From assembly GCA_025457915.1 (NCBI GenBank), contig JALOTL010000001.1:227022-291021 (forward strand): a stretch of DNA of 64,000 nucleotides. The letters are read 5' to 3'. The DNA comes from Spirochaetota bacterium. Lineage in GTDB: Bacteria > Spirochaetota > UBA4802 > UBA5550. Both the position numbers and the translations under genes were made by a program. Shown here one piece after another: positions 1-64,000 of the stretch (its first letter is position 1; the number at the start of each line of letters is the position of its first letter). Below the pieces are notes generated by a model, which saw only the letters and a list, made by a program, of their open reading frames with translations, ran no database searches and was not told the DNA's origin.

Positions 1-200
1 GTCTCAAGTTCGCAAAAATCGCGGTTGAATCCGACAGGAAGAATCCCGCTTATCTTGATACACTGGGGGCCATATATATGAAAAAAGGCGAGTTTGATAA
101 AGCCGGGAAATTATTTCAAACGGCATTGAAGGCCGCCCCCTTTGCGGATGAAATAAAAAAGCACCTTTCGGATTTAAATAAAATAATAAAAAAGAAATAG
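1..200 (+). CDS. TPR protein, C-terminal fragment (cut by window edge)
   Basis: An open frame runs from the window edge to TAG at 198-200 and is missing from the ORF track because its start lies outside. The translation contains AYLDTLGAIYMKKGEFDKA followed by GKLFQTALKAAP, a typical tetratricopeptide helix pair in which A/Y/G/A/F/P fall at the usual positions. It then ends in a lysine-rich tail. TPR units mediate protein-protein contacts; the function of the whole protein cannot be told from this fragment. The minus-strand ORF listed over the same bases (4-231) is its shadow. Confidence 0.8.
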   Translation, partial: LKFAKIAVESDRKNPAYLDTLGAIYMKKGEFDKAGKLFQTALKAAPFADEIKKHLSDLNKIIKKK

Positions 201-240
201 GCATCCTTTTTTCAAACGGCCACCCGATCAATTATTTTTT

Positions 241-350
241 GGCACCTCAATAAATATGTTTTTTATTAAACTACTGAAAAGATTTAATTTATATATTTAA
301 AGTGCCAACAATGAAAAATTCTGATTTGATTATTAGAGGTTCCCTTATTA
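241..350 (-). repeat. Interspersed structured repeat, copy 1 (short form, reversed)
   Basis: Read on the minus strand this begins AATAAGGGAACCTCTAATAA, continues with TCAAATCAGAATT and a GGCACTTTAAATATATAAATTAA segment, and ends TTTATTGAGGTGCC. These segments match the copies at 10541, 57764 and 62902. It is a short form like the 10541 copy. The outer GGCAC/GTGCC stem is kept, whereas the small AAGGGAA/TTCCCTT stem at the left end is degraded here. It lies between the TPR gene and the first STAS gene. Confidence 0.8.
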
Positions 351-391
351 TATTACAAGTGTGTTTTTACGCAGCATCTCGAATTAATAAC

Positions 392-421
392 TTGACATTT
401 AACAAATAAATGAAAATATTT
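392..421 (+). promoter_or_regulatory. Putative sigma-70-type promoter for the first STAS gene
   Basis: A perfect TTGACA (392-397) is followed after 17-18 bases by AATATT/ATATTT, in an AT-rich stretch ending about 30 bases before the STAS start codon. The -10 match is poor, so this is only a plausible promoter. Confidence 0.35.
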
Positions 422-453
422 TACAGGATGATAAGTTAGAAGCGGCTAATTAA

Positions 454-813
454 ATGATGAAATACCAACATAAAATCACAAGCGAAATAATCAGCGGTCT
501 GCCCGTGATAAGCATTGAAGGAGATATGACATCTGATGCAGACTCCGACATCAAGAAGCTTTATTCAGAAATAAAGGAAAAGTTTCCGGAAAACAAGACG
601 ATTATCATCAACTTCGAAAAGACGAAATATATCAATTCTTCCGGCATAGCCACGTTAATTAATATTATCCAGGATATCAACGAAAAGAAAGGGATGATTA
701 CATTCGTCGGCATGTCTGATCATTTGAAAAAGGTCATGGACATAGTGGGAATCACGGATTTTGTAAAATTATTCGACAATAAGGACCAGGCAGTCAATTC
801 CCTGGCCCATTGA
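454..813 (+). CDS. STAS-domain anti-sigma factor antagonist (SpoIIAA/RsbV-like)
   Basis: A 119-residue protein formed almost entirely by one STAS domain. The segment IINFEKTKYINSSGIATLI matches the SpoIIAA/RsbV region in which a serine (here in NSSG) is phosphorylated by a cognate RsbW-type kinase and dephosphorylated by a PP2C phosphatase. The unphosphorylated form would sequester the kinase. A kinase candidate is at 2882 and a second STAS gene at 2524. No DNA-binding or membrane segment is visible. It is preceded by a repeat copy and a possible promoter. The family is certain; the target (sigma factor or other effector) is not known. Confidence 0.85.
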   Translation: MMKYQHKITSEIISGLPVISIEGDMTSDADSDIKKLYSEIKEKFPENKTIIINFEKTKYINSSGIATLINIIQDINEKKGMITFVGMSDHLKKVMDIVGITDFVKLFDNKDQAVNSLAH

Positions 814-924
814 TCGGAATGGTCCATTTACGGCGTCTTTTAATAAATAACCCGCATACAAACAGATTAATGGATATCCGCACCGGGAATTAATGAAAAT
901 TGGATACTATCTGGAGTAGAATAA

Positions 925-2514
925 ATGCCGGCAAGATCCAAGAAAAGCGAAGATTGCATATTTGTAATAGATGCTGGGACCCAGTCGATACGCGCTGCGA
1001 TTGTTGACCTGAAGGGAATTATCAGGGACATCGTAAAAACCCCGATTCAGCCTTATTATTCTGAAAAGCCCGGATGGGCCGAACAGGACCCTTCTTATTA
1101 CTGGAGGGTTTTATGTGATACCTCCCGCCGGCTAATGAAGAAAACGGTATTCGACGCTAAATCGATTAAGGGCGTTACGTTGACCAGCCAGAGAAACACG
1201 ATGGTCAATGTCGATAAAAACGGCACACCTTTGAGACCGGCGATAGTCTGGCTGGATCAGCGAAAAGCCGAGGTTGGGGAATGGCCCGGTTTCGCTACAA
1301 GATTGGGGTTGAAGGCCATCGGGCTGCTGGATGCCGCTCACCTTTCAATCAGGGAATGCGAGGCAAACTGGATCAAGCAGAACCAGCCCGGGGTCTGGAG
1401 TAAAACCCACAAGTTTCTTTTTCTTTCCGGATACTTCAATTACAAGCTGACCGGCGAATTCATCGATTCAACAGGTAACATGCCCGGATACGTGCCGTTT
1501 GATTTTAAAAATCATGCCTGGGCGAAAAAATCAGATATTAAATGGAAGATGTTCCCGATAGAAGAATCCAAGCTTTTCAAACTCGCAAAACCCTCGGAGC
1601 TTTTAGGTTATATAACGAAGACTGCATCGAAGGAAACGGGCATACCGGAACGACTCCCGGTAATCGCGGCCGCGGCCGATAAAGCCTGCGAGGTTCTCGG
1701 ATCGGGCTGCCTGACTCCTGAAATTGCCTGTCTCAGCTACGGCACAACCGCTACAATAGAAACAACCAACTCTAAATTTATCGAAATAGTCCCCTTTATC
1801 CCTCCCTGGCCCAGCGCCGTGCCCGGTGCTTACAACACCGAGGTTATGATATTACGCGGCTACTGGATGGTAAGCTGGTTCAAGCAGGAGTTCGGACTGA
1901 GGGAAGAGATAATTGCGAAAAAAAGAAAAATAGCCCCCGAGGCCCTTTTTGACGAAATGATCAGGGATATACCCCCGGGCTCAATGGGGCTCACACTGCA
2001 GCCGTTCTGGTCGCCGGGAGTAAAAATACCCGGTCCCGAAGCCAAAGGGGCAATTATCGGTTTTGGAGACGTTCATACCAGGGCTCATATATACAGGGCC
2101 ATTATCGAGGGACTTGCTTATGCGTTAAGGGAAGGCATGATAAGGACTGAAAAGAAAAACAACGTGAAGATAGAAAAAATCAGGGTTTCCGGAGGCGGTT
2201 CTCAGAGCAGGGCGGCAATGCAGATCACAGCGGACGTTTTCAATCTTACCGCTGAGAAACCGCATACCTATGAGACTTCCGCACTGGGGGCTGCCATAGA
2301 CGCCGCTGTGGGCCTGAAGCTTTATCCGGGCTTCAGGGAGGCCGTCAGGGAAATGACGAGGGTGGGAGAGGTTTTTGAACCGATACCAGCTAACAGGGAC
2401 ATTTACAACCAGCTCTTTGAAGAGATTTATCTGAAGATGTATGACAGGTTGGTTCCATTTTATCAAAAGATAAGGGATATAACCGGTTATCCGCCAAAAT
2501 ATAAGAAGAAATAA
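925..2514 (+). CDS. FGGY-family carbohydrate kinase
   Basis: 529 residues, the usual length of glycerol kinase/xylulokinase relatives. The N-terminal actin-like domain opens with the phosphate-binding FVIDAGTQSIRAAIVD (about residues 13-28). The substrate side has PLRPAIVWLDQR, and the C-terminal domain carries the adenosine-binding VSGGGSQSRAAMQ (about 421-433) followed by SALGAAIDAAV. It would phosphorylate a sugar or polyol with ATP in the cytoplasm; the substrate cannot be assigned from sequence. GGAG lies 8-10 bases before the ATG. It sits between two STAS genes and ends 9 bases before the second, so it is probably co-transcribed with the signalling genes, an unusual partner. Confidence 0.88.
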   Translation: MPARSKKSEDCIFVIDAGTQSIRAAIVDLKGIIRDIVKTPIQPYYSEKPGWAEQDPSYYWRVLCDTSRRLMKKTVFDAKSIKGVTLTSQRNTMVNVDKNGTPLRPAIVWLDQRKAEVGEWPGFATRLGLKAIGLLDAAHLSIRECEANWIKQNQPGVWSKTHKFLFLSGYFNYKLTGEFIDSTGNMPGYVPFDFKNHAWAKKSDIKWKMFPIEESKLFKLAKPSELLGYITKTASKETGIPERLPVIAAAADKACEVLGSGCLTPEIACLSYGTTATIETTNSKFIEIVPFIPPWPSAVPGAYNTEVMILRGYWMVSWFKQEFGLREEIIAKKRKIAPEALFDEMIRDIPPGSMGLTLQPFWSPGVKIPGPEAKGAIIGFGDVHTRAHIYRAIIEGLAYALREGMIRTEKKNNVKIEKIRVSGGGSQSRAAMQITADVFNLTAEKPHTYETSALGAAIDAAVGLKLYPGFREAVREMTRVGEVFEPIPANRDIYNQLFEEIYLKMYDRLVPFYQKIRDITGYPPKYKKK

Positions 2515-2523
2515 GGAGTTTTT

Positions 2524-2865
2524 ATGAGCATATTACAATACTCTTCATCGAAGCACGGCGACGTTACGCTGATAAGGATCGGGGGAAGCCTTGATGCCGA
2601 AACCGCATCCAAGTTTGACCAGAAAATCCAGGGAGAGATACAAAAAGGCGCGAAAAAGGTCGTTTGCAGCATGGAGGCGCTTGATTATATTGCAAGCGCG
2701 GGCCTGGGAATACTGATCAGCGCCAACGAGAAGCTCTCAAAAAGCGGCGGGGAGATCAGGCTCTCCTGCATGAATCAAAAAATTTCCAAGATATTCAAAC
2801 TCCTGGGATTTATAAATCTATTCAAAATATATCCGGACGATGAAAAAGCGGTAGAGTCTTTCTGA
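2524..2865 (+). CDS. STAS-domain anti-sigma factor antagonist, second copy
   Basis: A 113-residue single-domain STAS protein. DYIASAGLGILISANEKL is the SpoIIAA/RsbV phosphorylation region, with the predicted phospho-acceptor Ser in ASAG. AAGGAG lies 5-6 bases before the ATG. It is followed after 16 bases by the RsbW-like ATPase, the classical antagonist/kinase order, so these two are the likeliest cognate pair in the window. It is clearly divergent from the STAS protein at 454, which argues for two separate inputs rather than a recent duplication. Confidence 0.87.
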   Translation: MSILQYSSSKHGDVTLIRIGGSLDAETASKFDQKIQGEIQKGAKKVVCSMEALDYIASAGLGILISANEKLSKSGGEIRLSCMNQKISKIFKLLGFINLFKIYPDDEKAVESF

Positions 2866-2881
2866 AAAAGCATTTTGAAAG

Positions 2882-3304
2882 ATGACAAGAAGAAAAAAAA
2901 ACCTGGTCATAAAAATTCATCAGAGGATGGAGGAGCTTGATTCCGTAAGGATAATCATATCCGATTTTCTTAAAGAAAACTGTGTGAGCGAAGAAAATAT
3001 CCTCAGGACCGAGCTGTCCATTTACGAGGTCCTTGCCAATATCATAGACCATTCATCCCCGGATTTCAAGGACCGGGAAATAATAGTAGAATGCAGAATT
3101 TTAAAAGAAAGAATCAAGACGGTCATAAGCAATTACGGAAAAGAATTTGACATAAGAAAGGCGGACCTCCCCGATATATCAAACCATTTTAAATCAGGAA
3201 AAAAAAGAGGGCTCGGGATATATTTCATAAGAACCCTGATGGATAACATTGATTATTCTTACAAGGAACACTTGAACAAACTTATTTTGACAAAAAATAT
3301 TTAA
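2882..3304 (+). CDS. RsbW/SpoIIAB-like ATP-binding anti-sigma kinase
   Basis: 140 residues with a GHKL (HATPase_c) fold. The N-box is ELSIYEVLANIIDHS (about 40-54), with E and N placed to coordinate Mg-ATP, and the G-box is KKRGLGIYFIRTLMDNIDYS (about 103-122). In this family the protein phosphorylates its STAS antagonist and binds a sigma factor or another effector. No sigma-factor gene is visible nearby, so the output is unknown. Its start follows the STAS stop by 16 bases. Confidence 0.85.
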   Translation: MTRRKKNLVIKIHQRMEELDSVRIIISDFLKENCVSEENILRTELSIYEVLANIIDHSSPDFKDREIIVECRILKERIKTVISNYGKEFDIRKADLPDISNHFKSGKKRGLGIYFIRTLMDNIDYSYKEHLNKLILTKNI

Positions 3305-3321
3305 TAACGCGGAGAATAAAC

Positions 3322-4368
3322 ATGAAAAAAATTCCGTTTATATCAATTATCTTATTAAGCTGCTTAACTCTTTCAAGCTGCACGATGATTTATAAATCCA
3401 TGAAAGAGAAGAGAAACAGGACTTATAATGAGGGAGTGACCCTCTACAACCAGAAAAAATACGAGGAGGCATACGATAAGTTCGATACCGTCGTTTCCAT
3501 TGACCCTGAGTATAAAAAATCCAAGGATTACCTGAAGCGATCGGAGTCTTATCTTAAGCGGAAGGAACAGAATATCAAGCAGAGGGCCAACGAGAATTAT
3601 TCCAGAGGCATTAAACTCAAAAAGGCCAAACAATATGAGGCTGCGCTGGACGCCTTTCTGCTTTCGAAGCAGCAGAACCCGGATTATGAGGACATAGACG
3701 ACCAGATCGATGAGTGCAGGAGCAATCTTACCGGCAGGTTCAAGAAATTATATGCCCAGGCAAGCAACCAGTATAAAGCAAAACAATATAAAAACGCATA
3801 CAATACATGCCTGAATGCAAAAAAGATAAAAAGCGACAGTGAACTTTCGTCTTTAATGGGCAATATAGAAAGCGCGCTTAATGATAGATCCAGGTCTTAC
3901 AGAAATGCAGGGGAAAAATTCTACTCTGACGGAAATTACGAGAAGGCCAGGGGCCAGCTTGCAACCGCCCTGAATATAAATCCATGGGATAAAGATGCAA
4001 AAGAACTCATGGATAAAACGAGCTCAATGCTCAATATGAGCAGGGATTATAAAGCGGCTGTTGATCTCTATAACAGGGGTCAATCCCTGCCGGCCTACGG
4101 AAAATTTCTTGCCATCAGCCAGAAAAATCCGCAGTATAAGGATACCGCTTCCTATCTTGAAAAATCCAAGGCGCAGCTCAGCAAGAATATCGGCGCCTAT
4201 TATAACAATGGCGTCCAGCAATATGACAAGGAGAATTTTGAGGCGGCCATTAATGAATTCAACAAGGTATTGCTGGTCAATCCCGACCATAAAAGCGCGC
4301 TTGAATACAGGCAGAGGGCCCAGGCAAAACTGGACATAAAAAAATCCCTGGGAGGGACGGCGCAATAA
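3322..4368 (+). CDS. TPR-repeat lipoprotein
   Basis: 348 residues starting with a lipoprotein signal (MKKIPFISIILLSCLTLSSC; likely acylated Cys20 in LSSC). The rest is a series of TPR-like helix pairs, such as YNQKKYEEAYDKFDTVVSID, YSDGNYEKARGQLATALNIN and YDKENFEAAINEFNKVLLVN, with degenerate copies between them. GCGGAG precedes the ATG. It is probably anchored in the periplasmic or outer-membrane leaflet and acts as a binding scaffold. Its place at the end of the STAS/kinase operon suggests an envelope-related role, but nothing in the sequence proves it. Confidence 0.8.
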   Translation: MKKIPFISIILLSCLTLSSCTMIYKSMKEKRNRTYNEGVTLYNQKKYEEAYDKFDTVVSIDPEYKKSKDYLKRSESYLKRKEQNIKQRANENYSRGIKLKKAKQYEAALDAFLLSKQQNPDYEDIDDQIDECRSNLTGRFKKLYAQASNQYKAKQYKNAYNTCLNAKKIKSDSELSSLMGNIESALNDRSRSYRNAGEKFYSDGNYEKARGQLATALNINPWDKDAKELMDKTSSMLNMSRDYKAAVDLYNRGQSLPAYGKFLAISQKNPQYKDTASYLEKSKAQLSKNIGAYYNNGVQQYDKENFEAAINEFNKVLLVNPDHKSALEYRQRAQAKLDIKKSLGGTAQ

Positions 4369-4384
4369 TCCATGTCAGGCACGG

Positions 4385-4419
4385 AGAGGATGCGTATGTA
4401 TTTTATTTATCCTCTTTTT
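4385..4419. terminator. Putative bidirectional terminator between convergent genes
   Basis: AGAGGAT (4385-4391) and ATCCTCT (4409-4415) form a 7-bp stem with a 17-base loop, followed by a short T run. The right arm overlaps the last codons of the chemoreceptor gene. It sits exactly between the convergent lipoprotein and chemoreceptor genes. Confidence 0.45.
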
Positions 4420-6256
4420 GCTTGCTGTTGATCTGGAAGGATCCGATATTGCCGTTCAGCTCGTCTGAAAACTGGACCAGGATTTTGGAATAGCTTTTTA
4501 CAAGCTCGGAGTTTTCCGTCGTGTGAAGGGATATCTCGTTGATCGAATTTATTGCTTTTGTAAGCTCGTTGGTCGTGCTCTGCTGCTCAAGTGAAGATGT
4601 ATAGATGCCGTTCGCGATATCCCCGAGCTTGAAAATCCTTTCGTTGATTTCCTCGTTCATTTTTTTCAGTGAATCTGTAAATCTGCCGGTTTCTTTAATA
4701 ACTGATTCGGTTTCAAGTATTTTCTCCCTGACAATTCTGAAGATTTCAGTTGTTTCGCTGATGGATTTCAATTCGCCAGCGATTCTTTTCGAATGTTCCG
4801 ATATTGTCGTCCTGATGCTGTTCGCAAGTTCGGTAGTCTGGTCGGCCAGCTTGTTTACCTCGTCTGCGACAACCGCGAATCCCTTGCCGTGTTCGCCGGC
4901 CCTTGCCGCCTCGATTGCGGCATTCAGGGCAAGAAGGTTTATCTGGTCTGCAACGTCATTTATCCTGCTGATGGTATCTTCTATGTTCTGCAGGTATCGT
5001 GCCGTGTCCTCGATGGATTTAACGGCGCCCCCCATGATTTTTTCTCCGCTCGAAACATGGGAAACCGCTTCATTAATACTTTCGCCCACCATTTCCATTC
5101 TCCTGGTTATCTGGCCGCTTTGGGAGTTTATTTCAAGGATTTCCTCCTTGACGCTGTCAGAGCTGTTCAACTGTTCCTTGATGTTCAGGAGATTTGTTTC
5201 GAATGATGTTGACATTTCTTCATAGGCGCTGCTGGTCTCTTCAATTATTGATGACAGTTCCCTTGACATGTCTGAAAGATCGGTTGAGGCGTAATTCAGA
5301 TCGGCGCTTGTTGTTTTCAGTTCGGATGAGCTTTTATAGATTGTTTCGACGATTTTTTTCAGATTTTCCTTCATCTCATAAACTGAAATATTAATTTCAG
5401 ATAATTCATCGGACACGACGATTTTTTTTGCATAGGCTGCGAGATCACCTTCCCCGATGCCGCCCAGGAAATCCCGTATATTGTTCACCTTTGATGAAAT
5501 GGTCCTGGAGAGAACGCTTGAAACCATCAGTGCCCCGATTATTCCTATCCCGCTGAATACTGAGATCCTGAAATAAATCTGGGTTTTATCCACGGCCATT
5601 TCGGAAATAAAAATCAGGAAATAACTCAGAAGGATGAGATAGGGAAGCATGATGATTGCCATTATTGATATGGTGACCTTGGGGAAAAGCTTCATGTGAA
5701 GCCTGATGCTGATTTCTTTCGGCAGTGTCTTGATGAATATTCCCTGGTCGTAAATTTTCTGGGTCATTATTTCGGTAAGTAGAAAATAAAGTACGGTGCC
5801 CAGGGGGGCGTTTATTACAACCATCAGCCAGAGATTTAAAATCTGCGGATCACTCAGTTTCGCAAAATATGCGAATGGGAAGATGAACATCGCAAGCCCT
5901 ATGATCCATCTGAAAAAGGCGCCTATGCTGTGAATATACGGGAGATGGAGGAACCTTTTCAGTGCAAAATTATATTCTTCGTCGCCGACTGTTTCGCCCC
6001 GGATGTGTTTATTAAAATATTTAACTATCGGCGATATTACGATCAGGTTATTTATGAGGGTCGTGATAAAGGACAGGGATCCCGCTCCTGCCGCGGAGAG
6101 GAATAATACCATAACCTGGTCTTCCTTTAGGTTTAAATTCGACCAGATATAAAATACGATTATAGGTACGATTACAAAATAACTTATCCCCTCCGTTCTG
6201 ATTATAAAATTCAACGCGAAGTGTCTGATCGTGCCAGTATATGAATTATTTTTCAT
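4403..6256 (-). CDS. Methyl-accepting chemotaxis protein with multi-TM input domain
   Basis: 617 residues. The first about 250 residues hold roughly six hydrophobic segments (for example about 24-36, 47-70, 105-125, 140-165, 195-225 and 230-250) and no sizeable periplasmic loop. A HAMP-like linker follows ([20 protein letters not shown]), then a long coiled coil with the invariant tip [29 protein letters not shown] (about 430-460). The tip binds CheA/CheW and steers flagellar rotation. The input domain senses through the membrane itself rather than by a classical periplasmic ligand domain, and resembles the N-terminus of the phosphatase at 16691 (see findings). No C-terminal CheR-tethering pentapeptide is seen. 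Confidence 0.9.
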
Positions 6257-6417
6257 AATAAGATAACCTGCGACAAATAGATAATGCTCCCTTTTGACGA
6301 TTGGGGATTTATATTTTTTTTAAGGGAAGAAAAGTAATTGGATTATTTATCAAAAATCGTGTTTTGTCTGGCCAAAAATGGATGCATCTTGAATTGGCCA
6401 TAAATTAAAAGTTATTG

Positions 6418-7608
6418 CTAGATGTTATAAATCGAGCACTTGCCATTGACAAGGTATTTTACGCCTTCATCAAGACCGTCAAGGGTGAGTTCGAACATGG
6501 GGAAAATGCTGCGTATCGACCTGATTGTCTGGACATAGTTCCATGATTTTGAAGGCAGCGGGTTGAGCCAGATGGAATTTTTGAATTTATCCTTGATCCT
6601 CTGAAACCATACAATTCCCGGGGTGTCGTTATAATACCAGTAATCGATGGCGCCGTTCGCCCACGTAAGCTCTGAGGGCGCCATTTCCGCGTCGCCCACG
6701 AGGATTACCTTGTAATCGTTGTCTTCACTTTTAAGAAACTCGAGCGTGGATACTGATTTGTTTCTTTCCATGTCGGTCCAGAGATCCTGATACAGGCAGT
6801 TATGAAAATAATAATGCTTGAATTTGCTGATCTGGGACGATGCCGCGGAGAAAAGCCTTTCGACCAGTTCGGAATAAGGCGTCATGGACCCGCCAACATC
6901 CATCAAAAGTATCACCTTCGAAGCCTTTTTTTCCTTGTTTTCCCATACAAACTCAAGTTCGCCCGCATTCTTGCAGGTCTTGTCTATGGTTTCTTCCAGA
7001 TTGAGTCTTTCCCCGTATCCTATCGGAAGCAGGGATCTTAGATGCGACAGGGCGACCTTCATCTGGCGCGTGTCAAGGGTGATGTCGCTCGAATAATTTC
7101 TGAATGACCGCTTTTCCGCTATCTGGACGGCACGCTTGTGCCTCGATTCACCCTGCCCTATCCTGATTCCTGCTGGATTATATCCCCATGCGCCCTGGGT
7201 CGATCTTCCGCCGGTGCCTATGGCCTTGTTCCCGCCGACATGATTTTTATAATGGCCCTGCTTCAACTGCTCTTCGAAATTTTTCAGGATCTGATCGAGG
7301 TTCAGCTCTTCTATCTGTTTTTTTTCCTCTTCGTTCAGATGAAGTTCTTTTACTTTTTTGAGTCCCTTGAGTATTTCATCAAGCATTTCGTCCGTGGTTT
7401 CAATGTCCTTGAATGTGTCCAGGAAGGCCATGTCATACTTGTCGAAGAATATTTCGTTCTTCACCAGTATTGATTTGGCGATATTGTAAAATTTGGTCAG
7501 ACTGCAGTCATTAAGGTTTTTTTCCAGAGCCCTGTGAAGCGTTATCCACTCGTGAAGGGATACCGGTACGCCGTATGATTTGAGGGAATAAAAAAAATTA
7601 ATAAACAT
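6418..7608 (-). CDS. CoxE-like VWA-domain protein
   Basis: 396 residues. The C-terminal half is a von Willebrand A domain with the MIDAS metal site in VILLMDVGGSMTPYSE (about residues 233-248, DxGxS) followed by a conserved YYFHNCLYQDLW. The N-terminal half is mostly alpha-helical with the signature GTGGRSTQGAWGYNPAGIRIG. Such proteins pair with MoxR AAA+ ATPases as chaperone-like complexes that insert metals or remodel partner enzymes. The coding region overlaps the end of the MoxR gene by 11 bases, which indicates translational coupling. The client is not identifiable here. Confidence 0.86.
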   Translation of the reverse strand: MFINFFYSLKSYGVPVSLHEWITLHRALEKNLNDCSLTKFYNIAKSILVKNEIFFDKYDMAFLDTFKDIETTDEMLDEILKGLKKVKELHLNEEEKKQIEELNLDQILKNFEEQLKQGHYKNHVGGNKAIGTGGRSTQGAWGYNPAGIRIGQGESRHKRAVQIAEKRSFRNYSSDITLDTRQMKVALSHLRSLLPIGYGERLNLEETIDKTCKNAGELEFVWENKEKKASKVILLMDVGGSMTPYSELVERLFSAASSQISKFKHYYFHNCLYQDLWTDMERNKSVSTLEFLKSEDNDYKVILVGDAEMAPSELTWANGAIDYWYYNDTPGIVWFQRIKDKFKNSIWLNPLPSKSWNYVQTIRSIRSIFPMFELTLDGLDEGVKYLVNGKCSIYNI

Positions 7609-8452
7609 CCCTGCTTCTCATGCTTGAATTGAAAGAATAATGGGTCTTTCCTGATTTCTGGACCAGGTCGATATCCTCTTTTTTCTTAAGAAGGGTGCCG
7701 AGAAACGGTATCTCGCTTTCGATTTTTTTTACGGGAACTCCGCCCGCCCTCAGGGCCTGTATCCAGTCGACCAGCTCGCTGGTGGATGGCTTTTTCCTCA
7801 GCATGTCGAATTCCCTGATCCAGTAAAACTTTTTCAGGCACTCTCGCAGAAGCTTCTTTTCAATGTCCGGGAAATGGACTATTACTATTTCTTCCATGAG
7901 TTCCTGTTCCGGGAAGGCTATGTAATGGAATACGCATCTTCTCAGGAACGGATCAGGCAGTTCCTTTTCGCTGTTGGATGTAATTATAACAATGGGTCTG
8001 TGTTGGGCTTTTACCGTTACTCCGGTTTCAGGAATGTAAAAACTCATTTCGTCCAGTTCGTTTAAAAGATCGTTGGGGAATTCAAGCTCGGCTTTGTCAA
8101 CCTCGTCGATGAGAAGAACAACCTGCTCCTCGGCGGCAAAAGCCTCGCCGAGCTTACCGAGTTTTATATACTGTTTTATATCCGAAACGTCATTGTCTCC
8201 GAACCTCGCATCGTTAAGCCTCTGTACCGTATCGTAAACATACAGCCCCTCCCTGGCCTTGGTCGTTGATTTTATATTCCAGATAAAAAATTTTTTTCCG
8301 AGGCCTTTCGCGATGGAATGGGCGAGAAGGGTCTTCCCCGTTCCCGGTTCACCCTTGACCAGGAGAGGCCGGCCCAGCGCGATTGAGACATTGACATTGT
8401 CCCTCAGTTCCTGTGAAATGACATAATCATCGGTGCCCTTGAACTTATCCAT
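7598..8452 (-). CDS. MoxR-family AAA+ ATPase
   Basis: 285 residues from the preferred ATG at 8452, which has CGGGGA about 8 bases upstream; the ORF track starts at an upstream TTG (8491). Walker A is GEPGTGKTLLAH (about 35-46), Walker B VVLLIDEVDKAE (about 106-117), and sensor-1 and arginine-finger regions follow (IVIITSNSEKELPDPFLRRC). MoxR proteins hydrolyse ATP to remodel a target together with a VWA partner, here the overlapping CoxE-like gene. Both are transcribed leftward from the intergenic region they share with the gene at 8618. Confidence 0.9.
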   Translation of the reverse strand: MDKFKGTDDYVISQELRDNVNVSIALGRPLLVKGEPGTGKTLLAHSIAKGLGKKFFIWNIKSTTKAREGLYVYDTVQRLNDARFGDNDVSDIKQYIKLGKLGEAFAAEEQVVLLIDEVDKAELEFPNDLLNELDEMSFYIPETGVTVKAQHRPIVIITSNSEKELPDPFLRRCVFHYIAFPEQELMEEIVIVHFPDIEKKLLRECLKKFYWIREFDMLRKKPSTSELVDWIQALRAGGVPVKKIESEIPFLGTLLKKKEDIDLVQKSGKTHYSFNSSMRSRDVY

Positions 8453-8498
8453 ATAAATCCCCGTATTTTGTAAATAATACAACCGGGTCAATACTTTA

Positions 8499-8564
8499 CC
8501 AGTGCGTTTATACTGGCAAGAATTTTATTTCCGGGATGTATTATTAGACCGCGGCCGCCGGTCT
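8499..8564. promoter_or_regulatory. Two short hairpins between moxR-like gene and 8618 gene
   Basis: CCAGT(8499-8503)...ACTGG(8512-8516) is a small dyad. AGACCG-cggccgc-CGGTCT (8546-8564) is a GC-rich stem followed on the plus strand by GCGTTTTTCTATTTT, which looks like an intrinsic terminator. No plus-strand gene ends here, so it may be a leader attenuator or a block to antisense transcripts. TTGACA and TATAAT occur downstream (8582-8607) with a spacing of only 14 bases. Confidence 0.35.
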
Positions 8565-8617
8565 GCGTTTTTCTATTTTAATTGACATAAGCCGTTTTAT
8601 TTATAATAACTGGACTG

Positions 8618-9406
8618 ATGAAGGCCCTATTCCTAATAATAATTCTATGCGTGATCCCGGCCGTTTCTGGGTTTTCCAGCCAGTTTGACGAGCTGGACAA
8701 GCCGCCGGAGGGAGCACATGAAGGACAGATTTTTCTCGGCGCTGATTTTTCAATGGGGGCCCCGCTTGGTCCTGTTATCAAGGCTGAAAAAAGATACCTG
8801 AGGGGTTCATATTACAATTTCTGGAATACTGGGCTGGCTAAACAGCTTCTCGTGGACCACCTGTATTTTTCTTACGGGATCATGTTCGAGTATATGCCGA
8901 TTGACCATCTTGGAGTCAGGCTGAGGTTGAAGGCGACGTCCGTGATACAGAGGACAAGCTTCGGGTCAAATTTTCAAAACTGGACCAAGAAGCTTTACGG
9001 GGATTATTCAGGATTGATCGGCCCGTCGCTTCATCTGACGACGAGAAAAAATTGGGATATAATATTATCACCGCTTGTCGGATATTCCTTCGGAAAATAT
9101 ATTGCCGCGCCGATAGCGGCCCAGCTGTTCCAGATTGATTTTTTAAAACAAACCGATTATTTATACGGGAGCAGGAAAAGAGGCGTGAAAAGCCTTGCTT
9201 TCGGAACCGAGGTCTGCTTTGCTTTTTATTTCAGCGGCGGATTTTTTTTATCCGCCGGATTCGACTGGACGATGAACATGATAAAATTCGGAAGGGGGTT
9301 CCTGTTTTCAAATCCCCAGACGAAGATGTTTTATAATATCAGGAGCAAACCGAAGCTTCATTGCGTCGGTATGATATTGACTGCCGGATACGCATTTTAT
9401 AATTAA
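8618..9406 (+). CDS. Exported protein of unknown function, possible outer-membrane beta-barrel
   Basis: 262 residues starting with a cleavable signal (MKALFLIIILCVIPAVSGFSS). The mature part is rich in alternating hydrophobic/aromatic strands and glycine (for example LVDHLYFSYGIMFEYMP, LSPLVGYSFGKYIAAP and ALAFYFSGGFFLSAGFDW-like stretches) and ends in a strand, KLHCVGMILTAGYAFYN, whose last residues resemble an outer-membrane insertion signal. I do not recognise the family. A TATAAT ends 10 bases before the ATG and no clear ribosome-binding site is present. It converges on the next gene with one base between the stop codons. Confidence 0.6.
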   Translation: MKALFLIIILCVIPAVSGFSSQFDELDKPPEGAHEGQIFLGADFSMGAPLGPVIKAEKRYLRGSYYNFWNTGLAKQLLVDHLYFSYGIMFEYMPIDHLGVRLRLKATSVIQRTSFGSNFQNWTKKLYGDYSGLIGPSLHLTTRKNWDIILSPLVGYSFGKYIAAPIAAQLFQIDFLKQTDYLYGSRKRGVKSLAFGTEVCFAFYFSGGFFLSAGFDWTMNMIKFGRGFLFSNPQTKMFYNIRSKPKLHCVGMILTAGYAFYN

Positions 9407-9407
9407 T

Positions 9408-10424
9408 TCATAAATCTGCGTATTTGAAGAGCCTCATCACCTCAAGCGTCACAAGCTTGTTTTTTTTACCCAGGGGAGGCCTTTTTTCATTTCCATGGAT
9501 CATGCCGGTCGCTGCATTTTCTAGGTTCCAGGTGCCGTCCCGGTTCTGCTTCGATATGACGATATTGAAGGCCTCGGATGCCCTTTCATCCGAAATCATG
9601 CCCTCGCCTGCAATAAGTATCAATCCCTTCAGTATGTCATATTGTGAAAGCAATGGAAGGCCCAGCAGTCTGAAATCCCTGTTCCATCCACGGTTGGGCT
9701 TGATCGCATTGCCCTTGCTGTCTTTGAAAAGTTTCATGGAAAGAAAGAATTCCGCCGCGGCCGGTAAAGCATTGCTGTCGAAGCCGGGTTTATTTTTCTT
9801 GTATAATTGAAGGGCATATGCGCATGAGAGGGTTGCGTAAATGCAGCTTTTAACGTTTTTATTCTTTTCCCTGAGCAGCCCCTTCCCGGATTTATTAAAA
9901 AGCGTCAGTTTCAAATAATCACATCCGCCGGATAGAGGACAATGGAGCCAGCCTCCGTCATGACGCTGTCTTTCCAGAATCCATTCTATCCCTTTTTTTA
10001 TCCTTTCGTCATCATAACCGCACAGTATCAGGTGTTTCAGCATGTCTCCGGTCCTGCACGCGGTTGAAATTGGCGGAGTCCAATTCAACGTGAAGCCCCC
10101 GTCTTTATTCTGTGCCCTTTCCATTATAAATTCCGCAGTTTTTTCGATGAAATCAGTGCGCCTGTCCATCCCCAGTGCCACGGATTCTGAAAAGCACCAC
10201 ATTGATCCGTGATAATACAGGTCGAAATGCTTTTTATTGCCGAGTATCCAGTTGTCGGAAAGACCGTATATTTTTTTTATCCTGGCATCGGTCGCAAGAG
10301 TATCGTATTCTTTCAGATGGTTCCCGTCGCCGACCAGATCCCTGAGAGTCAGAAATCTCGAACAGGGATCTGATTTTTCAAGCAGCCAGTTTATGGGATT
10401 AAAGGATAAATATTTGCTTTTCAT
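9408..10424 (-). CDS. Terpenoid cyclase/prenyltransferase-like alpha/alpha-toroid protein
   Basis: About 338 residues from ATG 10424 (MKSKYLSFNPINW); the track extends it to a TTG at 10529, but the extra 35 residues look like translated leader. Repeated units resembling QxxDGGW occur (AQNKDGGFTLNW, QRHDGGWLHCP, QNRDGTWNLEN), with conserved helices between them, as in the alpha/alpha-barrels of squalene cyclases and prenyltransferases. No DXDD or other clear catalytic motif is seen, so this is probably one of the uncharacterised soluble relatives. It has no signal peptide. Confidence 0.6.
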   Translation of the reverse strand: MKSKYLSFNPINWLLEKSDPCSRFLTLRDLVGDGNHLKEYDTLATDARIKKIYGLSDNWILGNKKHFDLYYHGSMWCFSESVALGMDRRTDFIEKTAEFIMERAQNKDGGFTLNWTPPISTACRTGDMLKHLILCGYDDERIKKGIEWILERQRHDGGWLHCPLSGGCDYLKLTLFNKSGKGLLREKNKNVKSCIYATLSCAYALQLYKKNKPGFDSNALPAAAEFFLSMKLFKDSKGNAIKPNRGWNRDFRLLGLPLLSQYDILKGLILIAGEGMISDERASEAFNIVISKQNRDGTWNLENAATGMIHGNEKRPPLGKKNKLVTLEVMRLFKYADL

Positions 10425-10540
10425 GGAATGCAATAAATTAATAATAGTATAACATAGAAGAAAGTTGTTATTTTTAATTAAAGAATGATTTATTGTAATT
10501 GCGCAATGAAAAAAACCGGTTACTATCAACTGCTTATGAA

Positions 10541-10658
10541 AAAAGGGAGCCTATAATAATCAAATCAGGATGTTCCCTTATGGACAAATTCAATATATAA
10601 ATTAGATTTTTTCAGTGGTTTTGTAATAATAAATCTAATTTACAGAGGTGCCCATAAA
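10541..10658 (+). repeat. Interspersed structured repeat, copy 2 (short form)
   Basis: AAAAGGGAGCCTATAATAAT starts a segment matching the other copies, with TCAAATCAGGATGTTCCCTTA, then TCAATATATAAATTAG, a stem AATTAGATTT/AAATCTAATT, and GAGGTGCCCATAA at the end. It lies between divergent genes, so it is not simply a terminator. It lacks the internal about 110-base module present in the copies at 57764 and 62902. Confidence 0.85.
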
Positions 10659-10776
10659 TAACAAAGCGGGAGATGCTGCGGAAGGAATGAAGAAAATGAA
10701 AAGTTTAGTATTTTAAATAAATCTAAAACATTACTGTTTTTTTTAACTATATAAAAAAGAAAAAATTGTAAGATAT

Positions 10777-10805
10777 TTGATCAATTTTTCCGTTATTATT
10801 ATATA
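10777..10805 (+). promoter_or_regulatory. Putative sigma-70-type promoter for the 10844-13321 pair
   Basis: TTGATC (10777-10782), a 17-base spacer and TATATA (10800-10805) make a good housekeeping-type promoter. Transcription would start near 10812, about 30 bases before the ATG at 10844. Confidence 0.5.
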
Positions 10806-10843
10806 GGAAACATTTAACGGCCGACTATAGTTGGGGTTTTAAT

Positions 10844-11161
10844 ATGGAAGAATATATACCCGAAAATAATCTCGTAATACTTTTTCTGCTATTCATTCTT
10901 ACCGCCGGATTATATTATTTCTGGTGGCTTGCCAGGATAAGCAGGATTTTCGGTGACGATCCAGTTATAAATATTCTTTTATCAGTTTTCACTCTTGGGA
11001 TCTGGAGCATTTATTTAAATCTTAAATATATGCAGAAATCCGAAATGCTGAACGGCAGGGACATGAAATGGTTCATGATTTTTTTCCTGCCCATATCGCC
11101 GATAATCATTCAGCATAATGTCAATGAAAAATACTACCCGGGCAGACAGGAGAAGGCCTGA
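10844..11161 (+). CDS. Small membrane protein, DUF4234-like
   Basis: 105 residues with two or three hydrophobic segments: ILFLLFILTAGLYYFWWLARI, INILLSVFTLGIWSIYLNLKY and MIFFLPISPIIIQH. The GLYYFWW and TLGIWSIY pattern is that of the DUF4234/inner-membrane family, whose function is unknown. GGGG lies 7-8 bases before the ATG. It is followed after 3 bases by the zinc-ribbon/DUF4389 gene, so the two are probably translated together at the membrane. Confidence 0.65.
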   Translation: MEEYIPENNLVILFLLFILTAGLYYFWWLARISRIFGDDPVINILLSVFTLGIWSIYLNLKYMQKSEMLNGRDMKWFMIFFLPISPIIIQHNVNEKYYPGRQEKA

Positions 11162-11164
11162 TAA

Positions 11165-13321
11165 ATGATTGTTAAATGCACAAATTGCGAAGCCGCATAT
11201 TCGGTTGATGATTCAAAGGTTGAAAACAAAAAATTCGCTTTCACCTGTCCGAAATGCTCAACCGAAAACATCATTGATAACAGAGTGACCGTCTCAGCCA
11301 TCGCTAGCAAAAAGGCCGCGGAAAAAACAAGGACGGCGGTCCCTGAAGATGATTTTTCAGCAATGATCGGGGAAGAACCTGGCCAGGAATCCACTTTTAA
11401 CGAACCGGAAGAAAGCGGGAGGAAAAGAGATTCGCTACCTCTTGATGATTTCGATGAAGAGTCAATTAAAAAAGATGAAGGCGAATTCAAGCTTGATGAG
11501 GGTCTGGATGATTTTGAGTTTGAAAAACCGAAGAAAGAAAAGCCTGTTCTGGATGAGCTGGAGGGCGATATTGATGAAAAGGCGTTCAAGGATGATCTGG
11601 ACATAGAAGATACTGTCCCTGAAGATAAATTCATTATGGACGAGGACATCGTCCCGTCCAAAGGGAAGGAAAACAAAAGAAGCGATACCATGGACGGTGT
11701 GGACGGCCTTCTTGATGACGAGGAACTGGACAAGATAACCGATGACCTTGATTCCCTTGAAATTGAGGCCCGTCCCGGTGACGGGAAAAAGGGCCAGGAA
11801 AAAATCGATGACTTCTCTTTTGACGAGTCAGCCGAACTGATAGAAGCCGAGCACGGGAAGGATGATGACATATTAGTTTTTGAAACCCTTGAAGATGAAA
11901 CTCCCAGGAAGCCCACCATGGCAGAGGATATCAGAACGGAAGAGGTTTTTCCTAATAAAACCGTCGAAGAGGACGACAGCACCACCATCGACCTGGATTC
12001 ACTTGATATAGATCTCGATGAAGACAAGAGCAGATTTTCCGAAGGGGAGAAGCCCACGTCGGACGATCTGGTAATCCTTGATATGCCGGATGCCGGTACG
12101 GCGGTAACCGGGGCCGAATCCGCGGGCGGCGAGGCTAAAGAGGATGACATAACTCTTGATCTGGATTCGCTCGACATACCCCTGGAAATGACCGACGACA
12201 TCAAGCAGGGCGAGATACTCGATGAAGATGAGAAGCTGACGCTTGAGGACGCTGGCCTGACTCTCGATGAATTGACATCAGATGAAATTACGAACGTGAC
12301 ACATTCGACTCACGGTATGGAGCCAGAGGAAGACATCAAGCTGACCATAGACGATATCGATCCAAGCCTCAATGTCGATAACATTGAAGGCGAAATAATT
12401 GATAATGTCGATGATCTGAAAATAACCATTGATGAGATCGATCCGGATCTCAATGTGGACAATCTCCAGGACAGAATAGCTTCGCGGCCGGAGGTGCTGG
12501 CCGGTGGAGCCGTGCTGGCTGGTGCTGCTGCGGCCGGGACAGCGGCTTTTGCGGGAAAATCCGCACCTGAAGACGAGATGGTGATTCTGGAAAGAGATGA
12601 GCTCCCGAGAAAGCAAAAAGGAAAGGATTATCCTGAGGACGAGGTCATAGATCTCACTTCTTACGAGAATGAGGTATATGATTTCGAAGAAGACGGGGAA
12701 AAGAAATCCCCGGCAAGGCATGGCAAGGGGTCCCTCACTTTCTCGATTGATTACACCCTCAAGTTTTCAAGAACGGGTGCATTCTTAAGATTCTTCGGCC
12801 TGTTTTTTCTAGGTCTTATTCCACATTTTGTAGTGTATTTCATTTATTCGATCCTTTCAGGGATACTGACGGTTCTCAACAACCTCATCATACTCGCTAC
12901 CGGCACGGCGGTTAAGGATTTTTATCTTGTCCATGAAAACACCCTCAGGTATTATCTGTCCATATATTCCTCGCTGATAGGAATTGTCGAGGAGATGCCG
13001 AGATTTGCAGGCAGGGATGATATTGATTACCCGCTCCAGATTTCGACCCACAATCCTGCAAAGCCGTCGAAACTTCTGGCTTTTCTGAGGCTAACAGGAA
13101 TAGGGATATTCATCGCGCTGCTGCCTCATTTATTTATACTGTCGGTTGCATCCATGGCGGTTCCATTCGTGTATCTCGCAGGAATCGTTTCGGTAATTGC
13201 GACTGCAAAATGGCCGCAGATGCTTTTTGATCTAATGGTAAAATACTTCAGATACCTTGCCAGGATTCTGACCTTTATGTTCGGGCTGGTGGACGAATAT
13301 CCGTCGTTTAAATTCGATTAA
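11165..13321 (+). CDS. Zinc-ribbon, acidic-repeat, DUF4389-like membrane protein
   Basis: 718 residues with an unusual plan. A MJ0042-type zinc ribbon comes first (CTNCEAAYSVDD then FTCPKCSTENI, residues 5-36). About 480 highly acidic, probably disordered residues follow, with short repeats such as LDLDSLDI and a duplicated KLTIDDIDPSLNVDNI / KITIDEIDPDLNVDNL block. The acidic part is interrupted near 440-460 by a hydrophobic Ala/Gly stretch (VLAGGAVLAGAAAAGTAAFAG). The C-terminal about 190 residues contain several TM segments and two copies of a DUF4389-like unit ending in EMPRF and DEYPSF. The protein probably has a cytoplasmic metal-binding end and a membrane end. Function unknown. Confidence 0.72.
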   Translation: MIVKCTNCEAAYSVDDSKVENKKFAFTCPKCSTENIIDNRVTVSAIASKKAAEKTRTAVPEDDFSAMIGEEPGQESTFNEPEESGRKRDSLPLDDFDEESIKKDEGEFKLDEGLDDFEFEKPKKEKPVLDELEGDIDEKAFKDDLDIEDTVPEDKFIMDEDIVPSKGKENKRSDTMDGVDGLLDDEELDKITDDLDSLEIEARPGDGKKGQEKIDDFSFDESAELIEAEHGKDDDILVFETLEDETPRKPTMAEDIRTEEVFPNKTVEEDDSTTIDLDSLDIDLDEDKSRFSEGEKPTSDDLVILDMPDAGTAVTGAESAGGEAKEDDITLDLDSLDIPLEMTDDIKQGEILDEDEKLTLEDAGLTLDELTSDEITNVTHSTHGMEPEEDIKLTIDDIDPSLNVDNIEGEIIDNVDDLKITIDEIDPDLNVDNLQDRIASRPEVLAGGAVLAGAAAAGTAAFAGKSAPEDEMVILERDELPRKQKGKDYPEDEVIDLTSYENEVYDFEEDGEKKSPARHGKGSLTFSIDYTLKFSRTGAFLRFFGLFFLGLIPHFVVYFIYSILSGILTVLNNLIILATGTAVKDFYLVHENTLRYYLSIYSSLIGIVEEMPRFAGRDDIDYPLQISTHNPAKPSKLLAFLRLTGIGIFIALLPHLFILSVASMAVPFVYLAGIVSVIATAKWPQMLFDLMVKYFRYLARILTFMFGLVDEYPSFKFD

Positions 13322-13432
13322 TTACCGACCAGGATCAAAATACCTGAAGGTGATTCTTTATTTGATTTGACTTTTTTTATTAAGGGGGGAATCTACCTGT
13401 ACTGTTGACATTTCTGACATATAATAAAAAAC

Positions 13433-15202
13433 ATGTTTGTCCTTTCTCTTATATCCTTCGCCACCTCCATCCTGTATCTTTATTTTGGCTTCTATGTACT
13501 GTTACTGAACCCCAGGCTCCTGATCAACCGGCTTTTTTTTCTCATGAATGCAGGGTTTTGCGTCTGGGCATTCGGTTATACTTTTATCTTCATGACGGAT
13601 AAAACCGCGGCCGCTTTTTTCTGGTACCGCTTTTCATCGATAGGCTGGTGTCTGGTTCCGGGAATTCTTCTTCATTTTATTATTGTTTATACTGAAAGAA
13701 TCAAGCGCGGGTGGTTTTTTATCTTTCCTGCAATATATTTGCCGGGTTTGCTGTTTATATTCAGGTCTTTTACCGGTGTTCTTTATGCCGGGAGTTTCGA
13801 ATGGACTGATTCCGGCATAATAGAAAGGGGGGCTGTTGATTCGCCGTGGTTCTGGTGCTACCTCGCATACAACTTCGCGTGCCTGTCTCTGTCTCTTGTT
13901 TTCACCCTGCGGTATTACAGGTCAACCATGTCATACAGGCAGAAAAAGCAGTGTCTGCTGATAATCATATCAATAGCTCTTCCAATGCTTTTTACCTACT
14001 TGTTCAACATTGCATCAGTCGTTTATAAACTTAACATCCCTGTAATCGGGCACGTTTCGTTCGTTTTAGGGGTTGCGGGAATGTGGTACGCGATAATAAA
14101 GTATAATCTGATGGCGGTTACCTCAACCCTTGCCGCTGAAAAAATCGTAGCGCATATGATGGACCTTTTTTTTCTAACGGATCCATCCGGAAAAATAATA
14201 AGGTACAACAACCAGGTCGAAAAAATACTCGGGTATGACATGAATGAACTCGTGGGAAGCGATTTCAAAAACATAACAGCAGGCGAGCCGGCCTTTGAAT
14301 GGCAATTTGCCGGGCGGGATGCGGTTTTTAACAGGATGATGAACCTGGGAACCAGGTCCGGTCTTATCGTGCCGGTGAACATGTCGGCCTCCCTGATCCT
14401 GGATGATTTTAATGAACAAATCGGGGTCGTGATTGTCGGTCATGATATAAGGGAAAGGCTGGAGCTGGTCAGAAAAAATGAAATCATCGAACTGGAGCTC
14501 AGGCTTGCAAAAAAGATCCAGAAAAATATTATACCCTCTGTTTCTCCGGTTGTGCCGGGGATGGAAATTGCCATGGCTTACCGCCCAATGACGCATCTTG
14601 GAGGGGATTTTTATGATTTTTTAAAAGTCCGGGAATCCGATTTGCTGGGGGTTTTCATCGGCGACGTTTCCGGGCACGGTGTCCCGGCCGCATTGATAAC
14701 CAGCATGCTTAAGACCCTTCTGGATGCCTCCGGTGTTACCAGGCTTACTCCCGGTAATCTTCTTAAATTCGTGAATGCGAGCATAATCGGCCAGATGGGC
14801 GGTAATTTCCTGACGGCTTTTTATTGCATGATCAACATAAAAGAAAAAAAGATGTACTATGCCAGGGGAGCCCATGTGTACCCTTTTCTGATCCGGGACG
14901 GCGGTATCATTGAACTGAAGTCCAGGGGAGGGCTTATCGGCGTGATGGAAGATGCTGTTTTCGAAGAAAAGGAAACGGATCTGAAGCCTGGAGACAGGCT
15001 GTTTCTTTTTACGGATGGTCTTCTGGAGGCGGAGAATTCCGGGAAGGAATTTTTTTCCGAACGGCTGCCGGATCTTGTCCTTGGGGCATCGTCCGGGAAC
15101 GTCCATAATCTGGTTTCTGGAGTTATTGATGAGCTGATGAAATTCATGGGGGACAGGCATTTCGAAGACGATTTTTCCATGATAGGAATAGAAATCAAAT
15201 GA
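13433..15202 (+). CDS. 7TM-PAS-SpoIIE (PP2C) membrane phosphatase
   Basis: 589 residues. Seven hydrophobic segments occupy about 1-230, in the style of the 7TM histidine-kinase N-terminal domain. A PAS domain follows (FFLTDPSGKIIRYNNQVEKI, about 243-262), then a short helix and a SpoIIE/PP2C phosphatase with LAKKIQKNIIPS, LGGDFYDFL and FIGDVSGHGVPAALI (about 408-422) containing the metal-binding Asp residues. It would dephosphorylate STAS proteins in response to a membrane or PAS signal. A TATAAT at 13420 lies only 7 bases before the ATG and no ribosome-binding site is visible. It converges with the YjbQ gene. Confidence 0.87.
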   Translation: MFVLSLISFATSILYLYFGFYVLLLNPRLLINRLFFLMNAGFCVWAFGYTFIFMTDKTAAAFFWYRFSSIGWCLVPGILLHFIIVYTERIKRGWFFIFPAIYLPGLLFIFRSFTGVLYAGSFEWTDSGIIERGAVDSPWFWCYLAYNFACLSLSLVFTLRYYRSTMSYRQKKQCLLIIISIALPMLFTYLFNIASVVYKLNIPVIGHVSFVLGVAGMWYAIIKYNLMAVTSTLAAEKIVAHMMDLFFLTDPSGKIIRYNNQVEKILGYDMNELVGSDFKNITAGEPAFEWQFAGRDAVFNRMMNLGTRSGLIVPVNMSASLILDDFNEQIGVVIVGHDIRERLELVRKNEIIELELRLAKKIQKNIIPSVSPVVPGMEIAMAYRPMTHLGGDFYDFLKVRESDLLGVFIGDVSGHGVPAALITSMLKTLLDASGVTRLTPGNLLKFVNASIIGQMGGNFLTAFYCMINIKEKKMYYARGAHVYPFLIRDGGIIELKSRGGLIGVMEDAVFEEKETDLKPGDRLFLFTDGLLEAENSGKEFFSERLPDLVLGASSGNVHNLVSGVIDELMKFMGDRHFEDDFSMIGIEIK

Positions 15203-15203
15203 G

Positions 15204-15596
15204 TCATTTGATGATTTTAATCCAGACCTCCCTTGTCCTGGGTCCGTCGAATTCGCAAAGGTAGATTCCCTGCCATGTGCCCAGGTGCATGTTTGAATTT
15301 TCAAGGATGACGGTTTCCGAACAGCCTACGAGAGATGATTTAATGTGCGCTGGTGAGTTTCCTTCGAGGTGGCTGAATTTCATTTCATCAAGACCGAGTG
15401 AAGCGAGACCGGCAATGATGTCTTTCCTGACGGCCGGATCGGCGTTTTCATTGATCGTGACAGCTGCGGTCGTATGCGGCGTGTAAATAACGGCCATCCC
15501 GCTCAATACGTTTTTTGATCTGACAATTTTAGCTACCTCCGGTGTAATATCCACCAGTTCTTCCCTGTATTTGGTTTTTACGGTTATGATGTCCAT
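15204..15596 (-). CDS. YjbQ/UPF0047 family protein (secondary thiamine-phosphate synthase)
   Basis: 131 residues from ATG 15596 (GAAGG about 6 bases upstream); the track uses an upstream TTG. The signature IYTPHTTAAVTINENADPAV with C-terminal LGTWQGIYLCEFDGPR is diagnostic for UPF0047/YjbQ proteins, small beta-barrel trimers that show thiamine-phosphate synthase side activity in some bacteria. The start codon lies 2 bases after the HDAC stop, so translation is probably coupled. Confidence 0.88.
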   Translation of the reverse strand: MDIITVKTKYREELVDITPEVAKIVRSKNVLSGMAVIYTPHTTAAVTINENADPAVRKDIIAGLASLGLDEMKFSHLEGNSPAHIKSSLVGCSETVILENSNMHLGTWQGIYLCEFDGPRTREVWIKIIK

Positions 15597-15597
15597 A

Positions 15598-16542
15598 TCA
15601 GCCTTCAACGAATTCCCTTACGACCGTTTCAACGCTGTCAGCGAGGGTATTTAAATTATATCCGCCTTCAAGAAAAGCTATTATCCTTCCTTTTGAATGC
15701 GTTTTCGCAACATCGTGAAGCATCTTTGTAAATTGATGAAAAGATGCGGTTGTCAGCCTTATTGACGAGAGGGGGTCGGATTTATGCGCGTCAAAACCGG
15801 CTGAAATAAGAACGATTTCCGGCGAAAACCTGTTCAGCTCCGGGACTATCCTGTTCCTGAATGCGTCCAGGTATTGGTCATCTCCGCTGCCGGCACCCAT
15901 GGGTATGTTGAGGGTGAAACCTTTTCCGTCGCCGGCTCCCTGTTCGTGGGATGCTCCCGTTCCGGGGTAATGGGGATATTGATGGAGGCTTATGTACAGG
16001 ATGCTCCTGTCCTTTTCGAACGAATGCTGGGTGCCGTTTCCATGATGGACGTCCCAATCGACTATCGCTATTTTTTTTAATGAATGAACGGATTGCAGAT
16101 ATTTCGCGGAAATTGCGATGTTGTTGAATATACAGAACCCGGCAGCGTAATCGTATTCCGCATGGTGCCCGGGAGGCCTTACGGCGCAGAAACCCGCGGA
16201 AGCCTTTCCGGACATCACGGCATCGCACATATTGAGCGAGCCTCCAACCGCCATCAGGGCGACCTCAAACGATTTGCGGCAGACCACAGTATCCATGGAA
16301 TCGAGGTATCTTTCCCCTTTTTCAATTTCCTTCTCTACCCTGGTTACGTAGTGCTTCGAGTGTATTGCTTCAATGTGCCTGTAATTTGGAATGGAGGGGT
16401 GAATTTTTATCAATGAATCGTAATATTCCTGTGATTTCAGCTTTTCGTTTATCGCGGTCAATCTTTCCGCCCTTTCTGGATGGCCGAAACCGGAATCGTG
16501 TTCGAGATATATTTTATCGTATAAATATGCCGTTGTTGCCAT
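15598..16542 (-). CDS. Histone deacetylase superfamily (AcuC/HDAC-like) amidohydrolase
   Basis: 314 residues. RPPGHHAEYDYAAGF (about 122-136) supplies the catalytic His pair, and IVDWDVHHGNGTQH (about 163-176) and LISAGFDAHKSDPL supply the Asp-His-Asp zinc ligands. These place it among zinc-dependent deacetylases, which in bacteria act on acetyl-lysine, acetylpolyamines or acetoin-linked enzymes. Length and motifs are complete. The true substrate cannot be read from the sequence. Confidence 0.9.
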   Translation of the reverse strand: MATTAYLYDKIYLEHDSGFGHPERAERLTAINEKLKSQEYYDSLIKIHPSIPNYRHIEAIHSKHYVTRVEKEIEKGERYLDSMDTVVCRKSFEVALMAVGGSLNMCDAVMSGKASAGFCAVRPPGHHAEYDYAAGFCIFNNIAISAKYLQSVHSLKKIAIVDWDVHHGNGTQHSFEKDRSILYISLHQYPHYPGTGASHEQGAGDGKGFTLNIPMGAGSGDDQYLDAFRNRIVPELNRFSPEIVLISAGFDAHKSDPLSSIRLTTASFHQFTKMLHDVAKTHSKGRIIAFLEGGYNLNTLADSVETVVREFVEG

Positions 16543-16586
16543 GTCATTGCCTGATATATAATCATTATATTACTGGATTGAAAAAT

Positions 16587-16601
16587 GTCAAGAACCTTGA
16601 C
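16587..16601. promoter_or_regulatory. Short perfect dyad between HDAC and phosphatase genes
   Basis: GTCAAG-aac-CTTGAC is a perfect 6-bp inverted repeat midway in the divergent intergenic region. It could be an operator or a minor hairpin. No protein is assigned. Confidence 0.25.
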
Positions 16602-16690
16602 CATGTAAAAAATGTTTAAAGAAATGAGTTCTTGAAAATCATTATTGACTTTCTCGAACAAAAACATGAGCATACGCATATTTTTCAACC

Positions 16691-18427
16691 ATGATACAGA
16701 AATTTTTCATATATTTATCAGGCAGGCTTTCCTTCGGTGCCGCGATTGCAATTTTTTCGACATCCTGGTCCTGGGTAGCATCATTTTATGGATTTTTTTT
16801 CGTATTTGCCACGGTCGCGATAAAACCGGACGATCTTATAATAATCATCGTGACACAGCTTCTTGCGACCGCTTGTGCCGTGCTTTCCCACCTGGTGCAT
16901 TTCGGGCTGCTGCATAATTGGGGGCTTTCTGGATTTACCAAATCCCTCAGGCTTATAAACAAAAGCTACCGGGGAGTTTTCGATATCATCAGGGATTCAA
17001 GGTCTGACAGTTCAACACTCCTCAAGCTGTACAAATCCATCCTTTACCTTCCCATGATCAACCTTATAACGGCAGTGGCTTACGCTTATTTCGTGGTAGT
17101 AGTCCTTATCTTTCTGATGTATTATTTGAGCGGAAGCCCGGTAAATACCGCACTTACCGCGACTGGAGGCTCATTCGGTGCCATCATAATAGGATACTTT
17201 ACCTACAATATTACGGAATACCTGTCAGGGCCCTATAAGCAGCTCATCGAGGAGGAGCTTTTCAACAGGAACAGGGATTTCAGGAACAGGTATTTTTTCA
17301 GCATCAAGTACAAGTCAATATTTACCCTGCTCCTGGTATTTGTCAGCATGATCATACTCATGGTCCTGATAAGGAGCAGCGAGAAATCCATGGTGCTGGT
17401 CATTACCTTCATTGTTCTCAGCGTTTCGGCAATAGGTTTTCTGATTTTTCTTTCCCTGAACACGATCAACATATCGCTGAAAAAAATCAACAGGGCGACC
17501 AGGGAACTGGCCTCCGGGGGACAGGGATTCTATTTCCCGAGTTTTTCCGACAGGGAGCTTGTAATTTTTTCAAATAATTATAATTCAGCAGCGGTTGAGA
17601 TAAACGAAATCAGGGCTGATCTTGAAAAAAAAATCACGGAAAGGACGGAAGAACTCAAGAAAGCGTACGACAGCCTCAATTTCGTTTACAAGCAAATACA
17701 GGCGGACCTCCTGCTTGCAAAAAGAATACAGGATAAGATTATGCCGAAAGGTCCTGATAACCGTCCCGGGGTCGAATTTCTGCTGAAATATATTCCCATG
17801 AGCGATATCGGGGGGGATATTTATTGCATCGACAGGATAAGGGATGATTATTTAAGGATATTCATCGCTGATGCCATGGGACACGGGATCCAGGCTGCGC
17901 TTGTCACGATGATAATAAAAGCCGAATATGAAAAACTCAAGAAAACCGAAAAACCAGCCGCGTTCATCGAAAAATTGAACAGTTCTTTCATCAAGCTGTA
18001 TAATTCTCTCAATGTGTTTTTTTCATGCGCGGTGGCGGATCTCGATTTTAATGACAGGACCCTGGAGTATGTTTCAGCCGGACATCCCGACCAGCTGTTC
18101 ATTCGCGGCGATTCATTGGAGATACTGCCCCATACGGGGAGGCTGGTCGGAATCAAAAAGGATTCTTCATATTCAAGCATCAGGAAGAATCTTTTGAGCG
18201 GAGACAAGATTATTTTTTTCACAGACGGGCTGTACGATCAATTCAATGAAAACGAAGAAGCATTCGGCGAAACAAGAATCAAGGATATAGTATTGCGGGA
18301 AAACGGGAAGGGCATCAGTGGAATAATAGAAGCTATCTTCGGGGACCTTGCCGTTTTCATGGGAGGCGGAAGGAAGATTTCCGCGAACGATGATATAACG
18401 CTTATAGCGGTTGAAATTAAGGAATAG
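16691..18427 (+). CDS. Multi-TM SpoIIE (PP2C) phosphatase
   Basis: 578 residues. Roughly six hydrophobic segments fill about 1-265, a HAMP-like linker (LKKINRATRELASGGQGF) and a coiled coil follow (to about 345), then the PP2C domain with LAKRIQDKIMPKG, SDIGGDIYCID and FIADAMGHGIQAALV (about 392-406). The PP2C Asp residues are present. The N-terminal part resembles the chemoreceptor at 4403 in segment order and local motifs. It is a likely input of the partner-switching network (STAS at 454, 2524 and 51789). The next gene starts 20 bases after its stop. Confidence 0.85.
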   Translation: MIQKFFIYLSGRLSFGAAIAIFSTSWSWVASFYGFFFVFATVAIKPDDLIIIIVTQLLATACAVLSHLVHFGLLHNWGLSGFTKSLRLINKSYRGVFDIIRDSRSDSSTLLKLYKSILYLPMINLITAVAYAYFVVVVLIFLMYYLSGSPVNTALTATGGSFGAIIIGYFTYNITEYLSGPYKQLIEEELFNRNRDFRNRYFFSIKYKSIFTLLLVFVSMIILMVLIRSSEKSMVLVITFIVLSVSAIGFLIFLSLNTINISLKKINRATRELASGGQGFYFPSFSDRELVIFSNNYNSAAVEINEIRADLEKKITERTEELKKAYDSLNFVYKQIQADLLLAKRIQDKIMPKGPDNRPGVEFLLKYIPMSDIGGDIYCIDRIRDDYLRIFIADAMGHGIQAALVTMIIKAEYEKLKKTEKPAAFIEKLNSSFIKLYNSLNVFFSCAVADLDFNDRTLEYVSAGHPDQLFIRGDSLEILPHTGRLVGIKKDSSYSSIRKNLLSGDKIIFFTDGLYDQFNENEEAFGETRIKDIVLRENGKGISGIIEAIFGDLAVFMGGGRKISANDDITLIAVEIKE

Positions 18428-18446
18428 CAATTCAGGGATATCAAGG

Positions 18447-20420
18447 GTGAAGGAATTTTTTGGAAAAGAAGGGTGGCTGAAGGATTTTATTCCCGGATTT
18501 GAATTCAGGGATGATCAGCTCCGCATGTCAGAATTCGTGCTTGATTCCGTGGTGGATTTAAAAAATTGCATCGTTGAAGCGGGTACCGGCATTGGAAAAA
18601 CCCTGGCATACCTGATACCGGTTGTTCAGTATGCGGTTGCCAATCAAAAAAAAGTCCATATATCCACAGAAACAAAGGCCCTGCAGAAGCAACTGGTTGA
18701 GAAAGACATTCCTATCGTGGAGGGTATTTTAAAAAAATCCGGTTGCCGGGATTTCAGGCATTCCCTGTGCCTCGGCAGCTCTAATTATCCCTGCCGCAGA
18801 AGGTTTGAAGCGCTCATGTCAAGGGGCAGATACAGGGCTGAGGACTCCGGTTTCATGGGGATTCTCAAGGAACGCTTTGATTCCGATTTGGTTTTTACAA
18901 GGTTTGATGTCAGGGTCCCAGGACGAGTCTGGGGGGAAATCTGCAGGGAGAGCGATGCCTGCGGGCACCAGAGATGTTTTTTTTCGAGACGCTGCCCGTA
19001 TCTGCTCGCGAGAAAGGAATGGGCTGATTCGGATGTTCTAATAATGAACCACCACCTTTTTTTTACCAATATAGCCTCCGGCAGAAGCTACCTCCCCGCC
19101 GGCGACATTGCGGTTTTCGACGAGGCGCATTCCGTCGGGGAAATCGCGTCCTCACAGATGGGTTTTACGGCAGGCTACTTCGACCTCCTGGAATTGATGA
19201 GGATCATGACCGGATCATCGAAGCGGCGCGGTCTTGCGGATTTGATACCTGAAACGCAAAAGGCCGGCCAGGTGAAGAAACTTTGCGGGAAAATCATCAC
19301 CGAATCCGGAAAATTTTTCGAGGGACTCAGGAGCAGGCTCGGAGGGGAAAGTTATTATACAAGGATCAGGGATGCGGACGGGCGCGGGACTGCCATTGTA
19401 GGCCTCGTCAAGGACCTGATGGTGATACTCGCCGGCGTGGATGATCTCGGGGATGCCGAAGAGCACGCGAGGATGGAATTCGACATAATAAGAGGCAGGA
19501 TTTTTTTGTTCCAGGAAGCTCTCGGATCCTTCGTCCACAGGACATGCGAGGGATGGGTCTACTGGATTGAGAGGGACAAAAACGACATTCTGGGGGACGT
19601 GGTTCTCAAGGGACAGCCGGTGGACGTATCGGTGCCCATGAGGGAATCCGTATATTCATCATATGATTCCTGCGCCTTCGTCTCCGCGACAATAACTGTT
19701 GAAAAGGATTTTTCTTTTTTCGCGTCGAATCTCGGGCTCGATTCCTACAGGTCGATTTCAATAGATTCCACTTTTTCCTTCAGGGACCAGGTGGTGCTGT
19801 ATATTGACGGCGCGTCCGCATTGCAGGAAAATCCGCAGAACACGGAAAGGATAACCGGGATTTCTTCTGAGATAATAAAGATGATGAACGGCAACTGTCT
19901 CATGCTTTTTACTTCATATAAAATGCTTGGAGAGACTAGGGAACTGCTCGGGGACATGATCGACCATGAAATATACTCCCAGGACCTTTCATCCGCGTCA
20001 GAGGCCTTCGACATGTTCGTAAACGGTGAAAACTCGGTCCTGATGGGGACCCAGTCGTACTGGCAGGGGATCGACCTCCCGGGAGATTTGCTGAGGAGCG
20101 TTATCATGGTCAAGCTTCCTTTCGCTGTGCCCAATTATCCGCCCTGCGAAGCCAGGATCGAAATGATCAGGGAGGCCGGGGGCAATCCTTTCCTTTCATA
20201 CCAGGTGCCTGAAGCCGTGATAAAATTCAGGCAGGGATTCGGCAGGCTGATAAGGAGCAGGAGCGACAGGGGCATTGTTGCCGTTCTGGATTCAAGAATT
20301 CTGCATAAATCCTACGGAAGGGTGTTCCTGAAATCGCTTCCCGAGTGCAGGGTGGTTTATACGCTGGATGATCTTGCAAGGGCCTATTCGGCACTTGATG
20401 GCGTCAAAGCTTCTTTATGA
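18447..20420 (+). CDS. DinG/XPD-like ATP-dependent DNA helicase with Fe-S cysteines
   Basis: About 657 residues from a GTG at 18447 with AGGGA upstream; the track starts at a TTG (18411) inside the preceding gene. Walker A is EAGTGIGKTLAYLIP (about 44-58) and motif II is AVFDEAHSVGEI. Between them are cysteines in NYPCRRRF and ACGHQRCFFSRRCPY, positioned like the [4Fe-4S] cluster of XPD/DinG. Motifs V-VI appear as GTQSYWQGIDLPG and RQGFGRLIRSRSDRG. It would unwind DNA 5'-3'. The tail overlaps the convergent giant kinase gene by 17 bases. Confidence 0.88.
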   Translation: MKEFFGKEGWLKDFIPGFEFRDDQLRMSEFVLDSVVDLKNCIVEAGTGIGKTLAYLIPVVQYAVANQKKVHISTETKALQKQLVEKDIPIVEGILKKSGCRDFRHSLCLGSSNYPCRRRFEALMSRGRYRAEDSGFMGILKERFDSDLVFTRFDVRVPGRVWGEICRESDACGHQRCFFSRRCPYLLARKEWADSDVLIMNHHLFFTNIASGRSYLPAGDIAVFDEAHSVGEIASSQMGFTAGYFDLLELMRIMTGSSKRRGLADLIPETQKAGQVKKLCGKIITESGKFFEGLRSRLGGESYYTRIRDADGRGTAIVGLVKDLMVILAGVDDLGDAEEHARMEFDIIRGRIFLFQEALGSFVHRTCEGWVYWIERDKNDILGDVVLKGQPVDVSVPMRESVYSSYDSCAFVSATITVEKDFSFFASNLGLDSYRSISIDSTFSFRDQVVLYIDGASALQENPQNTERITGISSEIIKMMNGNCLMLFTSYKMLGETRELLGDMIDHEIYSQDLSSASEAFDMFVNGENSVLMGTQSYWQGIDLPGDLLRSVIMVKLPFAVPNYPPCEARIEMIREAGGNPFLSYQVPEAVIKFRQGFGRLIRSRSDRGIVAVLDSRILHKSYGRVFLKSLPECRVVYTLDDLARAYSALDGVKASL

Positions 20421-23400
20421 TTATCATAGTTTTGTCGTCGTCGGTGGTATAATCTGAAAGGGCGTTCAAAATATTATTTTTGATTTCCTCGATCCGGTTT
20501 TTCGCTGAAAAGGAGAACACGTTTATAAGGTTCTCGATGTCGAACATCTTGAGGTTTTTGTCCCGGGCCTCTATCAATCCGTCGGAAAACAATAATACTA
20601 CGTCTCCGCTGTAGAGACGGAATTCAACGTCCCTGTTGAATTTACTCAAATCATCAACCACGCCCAGCCACATGCCCGATGTTTTAATGACCTCCACTTC
20701 GGCCCTGCCGTTCCTGTAGACAAGGATATCCAGATGGAGTCCCGAATGTACGACCCTCCCGTCTTCATAGAAGTTCAGTGCGGTCATGGTCATGAATTTA
20801 TCTTCATCAAGCTTTTTAATATTGTAGGTTATGCCCTTGTTTATTATTTTAAGCAGGCCGGTGGGTTTTATCAGCGGATTTTCCCTGATTATAGATTGTA
20901 TCGTCGACTGGACCATCATCATCACGAGCCCCGCCGATACTCCGTGTCCGGAAACGTCGCCGATGAAAACCCAGTCGGAATATTCCGTGTTTATCACGTC
21001 GTAATAATCTCCGCCGACTTCTTCGGATGGAATCATGTGCCCTATGACTTCGTAACCCTTCATCGTGGGCCTGTCCGGTAGAAGGACCGTCTGGATTTTT
21101 TTCGCCAGCTTCATCTCGCCCCACAACTGGTCCCTTACCTCCTCCAGCTCAGCGGTTCTTTTTTTTACCATTGCCTCGAGGTTCGAATAAAGCCTGGCAT
21201 TGTCGATGGATATTGCGACCTGAGTGGACAGGACCCTCAGGATTTTCAGTCTCTCCTGTGTAAAAACGCCGGTGCTCAGGTTGTTCTCAAGATAGAGGAT
21301 TCCGGAAAGCTTCCCCTGGTTTATTATCGGGTCGCACAGGATGGATTTTGGCTTCATTTTCCGGATATATTCGTCCCCGGAAAAGATGCCGTCGTTTGAC
21401 GCGTCGCTTAATATTACGCTTTCCTTTGTCCTGGCCACATAATAAACGATCGCGGATGAGAGGTCTTCGCTGTTTTCCACAGGGACCGATTGGAGCAGGT
21501 TTATTTTTTCGTTGTTTATGTCTGCATTGGCCTCTATTAACAGCATCCCGTCCTGCTCGAGGATCAGAAACCCTTTTTCCGCGCCGGCATTTTCTACCGC
21601 TATGATCATCAGATTCATGAGGAGTTTTTCGAGAACGATTTCACTTGAAATGATCTGCGAAGCCTTCATTATTGTCGATATGTCAAGCACGTCCGACGAC
21701 CCTTCCGACGTTCCTGAATCTGTCGAAAAGCTGTCGTCCATGGAATTCTTTTGCCTGTAAAGAAGTCCGGGGTGATGCTCCTCCAGATCCTTTACCTTTG
21801 CTGTTGCGCCCCATTTGGTGTAGCAGTATCTGGCCCGGGAAAGATAAATTTTCGCAATTTCATCATACCCAAGCCCCATGTAATATTTTGAAGCAAGCTC
21901 GTTTGCGAGGGCCTCGTTTTGAGTATAGCCGCTCTGTGAGGCTGAAATGATGGAATCGTGATACAGCTTCATCGCCTTTTCCTTTTGATTAAGCAGAGAA
22001 GCTTTTTCAGATTCTATAATGAGATATTTGTGAAGAAAATTATCCGGGCAGTTTTCAGCCCATTTCTTCATTTTTTTCTGGTTTTTCCCCAACGTTTTCC
22101 ATTGCACCCTTTTTTCATGATCGAACAATGTGGGCAGATAGGCCGTTATGGCCAGAGAGTAATAAAAATAAAATTCAGCCACGTGAAGGTTTCCCATGGG
22201 AATGTTTACTATCGATTCAAGTTCCTTTCCGATGACAAGGCAGTCATGAAACTGGCCGAATATGTAAAGGATTTTCATTTTCAACAGAAGGTGATAAAAC
22301 AGATCAAGCAGGTTGTCTCCGCTCCTTATGTCTGACAGCCTTTTTTCCTCGCTGTAGTTTCCGCCGTTCATGGTCGATTTGCCGTCAGTCAGCCCCTTCA
22401 TAACATGGAACAGCCTGTTGTTATCGGCATAGTTATTCATGATGAAAGGATCGTTCGTTTTTTTCTGGAATTCGGCATAGGCGCCGTATTCCTTGAAAAT
22501 TTCATCAAGATTGTCCCCGGTCATTGTTCTTGTCATTGTCCAGACGTTAATGCTGTGCCCTGCGTACATCATGTCGCCTGATTCGAGGCCCTCCATATAG
22601 GCTTTTCTTGAGAACTTGATGTCATTTTTCGCATGGTTTCTCCAGTGCTGGATGAAAAACGCATAAGTGTGATTAACCTTGCACATTATTTTTTTATTTT
22701 TAAACCTGTCGTTCAGGGCGAGGGCGGCTTCGGCTATTTCCTGGCCTGATTTATAATCGCCGAGGGCTGAACCGATAATGGTGGCATATGCCATGAAAGC
22801 GAAGGCCGAGGAATTGGAGATGCCGTTTTTTAAATAAAAATTCACGAACCTGGTTACAATAAACGCGAACAAATCCGGGCTTATGTAGTATGAGGGCGTG
22901 CCCACGCTGTTTATCAAATCGGTAATCGAGAGCTTTAAGGGATCATTTAATTCATGGATGTCCGGGATGTTTTTTATGCCGATTTTTTTTATATAAATTT
23001 TTGATTTTATGATTTCCAGGAGAAGGGAAAGCTTTGAAGGCTTCATGGACAGCTTTATCCCCAGAATCTTCAGGCCTTTCAGTCCGAGATCGACTGCCTC
23101 ACGCATTTTTCCTTTTGTAGTGTAAAGGACCACCATTATGTTATAGACGGAGGCCTTTTCAGTATCCGTCCTGGCATTATCCAGGATTATCATAAAGAGC
23201 TTTTCCGCATCGGCGAAATTTCCGTTGAGATATTCGCATTCCATGAGTTCCCTGTGTATTTCGAATGTCGTCCGGTATTCAGAGTACCATGATTTCGAAT
23301 CAAGCAGGGAAACCGCGGCTTTAAGATAATTGCGCGCAGAGGAATAGGCCGTTGAGTCTTTCGCTTTTTTCCCTGCCAGCAGGTTTAGTCCGGCAATCTT

Positions 23401-25581
23401 CATCCTTTCACTGTCGGAAGCGATTAATTCCAGGCCCAGGTTCAACTGGTTAACTATATAGAATATGTTGTCGCCAAGATCGCTTTCGGCGCAATTGTCG
23501 AGCACGGTGTTCCCGATTTTATAATGCATGTTTATTTTATCCCGCTCGGGGATGAGGGAGTATGCCGCTTCCTGTATCCGGTCGTGATGGAACATGTAGA
23601 ATTTATTTGTAAGGCTTATCAATCCTTCTTCCATCGCGGTGTTGAGATCGTTAAGCGTTTCATCTACGGTTTTACCGGTGATTATTGAAAGGGTTTCGAG
23701 CTTGAACCTGTTTCCGATGCAGGAACAGAGCTTGAGTATGGCCTGGGTCTTTTCCGGCAATTTGGAAATTTTTTCAGCCATCAGGTTGACGACGTTGTCC
23801 GTAACCTGCATAATGTCAATATCCTCTATGTTCCACATCCATCCCTTGCCGGGAACAAGCTTAAGTATCTCGCCTTCATAAAGCGCTTTCAGGAACTGGT
23901 TTATGAAAAAAGGGTTGCCGTTTGTTTTTTTATAAACCGTTTCGGCCAGCGGTCTGGACGTGGCGGCATCGCATTTCAGGAAATTGAGGATCAGCCTGTT
24001 TATGTCATCCGGACCAAGAGGGTTCAGGCGGATCGGGGTCATCCTTATGCCGCTTTTTTTTATATCCTCGATAGACCTGTTCAATGGATGATCCGCGTAT
24101 ACCTCCGAGTCCCTGAAGGAGCCGATAAGCATGAAATGCCTCAATTCCATGTCGGTGACCAGGGTCTTGATCAGGTTGAGGCTCGCAGGGTCTATCCACT
24201 GGAGGTCATCCAGAAAAAACACTACCGGATGATCGTGCTGGGAAAAAACCGAGATGAATTTTTTGAAGATGAAATTGAACCTGTTCTGGGTCTCGTTCGG
24301 TCCCAGCCCGAGTACGGGCGGCTGCTTGCCGATGATCATTTCAATTTCGGGGATGACGTCGGTGATGATCTTCCCGTTTGCGCCGAGCGCCACGTTAAGC
24401 AGTTCTTTCCATTTTGAAATCTGTTCCTTGCTTTCCGAGAGTATATGCCGGGACAGCTGCTGGAAGGCCTGTATCAATGAACTGTATGGGACTTCGTTCC
24501 TGAACTGCTCGTATTTGCCTGTTATGAAATAGGCCCTTTTTGTTATTACATATTTATGGAGCTCGTTTATAAGGGCTGACTTGCCGACCCCCGGGGGCCC
24601 GGAAACGAAAACTATTTCGCTGTTTCCCTCGCTTATCCTGTTGAAAACCTCGATCAGTATTTCAATCTCTTTCTGTCTTCCGACGAGAATCTGCGGTATG
24701 TTGAATTTCAGGGAGATGTCTTCACTTGCAAGTTCGAAATTTCCGATCGATCCGGTTTTGCTCAGCTGGTCCCTGCATACTATCAGGTCTTTCATGAGAC
24801 CGTAGCTGTTCTGATACCTCTCTTCGGCCGTTTTAGCGAGGAGCTTCAGGATGATGTTATTGAGCTGACCGGTTACGGCGGGGTTGATTTCGCCGGGGGG
24901 AATCGGTTTTCTGGCGATATGTGAATGGATGAGTTCCATGGGATCCTTTGAAATGAAGGGTACATTTCCGGTCAGCATTTCATAAAAGGTGATCCCGAGA
25001 GAATAGATGTCGGTCCTGTAGTCTATGGCCCTGTTCATCCTTCCGGTCTGTTCCGGCGACATATAGGCCAGGGTTCCGGTGATGACTTCCGGATTGTAGA
25101 TTTCGTCCCTTGAATGAGTGAGTTCGGATGCAATTCCGAAATCGGTTATTTTTAATTTTTTTGTGTCTGGATTTATCAGGATATTGTGGGGTTTGATATC
25201 CTTGTGAATGATGCCCTTTTCATGCAGTTCGCCGATGATTCCTGCGATGATGATCGAAAAATCAAGGAAAGTACCCGGCGACATCTTGTTTTCGAGGATA
25301 TATTTCTTCATGGAGATGCCGCTGAAGTCCTCGAGTATTATGGCGAAATTATTTTCGAAATTTATAATATCATAAGTTTTGACTATCCCGTCCATATCCA
25401 GTTTTTTTATGATTTCGTATTCCTGCCTGAATCTCGCAGTTTCAGACGGCGACGGGTAAACGTTTTTCAGAACCTTGATGATATATTTTTTTTTGTCCCG
25501 CTCCTTCTGGGCCCGGTAAATAATGGACTTGCCCGTTTCAGAGATTTTTTCAATTACCGTGTAGTCGGATATTGTTTTCAT
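20404..25581 (-). CDS. Giant Ser/Thr kinase-AAA ATPase-TPR-GAF-SpoIIE phosphatase
   Basis: 1725 residues. Order: protein kinase (about 1-265; ATP lysine in KKYIIKVLKN, catalytic GIIHKDIKPHNIL, KITDFGIASE, and activation segment ending GTLAYMSPEQTG); AAA/STAND-type ATPase (about 300-560; FVSGPPGVGKSALIN, VVFFLDDLQWIDPAS); a long helical TPR-like region (about 650-1250); GAF (about 1300-1450, ending QVAISIDNARLY); coiled coil; and PP2C (LAKKIQTVLLPDR, VGGDYYDVI, FIGDVSGHGVSAGL, about 1490-1725). The glycine loop of the kinase is degenerate (KISETGKSIIYRA). Kinase and phosphatase lie in one polypeptide. Similar proteins occur in spirochaetes and cyanobacteria; targets are unknown. Confidence 0.9.
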   Translation of the reverse strand: MKTISDYTVIEKISETGKSIIYRAQKERDKKKYIIKVLKNVYPSPSETARFRQEYEIIKKLDMDGIVKTYDIINFENNFAIILEDFSGISMKKYILENKMSPGTFLDFSIIIAGIIGELHEKGIIHKDIKPHNILINPDTKKLKITDFGIASELTHSRDEIYNPEVITGTLAYMSPEQTGRMNRAIDYRTDIYSLGITFYEMLTGNVPFISKDPMELIHSHIARKPIPPGEINPAVTGQLNNIILKLLAKTAEERYQNSYGLMKDLIVCRDQLSKTGSIGNFELASEDISLKFNIPQILVGRQKEIEILIEVFNRISEGNSEIVFVSGPPGVGKSALINELHKYVITKRAYFITGKYEQFRNEVPYSSLIQAFQQLSRHILSESKEQISKWKELLNVALGANGKIITDVIPEIEMIIGKQPPVLGLGPNETQNRFNFIFKKFISVFSQHDHPVVFFLDDLQWIDPASLNLIKTLVTDMELRHFMLIGSFRDSEVYADHPLNRSIEDIKKSGIRMTPIRLNPLGPDDINRLILNFLKCDAATSRPLAETVYKKTNGNPFFINQFLKALYEGEILKLVPGKGWMWNIEDIDIMQVTDNVVNLMAEKISKLPEKTQAILKLCSCIGNRFKLETLSIITGKTVDETLNDLNTAMEEGLISLTNKFYMFHHDRIQEAAYSLIPERDKINMHYKIGNTVLDNCAESDLGDNIFYIVNQLNLGLELIASDSERMKIAGLNLLAGKKAKDSTAYSSARNYLKAAVSLLDSKSWYSEYRTTFEIHRELMECEYLNGNFADAEKLFMIILDNARTDTEKASVYNIMVVLYTTKGKMREAVDLGLKGLKILGIKLSMKPSKLSLLLEIIKSKIYIKKIGIKNIPDIHELNDPLKLSITDLINSVGTPSYYISPDLFAFIVTRFVNFYLKNGISNSSAFAFMAYATIIGSALGDYKSGQEIAEAALALNDRFKNKKIMCKVNHTYAFFIQHWRNHAKNDIKFSRKAYMEGLESGDMMYAGHSINVWTMTRTMTGDNLDEIFKEYGAYAEFQKKTNDPFIMNNYADNNRLFHVMKGLTDGKSTMNGGNYSEEKRLSDIRSGDNLLDLFYHLLLKMKILYIFGQFHDCLVIGKELESIVNIPMGNLHVAEFYFYYSLAITAYLPTLFDHEKRVQWKTLGKNQKKMKKWAENCPDNFLHKYLIIESEKASLLNQKEKAMKLYHDSIISASQSGYTQNEALANELASKYYMGLGYDEIAKIYLSRARYCYTKWGATAKVKDLEEHHPGLLYRQKNSMDDSFSTDSGTSEGSSDVLDISTIMKASQIISSEIVLEKLLMNLMIIAVENAGAEKGFLILEQDGMLLIEANADINNEKINLLQSVPVENSEDLSSAIVYYVARTKESVILSDASNDGIFSGDEYIRKMKPKSILCDPIINQGKLSGILYLENNLSTGVFTQERLKILRVLSTQVAISIDNARLYSNLEAMVKKRTAELEEVRDQLWGEMKLAKKIQTVLLPDRPTMKGYEVIGHMIPSEEVGGDYYDVINTEYSDWVFIGDVSGHGVSAGLVMMMVQSTIQSIIRENPLIKPTGLLKIINKGITYNIKKLDEDKFMTMTALNFYEDGRVVHSGLHLDILVYRNGRAEVEVIKTSGMWLGVVDDLSKFNRDVEFRLYSGDVVLLFSDGLIEARDKNLKMFDIENLINVFSFSAKNRIEEIKNNILNALSDYTTDDDKTMIIIKKL

Positions 25582-25684
25582 GGCGTTCCGGATTCCGTTA
25601 TAATATAACGAAAAAGATAATTGTCAATATTATTAATTGTTGACCGGCGCTGCTATCGGGTCCGGGTTTTAGACGGGTTGACGG

Positions 25685-26800
25685 TCAGGGACACAAAACG
25701 ATGCCTTTGGCCCAGAGGCATTCGCCGCACGGGGTCAAATTATAATAGCAGTCTTTTATGTCGACGGTTCTGTGGTGGCATCTTTCCGGGTCGGCACAGG
25801 TTGAGCAATCAGGATAATCAAAATATAAAAAAGAATTCCGGAAGGTTCTAAAATCTTCCTTTTTCCATATTTCAGCCAGGGTTTCTTTTTTAATGTTACC
25901 GTAATGCCGCTTCAAGTGGGTCCTTGATAATCCGAAATAGAAAGCATTATGCGTATGGGCCAGTTCGGGACATGGCGAGATATCGCCGCCGGATGTTATG
26001 AAGACCGTGCCCCTTTCTATAAACGGGCAGTTTCTATCCGTATCCGCCTTCTGTGATGCGACAGTCAGGCTGTTTTCGGAGATTTCCTTTTTTAACATTT
26101 TTTTTAAATCTATTTCCGGCCTGTCAAAAACAGTGTAAAGGATTTCGTCCTTCATGTCCCGGGTATAGGTGAAAATGTTGGTAACTATGAACCTGTCAAT
26201 ACCGGCCCACCTGCCGTAGGAAATTATATCCTTTATGTGATTGTAATTCGACCTGGTCGCCACCACCTCGATTCCTATCTCGGGAAAGGGTCTGCCCGAT
26301 GCTTTTTTCATGCGTATTAATTGCTCCAGGTTGGATTTGAACGCGGATGCGCTGGATCCCCGCCTGACGGCCTTTCCGCCGCCGGAGATATCGTCATCCC
26401 ATGAAACGAACACGCTGTCCAGCTCCAGATTTATTATCAGCCTTGATATTTTTTCTTCAAGGAAGCTCGCGTTGGTAACAAGCAAAATTTTTTTTCCAGT
26501 TCCCTTTAGAAGCTTCAGTAATTCTCCCGCACGGGGATTGCACAGCGGTTCGCCGAATCCGAGAATGACGATCCTTTCGAGGAATGGAAGGCCTTCGATC
26601 ATGGGCAGAAGACGCTTCATCTTATCCAATGAAAAATCAGATGGTTTCAGACCGACAATGGAATTTCTGGCGCACGTTTTACAGGAGAGGTTGCATTTCG
26701 ATGAGAGTTCGATATAAAGCTGGCGGATTTCATCGGAGACAAACGGTGTTTCTTTCCTGAAAAGCCAGCTGAAAAATTTTTTTTCGCTTCGCCCCGGCAT
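25685..26800 (-). CDS. Radical SAM/SPASM-domain protein, possibly a tungsten-enzyme maturase
   Basis: 371 residues. The radical SAM cluster ligands are Cys36, Cys40 and Cys43 in SSKCNLSCKTCARN, followed by GFGEPLCNP. The C-terminal half has a SPASM-like cysteine set (CPFIERG, DISPCPEL, CSTCADPERCHH, CGECLWAKGIVLCP). The last motif recalls the radical SAM proteins that accompany tungsten aldehyde oxidoreductases, but no such oxidoreductase is in the window, so that specificity is only a guess. It is separated from the ArsC gene by 5 bases and is probably co-transcribed with it. Confidence 0.75.
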   Translation of the reverse strand: MPGRSEKKFFSWLFRKETPFVSDEIRQLYIELSSKCNLSCKTCARNSIVGLKPSDFSLDKMKRLLPMIEGLPFLERIVILGFGEPLCNPRAGELLKLLKGTGKKILLVTNASFLEEKISRLIINLELDSVFVSWDDDISGGGKAVRRGSSASAFKSNLEQLIRMKKASGRPFPEIGIEVVATRSNYNHIKDIISYGRWAGIDRFIVTNIFTYTRDMKDEILYTVFDRPEIDLKKMLKKEISENSLTVASQKADTDRNCPFIERGTVFITSGGDISPCPELAHTHNAFYFGLSRTHLKRHYGNIKKETLAEIWKKEDFRTFRNSFLYFDYPDCSTCADPERCHHRTVDIKDCYYNLTPCGECLWAKGIVLCP

Positions 26801-26805
26801 TTTGC

Positions 26806-27261
26806 TTACCTGATAATAAAATCCTGGTCCGCATTCAGTGACCCGGGAAGCGTGTTTATGAATTTTTTTATTTCATCCCTTACTTCCCTGTAGTGGGCCA
26901 TCGCCTCTTCCCTTGTTTTCGCGGCGGTACCAAGGGCCGGGGGATCTTCGAATCCCCTGTGGATGATCCTTGCCGGGCCTGGGAATACCGGGCAGGTCTC
27001 TCTTGCGTTTCCGCACAGGGTGACGACGATATCGAAAGCTGTATCAATGATCTCATCCACGTGCTTCGCCCTCTGGCCGGATATGTCGATTCCTATTTCA
27101 TTCATCGCTTCCACTGCGAGAGGGTCGATCGTTTGCGGTTCGGTGCCGGCGGAAAACGGTTCAATTTCCGTTCCTTTTAAATGCCTTGCAAGGCCTTCTG
27201 CCATCTGGCTACGGCATGAATTTCCGGTACAGAGGAACAGGATTTTAATTTTTTTTGACAT
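26806..27261 (-). CDS. arsC: Arsenate reductase, low-molecular-weight phosphatase type (thioredoxin-coupled)
   Basis: 151 residues from ATG 27261 (MSKKIKILFLCTGNSCRS); the track uses a TTG 21 bases upstream. FLCTGNSCRSQMAEGLA holds the P-loop CX5R with the nucleophilic Cys. VTLCGNARETCPVFPG holds the two further redox cysteines of the Staphylococcus pI258-type ArsC, which forms a disulfide cascade with thioredoxin. It reduces arsenate to arsenite in the cytoplasm. No ars pump or regulator is adjacent; the neighbour is a radical SAM gene. Confidence 0.88.
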   Translation of the reverse strand: MSKKIKILFLCTGNSCRSQMAEGLARHLKGTEIEPFSAGTEPQTIDPLAVEAMNEIGIDISGQRAKHVDEIIDTAFDIVVTLCGNARETCPVFPGPARIIHRGFEDPPALGTAAKTREEAMAHYREVRDEIKKFINTLPGSLNADQDFIIR

Positions 27262-27486
27262 ATCTTCTGTTAATCGTTTCAACTGATTATTTCAATAATT
27301 AAATAATGGTAATGCTTCGATTCAGGCCCGGGCGACGGGGTCATATAAAATACAGGATCTATTTGTATTTGCAAGCAAGAAATAAAATAAATTTATGGTT
27401 TGGATAAAGACTTTATTCAGTTGATAGAGATTTTCAATTTTTGTGCATAAATCGTGGATGTATTTTGCTAATTGAATCTGGGTTGT

Positions 27487-28659
27487 TTAGACGTTGTTAT
27501 TTAAATTGATGTCCCTTTTCCTGTTATGAAGTTCAATGCAGATAAATGCAGTGGCCGGCATGCTAAGAAACATTCCAATGCAGCCGATGGCCGATTTTAT
27601 CAGTTCGCTTAATACCGGGTTGTAATTTAAAATAAGCCAAAATGGCATTCCCGGGTCCAGGCGCATTGCAATAAGCAGTACCATGGGGAGAGCACTGCCC
27701 ACATAAGCAAAAAGCAGGGTATTGACGGTGGCACCGAGCATGTCGGAACTTACGGTGATTACGGATTTGAATGCTTCTTTGGTTGTGATGCCCGGGTGGA
27801 CCCGAAAAATTTCTTCCGTCGCCGATGAAATCGAAATGCACACGTCCATTATTGCTCCGAGAGCCGCTATTACGATACCCGCAAGTGCGAGACCGTGAAG
27901 ATTAATTTCAACAGTTGAAGCGTAAAATACGGTCATCATTTCATCGGTTACAATTCCGGAAAGATGCATCATCCATCCGGAAAACAGTGCGAGTATTGTG
28001 GCGAGTATCACGCCGGAAGAAGCGCCCAACACCGCGGCAATTGTTTTTTTCTGAAATCCCAGAATAATCGGTATGGTAATAAAGATTGCGAACAGTGAAA
28101 TTGCAACTGCTATCGGCAATGGAGAGTATCCTTTAAGTGTAAGCGGTATAAGAATACTGAATATGAGAAAAATTGTCGCGATAAGCGAAAATATCGAAAA
28201 AACACCCCTGAGACGGCCTACCAGGATAATTGATGAGAACAGCAATACTCCCAAAATTAATATTCCATAGGTATTATCCACATCGTAAATTGAGATATAT
28301 TCGATATCATCGGCGCCTTCAGCTTTTGATATGCCGATAAAAACAGTGTCGCCTTCATTGTAAAATATATCTTTTGGCATATCATCCTCTCCTCGATAAA
28401 CGGCTATATGTTTTTTTCCTTTTCGTTCACCGTTAATAATCAACAGATGTACCTTGATTTCTACAGAGCCGGATGATTTATCATCGAGTTTAACGCGCTC
28501 TATTTTTATAACCCTGGCGCGGGCAAAAGATCGAGAATCATGATATGAATTTTTTTCTTTGCCATAAGAAGGATGGACATAAAAAAACATGATCGATATA
28601 ATAATGAGAAATAAACCCGCGCATGAAAATTTTTTCGTGTAAGATGTAAATGGTTTCAT
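27487..28659 (-). CDS. YibE/F-family membrane protein
   Basis: 390 residues. An N-terminal signal-like segment (LFLIIISIMFFYVHPSYG) is followed by a soluble beta-rich domain to about 130, then about seven TM helices. Segments such as YGILILGVLLFSSIILVGRLRG, ALGAIMDVCISISSATEEIF and MLGATVNTLLFAYVGSALP are the hallmark of the YibE/F family, whose function is unknown. It is 9 bases downstream of the WG-repeat gene on the same strand. Confidence 0.85.
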   Translation of the reverse strand: MKPFTSYTKKFSCAGLFLIIISIMFFYVHPSYGKEKNSYHDSRSFARARVIKIERVKLDDKSSGSVEIKVHLLIINGERKGKKHIAVYRGEDDMPKDIFYNEGDTVFIGISKAEGADDIEYISIYDVDNTYGILILGVLLFSSIILVGRLRGVFSIFSLIATIFLIFSILIPLTLKGYSPLPIAVAISLFAIFITIPIILGFQKKTIAAVLGASSGVILATILALFSGWMMHLSGIVTDEMMTVFYASTVEINLHGLALAGIVIAALGAIMDVCISISSATEEIFRVHPGITTKEAFKSVITVSSDMLGATVNTLLFAYVGSALPMVLLIAMRLDPGMPFWLILNYNPVLSELIKSAIGCIGMFLSMPATAFICIELHNRKRDINLNNNV

Positions 28660-28668
28660 TGTATTTCT

Positions 28669-29145
28669 TCAATGGCCTTTTATTATTTTTCGAACTTCTC
28701 CCCAGTCGTTTATCAGATACTCATTTCCGTTTATTTTAACATTGGCCAGACCGGCTGAAAAATCACCGGCTGAAGTGAATTGCGGACAAATAACAAAACA
28801 TCCATTAGTATTTATGTATCCCCATAGATTTCTTCCTTTTTCTGTTACCATGACAGCCGCGAGACAATAAGAGAAATCATGAGCGTTTGCGAACTGTGCA
28901 GAGACAACAAAATTTCCTTTTTTATTTATATAGCCGTATTTCCCGCATGTTTTCACCCGCGCAAGATTATCGCAGAAATTGTAAGCTTCATCAAATATCG
29001 GTGGTATCATGCATCTGCCTGAATCGTTTATGTAACCCCATTTCCCATTTTTATTTTGTAAAGGTTGTAAGACGGAATCATTGCTTGAGACAGATTCAAC
29101 ACCAATAAAAATCAATCCAACAATTATAAAACACTTGGCGATCAT
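28669..29145 (-). CDS. WG-repeat exported protein
   Basis: 158 residues with a signal sequence (MIAKCFIIVGLIFIGVESVSS) and three to four WG repeats: GKWGYINDSGRCMIPPIFDE, GKYGYINKKGNFVVSAQFAN, LWGYINTNGCFVICPQFTSA and a degenerate last unit. AAGGAGG precedes the ATG by 7 bases. WG repeats form beta-rich surfaces for binding; no enzyme signature is seen. Probably periplasmic. Confidence 0.82.
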   Translation of the reverse strand: MIAKCFIIVGLIFIGVESVSSNDSVLQPLQNKNGKWGYINDSGRCMIPPIFDEAYNFCDNLARVKTCGKYGYINKKGNFVVSAQFANAHDFSYCLAAVMVTEKGRNLWGYINTNGCFVICPQFTSAGDFSAGLANVKINGNEYLINDWGEVRKIIKGH

Positions 29146-29312
29146 AAAGGTGCCTCCTTGGTCAAGTTGTTAAACGGTAAAAACAAATTTGATAAAAGGC
29201 GTTTTTTTTTCGTTGCATTAATATCACCAAAATCGTCAGGATATAGAGGCGCATAGCTGGATGATCTGAATTATAGAAATTTGTATTATGCCTGTACGTA
29301 TTCATAACAGTA

Positions 29313-29651
29313 TTAATGATCGCAGACGTTTGACCCTGCATTTAATTGCCCCCAAAGAAAATCCTCGACAATATTAATTGGATTGCCTGCCAGGGCTCCG
29401 GTCACAACTTTGATGTCGTTTTCTTTGAAAATTTTTATTGCCTGTGAACCCATGCCGCCGGTGATTACACATTTTACGCCCTTTCCGGCGAGCCAGCTCG
29501 GCAGCATACCTGGTTCATGAGAAGGAGAATCAAAATATGAAATGGAAAGAATTGTTTTTTTACTCTCATCAATAAGGAATATGGCAAATTTTTCACAATG
29601 CCCGAAGTGCTGGCTGAGAATGCAACCGGTAATGGGAACTGCAATTATCAT
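29313..29651 (-). CDS. NifX/NifB-C-terminal-like (dinitrogenase FeMo-cofactor-binding family) protein
   Basis: 112 residues. The N-terminal IIAVPITGCILSQHFGHCEKFAIFLID shows the usual HFG(H)C metal-binding region, and CVITGGMGSQAIKIFKENDI plus ALAGNPINIVEDFL complete the fold. Members bind Fe-S-Mo clusters; relatives in sulfate reducers are the orange (Mo-Cu-S) proteins. AAGGAG precedes the ATG, and the start overlaps the upstream gene's stop by 4 bases. It is the last gene of the minus-strand Mrp/MinD cluster. Confidence 0.86.
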   Translation of the reverse strand: MIIAVPITGCILSQHFGHCEKFAIFLIDESKKTILSISYFDSPSHEPGMLPSWLAGKGVKCVITGGMGSQAIKIFKENDIKVVTGALAGNPINIVEDFLWGQLNAGSNVCDH

Positions 29652-30082
29652 TTTTTCACTCCTTTTATATTTTTTTTAAACTCCGTTTTTTTCATTACTG
29701 AGATTATATGAAATGTGGCTTCATTAATGTTTGTCATATTTGCATCTTTTTCGCGCACTTTCAAAACACTGTTGTTGATTAAATGGGAATGGAAGAAATA
29801 CGCTATAAAGTGAACACTTGAACGTCCGTATTGTTTAATAAGCGCAAGAAGAACGGCAATTATACCGGATGAACCGATGCCGGTCGGACATCCGCAACTG
29901 CCGCAAAATGGACAGGAGCTGTTGAGAACAATAGCTCCGGTAAAAATAGACCACAACGCAAAAAAGCGAATTATTGCATTACCAACGGCACTTTTAAAAT
30001 TAATTTTTTTTACTGCCTCATAAACCGTTGGATTGTATTCAGTCATGTAGTCATGGCATAATCTTAATGATGACTTACTCAT
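29648..30082 (-). CDS. Cys-rich membrane protein of unknown function in the NifX/Mrp cluster
   Basis: 144 residues. A hydrophobic segment (NAIIRFFALWSIFTGAIVL) leads into a dense cysteine motif, SSCPFCGSCGCPTGIGSSG (CxxCxxCxC), and a second hydrophobic segment (IIAVLLALIKQYG). GGAG lies 7 bases before the ATG. I do not recognise the family. The position between Mrp and NifX and the cysteine cluster suggest metal or Fe-S binding at the membrane. This is inference only. Confidence 0.6.
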   Translation of the reverse strand: MSKSSLRLCHDYMTEYNPTVYEAVKKINFKSAVGNAIIRFFALWSIFTGAIVLNSSCPFCGSCGCPTGIGSSGIIAVLLALIKQYGRSSVHFIAYFFHSHLINNSVLKVREKDANMTNINEATFHIISVMKKTEFKKNIKGVKK

Positions 30083-30101
30083 TCAAAATCTCCATTATTC
30101 A

Positions 30102-30986
30102 TCAAAAATTTCCTTTTTTGCTTTGCAATGAATCAGCAATATCCGAAAAAACTCGTTGTGCAGTCGTTGTGATGCCAGCCCCATCATTGTAGAATGGAGT
30201 CCCCGCATCGCTTTTTTCAACAATTCCAATATCAATAGGGATTGAACCGAGAAATGGAACATTCATGTCAAGCGCCATGTTCCGGCCACCGCCGCTTTTA
30301 AAGATTTGGGATTCGTTTCCGCAATGCGGGCATATAAAACCACTCATGTTTTCTATCACGCCGATCACCGGCATGTTAAGCTGGCGGCAGAAAGTGATTG
30401 ATTTGCGCACATCGACAAGTGCCACATCCTGTGGCGTTGTAACTATCACGGCTCCCTCTGGCTTTTCCATCAACTGGCATACGGAAAGCGGTTCATCGCC
30501 GGTACCCGGAGGAGAATCGACGATCAGATAATCCAGATTGCCCCAGAGAACATCTTTTAAAAACTGTTTGATGATGCCGTATTTTAAAGGACCGCGCCAG
30601 ATTACGGCGTCGTCCGTTTCGGAAAGCATAAATCCGACCGACATTACTTTTAGAAAATCATCATATTCAACCGGCAATATCTTGCCGTCATCTGTACCGA
30701 ATAATTTTGAATTCTCGAGCCCGAGGAGTTTGGGGACGCTCGGCCCGTGAATATCTATATCCAGCAGCCCGGTTTTAAACTTTTTTCTGGCAAGGGAAAC
30801 CGCCAGGTTTACGGCCACGGTGCTCTTTCCTACGCCGCCTTTACCCGAGAGGACGACGATCTTATGAGCGATTCTGGACATGTTATCTTTAAGGGCCTGG
30901 TTTTCCTCGGCGTCTTTGACTGCCTTGACTGTATCGATGGGATTTGCTTCAAAGAGTGTCCCATTTTTGTCCTTTTTATTAAACAT
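30102..30986 (-). CDS. mrp: Mrp/NBP35 (ApbC) P-loop ATPase
   Basis: 294 residues. The deviant Walker A VLSGKGGVGKSTVAVNLA (about 46-63), LLDIDIHGPSVPKLLG, and a C-terminal GFICPHCGNESQIF with the CxxC that holds a bridging [4Fe-4S] cluster define the ApbC/Nbp35 family. These proteins assemble and transfer Fe-S clusters. AAGGAG precedes the ATG. In this cluster it is a natural partner of the NifX-like proteins. It starts 78 bases after the MinD-ferredoxin gene at 31065. Confidence 0.92.
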   Translation of the reverse strand: MFNKKDKNGTLFEANPIDTVKAVKDAEENQALKDNMSRIAHKIVVLSGKGGVGKSTVAVNLAVSLARKKFKTGLLDIDIHGPSVPKLLGLENSKLFGTDDGKILPVEYDDFLKVMSVGFMLSETDDAVIWRGPLKYGIIKQFLKDVLWGNLDYLIVDSPPGTGDEPLSVCQLMEKPEGAVIVTTPQDVALVDVRKSITFCRQLNMPVIGVIENMSGFICPHCGNESQIFKSGGGRNMALDMNVPFLGSIPIDIGIVEKSDAGTPFYNDGAGITTTAQRVFSDIADSLQSKKGNF

Positions 30987-31064
30987 AATTTTTTCTCCTT
31001 AAAATTCATTCTCAGTATTCTATATGGTATTTCACCCGCCTTTTTTCATTGATTCAGAAATTAG

Positions 31065-31928
31065 TCAGAAAACTGCATCGGATACCTCCTCCCATAATTT
31101 TGTAATTGCAGCTGCAGCAGGGCCATTTGAATACTCAACCACGCTTTTTCCCGCAATTTGGGCATGGATGACATCGATGTCATACGGAATTTCCATAAGC
31201 ATTTGAACATCATTCGTTCTGCATAATTCATTAATTTCATGTTTTTTTTCGCAGTTTATGTCTGCTTTGTTTACGCAGACGGAAGTTTGAACACGGAAAT
31301 GACGTGTAAGTTCAAGGATTCGATTGAGATCGTGAATCCCCGCGACCGTCGGCTCGGTGACGATAAGCACATGAGTCGCTCCGGTTATGGTCGCAATAAC
31401 CGGGCACCCTGTACCCGGTGAACCATCGACAATAATAAGGTTATGGCTTTTCTTGTAGGCAATCTCCCGGGCCTTTTGCCTGAGAATCGTCACAAGCTTA
31501 CCCGAATTCCCCTCTGCGATGCCGAGCTTTGCTCGCACCAGGGGACCGTATGGAGTCTTTGATATGTACCATCTGCCGGAGATATGATCATTCATTTCAA
31601 TGGATTTACTGGGACAAAAAAATGCACAAACCCCGCAACCCTCACAGGAGAGGTCATCAACTTTATATAAGTCATGTATGGCATTAAAACGGCAGTAGGA
31701 AACGCACAACCCGCATCTATTGCAGCTTTCTGCATCAATTAATGCTTTTTTCCCGCCGATAAACTCGCCTGACTCGATTATTGTATCATTCAAAACAAGA
31801 TGAAGATCCGCTGCATCGACGTCGCAATCAGCCATGACTTTGTTTACCGCAAGAAAGGAGAACGCAGCGGCGATGCTCGTCTTACCCGTGCCGCCCTTTC
31901 CGCTGATTACTACAAGTTCTTTTATCAT
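31065..31928 (-). CDS. MinD-superfamily ATPase with inserted ferredoxin domain (ORP-type), second copy
   Basis: 287 residues. Deviant Walker A ISGKGGTGKTSIAAAF is near the N-terminus. An inserted 2[4Fe-4S] ferredoxin occupies about 60-110 (CNRCGLCVSYCRFNAI and CEGCGVCAFFCPSKSI), and VDGSPGTGCPVIATITGATH is switch II. The fold couples ATP hydrolysis to Fe-S chemistry. It overlaps the paired paralogue by 4 bases (31925-31928). Two such adjacent ATPases are characteristic of anaerobe-specific orange-protein clusters. Confidence 0.9.
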   Translation of the reverse strand: MIKELVVISGKGGTGKTSIAAAFSFLAVNKVMADCDVDAADLHLVLNDTIIESGEFIGGKKALIDAESCNRCGLCVSYCRFNAIHDLYKVDDLSCEGCGVCAFFCPSKSIEMNDHISGRWYISKTPYGPLVRAKLGIAEGNSGKLVTILRQKAREIAYKKSHNLIIVDGSPGTGCPVIATITGATHVLIVTEPTVAGIHDLNRILELTRHFRVQTSVCVNKADINCEKKHEINELCRTNDVQMLMEIPYDIDVIHAQIAGKSVVEYSNGPAAAAITKLWEEVSDAVF

Positions 31929-32785
31929 AGTGATACGTCCGCAGCTGTTTTTTCCATGATATGGTTTACAATACGATCAAACTCATTCGAATAATTGTCC
32001 AGTATGTATGATGAGCAATCTCCCCTGGAATATTCCTCGGCGATTCGTTTGATGTTTGATATACGGGCGAGAATCTCAATGTCATTTTTTTTGCAATACT
32101 TTTCGACATCATCATTCCCGATTCCAGCTCTATTGATGACAACTCCAAAAGGAAGAGAAAGCGCTTTCGCCATGTTAACGGCAAGGCGGAGGTCATTCAG
32201 GCCGAACGGTGTTGGTTCGGTTACGAGCACAAGGAAATCACACCCCCTTACGGATTCGATGACCGGACATGATGTTCCCGGCGGGCAGTCGATGATTCGC
32301 ACATCGGCGTCGTGATGCAATTTTTTCATGTCTTTGATGAGAGGCGGAGACATGTGCGCGCTGATGTTGAGACGGCCGCCTGCAAAGTCTATACCGTGTG
32401 CGGAACCGCTTTCAATAACTCCGATCTTCTTTGGTATTTCGATTATCGCCTTTTCCGGGCAGACGTGAAAACACCCTCCGCATGAGTGGCACATGTCAGC
32501 AAGAACAAGCGGTTCACCCTTGATGATGGCGATGGCGTTATACGCGCATATTCGTTCGCACTCGCCGCAGCCCGTGCATAAAACATGGTCAATCGACGGT
32601 ATCAGCACTGAAAAATTTTCTGTTTTTGCAATAGGCGCCCTGAGGAAAAGATTGACGTTGGGCTCCTCGACATCGCAGTCGAGAAGGGCTATGCTTGAAC
32701 CGCCCAGTGACATATACAATGCGAGGGAAACAGATACGGTTGTTTTCCCCGTACCGCCCTTACCGCTAGCCACTGCAATATTCAT
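31925..32785 (-). CDS. MinD-superfamily ATPase with inserted ferredoxin domain (ORP-type), first copy
   Basis: 286 residues. Walker A is ASGKGGTGKTTVSVSLAL, the ferredoxin insert is CTGCGECERICAYNAI plus CHSCGGCFHVCPEKAI (about 70-115), and IDCPPGTSCPVIESVRG and VTEPTPFGLNDLRLAV follow. It is paralogous to the next gene and overlaps it by 4 bases, suggesting a heterodimer made in equal amounts. GAGGAAATGG precedes the ATG. Confidence 0.9.
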   Translation of the reverse strand: MNIAVASGKGGTGKTTVSVSLALYMSLGGSSIALLDCDVEEPNVNLFLRAPIAKTENFSVLIPSIDHVLCTGCGECERICAYNAIAIIKGEPLVLADMCHSCGGCFHVCPEKAIIEIPKKIGVIESGSAHGIDFAGGRLNISAHMSPPLIKDMKKLHHDADVRIIDCPPGTSCPVIESVRGCDFLVLVTEPTPFGLNDLRLAVNMAKALSLPFGVVINRAGIGNDDVEKYCKKNDIEILARISNIKRIAEEYSRGDCSSYILDNYSNEFDRIVNHIMEKTAADVSL

Positions 32786-32797
32786 TCCATTTCCTCA

Positions 32798-33640
32798 TTA
32801 AAACTCGAACATCGCACCTACTGAGGCGATCGCAAACTTGTTTTTAAATTCCGCAGCAAAACGACAGGCGGTTTTAAAACCCGTGCAGTGTGATACCGCA
32901 ATTGTATTTACCCTGTGCCATTTCAGTGCATCTATTGTACGTTCGATATAGACATCCGGAGCGCTTTCCAGATGGGTCCCTCCGATAACCGCATGGATCA
33001 TATGGTGGCTGAGATGCTCCGACGAATCATACAATATTTCGATGATGCCTGCGTGGGCACACCCCAATAGTACCACGGGCCCTGATTCTGTTTCTACAAT
33101 AACAGTGAGATCATCACTAAACTTGTCGTCGAGTAATTCATTGTTTTTCTTCTGTTTCAGTCTTAAGTCCCATGATTTCCATTCTGGTGGATGCTTTATT
33201 TCGGTGATCGCTGAAATTGTTTTGGTGATTTTTGTTAATCCTATGACATCTTGAAAAACGGCTCCGGCCTTTTCATATTCTTCCCTGGACGCCCTCATGC
33301 CGATGGGAATTTCAATCTGGTCGTTTCCGGTCGGCATAAGCGCACGTTTGTCGTTAAAGGCGTCGGGATGAAGAAATACTGGCGTTTTATCTCGGCGGTT
33401 CTGCAATACAGCAAGCAGACCGCCGGTATGGTCGTAATGCCCGTGGCTGAGGATTACACGCTGAATGGCGTTTATATCCTTTCCCATGGTTTTAAGATTG
33501 TTGACGATGCCAAACCCCTGCCCGGTATCGAAAAGTGTTGTATCCTCATTTTCAATGAGAATTGACAGACCATGCTCGGCAATGAGGGGAAATGGAACAT
33601 GTACGCTGTTTTCACAAATTATGGTTATTTTTGTCTTCAT
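32798..33640 (-). CDS. MBL-fold metallo-hydrolase
   Basis: 280 residues. The metal site is VILSHGHYDHTGGLLAVLQ (HxHxDH), with further ligands in LLGCAHAGIIEI, GGTHLESAPD and AVSHCTGFKTAC. The layout matches the MBL branch annotated near dihydropteridine/RFA-P synthases, which are frequent in anaerobes. The substrate is unknown. It is 12 bases upstream of the MinD-ferredoxin pair. AAGGAA lies before the ATG. Confidence 0.85.
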   Translation of the reverse strand: MKTKITIICENSVHVPFPLIAEHGLSILIENEDTTLFDTGQGFGIVNNLKTMGKDINAIQRVILSHGHYDHTGGLLAVLQNRRDKTPVFLHPDAFNDKRALMPTGNDQIEIPIGMRASREEYEKAGAVFQDVIGLTKITKTISAITEIKHPPEWKSWDLRLKQKKNNELLDDKFSDDLTVIVETESGPVVLLGCAHAGIIEILYDSSEHLSHHMIHAVIGGTHLESAPDVYIERTIDALKWHRVNTIAVSHCTGFKTACRFAAEFKNKFAIASVGAMFEF

Positions 33641-33678
33641 GAAATCATTCCTTAGTAATATAAGTGCGTGAAATTAAT

Positions 33679-33721
33679 GCTGTTCCTCCGGGCAGATGAC
33701 AAGTATACCAGGAAGAACAGC
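33679..33721 (-). other. Intercistronic hairpin in the ORP-like operon
   Basis: GCTGTTCCTCC (33679-33689) and GGAAGAACAGC (33711-33721) pair over 11 bases, with one position that becomes a G-U pair only in the minus-strand transcript. There is no U-run after it, so it is more likely a processing or stability hairpin between the DUF5320 and MBL cistrons than a terminator. Confidence 0.5.
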
Positions 33722-33747
33722 GGAGATATTATGGTTTATAGAATCAA

Positions 33748-34083
33748 TCACTCATTTGTCTCGATTTTCATTAGACGTGCTTTGACGTCTTCCAGGGCTT
33801 TTGTAAAAAATTCAGATTGAATTTTCAGAAGATTCACCTCTTCCTCATTCATATTACCTGTCGAACCGCTTGAAACAATGGTTCTGAAACGCATCCAACC
33901 TGGCAATCCGATTGCCTGGAACCAGTGGCGAAAACCATGTCTTCGGCCGCAGCAACCTGTCCCGCCGAAACGGCCTTCTCCGGCATCACCATATCCGGTG
34001 GAAGTATTCCTCCCGCAGTACCCGGCTCCTCGGCCAGTCATTGACCCCATACCCATGGGACCAGTTTTATCTCTTCGTGGCAT
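33748..34083 (-). CDS. DUF5320-like Gly-rich small protein
   Basis: 111 residues starting MPRRDKTGPMGMGSMTGRGAGYC, a Gly/Met/Arg-rich N-terminus typical of DUF5320 proteins found with NifX/Mrp genes. It has a GCCGRRHGFRHWF segment and ends in a short coiled coil (NLLKIQSEFFTKALEDVKARL). AAGGAG is before the ATG. Function unknown; the association with this cluster is well kept across anaerobes. Confidence 0.75.
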   Translation of the reverse strand: MPRRDKTGPMGMGSMTGRGAGYCGRNTSTGYGDAGEGRFGGTGCCGRRHGFRHWFQAIGLPGWMRFRTIVSSGSTGNMNEEEVNLLKIQSEFFTKALEDVKARLMKIETNE

Positions 34084-34111
34084 TGTTTTAACTCCTTAAA
34101 ATAATCTTGTT

Positions 34112-34561
34112 TTAATATTGTGCTGTCGCTCTTTGACCACTCCACTTGGGAACCCCCAGTTCATCTCGTAAAACAAGCAGCTTGCCGTTCTTTTTTATGA
34201 CGGAGGCTATTATTACATATTCTCCATTGTGTTTCACTTTTGATCCGGTTATTTCGACTTTGTCATTTTTATATATTTTAATTTCCTGTTTTTCAATATA
34301 ACAGGTTGGACCAAGGTGAACCGTGATATTATCGTTCCCGGTTTTAACCCTGAGGTGAATGCCGCAAAAAGGACCTGTTTTTAAAGTGGTTTTAATTATA
34401 TCCGTCACTTCAGCTTTTATTGTCACAACGGTTGCTGGATTAAAATTATTTCCTTCCTTTATGCCCGCCATTCTTCCTTTGCCTTGTTGTGAATTTGAAA
34501 CTCCAAATGGTATGAGGAGAAAGATGATAATGATCCAAATTGTTCTGATAAAAAAATTCAT
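34112..34561 (-). CDS. Exported OB-fold-like protein of unknown function
   Basis: 149 residues from ATG 34561 (GGAGG 8 bases upstream); the track uses a GTG 9 bases earlier. A signal peptide (FIRTIWIIIIFLLIPFGVSNS) precedes a beta-rich domain of about 100 residues (VTIKAEVTDIIKTT, CGIHLRVKTGNDNITVHLG, KNDKVEITGSKVKHNGEYVI) that reads like an OB-fold. Probably periplasmic, although its neighbours are cytoplasmic Fe-S proteins. The role is unknown. Confidence 0.65.
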   Translation of the reverse strand: MNFFIRTIWIIIIFLLIPFGVSNSQQGKGRMAGIKEGNNFNPATVVTIKAEVTDIIKTTLKTGPFCGIHLRVKTGNDNITVHLGPTCYIEKQEIKIYKNDKVEITGSKVKHNGEYVIIASVIKKNGKLLVLRDELGVPKWSGQRATAQY

Positions 34562-34622
34562 GAGATGCACCTCCGGAAAATTTATTCAATGAAATTAGTA
34601 AAAGAATAATTGATCAGTAATA

Positions 34623-34988
34623 TTAAGATTGCCCATGACCTTCTAAATTGTCTCCTGATGTCTTTTTCAATATGCCTGATTGATATTTTCCAATGGCATC
34701 CTTCACTGTTCCCTTTACCCCGGTAAAAACATCAATATCAGCGGCTGCTAAAGCGGAATATGCTTTGGTGCCTACATTGCCGGTAATGAGCGATTTTATG
34801 CCGGAATTTATCACAGTTTTTACCGCCTGAATGCCGGCGCCTTGAATTGAATCAAGGCCCTGGGAATTTTCTATAAAATCAAATTCCTCGGAATCAAGGT
34901 CATAAATGATGAAACCTTTCGCACGTCCGAAACGATCATCTACTGATGATGAAAGGTCCCGGCCGTCACTTGTTATCGCTATTTTCAT
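34623..34988 (-). CDS. NifX/NifB-C-terminal-like protein
   Basis: 121 residues from ATG 34988 (AGGAAAAG upstream). The track start at 35147 is wrong because it runs out of frame through the previous gene. MKIAITSDGRDLSSSVDDRFGRAKGFIIYD is a standard start for this family, followed by LITGNVGTKAYSALAAADIDVFTG and VKDAIGKYQSGILKK. It overlaps the 3' end of the preceding NifX-like gene by 23 bases. Confidence 0.86.
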   Translation of the reverse strand: MKIAITSDGRDLSSSVDDRFGRAKGFIIYDLDSEEFDFIENSQGLDSIQGAGIQAVKTVINSGIKSLITGNVGTKAYSALAAADIDVFTGVKGTVKDAIGKYQSGILKKTSGDNLEGHGQS

Positions 34989-35409
34989 TCTTTTCCTCAT
35001 TAATTTTATTTTTATAAACCCGTTTTCTGCGGTTCTTTCCGGTACACCTGCCTCGACCCATTCCATGCCCGCATGCGGATGCTTCCGAATTTGAAGGATT
35101 GAGTGCGTCCTTGATGTAGAGATCGATGACATCGTCGATCTCACCATTTACCCATGAAATGAGGCGCATTCCAATTTCAGATATAACATGAGAAACAAAG
35201 CCGCTCACGGCGCTTCCGATTATCACGGAAACGCCGAGTTCTTTTAGTTTTTCAATCCTGAGCCGCTCACAATCGGCATGGACGTTCACGATCATCTTCT
35301 GACTGATCTCATTGTCCACGATTTCGAAAATTACGAATCTATTTGCGACATCAAGAAGAGGGGATATGCGATCTTGAAATACCGGTATTGCGACCAATTC
35401 GTTTTTCAT
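34966..35409 (-). CDS. NifX-like protein, first gene of the sigma-54 operon
   Basis: 147 residues from ATG 35409 (MKNELVAIPVFQDRISPLLD), chosen because the -24/-12 promoter puts +1 near 35411; the track uses ATG 35418, which would lie upstream of +1. The N-terminal about 100 residues are NifX-like (NRFVIFEIVDNEISQ, VIIGSAVSGFVSHVISEIGM). The C-terminal tail is Gly/Cys/Lys-rich (ACGHGMGRGRCTGKNRRKR). The HFG motif is replaced by LDVANRF. It is the first of ten leftward genes that end at 29313. Confidence 0.8.
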   Translation of the reverse strand: MKNELVAIPVFQDRISPLLDVANRFVIFEIVDNEISQKMIVNVHADCERLRIEKLKELGVSVIIGSAVSGFVSHVISEIGMRLISWVNGEIDDVIDLYIKDALNPSNSEASACGHGMGRGRCTGKNRRKRVYKNKINEEKNENSDNK

Positions 35410-35421
35410 ACTTATCATAGT

Positions 35422-35437
35422 TGCAAGGACCGTGCCA
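35422..35437 (-). promoter_or_regulatory. Sigma-54 (-24/-12) promoter of the ORP-like operon
   Basis: On the minus strand TGGCACG-gtcc-TTGCA matches the sigma-54 consensus exactly, with ten bases between the -24 GG and the -12 GC. The predicted +1 is G at about 35411, two bases before ATG 35409. The adjacent gene encodes a sigma-54 activator, which supports the call. Confidence 0.88.
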
Positions 35438-35618
35438 GACAGGAGGGAAGGATGTGATTATTTTAAAATAATCATAGGATTTGAGGGACTGGGATGAAAA
35501 AATGAAAAACAGGCAAATATAGTTTATAAATTACACATCAGCAGGAAAAAATAAATTAAAAATTTTAACAATGATCTTTGGATTTAACGGATAAAACCAT
35601 TCAATGCAAACAGAACTA

Positions 35619-35663
35619 CTGCAAAATGCAATGGCATGAAACAATTATCATTGCATTTTGCAA
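35619..35663. promoter_or_regulatory. Twin TTGCA-N3-TGCAA dyads, likely enhancer sites for the sigma-54 activator
   Basis: CTGCA-AAA-TGCAA (35619-35631) and TTGCA-TTT-TGCAA (35651-35663) are two 13-bp dyads with centres 32 bp apart, three helical turns. Together they also make a 14-bp inverted repeat. They lie about 190-220 bp upstream of the -24 element, a normal distance for an enhancer. The alternative is a terminator of the regulator gene, but no T run follows on the minus strand. Confidence 0.6.
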
Positions 35664-35666
35664 AAC

Positions 35667-36989
35667 TCATGACGCGGTATAATCAATATTATATTTTTTC
35701 ATCTTTCTCCAGAGAGTGGAGGTGTCGATGCCAAGATCCTGAGCTGCTTGTGTCCTGTTTCCTTCGTGCTTCTCCAGAGCCCTTGTGATATAAATATGCT
35801 CCATATCGGCAAGTGTCAATTTTGAATCAATGGGAAGACCGCCACTTCTGAGCTGGCGCGGGAGATGCACGTTTTGAATATATGATTCGCGGCACAACAC
35901 AAAAGAATGCTCAATTATGTTTTCCAGCTCACGAATATTTCCCGGGTAGTTATAATCCATAAGTACGTTCAACACATCATCGGAAACACCTTCGATATGT
36001 TTCCCCTTGAGAGCGTTGTACTTTTTTATAAAGTGGTTTACCAACAGCGGTATGTCTTCCCTGCGGTCAGAAAGGGGAGGTATTCTGAGGTTTATCACAT
36101 CGAGTCGATAAAAAAGGTCTTCTCGGAAGGCTCCCTTTTTTACTTCCTCTACAAGTAACTTATTAGTGGCGGCAATGACGCGGACATCGGCTTTTAACAT
36201 ACTGGTGCCGCCCAGGGGTTCGTATTCTTTTTCTTGTAAGAATCGGAGGAGTTTCGCCTGGATCGTCAGCGACAAATCGCCTATTTCATCGAGGAAAAGG
36301 GAACCACCCTCCGCAAGGAAAATTTTACCCGGCTTGTCTTTTTTCGCGTCGGTAAAAGCCCCGGCTTTATAGCCGAATAGCTCGGATTCGAGCAGATTAT
36401 CAGGAACAGCGGCGCAGTTGATGATTACGAGCGGTTTTAATTTCCTCGCGCTTAAAGAATGAATGGCGCGGGCGACAAGTTCCTTGCCGGTACCGCTGGG
36501 ACCTTCAATAAGTACAGAACTTTCACTTTCGGCGATGTCGGGTAATATCTGAAAGAGTTCGTGCATTTCCCTGTTTTTACTGATGATATCCTCAAAAGAG
36601 TAGTTTGACTCTATTTCCTTTCGAAGAGTTTCAATGACGGTCAAATCACGAAAAGTTTCAACGCCGCCTATTATATCCCCTTTTTCATCTTTGAGTAACG
36701 CCGTACTGATGCTGATGGGTACGCGGTCCCCTCTGGAATTTACAATATATATCGTTTTATTGATGATATTTCTGCCAGTTAACATTGTTTCTTTAAGAGC
36801 GCACGAGTGTTCGCAGATATTCGCATGGAACATCTCGAAGCACATTTTACCCAGTGCATCTTTCTCTACAGTCCCAAGAATCTCGCTGGCAGCCCTGTTC
36901 ATAGACATGATTTTGAAATTCATGTCTATTGTGAATACACCATCGGCGATGCTGTCGAGTATGATGCTTTTTATTTTTTGATCCGACAT
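35667..36989 (-). CDS. PAS-domain sigma-54-dependent activator (Fis-type HTH), ORP regulator-like
   Basis: 440 residues. A PAS domain fills about 1-115 (DGVFTIDMNFKIMSMNRAA; cysteines in KMCFEMFHANICEHSC may bind a redox or metal ligand). The AAA+ domain (about 135-365) has Walker A GPSGTGKELVARAIH, a loop-1 motif ESELFGYKAGAFTDAKK (GAFTDA instead of GAFTGA) and Walker B GGSLFLDEIGDLS. The C-terminus is a Fis-like HTH, NRTQAAQDLGIDTSTLWRKM. It is well placed to activate the sigma-54 promoter at 35422 and, by analogy with Desulfovibrio DVU2106, the divergent genes too. Confidence 0.92.
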   Translation of the reverse strand: MSDQKIKSIILDSIADGVFTIDMNFKIMSMNRAASEILGTVEKDALGKMCFEMFHANICEHSCALKETMLTGRNIINKTIYIVNSRGDRVPISISTALLKDEKGDIIGGVETFRDLTVIETLRKEIESNYSFEDIISKNREMHELFQILPDIAESESSVLIEGPSGTGKELVARAIHSLSARKLKPLVIINCAAVPDNLLESELFGYKAGAFTDAKKDKPGKIFLAEGGSLFLDEIGDLSLTIQAKLLRFLQEKEYEPLGGTSMLKADVRVIAATNKLLVEEVKKGAFREDLFYRLDVINLRIPPLSDRREDIPLLVNHFIKKYNALKGKHIEGVSDDVLNVLMDYNYPGNIRELENIIEHSFVLCRESYIQNVHLPRQLRSGGLPIDSKLTLADMEHIYITRALEKHEGNRTQAAQDLGIDTSTLWRKMKKYNIDYTAS

Positions 36990-37009
36990 TTTTTTCTATT
37001 GACAGTATA

Positions 37010-37023
37010 TGGGCATATGCCCA
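37010..37023. promoter_or_regulatory. Perfect 14-bp palindrome upstream of the sigma-54 activator gene
   Basis: TGGGCATATGCCCA is fully palindromic. It lies between the divergent activator and methyltransferase genes, next to a TATACT (-10-like) on the minus strand and a TTGACA on the plus strand. It is a candidate operator, possibly for autorepression or for the DUF134 protein. The binder is unknown. Confidence 0.55.
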
Positions 37024-37093
37024 ATTTAATTCATATGAGATTTATAGACAATTCATTATTAGAAAAAAGTTGATTTTTTTTGTGAAAAAAACC

Positions 37094-37668
37094 ATGGCCC
37101 ATAAATTCGATCCATCGAACATCAGGAAACTGGATGACCCGGAAAGAAGAAAAATTCTCCCGCCGGAAGAAATATTGAAGCTTATAGGTCTCAAGCCCGG
37201 CGACCGGATGATTGATATAGGGGCAGGATCGGGATATTTTTCCATACCGGCTGCCCGGATGGTCGGGAACGAAGGACTGGTAACGGCTGTTGATGATTCG
37301 GGGGAGATGATAAAGGTTCTGGAATCCAGGGTAAAATCATCCTCTGTTGCAAATATACAGGTTATACAGTCCCGGGAATATGATTTCAAGACCGAAGGCA
37401 ATCTATATGATTATGCGCTTCTGTGTGCCGTCCTTCATGAAGTTGAAGATAAAGTGCGCTTTCTCTTGGAGGCGAAGAGGGTATTAATGCAGGGAGGCAG
37501 GCTGGCGGTCATCGACTGGCAGAAAAGCCGATGGAAAAAGGACCGCCTCTTGAGGATCGGATTGATATTATGGACGCTGTTGACCTGATTACATCGGCTG
37601 GTTTTATCAATGTCGTCGGCAGTATTTACAATGATTGTTTTTATATAATTTCAGCCATCAGGGAATAA
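37094..37668 (+). pseudogene. Class I SAM-dependent methyltransferase, frameshifted
   Basis: The start is MAHKFDPSNIRKLDDPERRKIL; motif I is DRMIDIGAGSGYFSIPAARM, and LLCAVLHEVEDK and GGRLAVIDWQK follow. The frame then leaves the family pattern and stops at 37588. Moving one frame at about 37523-37530 gives MEKGPPLEDRIDIMDAVDLI, then TSAGFINVVGSIYNDCFYII and TAA at 37666, the expected C-terminus (KKPxxxGPPLExR). Restoring one A in the AAAA run at 37523-37526 repairs the gene. The cause may be a real mutation, slippage, or an assembly error. Confidence 0.8.
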
Positions 37669-37692
37669 GACCCGGAGATTAAACAGATATCC

Positions 37693-38091
37693 ATGCCGAG
37701 ACATAAATGCTGCAGAAAAGTCGGATTGCTTCCGGATACGACATTGTATCGGCCCGAGGGCAATCTTGTCCGGCCGGGGGAGGAGGTCGTGCTGTCGCTG
37801 GATGAACTTGAAGCGGTCAGGCTGGCTGACTTCGCGGGCCTCTACCAGGAGGACGCCGCGGCAAGGATGGACATATCCAGACAGACATTCGGCAGGATCA
37901 TTGAGACGGCGCGGAAAAAGATCGCGGATGCCCTGATCAATGGCAAATCATTGAGGATTGAAGGCGGGAATGTTTCCATAGAAAACCAGTTTTTTAGAAG
38001 GTGCGATAAATGCAGAAAATCGACTGATTGTGCAAACAGATTTAAAGAGGGCAACTGTCCGCGAAGATTGAACGAGCCAATTAAATTATAA
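37693..38091 (+). CDS. DUF134 helix-turn-helix protein
   Basis: 132 residues. MPRHKCCRKVGLLPDTTLYRP is the family's N-terminal signature, and LSLDELEAVRLADFAGLYQEDAAARMDISRQTFGRIIE is a sigma-70 region-4-like HTH (about 36-73). The C-terminal tail is cysteine-rich (CDKCRKSTDC, GNCPRR). DUF134 proteins are probable DNA-binding regulators found with NifX-like genes, here the next gene. Regulation of this cluster is inferred, not shown. Confidence 0.88.
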   Translation: MPRHKCCRKVGLLPDTTLYRPEGNLVRPGEEVVLSLDELEAVRLADFAGLYQEDAAARMDISRQTFGRIIETARKKIADALINGKSLRIEGGNVSIENQFFRRCDKCRKSTDCANRFKEGNCPRRLNEPIKL

Positions 38092-38108
38092 TTTTCAGGA
38101 GGATTGAC

Positions 38109-38471
38109 ATGAAGATAGCATTACCATCAAACAAGGGCGATGTTGACGCCCACTTCGGGCACTGCGAATATTTTACGGTATTCACGGTCAACGAGAACAG
38201 GGAAATAATAAATGAGGAAAAGGTGATTTCTCCCGCCGGGTGCGGATGCAAATCGAACATAGTGCACACCCTGTCTCAGATGGGGGTCGGTATAATGCTG
38301 GCGGGAAACATGGGGGATGGAGCCGTGAACGTGCTTGGAAGCCAGGGTATTAAAGTTTTGCGCGGTTGTTCAGGAAACGTGAAAACCGTTGTCGAGCAAT
38401 GGCTTGCCGGCAGTCTTGATGATTCCGGCGAGTCCTGTCATGCGCATGAACATGGATGTCAAGAGGCATGA
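38109..38471 (+). CDS. NifX/NifB-C-terminal-like protein
   Basis: 120 residues. MKIALPSNKGDVDAHFGHCEYFTVFTV has the HFGHC motif. ISPAGCGCKSNIVHTLSQMGV adds a CGC cysteine pair, and HAHEHGCQ at the end adds His/Cys residues, so metal binding is likely. AGGAGG lies 5-6 bases before the ATG. It is in the rightward arm with DUF134 and a ferredoxin. Confidence 0.88.
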   Translation: MKIALPSNKGDVDAHFGHCEYFTVFTVNENREIINEEKVISPAGCGCKSNIVHTLSQMGVGIMLAGNMGDGAVNVLGSQGIKVLRGCSGNVKTVVEQWLAGSLDDSGESCHAHEHGCQEA

Positions 38472-38515
38472 TTTAATATCGTCAGCTGTTCGGCTGAAAA
38501 TTTTTTAGGACGTTT

Positions 38516-38761
38516 GTGAAACATGAAAACGTAATGACGGAAAAATTGCCGGTAATTGATTTTTTTAAGTGCAAAAAGTGCATGAAATGCATTGAGACCT
38601 GTCCCGGCAGGGGGGTTATCGAACCGATGAATACAAGCTGTTCGAAGTGCATCAAATACTGCATTTCCATACAGGTGCCTTGCAGTCCGGAGAACCTGAT
38701 ATTTGTGTATGATTTTTGCGATGCCTGCGGCCTGTGCGTTGAAACATGCCCGGGGTTGTAA
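38516..38761 (+). CDS. Small 12-Cys ferredoxin-like protein
   Basis: 81 residues from a GTG with AGGA 5 bases before it (ATG 38534 is an alternative). Two canonical [4Fe-4S] motifs are present, CKKCMKCIETC and CDACGLCVETC. Between them four more cysteines occur in CSKCIKYCISIQVPC, enough for a third cluster. It ends the rightward arm of the ORP-like cluster and is a likely electron carrier for the ATPases. Confidence 0.8.
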   Translation: MKHENVMTEKLPVIDFFKCKKCMKCIETCPGRGVIEPMNTSCSKCIKYCISIQVPCSPENLIFVYDFCDACGLCVETCPGL

Positions 38762-38784
38762 AAGAAGCGCCGCCGGTTGAGGTT

Positions 38785-39420
38785 TTATCTGATATTTTTT
38801 TCCGCGGAAAATTTCTCCCCGTCAAGGACGAACAGGCCGTATTCAGCCATCATGTTAGGCATGAAATTAATTATCCGCGAGCTGCCGTCTTTTTTGAGTG
38901 AAAAATGCATTTCTTTTTTTACGGCGAACCTGTTTTTTTCGCAATGGTCCTCGAAATCGTTAATTGTCAGGTGGTGTATGTTCGGCGACTCGAACCATTC
39001 ATACGGCAGCAGGGAGTTTTTCGGCATGGTGCCCCTGAACAGGATCTGGAACCTGGTCTTGCAATGCCCGAAGTTGGGAAAGCTTATTATCGCTGTTCTG
39101 CATATCCTCATTATTTCTTTTAAAACATAATCCGGCCTTTTAGTGCTCTGCAGGGTCTGGTTGAGGATTATAAAGTCATAGATGTTCTGCTTGAAATCCG
39201 ACAGCCCGTCGTCTATGTCGCCCTGGTAGCAGTAGAGCCCCTTCTCCACGCATTTGCTCACCCCTTCTTCCGATATTTCCACGCCGAATCCCTTGACCTT
39301 TTTGAGATTCTGGAGCCGCTCGAGGAGAGCCCCGTCGCCGCAGCCGAGGTCGAGGACCCTCGATCCTGCAGGGACTTCATTGAGAATCAGGTCGTATCCT
39401 ATCTGGTAATCGGTGTTCAT
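38785..39420 (-). CDS. metW: MetW-like methyltransferase-fold protein
   Basis: 211 residues. VLDLGCGDGALLERLQ is motif I, and LKGLYCYQGDIDDGL-like and FIILNQTLQSTKRPDYVLKE segments and FPNFGHCKTRFQILFRGTMP are typical of MetW. MetW is needed with MetX for homoserine acylation in several bacteria. The start overlaps metX by 4 bases. It lies under the SAM-I riboswitch at 40640. Confidence 0.9.
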   Translation of the reverse strand: MNTDYQIGYDLILNEVPAGSRVLDLGCGDGALLERLQNLKKVKGFGVEISEEGVSKCVEKGLYCYQGDIDDGLSDFKQNIYDFIILNQTLQSTKRPDYVLKEIMRICRTAIISFPNFGHCKTRFQILFRGTMPKNSLLPYEWFESPNIHHLTINDFEDHCEKNRFAVKKEMHFSLKKDGSSRIINFMPNMMAEYGLFVLDGEKFSAEKNIR

Positions 39421-40595
39421 TGGCTGGAAATCTTTTCAAATTCCCTCATGAGGAAATTGGTTATATTTTTTTTCAGGGCCGGATTTTCAATGAGAAACGC
39501 ATCGTGCCCGCGGTCCGTCTCTATGTCGGTATAGATGACGTTTTTTTCATTCACCCGCAGCGCATGGACGATTTCCCTCGACTGTGAGCTCGGGTAAAGC
39601 CAGTCGGACGTGAAGCTTATTACAAGGAAATTGGCCGAAACGTTTTCAAAGGCGTTGATGAGATTGCCGTTGAAGTCTTTTTTAAGGTCGAAAAAGTCTA
39701 TCGCCCTTGTAATATAGAGGTATGAATTCGCATCGAACCTGTCCACGAACTTGATACCCTGCTGGTGAAGATAGGTTTCGACCATGAATGATGTCTTAAA
39801 ATCATATTCCGAGGGGTCGGAATCCATGAACTGCCTTCCGAATTTTTCATGCATGTGCTTGTCGCTGAGATAGGTAATGTGTCCGATCATCCTTGCAAGT
39901 GAAAGGCCGGCGTCTGGCGGTTTCGAGGTATAATAGTCCCCACCGCTCCAATTGGGATCGTTCATGATTGCCTGTCTGCCGACCTCGTTCAGGGCTATCC
40001 CCTGAGCCGATAAGGACGCCGAGGTCGCTATCGCTACGACCGAATTGACCATATCGGGATAAATTATCGTCCATTTGAGCGCCTGCATGCCTCCCATGGA
40101 ACCGCCGGCAACGGCAAGGAGTTTTTCAATGCCGAGATGTTTAATCAGGTGCCATTGCGCCCTTACCATGTCTTCTATGGTAATCATGGGAAAATCAAGA
40201 CCGTAGGGCCGGCCGGTAACCGGGTTTTTTGAAGAAGGTCCGGTGGACCCGTTGCAGCCGCCTATGACGTTCGAACAGATGATGAAATACCTGTTCGTAT
40301 CGAAGGGTTTGCCCGGACCTATGTACAGATCCCACCAGCCCGGGTACCTGTCGTGTATGCTGTGGTAACCCGCCGCGTGCGCCGTGCCTGAAAGCGCATG
40401 GGTAATAAGAACGGCATTGTTTTTTTTCTCGTTAAGGGAACCGTAGGTTTCAAAGGCGATGGTGACCGGGCCGATTTTTTTTCCGCACCTTAAAGGCAGA
40501 TCCCCCGGAGGCTCCGCAAAGGTATAGTACCCGGGTTCCACCAGCCCGACTGAATCTTCAATCAGTCCCGGTCCTATGTTTTCAGTGGTCATCAT
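39417..40595 (-). CDS. metX: Homoserine O-acyltransferase (acetyl- or succinyl-)
   Basis: 392 residues of alpha/beta-hydrolase fold. NAVLITHALSGTAHAAGYH and CSNVIGGCNGSTGPSS are family signatures. The nucleophile is Ser in VAGGSMGGMQALKW, and the Asp and His of the triad are in VISFTSDWLYP and DRGHDAFLIE. It acylates homoserine as the first committed step of methionine synthesis. A GDLPLRCGKK start region and normal length support a complete gene. Control is by a SAM-I riboswitch in the leader. Acetyl versus succinyl specificity cannot be set by name alone. Confidence 0.92.
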   Translation of the reverse strand: MMTTENIGPGLIEDSVGLVEPGYYTFAEPPGDLPLRCGKKIGPVTIAFETYGSLNEKKNNAVLITHALSGTAHAAGYHSIHDRYPGWWDLYIGPGKPFDTNRYFIICSNVIGGCNGSTGPSSKNPVTGRPYGLDFPMITIEDMVRAQWHLIKHLGIEKLLAVAGGSMGGMQALKWTIIYPDMVNSVVAIATSASLSAQGIALNEVGRQAIMNDPNWSGGDYYTSKPPDAGLSLARMIGHITYLSDKHMHEKFGRQFMDSDPSEYDFKTSFMVETYLHQQGIKFVDRFDANSYLYITRAIDFFDLKKDFNGNLINAFENVSANFLVISFTSDWLYPSSQSREIVHALRVNEKNVIYTDIETDRGHDAFLIENPALKKNITNFLMREFEKISSQ

Positions 40596-40635
40596 TGCTA
40601 ATTAATATATCGTCCATTTCTTCCAGTATAAAATA

Positions 40636-40663
40636 AAAAACCGCTGAGGGACAGCGGCTCTAA
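40636..40663 (-). terminator. Intrinsic terminator of the SAM-I riboswitch
   Basis: In the minus-strand transcript CCGCUG-ucccu-CAGCGG is followed by UUUUUUAUUUUAU. It is the expression platform between the aptamer and metX. Confidence 0.88.
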
Positions 40664-40775
40664 CTGCTATCCCATCTCCCGGACATATTCCGCTGGAATT
40701 GGCACCTTTTCATAAAAAGAATGGTTGCCGTGACTTCTATGGGCCAGTCCCTCAGTCACTCTTGATAAGATAATT
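40664..40775 (-). promoter_or_regulatory. SAM-I (S-box) riboswitch aptamer for metX-metW
   Basis: The minus strand reads UCUUAUCAAGAGUGACUGAGGGACUGGCCC, then GAAGUCACGGCAACC, then AAGGUGCCAAUUCC, and finally GGGAGAUGGGAUAGC, the conserved order of the SAM-I aptamer (kink-turn, P3 and P4 elements). With the terminator it would shut off metX-metW when S-adenosylmethionine is high. Confidence 0.95.
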
Positions 40776-40782
40776 GAATGAG

Positions 40783-40811
40783 CCTATAGTTTCACTGCTT
40801 GCTTGTGTCAA
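40783..40811 (-). promoter_or_regulatory. Sigma-70-type promoter of the metX-metW transcript
   Basis: TTGACA (40811-40806), a 17-base spacer and TATAGG (40788-40783) on the minus strand place the start just before the riboswitch aptamer. The position fits exactly. Confidence 0.7.
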
Positions 40812-41064
40812 TGAAAAAATTGAGTTTGAATTATTATGTTAACAGGCCGCATTTCTGCTGATTTTTGCGGTAATATTGTGATTGGATTTTTTTTAACGAT
40901 GATCGTTCAATTATCTCATCATGACGAGGCAGCGGATAATTATTTGGAGATGAAAAATGAATTTTAGTGTAATTTTGTTGACATTAATAAACATGGCTTA
41001 GATAAAGGTAGGCAACTAGCTATTGTTGCTGCATATTTTTATCCAATCAAACAGGAGGACTCCT

Positions 41065-43182
41065 ATGAATCTTGCAGGATCATACGGCGTGCCTGCAAAT
41101 GACGTGACGAGGGAATTCTATTTCAATGTCGGCGGGCCGCACGGTTTTATGAGATGGGGAATTTACATCTTCATGTTTGCGGCGGTTTTTTATCTTATCT
41201 ACACGGTTGTCAAAAGAATCAGGATTTGGAGAAAGGGCAAACCCGAACTTCGAACCGATTATCCGGAAAAGAGGATACTGGCCGTAATCAAATATGTTAT
41301 ACTTCAATTTAAAATCCTGAGAGAAAGCTATGCGGGCCTTATGCACGCCAGCATATTCTTCGGTTTCGTCGTACTGTTTGTCGTTACCATGATAATAGTC
41401 GTACAGGAGGACCTCACCGGTCTTTTTTTCCACTATCATTTCATCCACGGCAATTTTTACCTGATCTGGTCGCTTTTCGGAGACCTGTTCGGAATGGTGG
41501 TGTTGATAGGATTGGGGATGGCGATATACAGAAGGTATGTCTTAAAGCCGAGCAGGCTCGATACCAAACCGATAGATACGTTCGCGCTGATTCTCATCAC
41601 GCTTATAATCATCAGCGGGTTCACAAACGAAGCCATGAGGATAGCCATCACCGGCTTTCCTAAATTCGAGGTATGGTCTCCATTCGGATACGTCCTTGCC
41701 ATACCTTTTTCAATTTTCAATACCGAGGCATTGAGGTCGATGCACTATGTCAACTGGTGGGTGCATATGATCGGCGCCTTTTCCTTTATTGGGCTCGTGG
41801 CATCCGACAAGATCGGGCACATTCTCATTTCTTCTCTGAATGTTTACTACATGAATCTTGATAATGAGAATCCTGCAACGAAATACGCGCTGCCGGTAAT
41901 AAATCCTGCCGAATTTGAGACAGCCGAGAGCTTCGGCGTTTCAAGCGTCGAGCAGTATACCTGGAAACAGCTCATGGACGGGGATGCATGCACAAGGTGC
42001 GGAAGGTGCCAGGACAACTGCCCGGCATACCTGACGGAGAAGCCCCTGTCCCCGAAAAAGATAATCAACGACGTCAAGGACAACATGGACGAGAGGATTC
42101 CCAAGCTCATGCTTGCCGAAGATCCGGCCACTGTCGAGTCAACCCCTCTCATAGACGGTTCGGTCCTGTCCGACGAGTTCTGGTCATGTACGAACTGCGC
42201 GGCATGCATGGAGGCCTGTCCGGTCAACATAGAGCATGTCCCGAAGATGATAGACATGAGGAGATACAAAATTCTCATGGAAGGCGACATGGCGCCCGAG
42301 CTCCAGACTTCCTTCATGAACATGGAAAACAACTACAATCCGTACGGATTCGCTTTCGCCGAAAGGGGCGCGTGGGTGCCTGCGGAACTCGGAGTCAAGA
42401 CACTGGCCGAGGATCCGGAGGTGGATTACGTTTACTTTGTGGGATGCGCGGCATCCTATGACAAGAGAAACCAGAAGGTCGGGATCGCGCTTCTGAACAT
42501 CATGAAGAAGGCCGGCCTGAAGGTCGGCATCCTCGGAGGCGAAGAGGCATGCTGCGGTGATTCGGCGATGAGGGGCGGTAACGAGTATCTTTTCCATTCG
42601 CTTGCCACTCAGAACCTTGAGACCTTCAAGTCATACGGGATCAAAAAAATCGTCATGACCTGTCCGCACGGATATAACATGCTTAAGAAGGAATACAAGA
42701 AGTTTGCAAAGGTCGGCAAGAACATGGACGGCAATCCTCTCGAGCACAATTTCGAGGTATACCATCACACCGAGATAATTTCCGATCTTATAACGAGCGG
42801 AAAGATCAAGCTGAAAGAGGCCCTGAGCGAGAAGATCACCTATCATGATTCATGTTTTCTTGGAAGGTATAACGAAATATACAACCAGCCGAGGGACATC
42901 ATCAAGGCGATACCAGGGGCCGATTATGTCGAGATGAGCAGGCACCATGACAAGAGCTTCTGCTGCGGCGCGGGAGGAGCGAGGATGTGGATAGAGGAAC
43001 ATCTGGGCTCAAGGGTTAACCAGTTCAGAACAAAGGACGCCCAGGCAAGCGGGGCCACCAAAATCGGTACCGCGTGTCCCTTCTGTCTAACAATGCTGTC
43101 GGACGGAGCCAACGAGCTCGACATCCAGAACCTCCAGTCTTTTGATCTGGCGGAGCTGGTTTACAACGCGATGGAAAAATAG
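41065..43182 (+). CDS. Membrane-bound HdrD-like Fe-S oxidoreductase (b-type cytochrome fusion, EMO-type)
   Basis: 705 residues from ATG 41065 with AGGAGG 8 bases upstream (the track uses an upstream TTG). About five to six TM helices with conserved His (residues about 25-270) form a NarI-like cytochrome b part. Two [4Fe-4S] motifs follow (CTRCGRCQDNCPAY and CTNCAACMEACPVN), then two CCG domains (EEACCGDSAMRGG; HDSCFLGR, SFCCGAGGARMW, CPFCLTML). Relatives carry electrons between electron-transfer flavoprotein and menaquinone in anaerobes. No etf genes are adjacent, so the partner is inferred. Confidence 0.88.
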   Translation: MNLAGSYGVPANDVTREFYFNVGGPHGFMRWGIYIFMFAAVFYLIYTVVKRIRIWRKGKPELRTDYPEKRILAVIKYVILQFKILRESYAGLMHASIFFGFVVLFVVTMIIVVQEDLTGLFFHYHFIHGNFYLIWSLFGDLFGMVVLIGLGMAIYRRYVLKPSRLDTKPIDTFALILITLIIISGFTNEAMRIAITGFPKFEVWSPFGYVLAIPFSIFNTEALRSMHYVNWWVHMIGAFSFIGLVASDKIGHILISSLNVYYMNLDNENPATKYALPVINPAEFETAESFGVSSVEQYTWKQLMDGDACTRCGRCQDNCPAYLTEKPLSPKKIINDVKDNMDERIPKLMLAEDPATVESTPLIDGSVLSDEFWSCTNCAACMEACPVNIEHVPKMIDMRRYKILMEGDMAPELQTSFMNMENNYNPYGFAFAERGAWVPAELGVKTLAEDPEVDYVYFVGCAASYDKRNQKVGIALLNIMKKAGLKVGILGGEEACCGDSAMRGGNEYLFHSLATQNLETFKSYGIKKIVMTCPHGYNMLKKEYKKFAKVGKNMDGNPLEHNFEVYHHTEIISDLITSGKIKLKEALSEKITYHDSCFLGRYNEIYNQPRDIIKAIPGADYVEMSRHHDKSFCCGAGGARMWIEEHLGSRVNQFRTKDAQASGATKIGTACPFCLTMLSDGANELDIQNLQSFDLAELVYNAMEK

Positions 43183-43193
43183 CAAAATGATAA

Positions 43194-43229
43194 AAAGCCG
43201 TCCGCGTAAAGCGGGCGGCTTTTTTTTTA
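43194..43229 (+). terminator. Intrinsic terminator after the HdrD-like gene
   Basis: AAGCCGTCCGC-gtaaa-GCGGGCGGCTT forms a strong GC-rich stem (one G-U) followed by TTTTTTTT. Confidence 0.9.
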
Positions 43230-43261
43230 TCCTGATTTAATCCCACTTTCATTTGGTCCAT

Positions 43262-44032
43262 ATGATAGAACTTGATAACGTGTCCCTTTATTTCCCCGGC
43301 GGTAAAAAAATCATCAATGATGTATCCTGGAACATAGGAGAGAGGGAGAGCTGGGTGCTTTTCGGAAAAAACGGTTCCGGCAAAACAAAGCTTTTGGAAA
43401 TGATCTCCGGGTACATCAGTCCCAGCAATGGATCAGTCAGAAGGAGGTTTTCCGAAGAGGTTTATGATCTGAGGGACTTCAGAAAACGTATTGGCCATGT
43501 TGGAAGTAAGGTAAGGGACATGTTTTTACCAGGGGAGAGAATCATAGATGTCGTTACGAGCGGATATTACGGTTCAATAGGACTTTATGAAGATCCGGAA
43601 AAATTTATGATGGAAAAATCCATGACGTTGATCGAGTCCGCCTTGCCGCCGCACAGGGAGAACGATCCTTTTTCAAATCTGTCTGACGGAGAAAAACAGA
43701 GGGTCATGATAGCCAGGTCGATGGTCAATGAACCATCAGTACTGATCCTCGATGAGCCGTGCGAGGGACTGGACCTGGCGGCAAGGGAGGATGTGTTGTC
43801 GTTGATTGACGGCATCGCGGCTGCCGGCAGGACTTCAGTGATATATGTAACGCACCACGTGGAAGAGATCACGGAAGCATTCAGAAACATTTTCATCATA
43901 GATGAAGGAAAATGCAGATTCAAGGGAGACATCGAAGACGGCTTGAGTGAATCGTTATTGAGCGATATTTATAAGAGGAGTATACGAATCATGAAATTAT
44001 CCGGCAGGTTCCATGCCATGGTTGAAAGATGA
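43262..44032 (+). CDS. Orphan ABC-type ATPase (ModF/PhrA-like)
   Basis: 256 residues from ATG 43262 (the track uses a TTG 9 bases upstream). Walker A is LFGKNGSGKTKLLEM, signature LSDGEKQRVMIARSM (LSDGE instead of LSGGQ), Walker B ILILDEPCEGLD-like and H-loop VTHHVEE. The GYISPSNGSV and GLDLAAREDVL features resemble ModF-type single-domain ATPases. No permease or binding protein is next to it, so it may energise a distant transporter or have a non-transport role. Confidence 0.82.
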   Translation: MIELDNVSLYFPGGKKIINDVSWNIGERESWVLFGKNGSGKTKLLEMISGYISPSNGSVRRRFSEEVYDLRDFRKRIGHVGSKVRDMFLPGERIIDVVTSGYYGSIGLYEDPEKFMMEKSMTLIESALPPHRENDPFSNLSDGEKQRVMIARSMVNEPSVLILDEPCEGLDLAAREDVLSLIDGIAAAGRTSVIYVTHHVEEITEAFRNIFIIDEGKCRFKGDIEDGLSESLLSDIYKRSIRIMKLSGRFHAMVER

Positions 44033-44037
44033 GGGGA

Positions 44038-46254
44038 TCAGGAATGCGCGGATATTCTGAAATATATCATTGCCGAAACGATCAACGCGATATTTATTCC
44101 GATTGAAGGCCCGATGCCGAAATGCGGGATTAAGAACAGTGCCGTCAAAATTGAACCGATCATTGCGCCAAGATTATCGGTCGAATATAAAAAGGATGCT
44201 GCATCCTGATGGTCTTCCGGGTCCAGGCAGGCATACAGTGAAGCAAACAGGCCGCCGAAAACAGTTGAAAGAAAAAGAATAAGGAACCAGAATATCGTTT
44301 CAGCCCTTGATTCAAGGAATAAAAAAACAGAAAGTAAACCCAGCACCAGAAAAGCGAACATTGGAACAGATGACAGCCTGAACCTGTTTGCAGAATAACT
44401 CCCGGATGCAAGCCCGAACATGAATAGCGCATTGATGAGGGATATCCTGTAGAACATTATTCCGAAAAAGGTCTGGTAAAGCATCAGCATCAGCAGCATG
44501 AATGAAATACTGGTGAAGCCTACCGTAAATATGGATACCGCGACGGAAAATTTTTTTCTTCCATATGTATTCCATATACGAAAAAATACCGGTATCACGA
44601 TTGCGGCCGCAAGCAGGGGTAAAAGATAATACAGTCTCAGCAGCCGGTATACGATACCCCCCTCTTCTTCCATCAGGAGCATGTTGTAATTCCAATAAGC
44701 CCTCGGGTTCAGGTCGAGATTTTCCTGCGCCATATGAATTCCTGCCGTTATATTTTTCTGGAAATAATCCAGCTGTGATTTTTCAAACATCATTTTTAAT
44801 TCATCCGGTGTATAGTTCAGGATCAATCCCTCGTCAAGGTTTCTGAAATCCAGGGTCTTAAACCGCTTTGCGTATCTTTCTATCAAAACTTCAGGGGAAG
44901 GGGGTAAAGATTCCCTGTCCGCAGATCCAATCAGATAAACCGTGTCTCCGGTCGTATTCATCGTATAGGGGAAAGAGCGCTTGTATGCTTTCAATATCGA
45001 TGATATGTAATTTTTAAGATCTGCGTTCATTATATTTGCAAATCCCTTGAGCGACGTCAGCATGAACCCGCCGTCATTCAGCCTGCTTTTACAGAGGGAA
45101 TAAAATTCCGCGGTAAAAAGCCTGTTCAGCATGGTGTTTTCGGGATGCGGCGGAAAGCACAGGATTATGTCGAACTTTTCCCCGTTGTTTGAAAGAAACG
45201 CCCTTGCATCTTCATAATGAATTCTAAAGCCGCTTGATTTAGACAGGACGGGATAGAATCTTCCCCTGTATTTTTCACTTATCCTCCAAAGGTCCGGGTC
45301 AAGTTCGACGCAGCTGATTTCTCTGACGCCGGTTTTCAGGAGGTTCAGCGGAAGCGAGCCGGGGCTGCCGCCCAGCAGAAGGATTTTTTCGTCTTTTTTC
45401 GTCCTGAGCGACTGTATCAGGTGGAAGACCTGGCGCATGTCACCCGCATCCGGGAGGGAATAATAGTATAGTCTGTTGCCGTAGATGTTGATTATTTCAT
45501 TCTGCTGGGATTCCACGAAAATGGTCTGGTACCTGCTCCTCCATGATTCGATAAGGGTGCCGGCGCCTGTTTTGTTCCATGACAGGCTGTTAATATTTTT
45601 TTCTAAATAAGGGGACCACAGGAACAGGATAACCGGCGGAAGAATTAATAATAACAGCGCCCTTTTCCCGGATTTTAAAGCTATATATAAAAACGGGCAA
45701 AAAAGCAGAACCGCACCTGTTTCCAGCGGATTCATGAAATTTATTATCAAAAAGGAAAAGGCCAATCCTCCTGCGAATGAACCGGCTGATTCCACGAAAT
45801 AGATCCTGCCGCCGGATGCTATATCGTCTGCAGGTGATATCAGAAAAACAAGTGCCGGATAAAGATATCCGGCCAGATATGATACCGGGAATGTAAAGAC
45901 GCCGGCGAGCAAAAATTCCGCTGACAGGGAATAATATGTTCCTGGCATCCTGGGGAAAATAAAAGGGATAAGCCCGGTCAGGATCACCGACGACAGGAAC
46001 AGGAGCGGGAAAACGGCAAGAAGAAATGGAAGGGATGCCGACCGGCAGCCTGTTTTTCCCCTGTTTATTTTTGCTCCCAGAAAAAGTCCCAGGAACCATG
46101 AGAAAAAAATAATGGATACAATAAGTTCATTGCCGCGGAAAACATTCAGGAGCTCGCGTATTATTATTACCTGGGATATGGCCGAAGCGAATCCTGCATA
46201 GAATGAGAAGAGCAGCACTTCATTCCGGCTGAACCGTTGTTCCGGGATTTTCAT
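44038..46254 (-). CDS. Spermidine synthase-like fused membrane protein of the AmmeMemoRadiSam cluster
   Basis: 738 residues. About seven TM helices precede a Rossmann methyltransferase/spermidine-synthase-like domain (about 225-450; KILLLGGSPGSLPLNLLK, CVELDPDLWRISEKY, HYEDARAFL), and about seven more TM helices follow. The catalytic D-x-x-D-P segment of spermidine synthases is replaced by DIILCFPPHP, so aminopropyl transfer is doubtful. The stop is 1 base from the next gene upstream in the operon, the radical SAM enzyme, suggesting an operon with it and the MEMO-AMMECR1 fusion. Confidence 0.82.
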   Translation of the reverse strand: MKIPEQRFSRNEVLLFSFYAGFASAISQVIIIRELLNVFRGNELIVSIIFFSWFLGLFLGAKINRGKTGCRSASLPFLLAVFPLLFLSSVILTGLIPFIFPRMPGTYYSLSAEFLLAGVFTFPVSYLAGYLYPALVFLISPADDIASGGRIYFVESAGSFAGGLAFSFLIINFMNPLETGAVLLFCPFLYIALKSGKRALLLLILPPVILFLWSPYLEKNINSLSWNKTGAGTLIESWRSRYQTIFVESQQNEIINIYGNRLYYYSLPDAGDMRQVFHLIQSLRTKKDEKILLLGGSPGSLPLNLLKTGVREISCVELDPDLWRISEKYRGRFYPVLSKSSGFRIHYEDARAFLSNNGEKFDIILCFPPHPENTMLNRLFTAEFYSLCKSRLNDGGFMLTSLKGFANIMNADLKNYISSILKAYKRSFPYTMNTTGDTVYLIGSADRESLPPSPEVLIERYAKRFKTLDFRNLDEGLILNYTPDELKMMFEKSQLDYFQKNITAGIHMAQENLDLNPRAYWNYNMLLMEEEGGIVYRLLRLYYLLPLLAAAIVIPVFFRIWNTYGRKKFSVAVSIFTVGFTSISFMLLMLMLYQTFFGIMFYRISLINALFMFGLASGSYSANRFRLSSVPMFAFLVLGLLSVFLFLESRAETIFWFLILFLSTVFGGLFASLYACLDPEDHQDAASFLYSTDNLGAMIGSILTALFLIPHFGIGPSIGINIALIVSAMIYFRISAHS

Positions 46255-46255
46255 T

Positions 46256-47389
46256 TCAGGCCCATACGCCTGGAATTTTTTTTCCGCAATGCGGGCACCT
46301 TCCGTTTTTTACGCCGTTTTCAATGTGAAAGTAGCCGCTTCTTTTTATGATCATTTTTTTGCACGAGTGACAGAACGTATTTTCAAACTCGTGGCCGGGT
46401 ACGTTTCCGACATACGCGTAATTCAGCCCCTCGGACAATGCCGTTTCCCTGCATAGTTCAAGCGTCCTCACCGGTGTCGGCGGGAGGTTTTTAATAAGGT
46501 ACATGGACCGGAACCTCGTAAAATGCACGGGCACGTCAGGTGAAAGGTTCGTCCTGATCCATCTGGACATTTTTTTTATATCCTGCATGGAATCGTTCAT
46601 GGTCGGAATTATCAGTACTATTATTTCCAGCCATTTTTTCCCTTTGTAAACAGCTTCCAGTGTATTGAGAACGGGCTTAAGGGATCCGCTGCACGTGTCG
46701 CTGTAGAATTTTTCTGAAAACGATTTGAGGTCTATCCTCACCGCGTCGAGGTTTTTTATGAGGTCCGCAGCGGCTTTTTGCTGAATGTATCCGTTCGACA
46801 CGATTACGGGCCGTATGCCCTTTGATTTTGCGGACCTGGACGTGTCTATTACATACTCGGCCTGTATGATCGGCTCATTGTAGGTGAAGGCCAGGACCCT
46901 GGAGCCGGAAGCGGCCGCCCTGGACGCCAGGGAATCCGGCAGGATTTTTTCTGAGTCAACATCATCTGGATTTGATTGGGAAAGCTGCCAGTTCTGGCAG
47001 AATTTACATGAGAAGTTGCATCCGGCCGTCGCTACCGACATGGCCATGGAACCGGGAAGGAAGTGGTAGAATGGTTTTTTTTCGACCGGGTCCACGTTCA
47101 ATGCCGCAATTCTTGAGTAGACGATCGAATACAGCGTTCCACCGCGGTTTTCCCTGGCCCTGCACTGGCCCCTGTCGCCGTTCCTGAGAACGCATTCGTT
47201 CGGGCAAAGGAGGCACCTGACCCTGCCGCCTTCGAGCTTCTGCCAGTGGAGAGCTCTGAAGGCATAATCGCCGCCGGGACCGGCGTGTAATTTTCCGCAT
47301 TTTCCGTCATGAATGGCTGGACAGATGAACAGGGAAAGTACGGACGCGCCGTATTTCAGAAATTTTCTCCTGTCCATTTTTTCATTCAT
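46256..47389 (-). CDS. AmmeMemoRadiSam-system radical SAM enzyme with Tat-like signal
   Basis: 377 residues. The N-terminus MDRRKFLKYGASVLSLFICPA has a twin-arginine motif (RRKFLK) and a hydrophobic stretch. CLLCPNECVLRNGDRGQC is a cysteine-rich region, and the radical SAM site is ATAGCNFSCKFCQNWQLSQ (CxxxCxxC). The C-terminus has two zinc-type pairs, FCHSCKKMI and RCPHCGKKI. GAGG is 7 bases before the ATG. The start overlaps the preceding MEMO-AMMECR1 gene by 8 bases. Such enzymes belong to a three-part system of unknown chemistry. Confidence 0.9.
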   Translation of the reverse strand: MNEKMDRRKFLKYGASVLSLFICPAIHDGKCGKLHAGPGGDYAFRALHWQKLEGGRVRCLLCPNECVLRNGDRGQCRARENRGGTLYSIVYSRIAALNVDPVEKKPFYHFLPGSMAMSVATAGCNFSCKFCQNWQLSQSNPDDVDSEKILPDSLASRAAASGSRVLAFTYNEPIIQAEYVIDTSRSAKSKGIRPVIVSNGYIQQKAAADLIKNLDAVRIDLKSFSEKFYSDTCSGSLKPVLNTLEAVYKGKKWLEIIVLIIPTMNDSMQDIKKMSRWIRTNLSPDVPVHFTRFRSMYLIKNLPPTPVRTLELCRETALSEGLNYAYVGNVPGHEFENTFCHSCKKMIIKRSGYFHIENGVKNGRCPHCGKKIPGVWA

Positions 47390-48905
47390 TATTATCCTCG
47401 CTGAAAACTATCGCTTCAAACCTGTATAAACTGGCGCCCTTTTTCCATTCGCCCTCCGCTAGCCCCGCCTTTCTGCAGAGATTGGCCAGGTACTGGTCAA
47501 GGTCCCAGTTCCATTCAACCGCTACTTGGGGAAGGAAAATACCTTTGCGCATTCCTTTTTCAATAATTAATCCGTCCCTGCCGATCGAGATTTCATCGAC
47601 GGATTTCACCGGTTCCGGGGGCGTCAGCACTGATATCTCGAGCTTCAAATCCCTGAATTCGTTTTTTGCCAGGGGATTGAATCTCGGGTCCCTGAATCCT
47701 GCGTTGAATGAATTGTCAAGCACGGCCTTGTAAAGCGGCTTCAGTCCCTCGATATAACCGATACAGCCCCTTAGCTCTCCGGCTTTTTTTATTGTCACAA
47801 AGACCCCCGCCCTGGTCTTACAGGATGCAGGGATCTGTGATTTGTCCGGGTTGTAGGGATTATTCCGGAAAAGCCTGCTTTCGAGATTTTTTCTCGCGAT
47901 CCCGAGCAGAAATTTTTTGTCCGAATTGCTTAAAAAATCCCTCGGGCGCGCCTCTGCCTCTGCGGTTCCTATTTTCCCGCATATGAAAATTGCCGCATAG
48001 CTTACAGTGTTTTTAAAATCCCCGGTAATATTCCCGGATGTGTTGTAGTCTATTATGCCGGCCTTGAACCCGTTAATGGGAAGGGAAACGGCGATCAAAA
48101 TAGGATTTCTGCCGCAGATTGTGGCGCCAGTATTGTCCAGGTATTTTGAAAAACCTTCAGGGTCTTTCTTTTTGATGAATCCTATTGCGCCGAAATCGAG
48201 TTTTTTTATTTTTTCACGAACGACTTTATCTGGACCGGCGAACGGGGTGAATCCGAATCTCTCCCCGTAGTGTGTGAAATCCGAGCTGACGATCAGCAGG
48301 GGATTTTTGAAAGATGACAGCGCTGCAGCAATGGTTCGCGCGATGCTTTCAGATTCGGCCGGGCCGATGTCTCCCACCAGTATCGGGAGGACCGGGGTTT
48401 TACGCAGCGCGGTTTTTTCATAGAGTCCCTGGATCAGGGGAAGGTGTATTTCTATAGCGTGTTCGTTTTCAAACGCGCCTCCGTCTGTCCGGAACAGGCT
48501 GTTTTTCAGCAGCAACGGGTTGATGTCTTTCGCCGTTTTGATTCTGCCCAGCGGCGTCTCGAAGAATTCAGCCGGATGAAGCGCGCAGCCCTTTATGCGG
48601 CCGCGGTGCGACGGGGCCATGATCAATATGACGTCGGGCGCTTTATTTTTAACCGACTCGTATCCATTCGCCGCAACCTGGCCGGAATACTGGTAGCCTG
48701 CATGGGGCAGGATGAGAACCAACGGCGAGCAGGATGAATTTACGGGCATGGTTTTTTTATAAAGGGAGCTGATGGTTTTTTCAAGCCGCACCGGATCGGA
48801 TGGATACCATGTGCCTGCAAGGGATGCCGATTTGACCTCACGGCCGCTTTTTGAATTGCAGACGAGGAAGCCGACAAAAACGATAAAAATAAATATTTTT
48901 TTCAT
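47382..48905 (-). CDS. Exported MEMO-AMMECR1 fusion (AmmeMemoRadiSam proteins B and A)
   Basis: About 507 residues (ATG 48905; the track uses the TTG before it). A signal (KKIFIFIVFVGFLVCNSKSG, possible lipobox at LVC) precedes the MEMO domain (about 30-290; LAGTWYPSDPVRLEKTI, ILPHAGYQYSGQVAANGY, MAPSHRGRI, SSDFTHYGERFGF), related to class III extradiol dioxygenases. AMMECR1 follows (about 310-505; AGVFVTIKKAGELRGCIGYI, AGFRDPRFNPL). The gene heads the radical SAM and membrane genes. Reaction unknown. Confidence 0.9.
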   Translation of the reverse strand: MKKIFIFIVFVGFLVCNSKSGREVKSASLAGTWYPSDPVRLEKTISSLYKKTMPVNSSCSPLVLILPHAGYQYSGQVAANGYESVKNKAPDVILIMAPSHRGRIKGCALHPAEFFETPLGRIKTAKDINPLLLKNSLFRTDGGAFENEHAIEIHLPLIQGLYEKTALRKTPVLPILVGDIGPAESESIARTIAAALSSFKNPLLIVSSDFTHYGERFGFTPFAGPDKVVREKIKKLDFGAIGFIKKKDPEGFSKYLDNTGATICGRNPILIAVSLPINGFKAGIIDYNTSGNITGDFKNTVSYAAIFICGKIGTAEAEARPRDFLSNSDKKFLLGIARKNLESRLFRNNPYNPDKSQIPASCKTRAGVFVTIKKAGELRGCIGYIEGLKPLYKAVLDNSFNAGFRDPRFNPLAKNEFRDLKLEISVLTPPEPVKSVDEISIGRDGLIIEKGMRKGIFLPQVAVEWNWDLDQYLANLCRKAGLAEGEWKKGASLYRFEAIVFSEDNNE

Positions 48906-48998
48906 CAATGATCACTCCGCGGTCAGCATGTTCGTGGCGCCTGGATTCGGCTTTACTGTATTAATCTGCCTTTAAAAGCGATGCCAGTCAAATAAAAA

Positions 48999-50534
48999 TC
49001 AGTTTTTCGCCCTGATGATATATTTCTGATGGATATAGATCAGAAGAATCACCAGTGCAAAAAGTGAATAGCCAAGCGGGAGCTGTCCTGTTACCCCGAA
49101 TCCGATTTCATATGAATGGATGATTCCGAAATATGAACAGACAATCAGCGGGATAGTCCAGAAGAAAGCCTTCAGGAAGTCTTTTTCGATCAGGTATGCG
49201 GCCACAGCGGTGATGAACATCGAGGAAAAAAGCGCTCCCTCGGAAAAGGTGAATATTCCTTTAAGATGGGGCATCGCTCCGGATATCAGCTCATTCATCT
49301 GCGCGATCGAGTAACCACCCCGGCTGTTGATGTATTGCCTTAAAAGCGAAAGGCCCCAGGCGGAGATGGCAGGCATGAGTCCCAGAGCAACCGCCGGGGC
49401 GTGCTCCTTCGGGGTAGTCTGAAAGGCCTGGGCAGTGATTATAACGCCGATCCAGAGGAGTATCGGATACCCGGCCTCCAGCGGAATGAGGGAAACGATG
49501 ACGCTCATCATCCCCGTGAAGCAGATAAGAGTGATTACGGTTCCGTTTATTATCGAGTACCCGGATCTTGCTCCGAGGCCCTTCCATCCCGGGTGTCCTA
49601 TGTAAACGGTCGTCGGGAAAGGGGACCCGAAAAAGGAACCGATGATGGTCCCTATCCCGTTCATCGCCAGGGCCGGCATGGCCGGGTATTCATCGCCCGC
49701 GGCGGATGCTGATTCAAGGTTCTGGAGGGTGCCGAAAAAAGCCATGAGCCCCATCGGTATTGATACTGAAAGATACGGCAGGAACTGGCCCGGTTCTATT
49801 CCTTTGACCAGGTCAAACAGGACGAATCCGGGAAAATAGAAAGTAAGGGTCTCGGTTGATTTGACCAGCGCGTTTTTATCCATGGCCCCGATGGACCAGG
49901 CCATTATCGACCCGATTACAAGGGCGTACAGCCCGGCGGGAATCCTGAACGGAAGTTTTACCCTGGAAAAGTATTCAACCATTATGAATGCGAGCGGTAT
50001 GAAGGATATTAAGGGCCTGTCCCATATTTTTATGGTCTGCTCGATGGCAATGAAGACAATGGCGATTCCGGCAAGCGTGGACAGCAGTGCCGCCCTCGGG
50101 GTCAGCTTCCTGATCCTGCCGCCGATAAACGCACCTATGGCCTCGAAAAAACCGCTGATGAAACAACTGATTACCCCCAGCTTCCATGCGAAATCCGCAT
50201 CTTTGGTCTGGAGATAAGCCGGAGCGATGATCAGGGAAAAAAAAGCCAGGAGGCTGACCGTATTTATTCCGTACGGGAGCGCCGTAACGTCGTTTCTCCT
50301 TTCCTTTTTCGCCAGCCTTCTTGCCTGGAAGGAATAAAATAAATTACCTGCGAGAACTGAAAGCGAAGTGCCGGGCAGTATCTTTCCGAAAACCAGTTCT
50401 GCAGGCATGCCTATCGACAGGCAGAGACCTGTTATATAAAGAAGGTTGACCAGGTTGTCTATAAACAATCCGATGAATCCGTCAAAGTCCCCTTTTACGA
50501 AAAATGGATAGCTGTATGATCCGCCTCGAGTCAT
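48999..50534 (-). CDS. NCS2-type purine/pyrimidine permease-like protein
   Basis: 511 residues with about 12-14 TM helices. Segments such as LVNLLYITGLCLSIGMPAEL, NDVTALPYGINTVSLLAFFS, QNLESASAAGDEYPAMPALA and IGTIIGSFFGSPFPTTVYIGH match the NCS2 (xanthine/uracil) fold, in which QNLExxSAAG holds the substrate Glu. It probably imports a nucleobase or related anion. No nucleobase-degradation gene is nearby. Confidence 0.8.
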   Translation of the reverse strand: MTRGGSYSYPFFVKGDFDGFIGLFIDNLVNLLYITGLCLSIGMPAELVFGKILPGTSLSVLAGNLFYSFQARRLAKKERRNDVTALPYGINTVSLLAFFSLIIAPAYLQTKDADFAWKLGVISCFISGFFEAIGAFIGGRIRKLTPRAALLSTLAGIAIVFIAIEQTIKIWDRPLISFIPLAFIMVEYFSRVKLPFRIPAGLYALVIGSIMAWSIGAMDKNALVKSTETLTFYFPGFVLFDLVKGIEPGQFLPYLSVSIPMGLMAFFGTLQNLESASAAGDEYPAMPALAMNGIGTIIGSFFGSPFPTTVYIGHPGWKGLGARSGYSIINGTVITLICFTGMMSVIVSLIPLEAGYPILLWIGVIITAQAFQTTPKEHAPAVALGLMPAISAWGLSLLRQYINSRGGYSIAQMNELISGAMPHLKGIFTFSEGALFSSMFITAVAAYLIEKDFLKAFFWTIPLIVCSYFGIIHSYEIGFGVTGQLPLGYSLFALVILLIYIHQKYIIRAKN

Positions 50535-50587
50535 GATGGCATCCCCTGGTGAATTTTAAAAAAATTGATTGAACGACATGCGATTTT

Positions 50588-50857
50588 TTATGAAACATCC
50601 AGTATCGATAAAAGATCATCCTGGGTTATGCCCGTTATCTGGATGGTCTTGTTCCTGCTTTTATGCCCCTTGATTATTGTTATGCTCGATTTCGGCACGC
50701 CTGTCTTTTTGGAAAAAATGGCGATACATTCTTCGTTTGCCTTTCCATCCACCGGGGGCGAGTTCAGGAAAACCCTTATCGCCGCGTCCTTTATTATTAT
50801 TCCGCTTTTGGATGATTTTGTTGAAACACGTATGTCTAAGACAGCTTTTTTATCCAT
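50588..50857 (-). CDS. DUF167 (YggU-like) protein
   Basis: 89 residues from ATG 50857 (MDKKAVLDIRVSTKSSKSG); the track adds 29 residues from an upstream start. RVFLNSPPVDGKANEECIA, FSKKTGVPKSSITIIKGHKSRNKTIQI is the DUF167 signature. Function unknown; the family is widespread. It lies divergently from the hydrolase at 50979. Confidence 0.88.
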   Translation of the reverse strand: MDKKAVLDIRVSTKSSKSGIIIKDAAIRVFLNSPPVDGKANEECIAIFSKKTGVPKSSITIIKGHKSRNKTIQITGITQDDLLSILDVS

Positions 50858-50978
50858 CAAACCGGTGCCGGTATTTAAGTTTTTGAAACGAACGCTTGAA
50901 GAATTTTCAAAGGAAATATTATTTGACAGCAATATATAAATCAAGAAAGTTTTAAATATCTTTTAACAGGAGCTGTAA

Positions 50979-51596
50979 ATGAAGCTGGTTGTTTTTGAAA
51001 ACGGACCTTTCATGGTTAATACATATCTTGCAGTAAATGAAAACGGAAACAGGGGGTTCATACTCGATCCGGGCAGCGAAATGGAACAGCTGATCGAATT
51101 CATCCTGAAAGAAAAAATATCGCTGGAGGCGATCGTATGCACGCACGGGCATATCGACCATGTCGCCGGGGTATCGCAGATTAAAAACAAATTCGACATA
51201 CCATTTTATCTTAATGACCTGGAAGAAGAAATAGTAAAATCCATTCCCGCGCAGGCCAGGATGTTCGGGGTGCCGGATCCGGGAGTCCCCAGGCCGGATA
51301 AAAATCTGCCGCTGTCCGGGGATATCGAATTTGCCGGTTTGAATTTCACCCTTCTCCATACGCCGGGGCACTCCATGGGATCGATTTCGCTTTACTCCGA
51401 TGGAGTTGTATTTTCGGGCGACGCGCTTTTCAATATGTCCATCGGCAGGACGGATCTTCCCGGGGGGAATTATGACCAGCTGATAACGGCAATAAAGGAG
51501 AAGCTGTTTGTTCTCCCGGATGAAACCCAGGTGCTGTGCGGACATGGTCCGGCAACGGCTATCGGTTATGAAAAGAAAATGAACCCTTTTTTTTAG
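50979..51596 (+). CDS. MBL-fold hydrolase, glyoxalase II-like
   Basis: 205 residues. VCTHGHIDHVAGVSQI (HxHxDH), LLHTPGHSMGSISLY, VFSGDALFNMSIGRTDLPGG and VLCGHGPATAIGYEKK contain the full ligand set of the short glyoxalase II-like group, which hydrolyses thioesters. CAGGAG lies 6 bases before the ATG. The substrate is unproven. Confidence 0.9.
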   Translation: MKLVVFENGPFMVNTYLAVNENGNRGFILDPGSEMEQLIEFILKEKISLEAIVCTHGHIDHVAGVSQIKNKFDIPFYLNDLEEEIVKSIPAQARMFGVPDPGVPRPDKNLPLSGDIEFAGLNFTLLHTPGHSMGSISLYSDGVVFSGDALFNMSIGRTDLPGGNYDQLITAIKEKLFVLPDETQVLCGHGPATAIGYEKKMNPFF

Positions 51597-51604
51597 GCCA
51601 AAAA

Positions 51605-51640
51605 AAGGAAAGCGACCCGCAAGCCTTCCTCTTTTTCGGA
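51605..51640 (+). terminator. Putative terminator after the glyoxalase II-like gene
   Basis: AGGAAaGC...GCcTTCCT forms an imperfect stem followed by CTTTTT. Confidence 0.5.
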
Positions 51641-51788
51641 CGATTAAATTTTTTAGAATTTCAAACTTATGCCTGATTAGTTGATTTTCCGCGTAGTAAG
51701 AAAGCATCTTATGGATGCAGCAGACGAACGATTCAAATCAAAAAACAATAATCTTTAAATAAACCCGTGATCCGGAACTTTTTCTGAG

Positions 51789-52118
51789 CTACAGGCTCTT
51801 TATGGCTTCGTCTACCGAGTTCATAAGTTTGATGACCGATGTCACTTTTGTAAGGTCCAGGACTTTCTTAACCTCTTCGTTTGCCGATGCAAGTCTGAGC
51901 TGGGATTTGAGGTTCTGATTGATATTCAGAAAAATTCCTATTCCCGAACTTGTGATCATTTTTACATCTGAAAGATCAAGGACCATCTTTTTGATGCCTT
52001 TATCGATAATGGCTTTTTGAAGATTTTCTTTTAAATCCGGAACATCAAGGGTGTGAACTTCCTGCATGACGATTTTTACGACGAATATCCCTTCTCCTTT
52101 GTCGGCTATTTCTATCAT
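51789..52118 (-). CDS. STAS-domain protein, third copy
   Basis: 109 residues from ATG 52118 (GGAG 7 bases upstream; the track starts 36 bases earlier). MIEIADKGEGIFVVKIVMQE begins a STAS domain; VLDLSDVKMITSSGIGIFLN holds the predicted phosphoserine in TSSG. It is not next to a kinase or phosphatase, so it is a stand-alone input or output of the partner-switching network whose SpoIIE phosphatases lie at 13433, 16691 and 20404. Confidence 0.85.
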   Translation of the reverse strand: MIEIADKGEGIFVVKIVMQEVHTLDVPDLKENLQKAIIDKGIKKMVLDLSDVKMITSSGIGIFLNINQNLKSQLRLASANEEVKKVLDLTKVTSVIKLMNSVDEAIKSL

Positions 52119-52212
52119 ATTGGTCTCCAGTAATAATTTTTTCGGGTGCATCAAAACAGGGAGTTGAATTTACATTAAAAGCGCGGCCCCTTTTTTAATA
52201 TTTTCACACCGA

Positions 52213-52250
52213 AGGGAATTTCCAGTTTCTGTCATGAAAGGAAATTCCCT
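52213..52250. promoter_or_regulatory. 11-bp perfect inverted repeat upstream of the STAS gene
   Basis: AGGGAATTTCC (52213-52223) and GGAAATTCCCT (52240-52250) pair perfectly around 16 bases. No T run follows on either strand in terminator style. Candidate operator or stable hairpin. The 335-bp gap around it (52155-52490) otherwise holds only the promoter at 52354. Confidence 0.5.
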
Positions 52251-52353
52251 GTTTGATTTAGCCCCCGGTTTTATTTACAGTCAACAAAAATTTTTTTAAT
52301 GCCTGCGGAACGAGTTAAGAAAACAGCAGTAATTTTTGACAATAATTATAGAC

Positions 52354-52381
52354 TTGACTAAAAATGCCTATTGCTTATATT
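52354..52381 (+). promoter_or_regulatory. Putative promoter for the EIIA-RuvB pair
   Basis: TTGACT (52354-52359), a 16-base spacer and TATATT (52376-52381), about 110 bases before the EIIA start. Confidence 0.45.
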
Positions 52382-52490
52382 AATTGACTTTTAACGGAAT
52401 GTACATGTGTTTTTTAATGAAGTTTTTATTATTAACAGATCTTGACGGTTGAATTGATATTCCAACCTTTAATTGCTCGCGGTTATAAAA

Positions 52491-52964
52491 ATGATGTTTT
52501 TATCTGAAAACCTCAAAAAGAACAATATATTAATCGAACCCCTGTCGAAAACCAGCAGAGATCTTATTGAAGAAATGCTTGATAGGGCGATACAGAATAA
52601 TGATATCAAGGCTCCCGATAAAAGCGGAATATTCAAGGCGCTGATCGAGAGGGAAAAATCCATGAGCACCGGAATTGGAAACGGTGTCGCGATTCCCCAC
52701 TGCTCCTCCTCGAGGATTGACGATCTTGTCATGGTCATGTCTCTGAACGACTGGGGCATAGATTTTGATTCAATAGACGGCAACCCGGTCAGGATCGCCA
52801 TCCTGCTCGTTGTTCCGAAAAACAAATTGACCCTTCATATAAAGACCCTTGCCAACATAGCCAAGATCATGAGCAATGATGAATTGAGATCCGGTCTATT
52901 AATGGCGAAAAACGCAGAGAGCGTTATAAGGGCCATAAAAAAATATGAGGTAGTAAAAAAATAG
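52491..52964 (+). CDS. PTS EIIA (fructose/nitrogen type) domain protein
   Basis: 157 residues from ATG 52491 (the track uses a TTG 18 bases upstream). STGIGNGVAIPHCSSSRID holds the phosphorylatable His in IPH. KLTLHIKTLANIAKIMSNDELR is the second family motif. In many bacteria such proteins act as phosphorylation sensors rather than sugar transporters, and no EIIB/C is adjacent. ruvB starts 6 bases after the stop. Confidence 0.85.
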   Translation: MMFLSENLKKNNILIEPLSKTSRDLIEEMLDRAIQNNDIKAPDKSGIFKALIEREKSMSTGIGNGVAIPHCSSSRIDDLVMVMSLNDWGIDFDSIDGNPVRIAILLVVPKNKLTLHIKTLANIAKIMSNDELRSGLLMAKNAESVIRAIKKYEVVKK

Positions 52965-52970
52965 CTCCAG

Positions 52971-54026
52971 ATGGAAGACTTCAGATTGGTCTGTAATGAT
53001 AAGCTAGATGAAGATTTAAACCAGGAAAAAAGCTTAAGGCCGTCCAGGTTCAATGAATTCATCGGCCAGAAAAAAATAACCGATAACCTCGCTGTTTTCA
53101 TCCAATCGGCCAAGATGCGGAAGCAGCCTCTCGATCACGTCCTTCTCGCGGGGCCTCCCGGGCTCGGAAAGACGACCCTGGCTTTCATCATCGCGAATGA
53201 ACTCGAGGTGAACATAAAGGCGACCTCCGCTCCAGTCATCGACAAGGCCGGCGATCTGGCCTCCATTTTGACTTCGCTTGAAGAAAACGATGTTCTATTC
53301 GTTGACGAGATACACAGGTTGTCCCCGGCAATCGAGGAAATTCTTTATCCGGCAATGGAGGACGGGCATATTGACATATTGGTCGGGCAGGGCATCGGCG
53401 CGAAAACCATCAAACTCAACCTTTCCCCCTTCACGCTTATCGGAGCGACTACGAGGACCGGACTTCTGACCTCGGCCCTCAGGGACAGGTTCGGCATCCC
53501 CCTTCGCCTCGATTATTATGATACAGATGATCTGAAAGGGATAGCCAGGAGGTCCTCGAGGATACTCGGCATAGGCCTCGACGACGATGCGGCCCTTGAA
53601 ATCGCCCGCCGTTCAAGAAGGACCCCGCGTATTGTAAACAGGCTGCTGAAAAGAATAACCGATTTTACAACCGTGAAGGGCATGAGCAGAATAGATCTCC
53701 AGATGACGAAATTTTCACTTGAAAAGCTTGATATAGATGAAATTGGACTTGATGAGATGGACAGGAAAATCCTTCATACCATAATTGATAAATACGAGGG
53801 AGGACCGGTCGGGATTAAAACCATAGCCATATCCGTAGGCGAGGAAGTGGACACTCTTGAAGACTATTATGAGCCTTTTCTGGTGCAGATCGGACTGTTA
53901 AAGCGCACCCCGAGAGGGAGAATGGCCACGAGAAGGGCATACGACCACCTGGGATTAAAATATGAAAATAAGGATGAAGACCTCCAGGAAAATCTTTTTA
54001 ACAATCCGGAAGACGGACTGTCATAA
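52971..54026 (+). CDS. ruvB: Holliday junction branch-migration ATPase RuvB
   Basis: 351 residues, normal length. [11 protein letters not shown], Walker [16 protein letters not shown] (about 58-72), Walker [11 protein letters not shown], sensor [19 protein letters not shown] and the C-terminal winged-helix [20 protein letters not shown] are all present. It drives branch migration with RuvA; ruvA and ruvC are not in the window. Confidence 0.97.
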
Positions 54027-54051
54027 GTGAAAGGGGTTTAAAGAACCGTAC

Positions 54052-57000
54052 ATGAAAAAAGATTTTAAATTCAGGGAGATACCGTATAACTACACCTCCT
54101 TTTCCGATAAGGAGATAGTCCTCAAGTATTTCGATGAAGATACCTGGGACATCCTTGACAGCCTGAGGAACCAGAGGGTGACCGGCAGGAGCGCCAGGCT
54201 TTTTTTCGAAATTCTGGGGGATATATTCATAATCGACAGGAACCCGTACATCTTCAATGACATTCTTGAAAACAGAAAAAAGCGAAACAAGCTGAAACGG
54301 CTTCACAGGGCAAGGATCGATGCGATAGAAAAGAATGCGGACAATCCCATTGTGTTCAAGCTGATAGAAAAGGCCAGGGACAAGGACAGGCGGTTTTTCG
54401 CGGATTTTTCCCAGGAAAAAAGACAGAGGAAGAAAATATTTTCCGTTCTGAGCCAGATTCTTTCCCGCAAGAACATACATTTTTCCGCCTTCCACAAGGT
54501 GTCCCACGTCACCGACGCAACCGACTGGAGGGTCGAATACCCCGAGGTCGTTGTATATCCGGAAAACGTTTCCGAAATCATCGGGCTGGTCAGATCCGCG
54601 AAAAAACTCAATCTGAAGATCATACCCAGGGGCGGTGGTACCGGATTGACCGGCGGCGCAATTCCGGTCGAAAAAAACACCATGGTGATAAATACCGAGA
54701 AAATGCGCGGAATTGGCGACATTAAAACCGTCAACGACGGCGGTATAAATATCCCGCTGATAGATGTTGAGGCCGGGGTCGTAACTGAAAGCGTAACCGA
54801 TTACTGCAAGGAGAGGGGTTATATATTTGCCACGGATCCCACATCGGCATGGGCTTCGACCATCGGGGGCAACATAGCGGAAAATTGCGGCGGGAAAAAG
54901 GCCGTAATGTGGGGTACGGCCATAGACAATCTCCATTCCTTCAGGATTGTCAACGCGCTGGGTCAGCTTATAGAAGTAAGGAGAAGGAACCATCCATACC
55001 GTAAAATAAATCCCGATGAAGACGTAACTTTCGACATATACAGATTGAGAAGAAGAAGGGACGACGTCCTCCTGAAGAGCATAACGATAAAGGGGACCGA
55101 CATCAGGAAAAAAGGGATCGGGAAGGACATCACGAACAAGGCCCTTGGCGGGGTGCCCGGCATACAGAAGGAGGGCGGAGACGGACTTATCGTGTCGGCA
55201 AGGTTTGTTCTCTACACGCCTTTCGATTTTGTCCGTACCATATGCATGGAGTTTTTCGGGAACAACCTGATCAACGCATCCAAGGCCATAATAGACATAA
55301 AGGATTTTTTTCAGGACGACAAGAACGTCCATCTGACGGCGCTGGAACACTTTGACGAAAAATACGTAATCGCCATAAACTACCGCAACAAGTCGGACAG
55401 GAGCGATATTCCCAAGGCGATCCTGCTCGTTGATATTGAAAGCAACAATGAATCTGGGCTGGACATCGCGTGCGATAAAATCATCGATGCCATCAGGAAG
55501 TACAACCTGGAGGCCTTCGTGGCAAAAGACGAGGAGACCAGGGATCTGTTCTGGAAGGACAGGAAAAATCTGGGGGCGATCGCGCGGCATACAAATGCCT
55601 TTAAATTGAATGAGGACGTGGTCATACCTATTGAATCCCTGCCGGATTTCGCTGATTTTATTGAAAAGCTGAATTTCCAGAGAGAGCTTGAAAACAACCT
55701 GGATATCGCCGAAGAAATAAAAAAATATATCGCAAGCAAAAGCAATCCGGATGACCAGTTTTTCAGCAGTAAAGTTAACGGCTTCCTGTCAAGACTCGAC
55801 GAGGCCGCTGAAACATACAGGCTTTATCTGGATAATATCGAGGCGCCCGCAAGAAATATTTTAAAAGACCCGGGCGGGATCAGCGACGACAGGAGCATTT
55901 TGCAGCTCTCAAGGGACAACGTGCTCAACGTCAGCATAGAAAACAACATCGTCACCGGCTTCAGGCAGACCTTCCATGGATACGACGAGATTATCAACGG
56001 GTTCAACGAGACCGTTGCTGATCTTCAGAGCAAAAAAATAATAATAGCGACCCACATGCATGCCGGTGACGGCAATGTCCATGTGAACATACCGGTTTTT
56101 TCAAATGATTACAGGATGCTTCAAAAAGCAAACGATACCGCCGGAATAATAATGAAAAGGACAACTGACCTCGGCGGCGTAATTTCCGGGGAGCATGGAA
56201 TAGGCCTAACGAAGCTGAAGTTCATCAGCCAGGACATCCTTGATGAATACGCGAAATACAAGCACGAGTATGATCCTGAAGATCTTTTCAATCCGGGGAA
56301 GCTCAGGTCAAATTTTCCGGAAAGCGTGATTTACACGCCGTCACTCAACCTGCTTGAAATGGAGGCCTTCATCCTCGAGGCCGCGGACCTCAACAATCTT
56401 ACCGTATCGATTTCATCATGCATCAGGTGCGGTAAATGCAAGGAGGTCTGCAACACCCATTATCCCAGCGGGACCATGTTTTACAGCCCGAGAAACAAAA
56501 TTCTCGGGGTGTCCCTGATAACAGAGGCGGTCCTGTACGAGGTCCAGACGCAGAATACCCTGAGCTTTAAAAATTTCAAAATGCTGAGGGAGATATCTGA
56601 CCATTGCACCATGTGCCATAATTGCCTGGCACCATGTCCCGTAAGCATTGATTTCGGCGACGTAACGCTTTCGATAAGGGACCTTCTCGTGGAAAGAAAG
56701 AGGACCAAGTTCAAGCTCGTCACGAACCTCGTCCTTTTTTATCTGAAGAGGAGGGGATATCTGATCAACAAAATCTTCAGATTTGCCTTGCTAAAAGGGG
56801 CATACACGGCGCAAAGAACCGGCTATTATCTGAACAAACCCTTTTCAAAGCTGACCGGTTTCGTGGCTCCGAAGATAAACAGCATGTTGAAGGCCAAGCT
56901 CCCGAAATCAGGCAGCATAAGCATTCGCGAAGCCCTCGGGCTCAAGGGGACGGACACGTTTTTTTCGTTTTACGACCCGAACAAGCCTATCGTCAAAAGC

Positions 57001-57762
57001 GTGGTTTATTTTCCGGGATGCGGATCTGAAAGGCTTTTCCCGGAAATCAGCATCTCGGTAATCTCTCTTTTGTATAACGCGGGGATCAGGGTGGTGATAC
57101 CGCCGGAATATCTGTGCTGCGGCTACCCGTTTCTGGCTAACGGCAAGGTGAAGCAGGCCGAGACCAAGAGCAATGAAAACAGGGTCATTCTTCACAGGAT
57201 GGCGGCCATAATAAGATATATGGGAATTGAGGACGTCGTTGTGTCCTGCGGCACCTGTTACGAAATGCTGGAGAAATACAGCATAGAGAATATATTCCCT
57301 AATTCGTCCATAATCGATGTCAATGAATTCATTGCCAGGGAAAACCTCTACAGGGCAGACATGAAGGGAAGGATCCTCTATCATAATCCGTGCCATTCTC
57401 CGCTCAAGCGTTTAGGCGTTGAAAAAACATTTAAGGCGATTTTCGGCGTCAGGCCCGTTACCATCCCCAACTGCTGCGGGGAGGGCGGGACCCTGTCGCT
57501 TTCGACACCGGACATAGCGAATTCCCTCAGGGAGAGGAAAAAAGAAAATATTGCCGTGCACCTGGGCAAAAAGGAAAAGGCCGTGGTAATTACGACCTGC
57601 CCCAGCTGCGTCCAGGGCCTCAACCGGATAAACAACAAGGTGTCTGTGACAGGGAAGGCCCTTTCCGTCTATCTGGCAGAGGAGTTGTTCGGCCAGGGCT
57701 GGAAGAGGAAATTTCTTAAAGAGGCGAAAAAATCGAAGGGCATTGAAAGAATCATACTGTAA
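54052..57762 (+). CDS. FAD-linked oxidase/Fe-S (CCG) fusion oxidoreductase
   Basis: 1236 residues. The N-terminal half (about 140-770) is a FAD-linked oxidase of the D-lactate/glycolate type (IIPRGGGTGLTGGAIP, THMHAGDGNVHVNIPV, SGEHGIGLTKL). Two ferredoxin motifs follow (CIRCGKCKEVCNTHYP and CTMCHNCLAPCPVS, about 788-870), then two CCG domains (FPGCGSERLFP, YLCCGYPF; HNPCHSPLKR, NCCGEGGTLS, TTCPSC). It probably oxidises a 2-hydroxy acid and passes electrons to a quinone or ferredoxin. A repeat copy starts one base after its stop. Confidence 0.9.
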   Translation: MKKDFKFREIPYNYTSFSDKEIVLKYFDEDTWDILDSLRNQRVTGRSARLFFEILGDIFIIDRNPYIFNDILENRKKRNKLKRLHRARIDAIEKNADNPIVFKLIEKARDKDRRFFADFSQEKRQRKKIFSVLSQILSRKNIHFSAFHKVSHVTDATDWRVEYPEVVVYPENVSEIIGLVRSAKKLNLKIIPRGGGTGLTGGAIPVEKNTMVINTEKMRGIGDIKTVNDGGINIPLIDVEAGVVTESVTDYCKERGYIFATDPTSAWASTIGGNIAENCGGKKAVMWGTAIDNLHSFRIVNALGQLIEVRRRNHPYRKINPDEDVTFDIYRLRRRRDDVLLKSITIKGTDIRKKGIGKDITNKALGGVPGIQKEGGDGLIVSARFVLYTPFDFVRTICMEFFGNNLINASKAIIDIKDFFQDDKNVHLTALEHFDEKYVIAINYRNKSDRSDIPKAILLVDIESNNESGLDIACDKIIDAIRKYNLEAFVAKDEETRDLFWKDRKNLGAIARHTNAFKLNEDVVIPIESLPDFADFIEKLNFQRELENNLDIAEEIKKYIASKSNPDDQFFSSKVNGFLSRLDEAAETYRLYLDNIEAPARNILKDPGGISDDRSILQLSRDNVLNVSIENNIVTGFRQTFHGYDEIINGFNETVADLQSKKIIIATHMHAGDGNVHVNIPVFSNDYRMLQKANDTAGIIMKRTTDLGGVISGEHGIGLTKLKFISQDILDEYAKYKHEYDPEDLFNPGKLRSNFPESVIYTPSLNLLEMEAFILEAADLNNLTVSISSCIRCGKCKEVCNTHYPSGTMFYSPRNKILGVSLITEAVLYEVQTQNTLSFKNFKMLREISDHCTMCHNCLAPCPVSIDFGDVTLSIRDLLVERKRTKFKLVTNLVLFYLKRRGYLINKIFRFALLKGAYTAQRTGYYLNKPFSKLTGFVAPKINSMLKAKLPKSGSISIREALGLKGTDTFFSFYDPNKPIVKSVVYFPGCGSERLFPEISISVISLLYNAGIRVVIPPEYLCCGYPFLANGKVKQAETKSNENRVILHRMAAIIRYMGIEDVVVSCGTCYEMLEKYSIENIFPNSSIIDVNEFIARENLYRADMKGRILYHNPCHSPLKRLGVEKTFKAIFGVRPVTIPNCCGEGGTLSLSTPDIANSLRERKKENIAVHLGKKEKAVVITTCPSCVQGLNRINNKVSVTGKALSVYLAEELFGQGWKRKFLKEAKKSKGIERIIL

Positions 57763-57763
57763 T

Positions 57764-57990
57764 ATAAGGGAACCGCTAATATTCAAATCAGGATATTCCC
57801 TTGCGGGCACTTTCAATGTTTAAATCAGGGCGTTTACAAAAACCAGCTTTTTCATTTTAAAACTAATTAAAGGCTGGTTTTTTTTCTAGCGCCCTATGGT
57901 AGGAACAAAAACGGTTTTTTTTGTGATCACCCATTAGTTTTTTTCAGCGGATTTATTATGAAAAAACTAATTTATATATGCGCCCGTAAT
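57764..57990 (+). repeat. Interspersed structured repeat, copy 3 (long form)
   Basis: Starts ATAAGGGAACC immediately after a stop codon. Stems: AAGGGAA/TTCCCTT; outer CGGGC/GCCCG; AGGGCG/CGCCCT; AAAACCAGC/GCTGGTTTT; ACAAAAAC/GTTTTTTTTGT; ATTAGTTTTTT/AAAAAACTAAT. It is about 70-80 % identical to the copy at 62902 by eye. Confidence 0.88.
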
Positions 57991-58055
57991 TAAAGACTTA
58001 ATAAAATATAATCACCGGCCGAAAATATTATAGAATAACCTTTCGGGGAATACCT

Positions 58056-58730
58056 ATGAATATGAAAAAGAATTTCTTGATATTAACCATTCTGGCCCTT
58101 CCGATAATGATTTTTTCCCAGGAAAGCACGGACAAGAAGGCCGGATCGGATGCCCCAAAAAAAATCGAAAGCCAAATAAGCACTTCTATTCCGGTTCAGG
58201 CCCAGTACAGCGATGAATTTGCCATAAAAAACATTGAATTCAGCAGAAAAGTCGATCTGTTGGGTAAAGGGGATATCCTTGAGGTTAAGATGATGTTCGA
58301 TAACCTCAATGACGACCCCAAGGACCTTTATATTTTCGTAATAGCTTCCTACGAAAAGATTGAGAAAACTAAATCAAGCTTTGAAAGGCCCGTACCGGAG
58401 AAGGAAAGGATCAGGACCTTTGTGCCTTTTCCCAATAATATAGAAAATTTTAAATATCCCGATAAGGACAAGCAGGGAAATATAAAAAAGGATTATCAGG
58501 GCAGGGATAAATTCAAATATATCAAATTTCCAAAGGATCCGAAAGCGGGTATAGATCCTGCAACCCAGAAACCCTACAGGCTGACAGATAAGCTGCTTGT
58601 CGTGAGCGAGCACCTAAGCAAATACAGAAAAAATTTCTTTTATTTCAACGAGGTCGCCATTCTTGTCTTTGACAAGGACGGGAAGCCGGTTTTCAGGCAA
58701 TTATATAAACTCAAGGGATACAGAAGGTAA
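58056..58730 (+). CDS. Exported protein of unknown function
   Basis: 224 residues. A signal peptide (MKKNFLILTILALPIMIFSQE) precedes a soluble domain with a beta-rich core (FAIKNIEFSRKVDLLGKGDI, LEVKMMFDNLNDDPKDLYIF, VVSEHLSKYRKNFFYFNEVAI). CGGGGA is 8 bases before the ATG. I recognise no family; it may be a periplasmic or surface protein. Confidence 0.65.
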   Translation: MNMKKNFLILTILALPIMIFSQESTDKKAGSDAPKKIESQISTSIPVQAQYSDEFAIKNIEFSRKVDLLGKGDILEVKMMFDNLNDDPKDLYIFVIASYEKIEKTKSSFERPVPEKERIRTFVPFPNNIENFKYPDKDKQGNIKKDYQGRDKFKYIKFPKDPKAGIDPATQKPYRLTDKLLVVSEHLSKYRKNFFYFNEVAILVFDKDGKPVFRQLYKLKGYRR

Positions 58731-58753
58731 AGAGGCCAAAATCTGGCATTTAT

Positions 58754-58787
58754 AAAAACCCCGGAGTTTCCACGGGGTTTTTTTATT
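58754..58787 (+). terminator. Intrinsic terminator after the 58056 gene
   Basis: AAACCCCG-gagtttcca-CGGGGTTT followed by TTTTTATTT; strong stem. Confidence 0.88.
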
Positions 58788-58817
58788 TCAGAAGAAAAAA
58801 TCGGTAGAAGGCGGGTT

Positions 58818-59900
58818 TTAGCTGTTATCGGTCTCGAACTTTTTCATGAAAGACACGAGCTTTTCGACTCCTTCAACCGGCATCGGATTATATATGCTTG
58901 CCCTCATTCCTCCCACCGAACGGTGTCCCCTGAGATTTACCATTCCGTTTTTAGAGGCTTCCTTAAGGAATTTTTCATTGAGGTCGCTGGAATCAGTTGT
59001 ATAGGGAATATTCATGATGGACCTGTCTTCCCTTGCCGCGGTTCCCTTGAAGATTTTCGATTCATCCAGAAAATCGTAAAGAAGGGAGGCTTTTTTTTCA
59101 TTTATTTTCTGCATTGCCGCTGTTCCGCCGAGGTCCTTTATCCATTCAAAAACGAGCATGGCCATATAGACGCCGAAGGTAGGCGGTGTGTTGTAAAGGG
59201 ACTTGTTGTCGGAATGTGTTTTATAATTGAGCATGGTCGGCGTAATCTCCATGGCATGGCCGACAAGATCATCCCTGATAATCACTATTGTAAGCCCAGC
59301 CGGACCGATATTTTTTTGCGCCCCAGCAAAAATCAGAGCATACCCGGCCACGTCCATCGCTTCAGACAGAATGTTTGAAGACATGTCAGCGATAAGCGGT
59401 ATGTCTCCAGTATCGGGAATGGACGTATACCTGGTTCCCTCAATCGTGTTGTTCGTGCAGATATGGAAGTAGTCAACATTTTTGCTGAAAGAGGATTTTT
59501 CCGGTTTTGGGATGTAAGAGAAATTTTTGTCCTCTGAGGAGGCGATAATGTTGGCGGTGCCGTATTTTTTTGCTTCTGCTATCGCCCTCCTGGTCCATTC
59601 ACCGGTATGTATGAAATCTGCCGATTTATGCGTTTTAAAGAGGTTCAGAGGGACCATTGCAAACTGGCTGGATGCGCCGCCCTGCAGGAAAAGAACATGG
59701 TAATTTTTCGGGATGCCCATCAACTCCCTCAGCAGTGTTTCCGCCCTGTTGATTATTTCGTCGAAATCACCGGACCTGTGGCTCATTTCCATGACGGACA
59801 TGCCGGCGTTTCTGTATTCAACGAGCTCGGATGCCGCCTTTGATAGAACCTGTTCGGGTAAAGCGGAAGGGCCGGCTGAAAAATTAAAGACCCTGGACAT
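58818..59900 (-). CDS. serC: Phosphoserine aminotransferase
   Basis: 360 residues. RVFNFSAGPSALPEQVL begins the protein; FLQGGASSQFAMVPLNL and ALIFAGAQKNIGPAGLT (PLP lysine in QKN) and HRSVGGMRASIYN are typical SerC motifs. It converts 3-phosphohydroxypyruvate and glutamate to phosphoserine. AGGAGAG precedes the ATG. It is divergent from the DUF1015 gene. Confidence 0.95.
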   Translation of the reverse strand: MSRVFNFSAGPSALPEQVLSKAASELVEYRNAGMSVMEMSHRSGDFDEIINRAETLLRELMGIPKNYHVLFLQGGASSQFAMVPLNLFKTHKSADFIHTGEWTRRAIAEAKKYGTANIIASSEDKNFSYIPKPEKSSFSKNVDYFHICTNNTIEGTRYTSIPDTGDIPLIADMSSNILSEAMDVAGYALIFAGAQKNIGPAGLTIVIIRDDLVGHAMEITPTMLNYKTHSDNKSLYNTPPTFGVYMAMLVFEWIKDLGGTAAMQKINEKKASLLYDFLDESKIFKGTAAREDRSIMNIPYTTDSSDLNEKFLKEASKNGMVNLRGHRSVGGMRASIYNPMPVEGVEKLVSFMKKFETDNS

Positions 59901-60121
59901 GTGAACTCTCCTTTACTGCTGTTTTTAGATAGGAATTTTCATGTTATGTACAGGAAAACGAGGTTTTGTGTCAATAAATTTTGCAATTGATTCTTTTGAT
60001 GCAATTCAGTCCATTACCGGATAAAAGACTCACGGGCTGATTTTTATTTCTTGAAAAAAAGGTGTGAAAATTGAACATGTCATTGTTTATTCTGCTTAAT
60101 CAATATATGAAGAGGAAAGAA

Positions 60122-61348
60122 ATGGCGAAGATCAGGAACTTCAAGGGGCTGAGGCCGGCGAAGGATCTGGCGGCAAAGATCTGCGAATTGCCATATGATG
60201 TGGTTTCATCCGTGGAGGCAAAATCGATCGCAAAGGGCAACAAATACAGTTTTTTTCATATATCAAAACCTGAAATCGATCTTCCTAAAGGTACGGACGT
60301 CCATGATGCCTCGGTCTATAAATCCGGCAAAAAGACCCTTGATTCTTTTATTAAAAAAGGATTCATGTTCCAGGATGAAGAATCAAGATTTTATCTTTAT
60401 TCCCAGGTGATGGATGGCAGGACTCAGACCGGTCTTGTAGCCTGCGTTTCCATCGATGATTACCTTGAGGACAGGATCAAAAAGCACGAGTTGACCAGGG
60501 AGGACAAGGAACTGGACAGGACCGCCCATCTGGACCAGTTAAATGCGAATACAGGTCCGGTATTTCTTTTTTTCCATGAGGATGGGACAAAGAAGGGACT
60601 TTTTGAAAGGACTCTTGAAGTAAAACCGGAATATGATATTACGACGGATGACGGAGTCAGGCACATATTCAGGGTAATAACCGATGATCAAACAATAAAT
60701 GAATTCGTGAAGGCGTTCTCCGATACAACGCTTTACATAGCAGACGGTCATCACAGGGCGGCTTCGGCGGTGAGGGTCGGGACGGAGAGAAGAAAAAAAA
60801 CGCCGGGCTATACCGGCAACGAAGAGTTCAACTGGTTTCTTGGCGTCATATTCCCGCATGATCAGCTGAGGATCATGCCGTATAACAGGGCGGTGCAGGA
60901 TCTGAACGGCATGGGAAAGATTGAGTTTTTTGAAAAGGTGGCCTTGAGTTTTACGATTTCTAAAAGCGGGCCGAAAACGCCATATTCAGTGCGTTCCTTT
61001 TCAATGTACATCGATGGTGAATGGTTTACACTTGCCCCGAAATTCGATGTATCATCAGACCCCGTCGAAGGCCTTGATGTGCAGATTTTACAGAAAAAAC
61101 TCCTTGATCCAATCCTGGGAATCAAAGACCCCCGAAAGGATGAACGGATAGAATTCATCGGCGGAATCAGGGGTGCCGGCGAACTGGAAAAGCTCGTGAA
61201 TTCCGGCGACTTTGCCGTTGCCTTTTCAATGTATCCGACAACGATTGAACAGCTGATTGAAGTATCTGACTCGGGAAAGACCATGCCTCCAAAATCAACA
61301 TGGTTTGAGCCTAAATTACGAAGCGGGCTGGTCCTTCATCTTTTATAA
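60122..61348 (+). CDS. DUF1015 protein
   Basis: 408 residues from ATG 60122 with AGAGGAA upstream; the track adds 17 residues. KIRNFKGLRPAKDLAAKICELPYDVVS, DGHHRAASAVRVGTERR and TWFEPKLRSGLVLHLL are hallmarks of DUF1015 (UPF, HTP-kinase-like family). It is often found next to serine-biosynthesis genes; here serC is divergent. Function unknown, but a link to serine is plausible. Confidence 0.9.
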   Translation: MAKIRNFKGLRPAKDLAAKICELPYDVVSSVEAKSIAKGNKYSFFHISKPEIDLPKGTDVHDASVYKSGKKTLDSFIKKGFMFQDEESRFYLYSQVMDGRTQTGLVACVSIDDYLEDRIKKHELTREDKELDRTAHLDQLNANTGPVFLFFHEDGTKKGLFERTLEVKPEYDITTDDGVRHIFRVITDDQTINEFVKAFSDTTLYIADGHHRAASAVRVGTERRKKTPGYTGNEEFNWFLGVIFPHDQLRIMPYNRAVQDLNGMGKIEFFEKVALSFTISKSGPKTPYSVRSFSMYIDGEWFTLAPKFDVSSDPVEGLDVQILQKKLLDPILGIKDPRKDERIEFIGGIRGAGELEKLVNSGDFAVAFSMYPTTIEQLIEVSDSGKTMPPKSTWFEPKLRSGLVLHLL

Positions 61349-61354
61349 TAAGAT

Positions 61355-61594
61355 CTACAGGCCGGCTGATTTCATTATTATGGAGATGAGTTTTCTACCG
61401 GCAATTTTTTTCGATGCTGTTCCGGTAAAACTATGGATATACTTTGTCACTCTCGCTATCAGGAAAGGATCCAGATTGATTTCATGGACCTCGGTTACGG
61501 AGGCGTTTCGCTCAGATGATGTCCCGGAAACGGTTTTACCCTGCGGTTCGAATAGCGATGGGTCTGTTTGATTTTTCATCATCATGTTTATCAC
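61355..61594 (-). CDS. Possible small hypothetical protein
   Basis: 79 residues in a 459-bp gap between two plus-strand genes. The ATG is preceded by GGTGAT, a weak ribosome-binding site. Composition is plausible for a protein (ERNASVTEVHEINLDPFLIA) but I recognise no family. It could be chance. The rest of the gap (61595-61807) is AT-rich and carries no feature that I can support. Confidence 0.3.
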   Translation of the reverse strand: MINMMMKNQTDPSLFEPQGKTVSGTSSERNASVTEVHEINLDPFLIARVTKYIHSFTGTASKKIAGRKLISIIMKSAGL

Positions 61595-61807
61595 CGGCCG
61601 TGAACCATGATATACCGCCGTGCTGCGGAAACTGGATACGTTTGAGGAAGCGTTAATGTTTGTTTTTTATGCTTCCTTAACTTTATTTTCGATAAAAAAA
61701 TGCATTTTGATTATTATTATTTAATAATTGGGTTTTTTTTAATATTTTTTCATTCTTGTCTTGTTATATTTATTGAGAATTTTCGCCTTACAAAAGACAT
61801 ACAGTAA

Positions 61808-62905
61808 ATGAAACTAAAAAAAAGTGTGTTTATAATATCAGCGGGTTTTTTTATTGCCGCCTCTTTGAATTCAGGCTCCTTGCCGGCACAGGATGCATCG
61901 GCGTATGACTGGTATGACTATCAGCCCGAACAGAAAAGCATAAAGACGGTCAACGGGAAATTTTATGCCTACATAGTCCTTCTTTTTAATGAAAATCCGC
62001 ATTTCGTCAACATCATACAGAAGGATACTATTCCTTTAAAGGTCATCGGCGACGAGGGCTTCCATATTAAGGCGTACAAATCATATCTCAACACCCTCAG
62101 GGATGGCCCCATGGGAAAATTAGCCCAGCAGATGCTTGCCGTCTACCTGGAACCAACGAAATACAATGATTCACATCTTGCTGAAATCGAAAACGCCCTA
62201 GTCAAATACAATATCATATTAAGATTCTCAAAAGATAAGAATTCCGGCAGCGACAGGATCATCCTGGATTACTGCATTTTCGGAAAAAAAGTCCAGGTAA
62301 CCGTCAAACACCCTCTTTTTGAAATCAGGGAAAAAATTTACAACATCCAGCCATTCATCTACTACGATGAATTCTCAACCAGTAATTCAACGTTTTATTT
62401 CAACATGATATACATCAACCCGGATGAGGTTAACAACGATTATATTATCGCTAAAAGAATAATAAACGGCGAAAACGTCAATTCGATGTTTTTTGTGGGG
62501 TCGAGGGTCACTGAAAACATGAGATACTGCCTCCAGCGGTCTTTCAGGGACAAGAAGTCGATCAAGGAAGAGATATGGAAAATGTTCGCAATACATGAGC
62601 TTACCCACAAGGTACTGAACAATAAATATAATTGTTTTGACCAGGTGACGGGAGAGGAGCTGTCACTTTCGGGCACGATCTACTATAATCCCTTCCTTGG
62701 CCTTTCGATACTGTACAGCTATCTGAACTACAATTCAATCAACCCGCACAGGGTTGCCGCGGTTAATTTCATCAAGTTCGTGGCGGAAAGGCAGGGGAAA
62801 AACGAGATGGTCGCAAAACCAGGCCTTTTGAAAAACATGACAGAATCCGAACTGAGGACCATGGCCAGGGAACATTTTAATTTTATGCTTGAAAAGGTGA
62901 AATAA
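61808..62905 (+). CDS. Exported HExxH metalloprotease-like protein
   Basis: 365 residues. A signal (KSVFIISAGFFIAASLNSGS) is followed by an unfamiliar domain. At about 259-263 is MFAIHELTHKVLNN, an HExxH motif (HELTH), with TGEELSLSGTIYYNPFLGL about 20 residues later as a possible third-ligand region. It is probably a periplasmic or secreted zinc peptidase-like protein; activity is unproven. A structured repeat begins inside its stop codon. Confidence 0.62.
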   Translation: MKLKKSVFIISAGFFIAASLNSGSLPAQDASAYDWYDYQPEQKSIKTVNGKFYAYIVLLFNENPHFVNIIQKDTIPLKVIGDEGFHIKAYKSYLNTLRDGPMGKLAQQMLAVYLEPTKYNDSHLAEIENALVKYNIILRFSKDKNSGSDRIILDYCIFGKKVQVTVKHPLFEIREKIYNIQPFIYYDEFSTSNSTFYFNMIYINPDEVNNDYIIAKRIINGENVNSMFFVGSRVTENMRYCLQRSFRDKKSIKEEIWKMFAIHELTHKVLNNKYNCFDQVTGEELSLSGTIYYNPFLGLSILYSYLNYNSINPHRVAAVNFIKFVAERQGKNEMVAKPGLLKNMTESELRTMAREHFNFMLEKVK

Positions 62906-63130
62906 GGGAACCTCAAATAATCAAATCAGGATGCTTCCTTGTGGGCACTTTCAATGTATAAATTAGGGCGGTCACAAAAACCAGCTTTTTCATTTTAAAA
63001 CAAACAAAAACTGGTTTTTTCAACACTAGCGCCCTATGGTAGGCACAAAAACGATAGTTTTTGTGATCAGCCATTAGATTTTTTCAGCGTTTTTATCATG
63101 AAAAATCTAATATATTGAGGTGCCCATAAT
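62902..63130 (+). repeat. Interspersed structured repeat, copy 4 (long form)
   Basis: Overlaps the stop codon (AATAAGGGAACC). Stems: AAGGGAA/TTCCTT; outer TGGGCAC/GTGCCCA; TAGGGCG/CGCCCTA; AAAACCAG/CTGGTTTT; CACAAAAAC-gata-GTTTTTGTG; ATTAGATTTTT/AAAAATCTAAT. It is the best preserved copy. Confidence 0.9.
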
Positions 63131-63165
63131 TAATAATCTTAATAAGGCCGTTTAGAAAAGAAAGT

Positions 63166-64000
63166 TCAGATCTGGATCTTGATGGGATTCTTGTTTTTCA
63201 TGTCGTAGTAGCCCGACTTGGTGCTGCCCGTATAGAGGTTGACTGACAAATCCTTCTGAGTATCAGCGCCCTTCAAACCGAAAACCACCGGTTCAATTTT
63301 TTCCCATATCTCTATGGTTTTTTCGCATGATATCGCAAGCAGGCTGTCCGCGGATTCATAGTGAAGGCCGACCTTTCCGTCCGGATACTGCCATTTTTCC
63401 CTGTGATGATTGAGTATGTCCCTGTTGATTCTTTTCGGGTTCGGGTATTGAATGATAAAATCGGAAAAGAGGACCCTGTTTCTTTTCATCCACTGGAAAA
63501 AATCCCTAAGTCTTGGATTCTTGCTGAATTTAATGCTGTAAGCTGTTTTTATAAAGAAAGGAAGAAGGTCGACTAAATTGAACCCGGAAATATATTTTTC
63601 GTCCGGGTTCTGGTTCTTTGCCATGAGGGTTAATTCTTTATATATTCCGGGATTTGATATTTCAAGCGACTCGAGCAGCAATGATCTCAGGGACGGATAA
63701 AGCGTCGAAAATCCCATCTTTTTTTTCACCGGCAGCATCTCTTCGATTGAAAACTTGAAGTCCCCTCTGTTTTGATCTACGTATAAAAAATAGTAATCCA
63801 TGCTGTATTCGAACAGAAGGTTCTGCTCTCTGTAGTATCTTGTCTGTTTTTTATCGAAAGAGTCAGGGAAGCCGGAAAAATAAAAAATATAGGGGTGGAA
63901 TATGGAATCTGATATTATATGGGAAATCATGCCGTAGGCGTATGCCCTCTGGATGGCGGCCCATTCCGTGTTTTTATCATCATAGGCGTGTATCCTGTCG
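63166..64000 (-). CDS. Zinc-dependent phospholipase C-like protein, N-terminus beyond the window
   Basis: The frame stays open to the window edge, beyond the ATG at 63930 used by the track. The edge sequence reads AAIQRAYAYGMISHIISDSI followed by FHPYIFYFSGFP, the SHxxxDxxFHP pattern of zinc-dependent phospholipase C/PF00882 proteins. About 278 residues are visible. The rest is unlike known enzymes by eye, with WMKRNRVLFSDFII and KSGYYDMKNKNPIKIQI at the end. It probably binds zinc; lipid specificity cannot be read. Confidence 0.7.
   Translation of the reverse strand, partial: DRIHAYDDKNTEWAAIQRAYAYGMISHIISDSIFHPYIFYFSGFPDSFDKKQTRYYREQNLLFEYSMDYYFLYVDQNRGDFKFSIEEMLPVKKKMGFSTLYPSLRSLLLESLEISNPGIYKELTLMAKNQNPDEKYISGFNLVDLLPFFIKTAYSIKFSKNPRLRDFFQWMKRNRVLFSDFIIQYPNPKRINRDILNHHREKWQYPDGKVGLHYESADSLLAISCEKTIEIWEKIEPVVFGLKGADTQKDLSVNLYTGSTKSGYYDMKNKNPIKIQI

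Follow-up and report, generated by a model that had tools for sequence, protein, structure and literature searches.

The AmmeMemoRadiSam system is represented by three protein families (TIGR04335, TIGR04336 and TIGR04337), and its standard copies carry no signal. The open-access papers found to name it each contain a single mention, in one of them as gene names only. Radical SAM chemistry requires SAM and a low-potential electron donor, and to our knowledge neither is known outside the cytoplasm; we know of no radical SAM enzyme that has been shown to act there, and searches of the open-access literature (subscription journals were not covered) turned up no description of an AmmeMemoRadiSam system that is exported or of a radical SAM enzyme in the periplasm. 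The closest relative of the radical SAM component by sequence is pyruvate formate-lyase activase, which is also the closest solved structure to a modelled orthologue (3cb8, E 3.8e-14). The two share a fold, but the activating enzyme is cytoplasmic, has no signal, lacks the N- and C-terminal four-cysteine motifs and has no MEMO or AMMECR1 partners. Human MEMO1 binds iron through H49, H81 and C244 (PMC11081632), and these ligands are shared with the MEMO domain discussed here; unlike this domain, the human protein (7kq8) is cytosolic and is not fused to AMMECR1. Finally, spermidine synthase and the fused MFS-spermidine synthases (NF037959) share the fold of a soluble domain in a third, membrane-bound protein of our locus. 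This protein differs from both in having lost the active-site aspartate motif, in having seven plus seven transmembrane (TM) segments, and in that its soluble domain is predicted to lie outside.

The locus was found in a stretch of 64,000 nucleotides from a Spirochaetota bacterium (contig JALOTL010000001.1), which we call the window. Three head-to-tail genes occupy the minus strand from 48908 to 44038 in the order MEMO-AMMECR1 fusion, radical SAM enzyme, membrane protein. This trio, its strand, its order and its tight spacing (8 bases of overlap between the first two genes, a 1-base gap between the last two) are as an earlier note on the sequence had them. The fusion starts at TTG 48908 or ATG 48905, and a start of the radical SAM enzyme at its second ATG (MDRRKFLKYG...) would turn the overlap into a 4-base gap. 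The main features are as follows.

43253-44032, plus strand: ABC ATPase gene, convergent with the membrane-protein gene
44038..46254, minus strand: membrane protein of 738 aa, 14 TM segments with an inserted spermidine-synthase-like domain (PF01564, NF037959, AF2)
44041..44625, minus strand: TM8-TM14 (AF2, topology)
44635..45573, minus strand: spermidine-synthase-fold domain, predicted outside (match to 1uir, E 4e-10)
45574..46227, minus strand: TM1-TM7 (AF2)
46256..47389, minus strand: AmmeMemoRadiSam radical SAM enzyme, 377 aa, Tat type (TIGR04337)
46286..46372, minus strand: C-terminal four-cysteine motif (C340, C343, C365, C368), invariant
46997..47020, minus strand: CX3CX2C radical SAM cluster motif (C124, C128, C131), invariant in alignments A1 and A4
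47162..47215, minus strand: N-terminal four-cysteine motif (C59, C62, C66, C76), invariant
47315..47377, minus strand: Tat-like signal MDRRKFLKYGASVLSLFICPA of the radical SAM enzyme, read from the sequence and conserved in orthologues
47382..48908, minus strand: MEMO-AMMECR1 fusion (AmmeMemoRadiSam proteins B and A in one chain), 508 aa (PF01875 199 bits, PF01871 181 bits)
47403..47900, minus strand: AMMECR1 domain with the invariant LRGCIG motif (PF01871)
47988..48827, minus strand: MEMO domain, equivalents of human H49, H81 and C244 all kept (alignment to 7kq8)
48843..48908, minus strand: N-terminal signal MMKKIFIFIVFVGFLVC of the fusion with a weak lipobox, from the sequence and orthologue signals

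The trio passes all three AmmeMemoRadiSam cut-offs, i.e. the radical SAM enzyme scores 373 bits with TIGR04337 (curated cut-off 220), the MEMO part 206 bits with TIGR04336 (cut-off 26) and the AMMECR1 part 181 bits with TIGR04335 (cut-off 99), and it keeps the catalytic and metal residues. The membrane protein scores 41.9 bits with PF01564 (cut-off 22.9) and 42.8 bits with NF037959 (cut-off 40). Directly upstream of the cluster there is a 511-aa polytopic membrane protein (48999-50534, minus strand) for which no Pfam or NCBIfam match was found at E 1e-3, and past the ABC ATPase gene there is a 719-aa HdrD/DsrK-like membrane protein (41023-43182, plus strand) that carries 4Fe-4S as well as two CCG domains rich in cysteine.

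What sets this locus apart from the standard system is that both the radical SAM enzyme and the fusion bear export signals, and we consider it likely that the three genes specify an AmmeMemoRadiSam system that works outside the cytoplasm, although export and activity there are inferred from sequence. The radical SAM enzyme begins with M(NEKM)DRRKFLKYGASVLSLFICPA and contains the twin-arginine motif DRRKFLK followed by a hydrophobic stretch; this signal, pointed out earlier, recurs in the orthologues with the same gene order. As the signal is of the Tat type, the enzyme could cross the membrane in the folded state and already carry its [4Fe-4S] cluster, and two TatC genes are present in the genome. 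The fusion has the secretion signal that had been claimed for it, as do orthologues, while the possible lipobox is weak in the window (FLVC, compared to L-[AS]-[GAS]-C) and good in several MEMO orthologues (LLSC, IISC, AIGC, AFAC, VLGC). Judging from these sequences, the chain is probably lipid-anchored and delivered to the same side as the radical SAM enzyme. The equivalents of the H/H/C iron ligands are kept in 77, 77 and 79 of 79 fusions, which is every row with a residue at the position; a regular-expression count had suggested that the cysteine is lost in most fusions, and the alignment ruled this out. The R and C of the LRGCIG motif are kept in 78/78 fusions. A resemblance of RGCIG to glycyl-radical motifs is conceivable, but this is no more than a guess.

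The same genome also encodes a second radical SAM enzyme (on C30) without signal, and a MEMO gene and an AMMECR1 gene (on C12), both signal-less, beside a coaBC-like gene. Since such signal-less paralogues share the genome, the presence of a signal depends on the individual copy and is not a trait of the organism's annotation. A third, diverged MEMO on C20 (L003 / L077) has a lipoprotein-type signal and is convergent with an AMMECR1-like lipoprotein, with no adjoining radical SAM gene.

The gene order is repeated in the sampled phylum (L036, L038-L041, L045, L047-L055; the third gene is missing in L042, and the fusion of L050 is broken by unknown bases), and every radical SAM enzyme of those loci carries RR or RK in a Tat-like motif. 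When 84,980 species genomes were scanned with these sequences, 80 loci from a wide range of phyla came up, nearly all with a signal; most signals are Tat, and Sec-like ones occur on the radical SAM enzymes of Omnitrophota and a few others. These counts do not measure prevalence, since the scan favours exported relatives. When one signal rule was applied to 230 distinct radical SAM copies, 124 had a signal (113 Tat-like, 11 Sec/TM), and these copies span about 20 named phyla. In a FastTree phylogeny of 229 copies, one branch (support 96) has all signal-bearing rows (123/123) on the same side. The clade on that side has 146 rows from about 20 phyla, and outside it the same rule scored 0/83, which argues that the window-type signal is not due to chance. 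Among the 23 clade rows called signal-less, the rule had missed a Tat-like motif in 10, 3 were cut by contig ends, 1 was the fused protein of L150 (see below) and 9 were signal-less. A strict rule for MEMO signals likewise called 14/60 exported-locus fusions signal-less, most of which clearly have signals when inspected by eye. A fusion or membrane-protein gene adjoins the radical SAM gene in 56/73 clade loci, compared to 0/28 of the others (Fisher p=1.6e-13; loci of at least 8 kb only).

The earlier note had named signal-less orthologues as one outcome that would refute export. With nine exceptions this outcome did not arise, and signals are general in orthologues of the same gene order. A subclade within the exported clade has no signal (L023, L027, L231, L232, L234, L240); its proteins start 7 residues before the CxxC, L240 being cut by a contig end, and it appears to have lost export. 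The nine signal-less members of the clade indicate that export can be lost. Exported-type radical SAM enzymes were also seen on two contigs labelled Aenigmatarchaeota (L119, L160), which may be binning errors. By prediction, then, a monophyletic and widespread extracytoplasmic branch of AmmeMemoRadiSam exists, distinguished from the standard system by its own clade and by the linked 14-TM protein, while the location of its proteins is unmeasured.

The third gene, previously described only as a large membrane protein, is indeed one. Its AF2 model (pLDDT 88, pTM 0.90) contains seven helices, a soluble domain and again seven helices, counting helix 544-597 as a pair of TM segments on either side of a charged break. 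TM1-6 are homologous to TM9-14 (hhalign 98.6%, E 7e-16), i.e. the protein has two homologous six-TM halves, as in the Major facilitator superfamily; no MFS fold was found among the 50 PDB matches listed. We predict a carrier-like, two-times-six-TM protein, in which the extra TM7 and TM8 hold the spermidine-synthase-fold domain. Lysine plus arginine amounts to 18.4 in the would-be inside loops and 4.0 in the would-be outside loops, with the same direction in 27/27 sequences, and this bias places the soluble domain outside, provided that TM7 and TM8 truly span the membrane. The charges of the TM6-7 and TM8-9 loops are not sufficient alone to place the domain, and the case rests on the TM-like hydropathy of TM7 and TM8 (1.76 and 2.01) together with the AF2 helices, so the outside location of this SAM-fold domain remains a prediction.

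It is possible, if doubtful, that the membrane protein faces outward as an aminopropyl- or methyltransferase for an envelope substrate and does not handle SAM for the radical SAM enzyme. The soluble domain has the full aminopropyltransferase fold of spermidine synthase and its adenine-side aspartate, D349, is nearly invariant. However, the active-site D-x-x-D-P is not conserved in the 27 sequences (FPPHP in the window, LPDP, MPEP and others elsewhere), and such a transferase would, for its own part, depend on SAM or decarboxylated SAM on the outer side.

Location evidence beyond the signal peptides comes from nine Tat-type radical SAM copies that have a CXXCH motif between the signal and the first CxxC, followed by a conserved distal histidine. 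The nine fall in one subclade that spans several phyla (FastTree), and the combination was found in 0/106 signal-less radical SAM copies. Covalent c-haem attachment occurs only outside the bacterial cytoplasm. The AF2 model of a CXXCH orthologue has the haem-motif loop at low confidence, therefore no haem-to-cluster distance is given. In addition, a planctomycete locus (L150:4565-6871, Planctomycetota) encodes MEMO, AMMECR1 and radical SAM domains as a single 768-aa chain behind one N-terminal signal, and lipoboxes are present in some Tat-type radical SAM enzymes and in many fusions. That the whole system is exported and acts at the envelope, as had been proposed, is supported by the orthologue signals, the gene order, L150 and the CXXCH motifs. 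Against extracytoplasmic action we note the need for SAM and a low-potential donor mentioned at the outset, the poor lipobox of the window, the absence of CXXCH from its own radical SAM enzyme and the nine signal-less clade members.

The N-terminal segments could instead be mere anchors, the catalytic domains being membrane-bound in the cytoplasm, as some Tat-like motifs may be weak, with RK or KR in place of RR, and some signals, including the window's, have no clear cleavage site. We regard this as improbable, since a positively charged N-terminus with one hydrophobic stretch places the next domain outside, and since the nine CXXCH copies, the AxA-like Sec signals of Omnitrophota and the lipoboxes of radical SAM and MEMO orthologues all speak against a cytoplasmic anchor. 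Still harder to defend is the idea that the proteins are exported with a non-catalytic radical SAM domain, a scavenging or sensing relic: no supply of SAM or reductant is known to us outside the cytoplasm, but the invariance of CX3CX2C, both four-cysteine motifs and the MEMO metal ligands across about 20 phyla indicates selection for catalysis, SAM cleavage itself being inferred.

A DUF362 protein, often Tat-signalled, precedes the exported radical SAM enzyme, in most cases as its immediate upstream neighbour, in about 28 loci (L102-L118, L121-L123, L127, L129, L135, L138, L147, L153, L155, L163, L174). Five Omnitrophota loci (L149, L152, L165, L170, L173) have a DsbD_2 (CcdA-like) gene beside a Sec-type radical SAM gene, and a Sec route would imply Fe-S insertion after export. 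Fer4_5 membrane polyferredoxins adjoin the radical SAM gene in about five loci. DUF362, DsbD_2 and Fer4_5 proteins are candidate electron suppliers or substrates, which has not been shown. A further neighbour cluster in 72 loci was discarded, as it looked like reverse-frame translation.

Returning to the extracytoplasmic reading, we infer that the radical SAM enzyme and MEMO-AMMECR1 act jointly on a substrate in the envelope, the enzyme forming its 5'-deoxyadenosyl radical on the outer side of the inner membrane. There, the carrier-like protein might supply SAM, or bind and return its products, its altered aminopropyltransferase domain serving as a nucleoside-binding site; there is no direct test of this. 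Electrons may come from lineage-specific donors, either the c-haem built into the radical SAM enzyme or DsbD-type or polyferredoxin membrane proteins, and the ordinary job would be left to the cytoplasmic copies in the same genome. The complete scheme, in which a carrier delivers SAM through the membrane to an outward SAM-fold domain, the exported [4Fe-4S] enzyme receives its electrons from a c-haem or from a thiol/ferredoxin relay, and this enzyme modifies an envelope molecule together with MEMO-AMMECR1, is speculative and we put it forward tentatively.

If a radical SAM branch does work outside, SAM must be exported and a strong reductant must be delivered to the envelope. The function of AmmeMemoRadiSam is partly shared by humans, as MEMO1 and AMMECR1, and the exported copies would separate this function from cytoplasmic metabolism, which may make its substrate easier to find.
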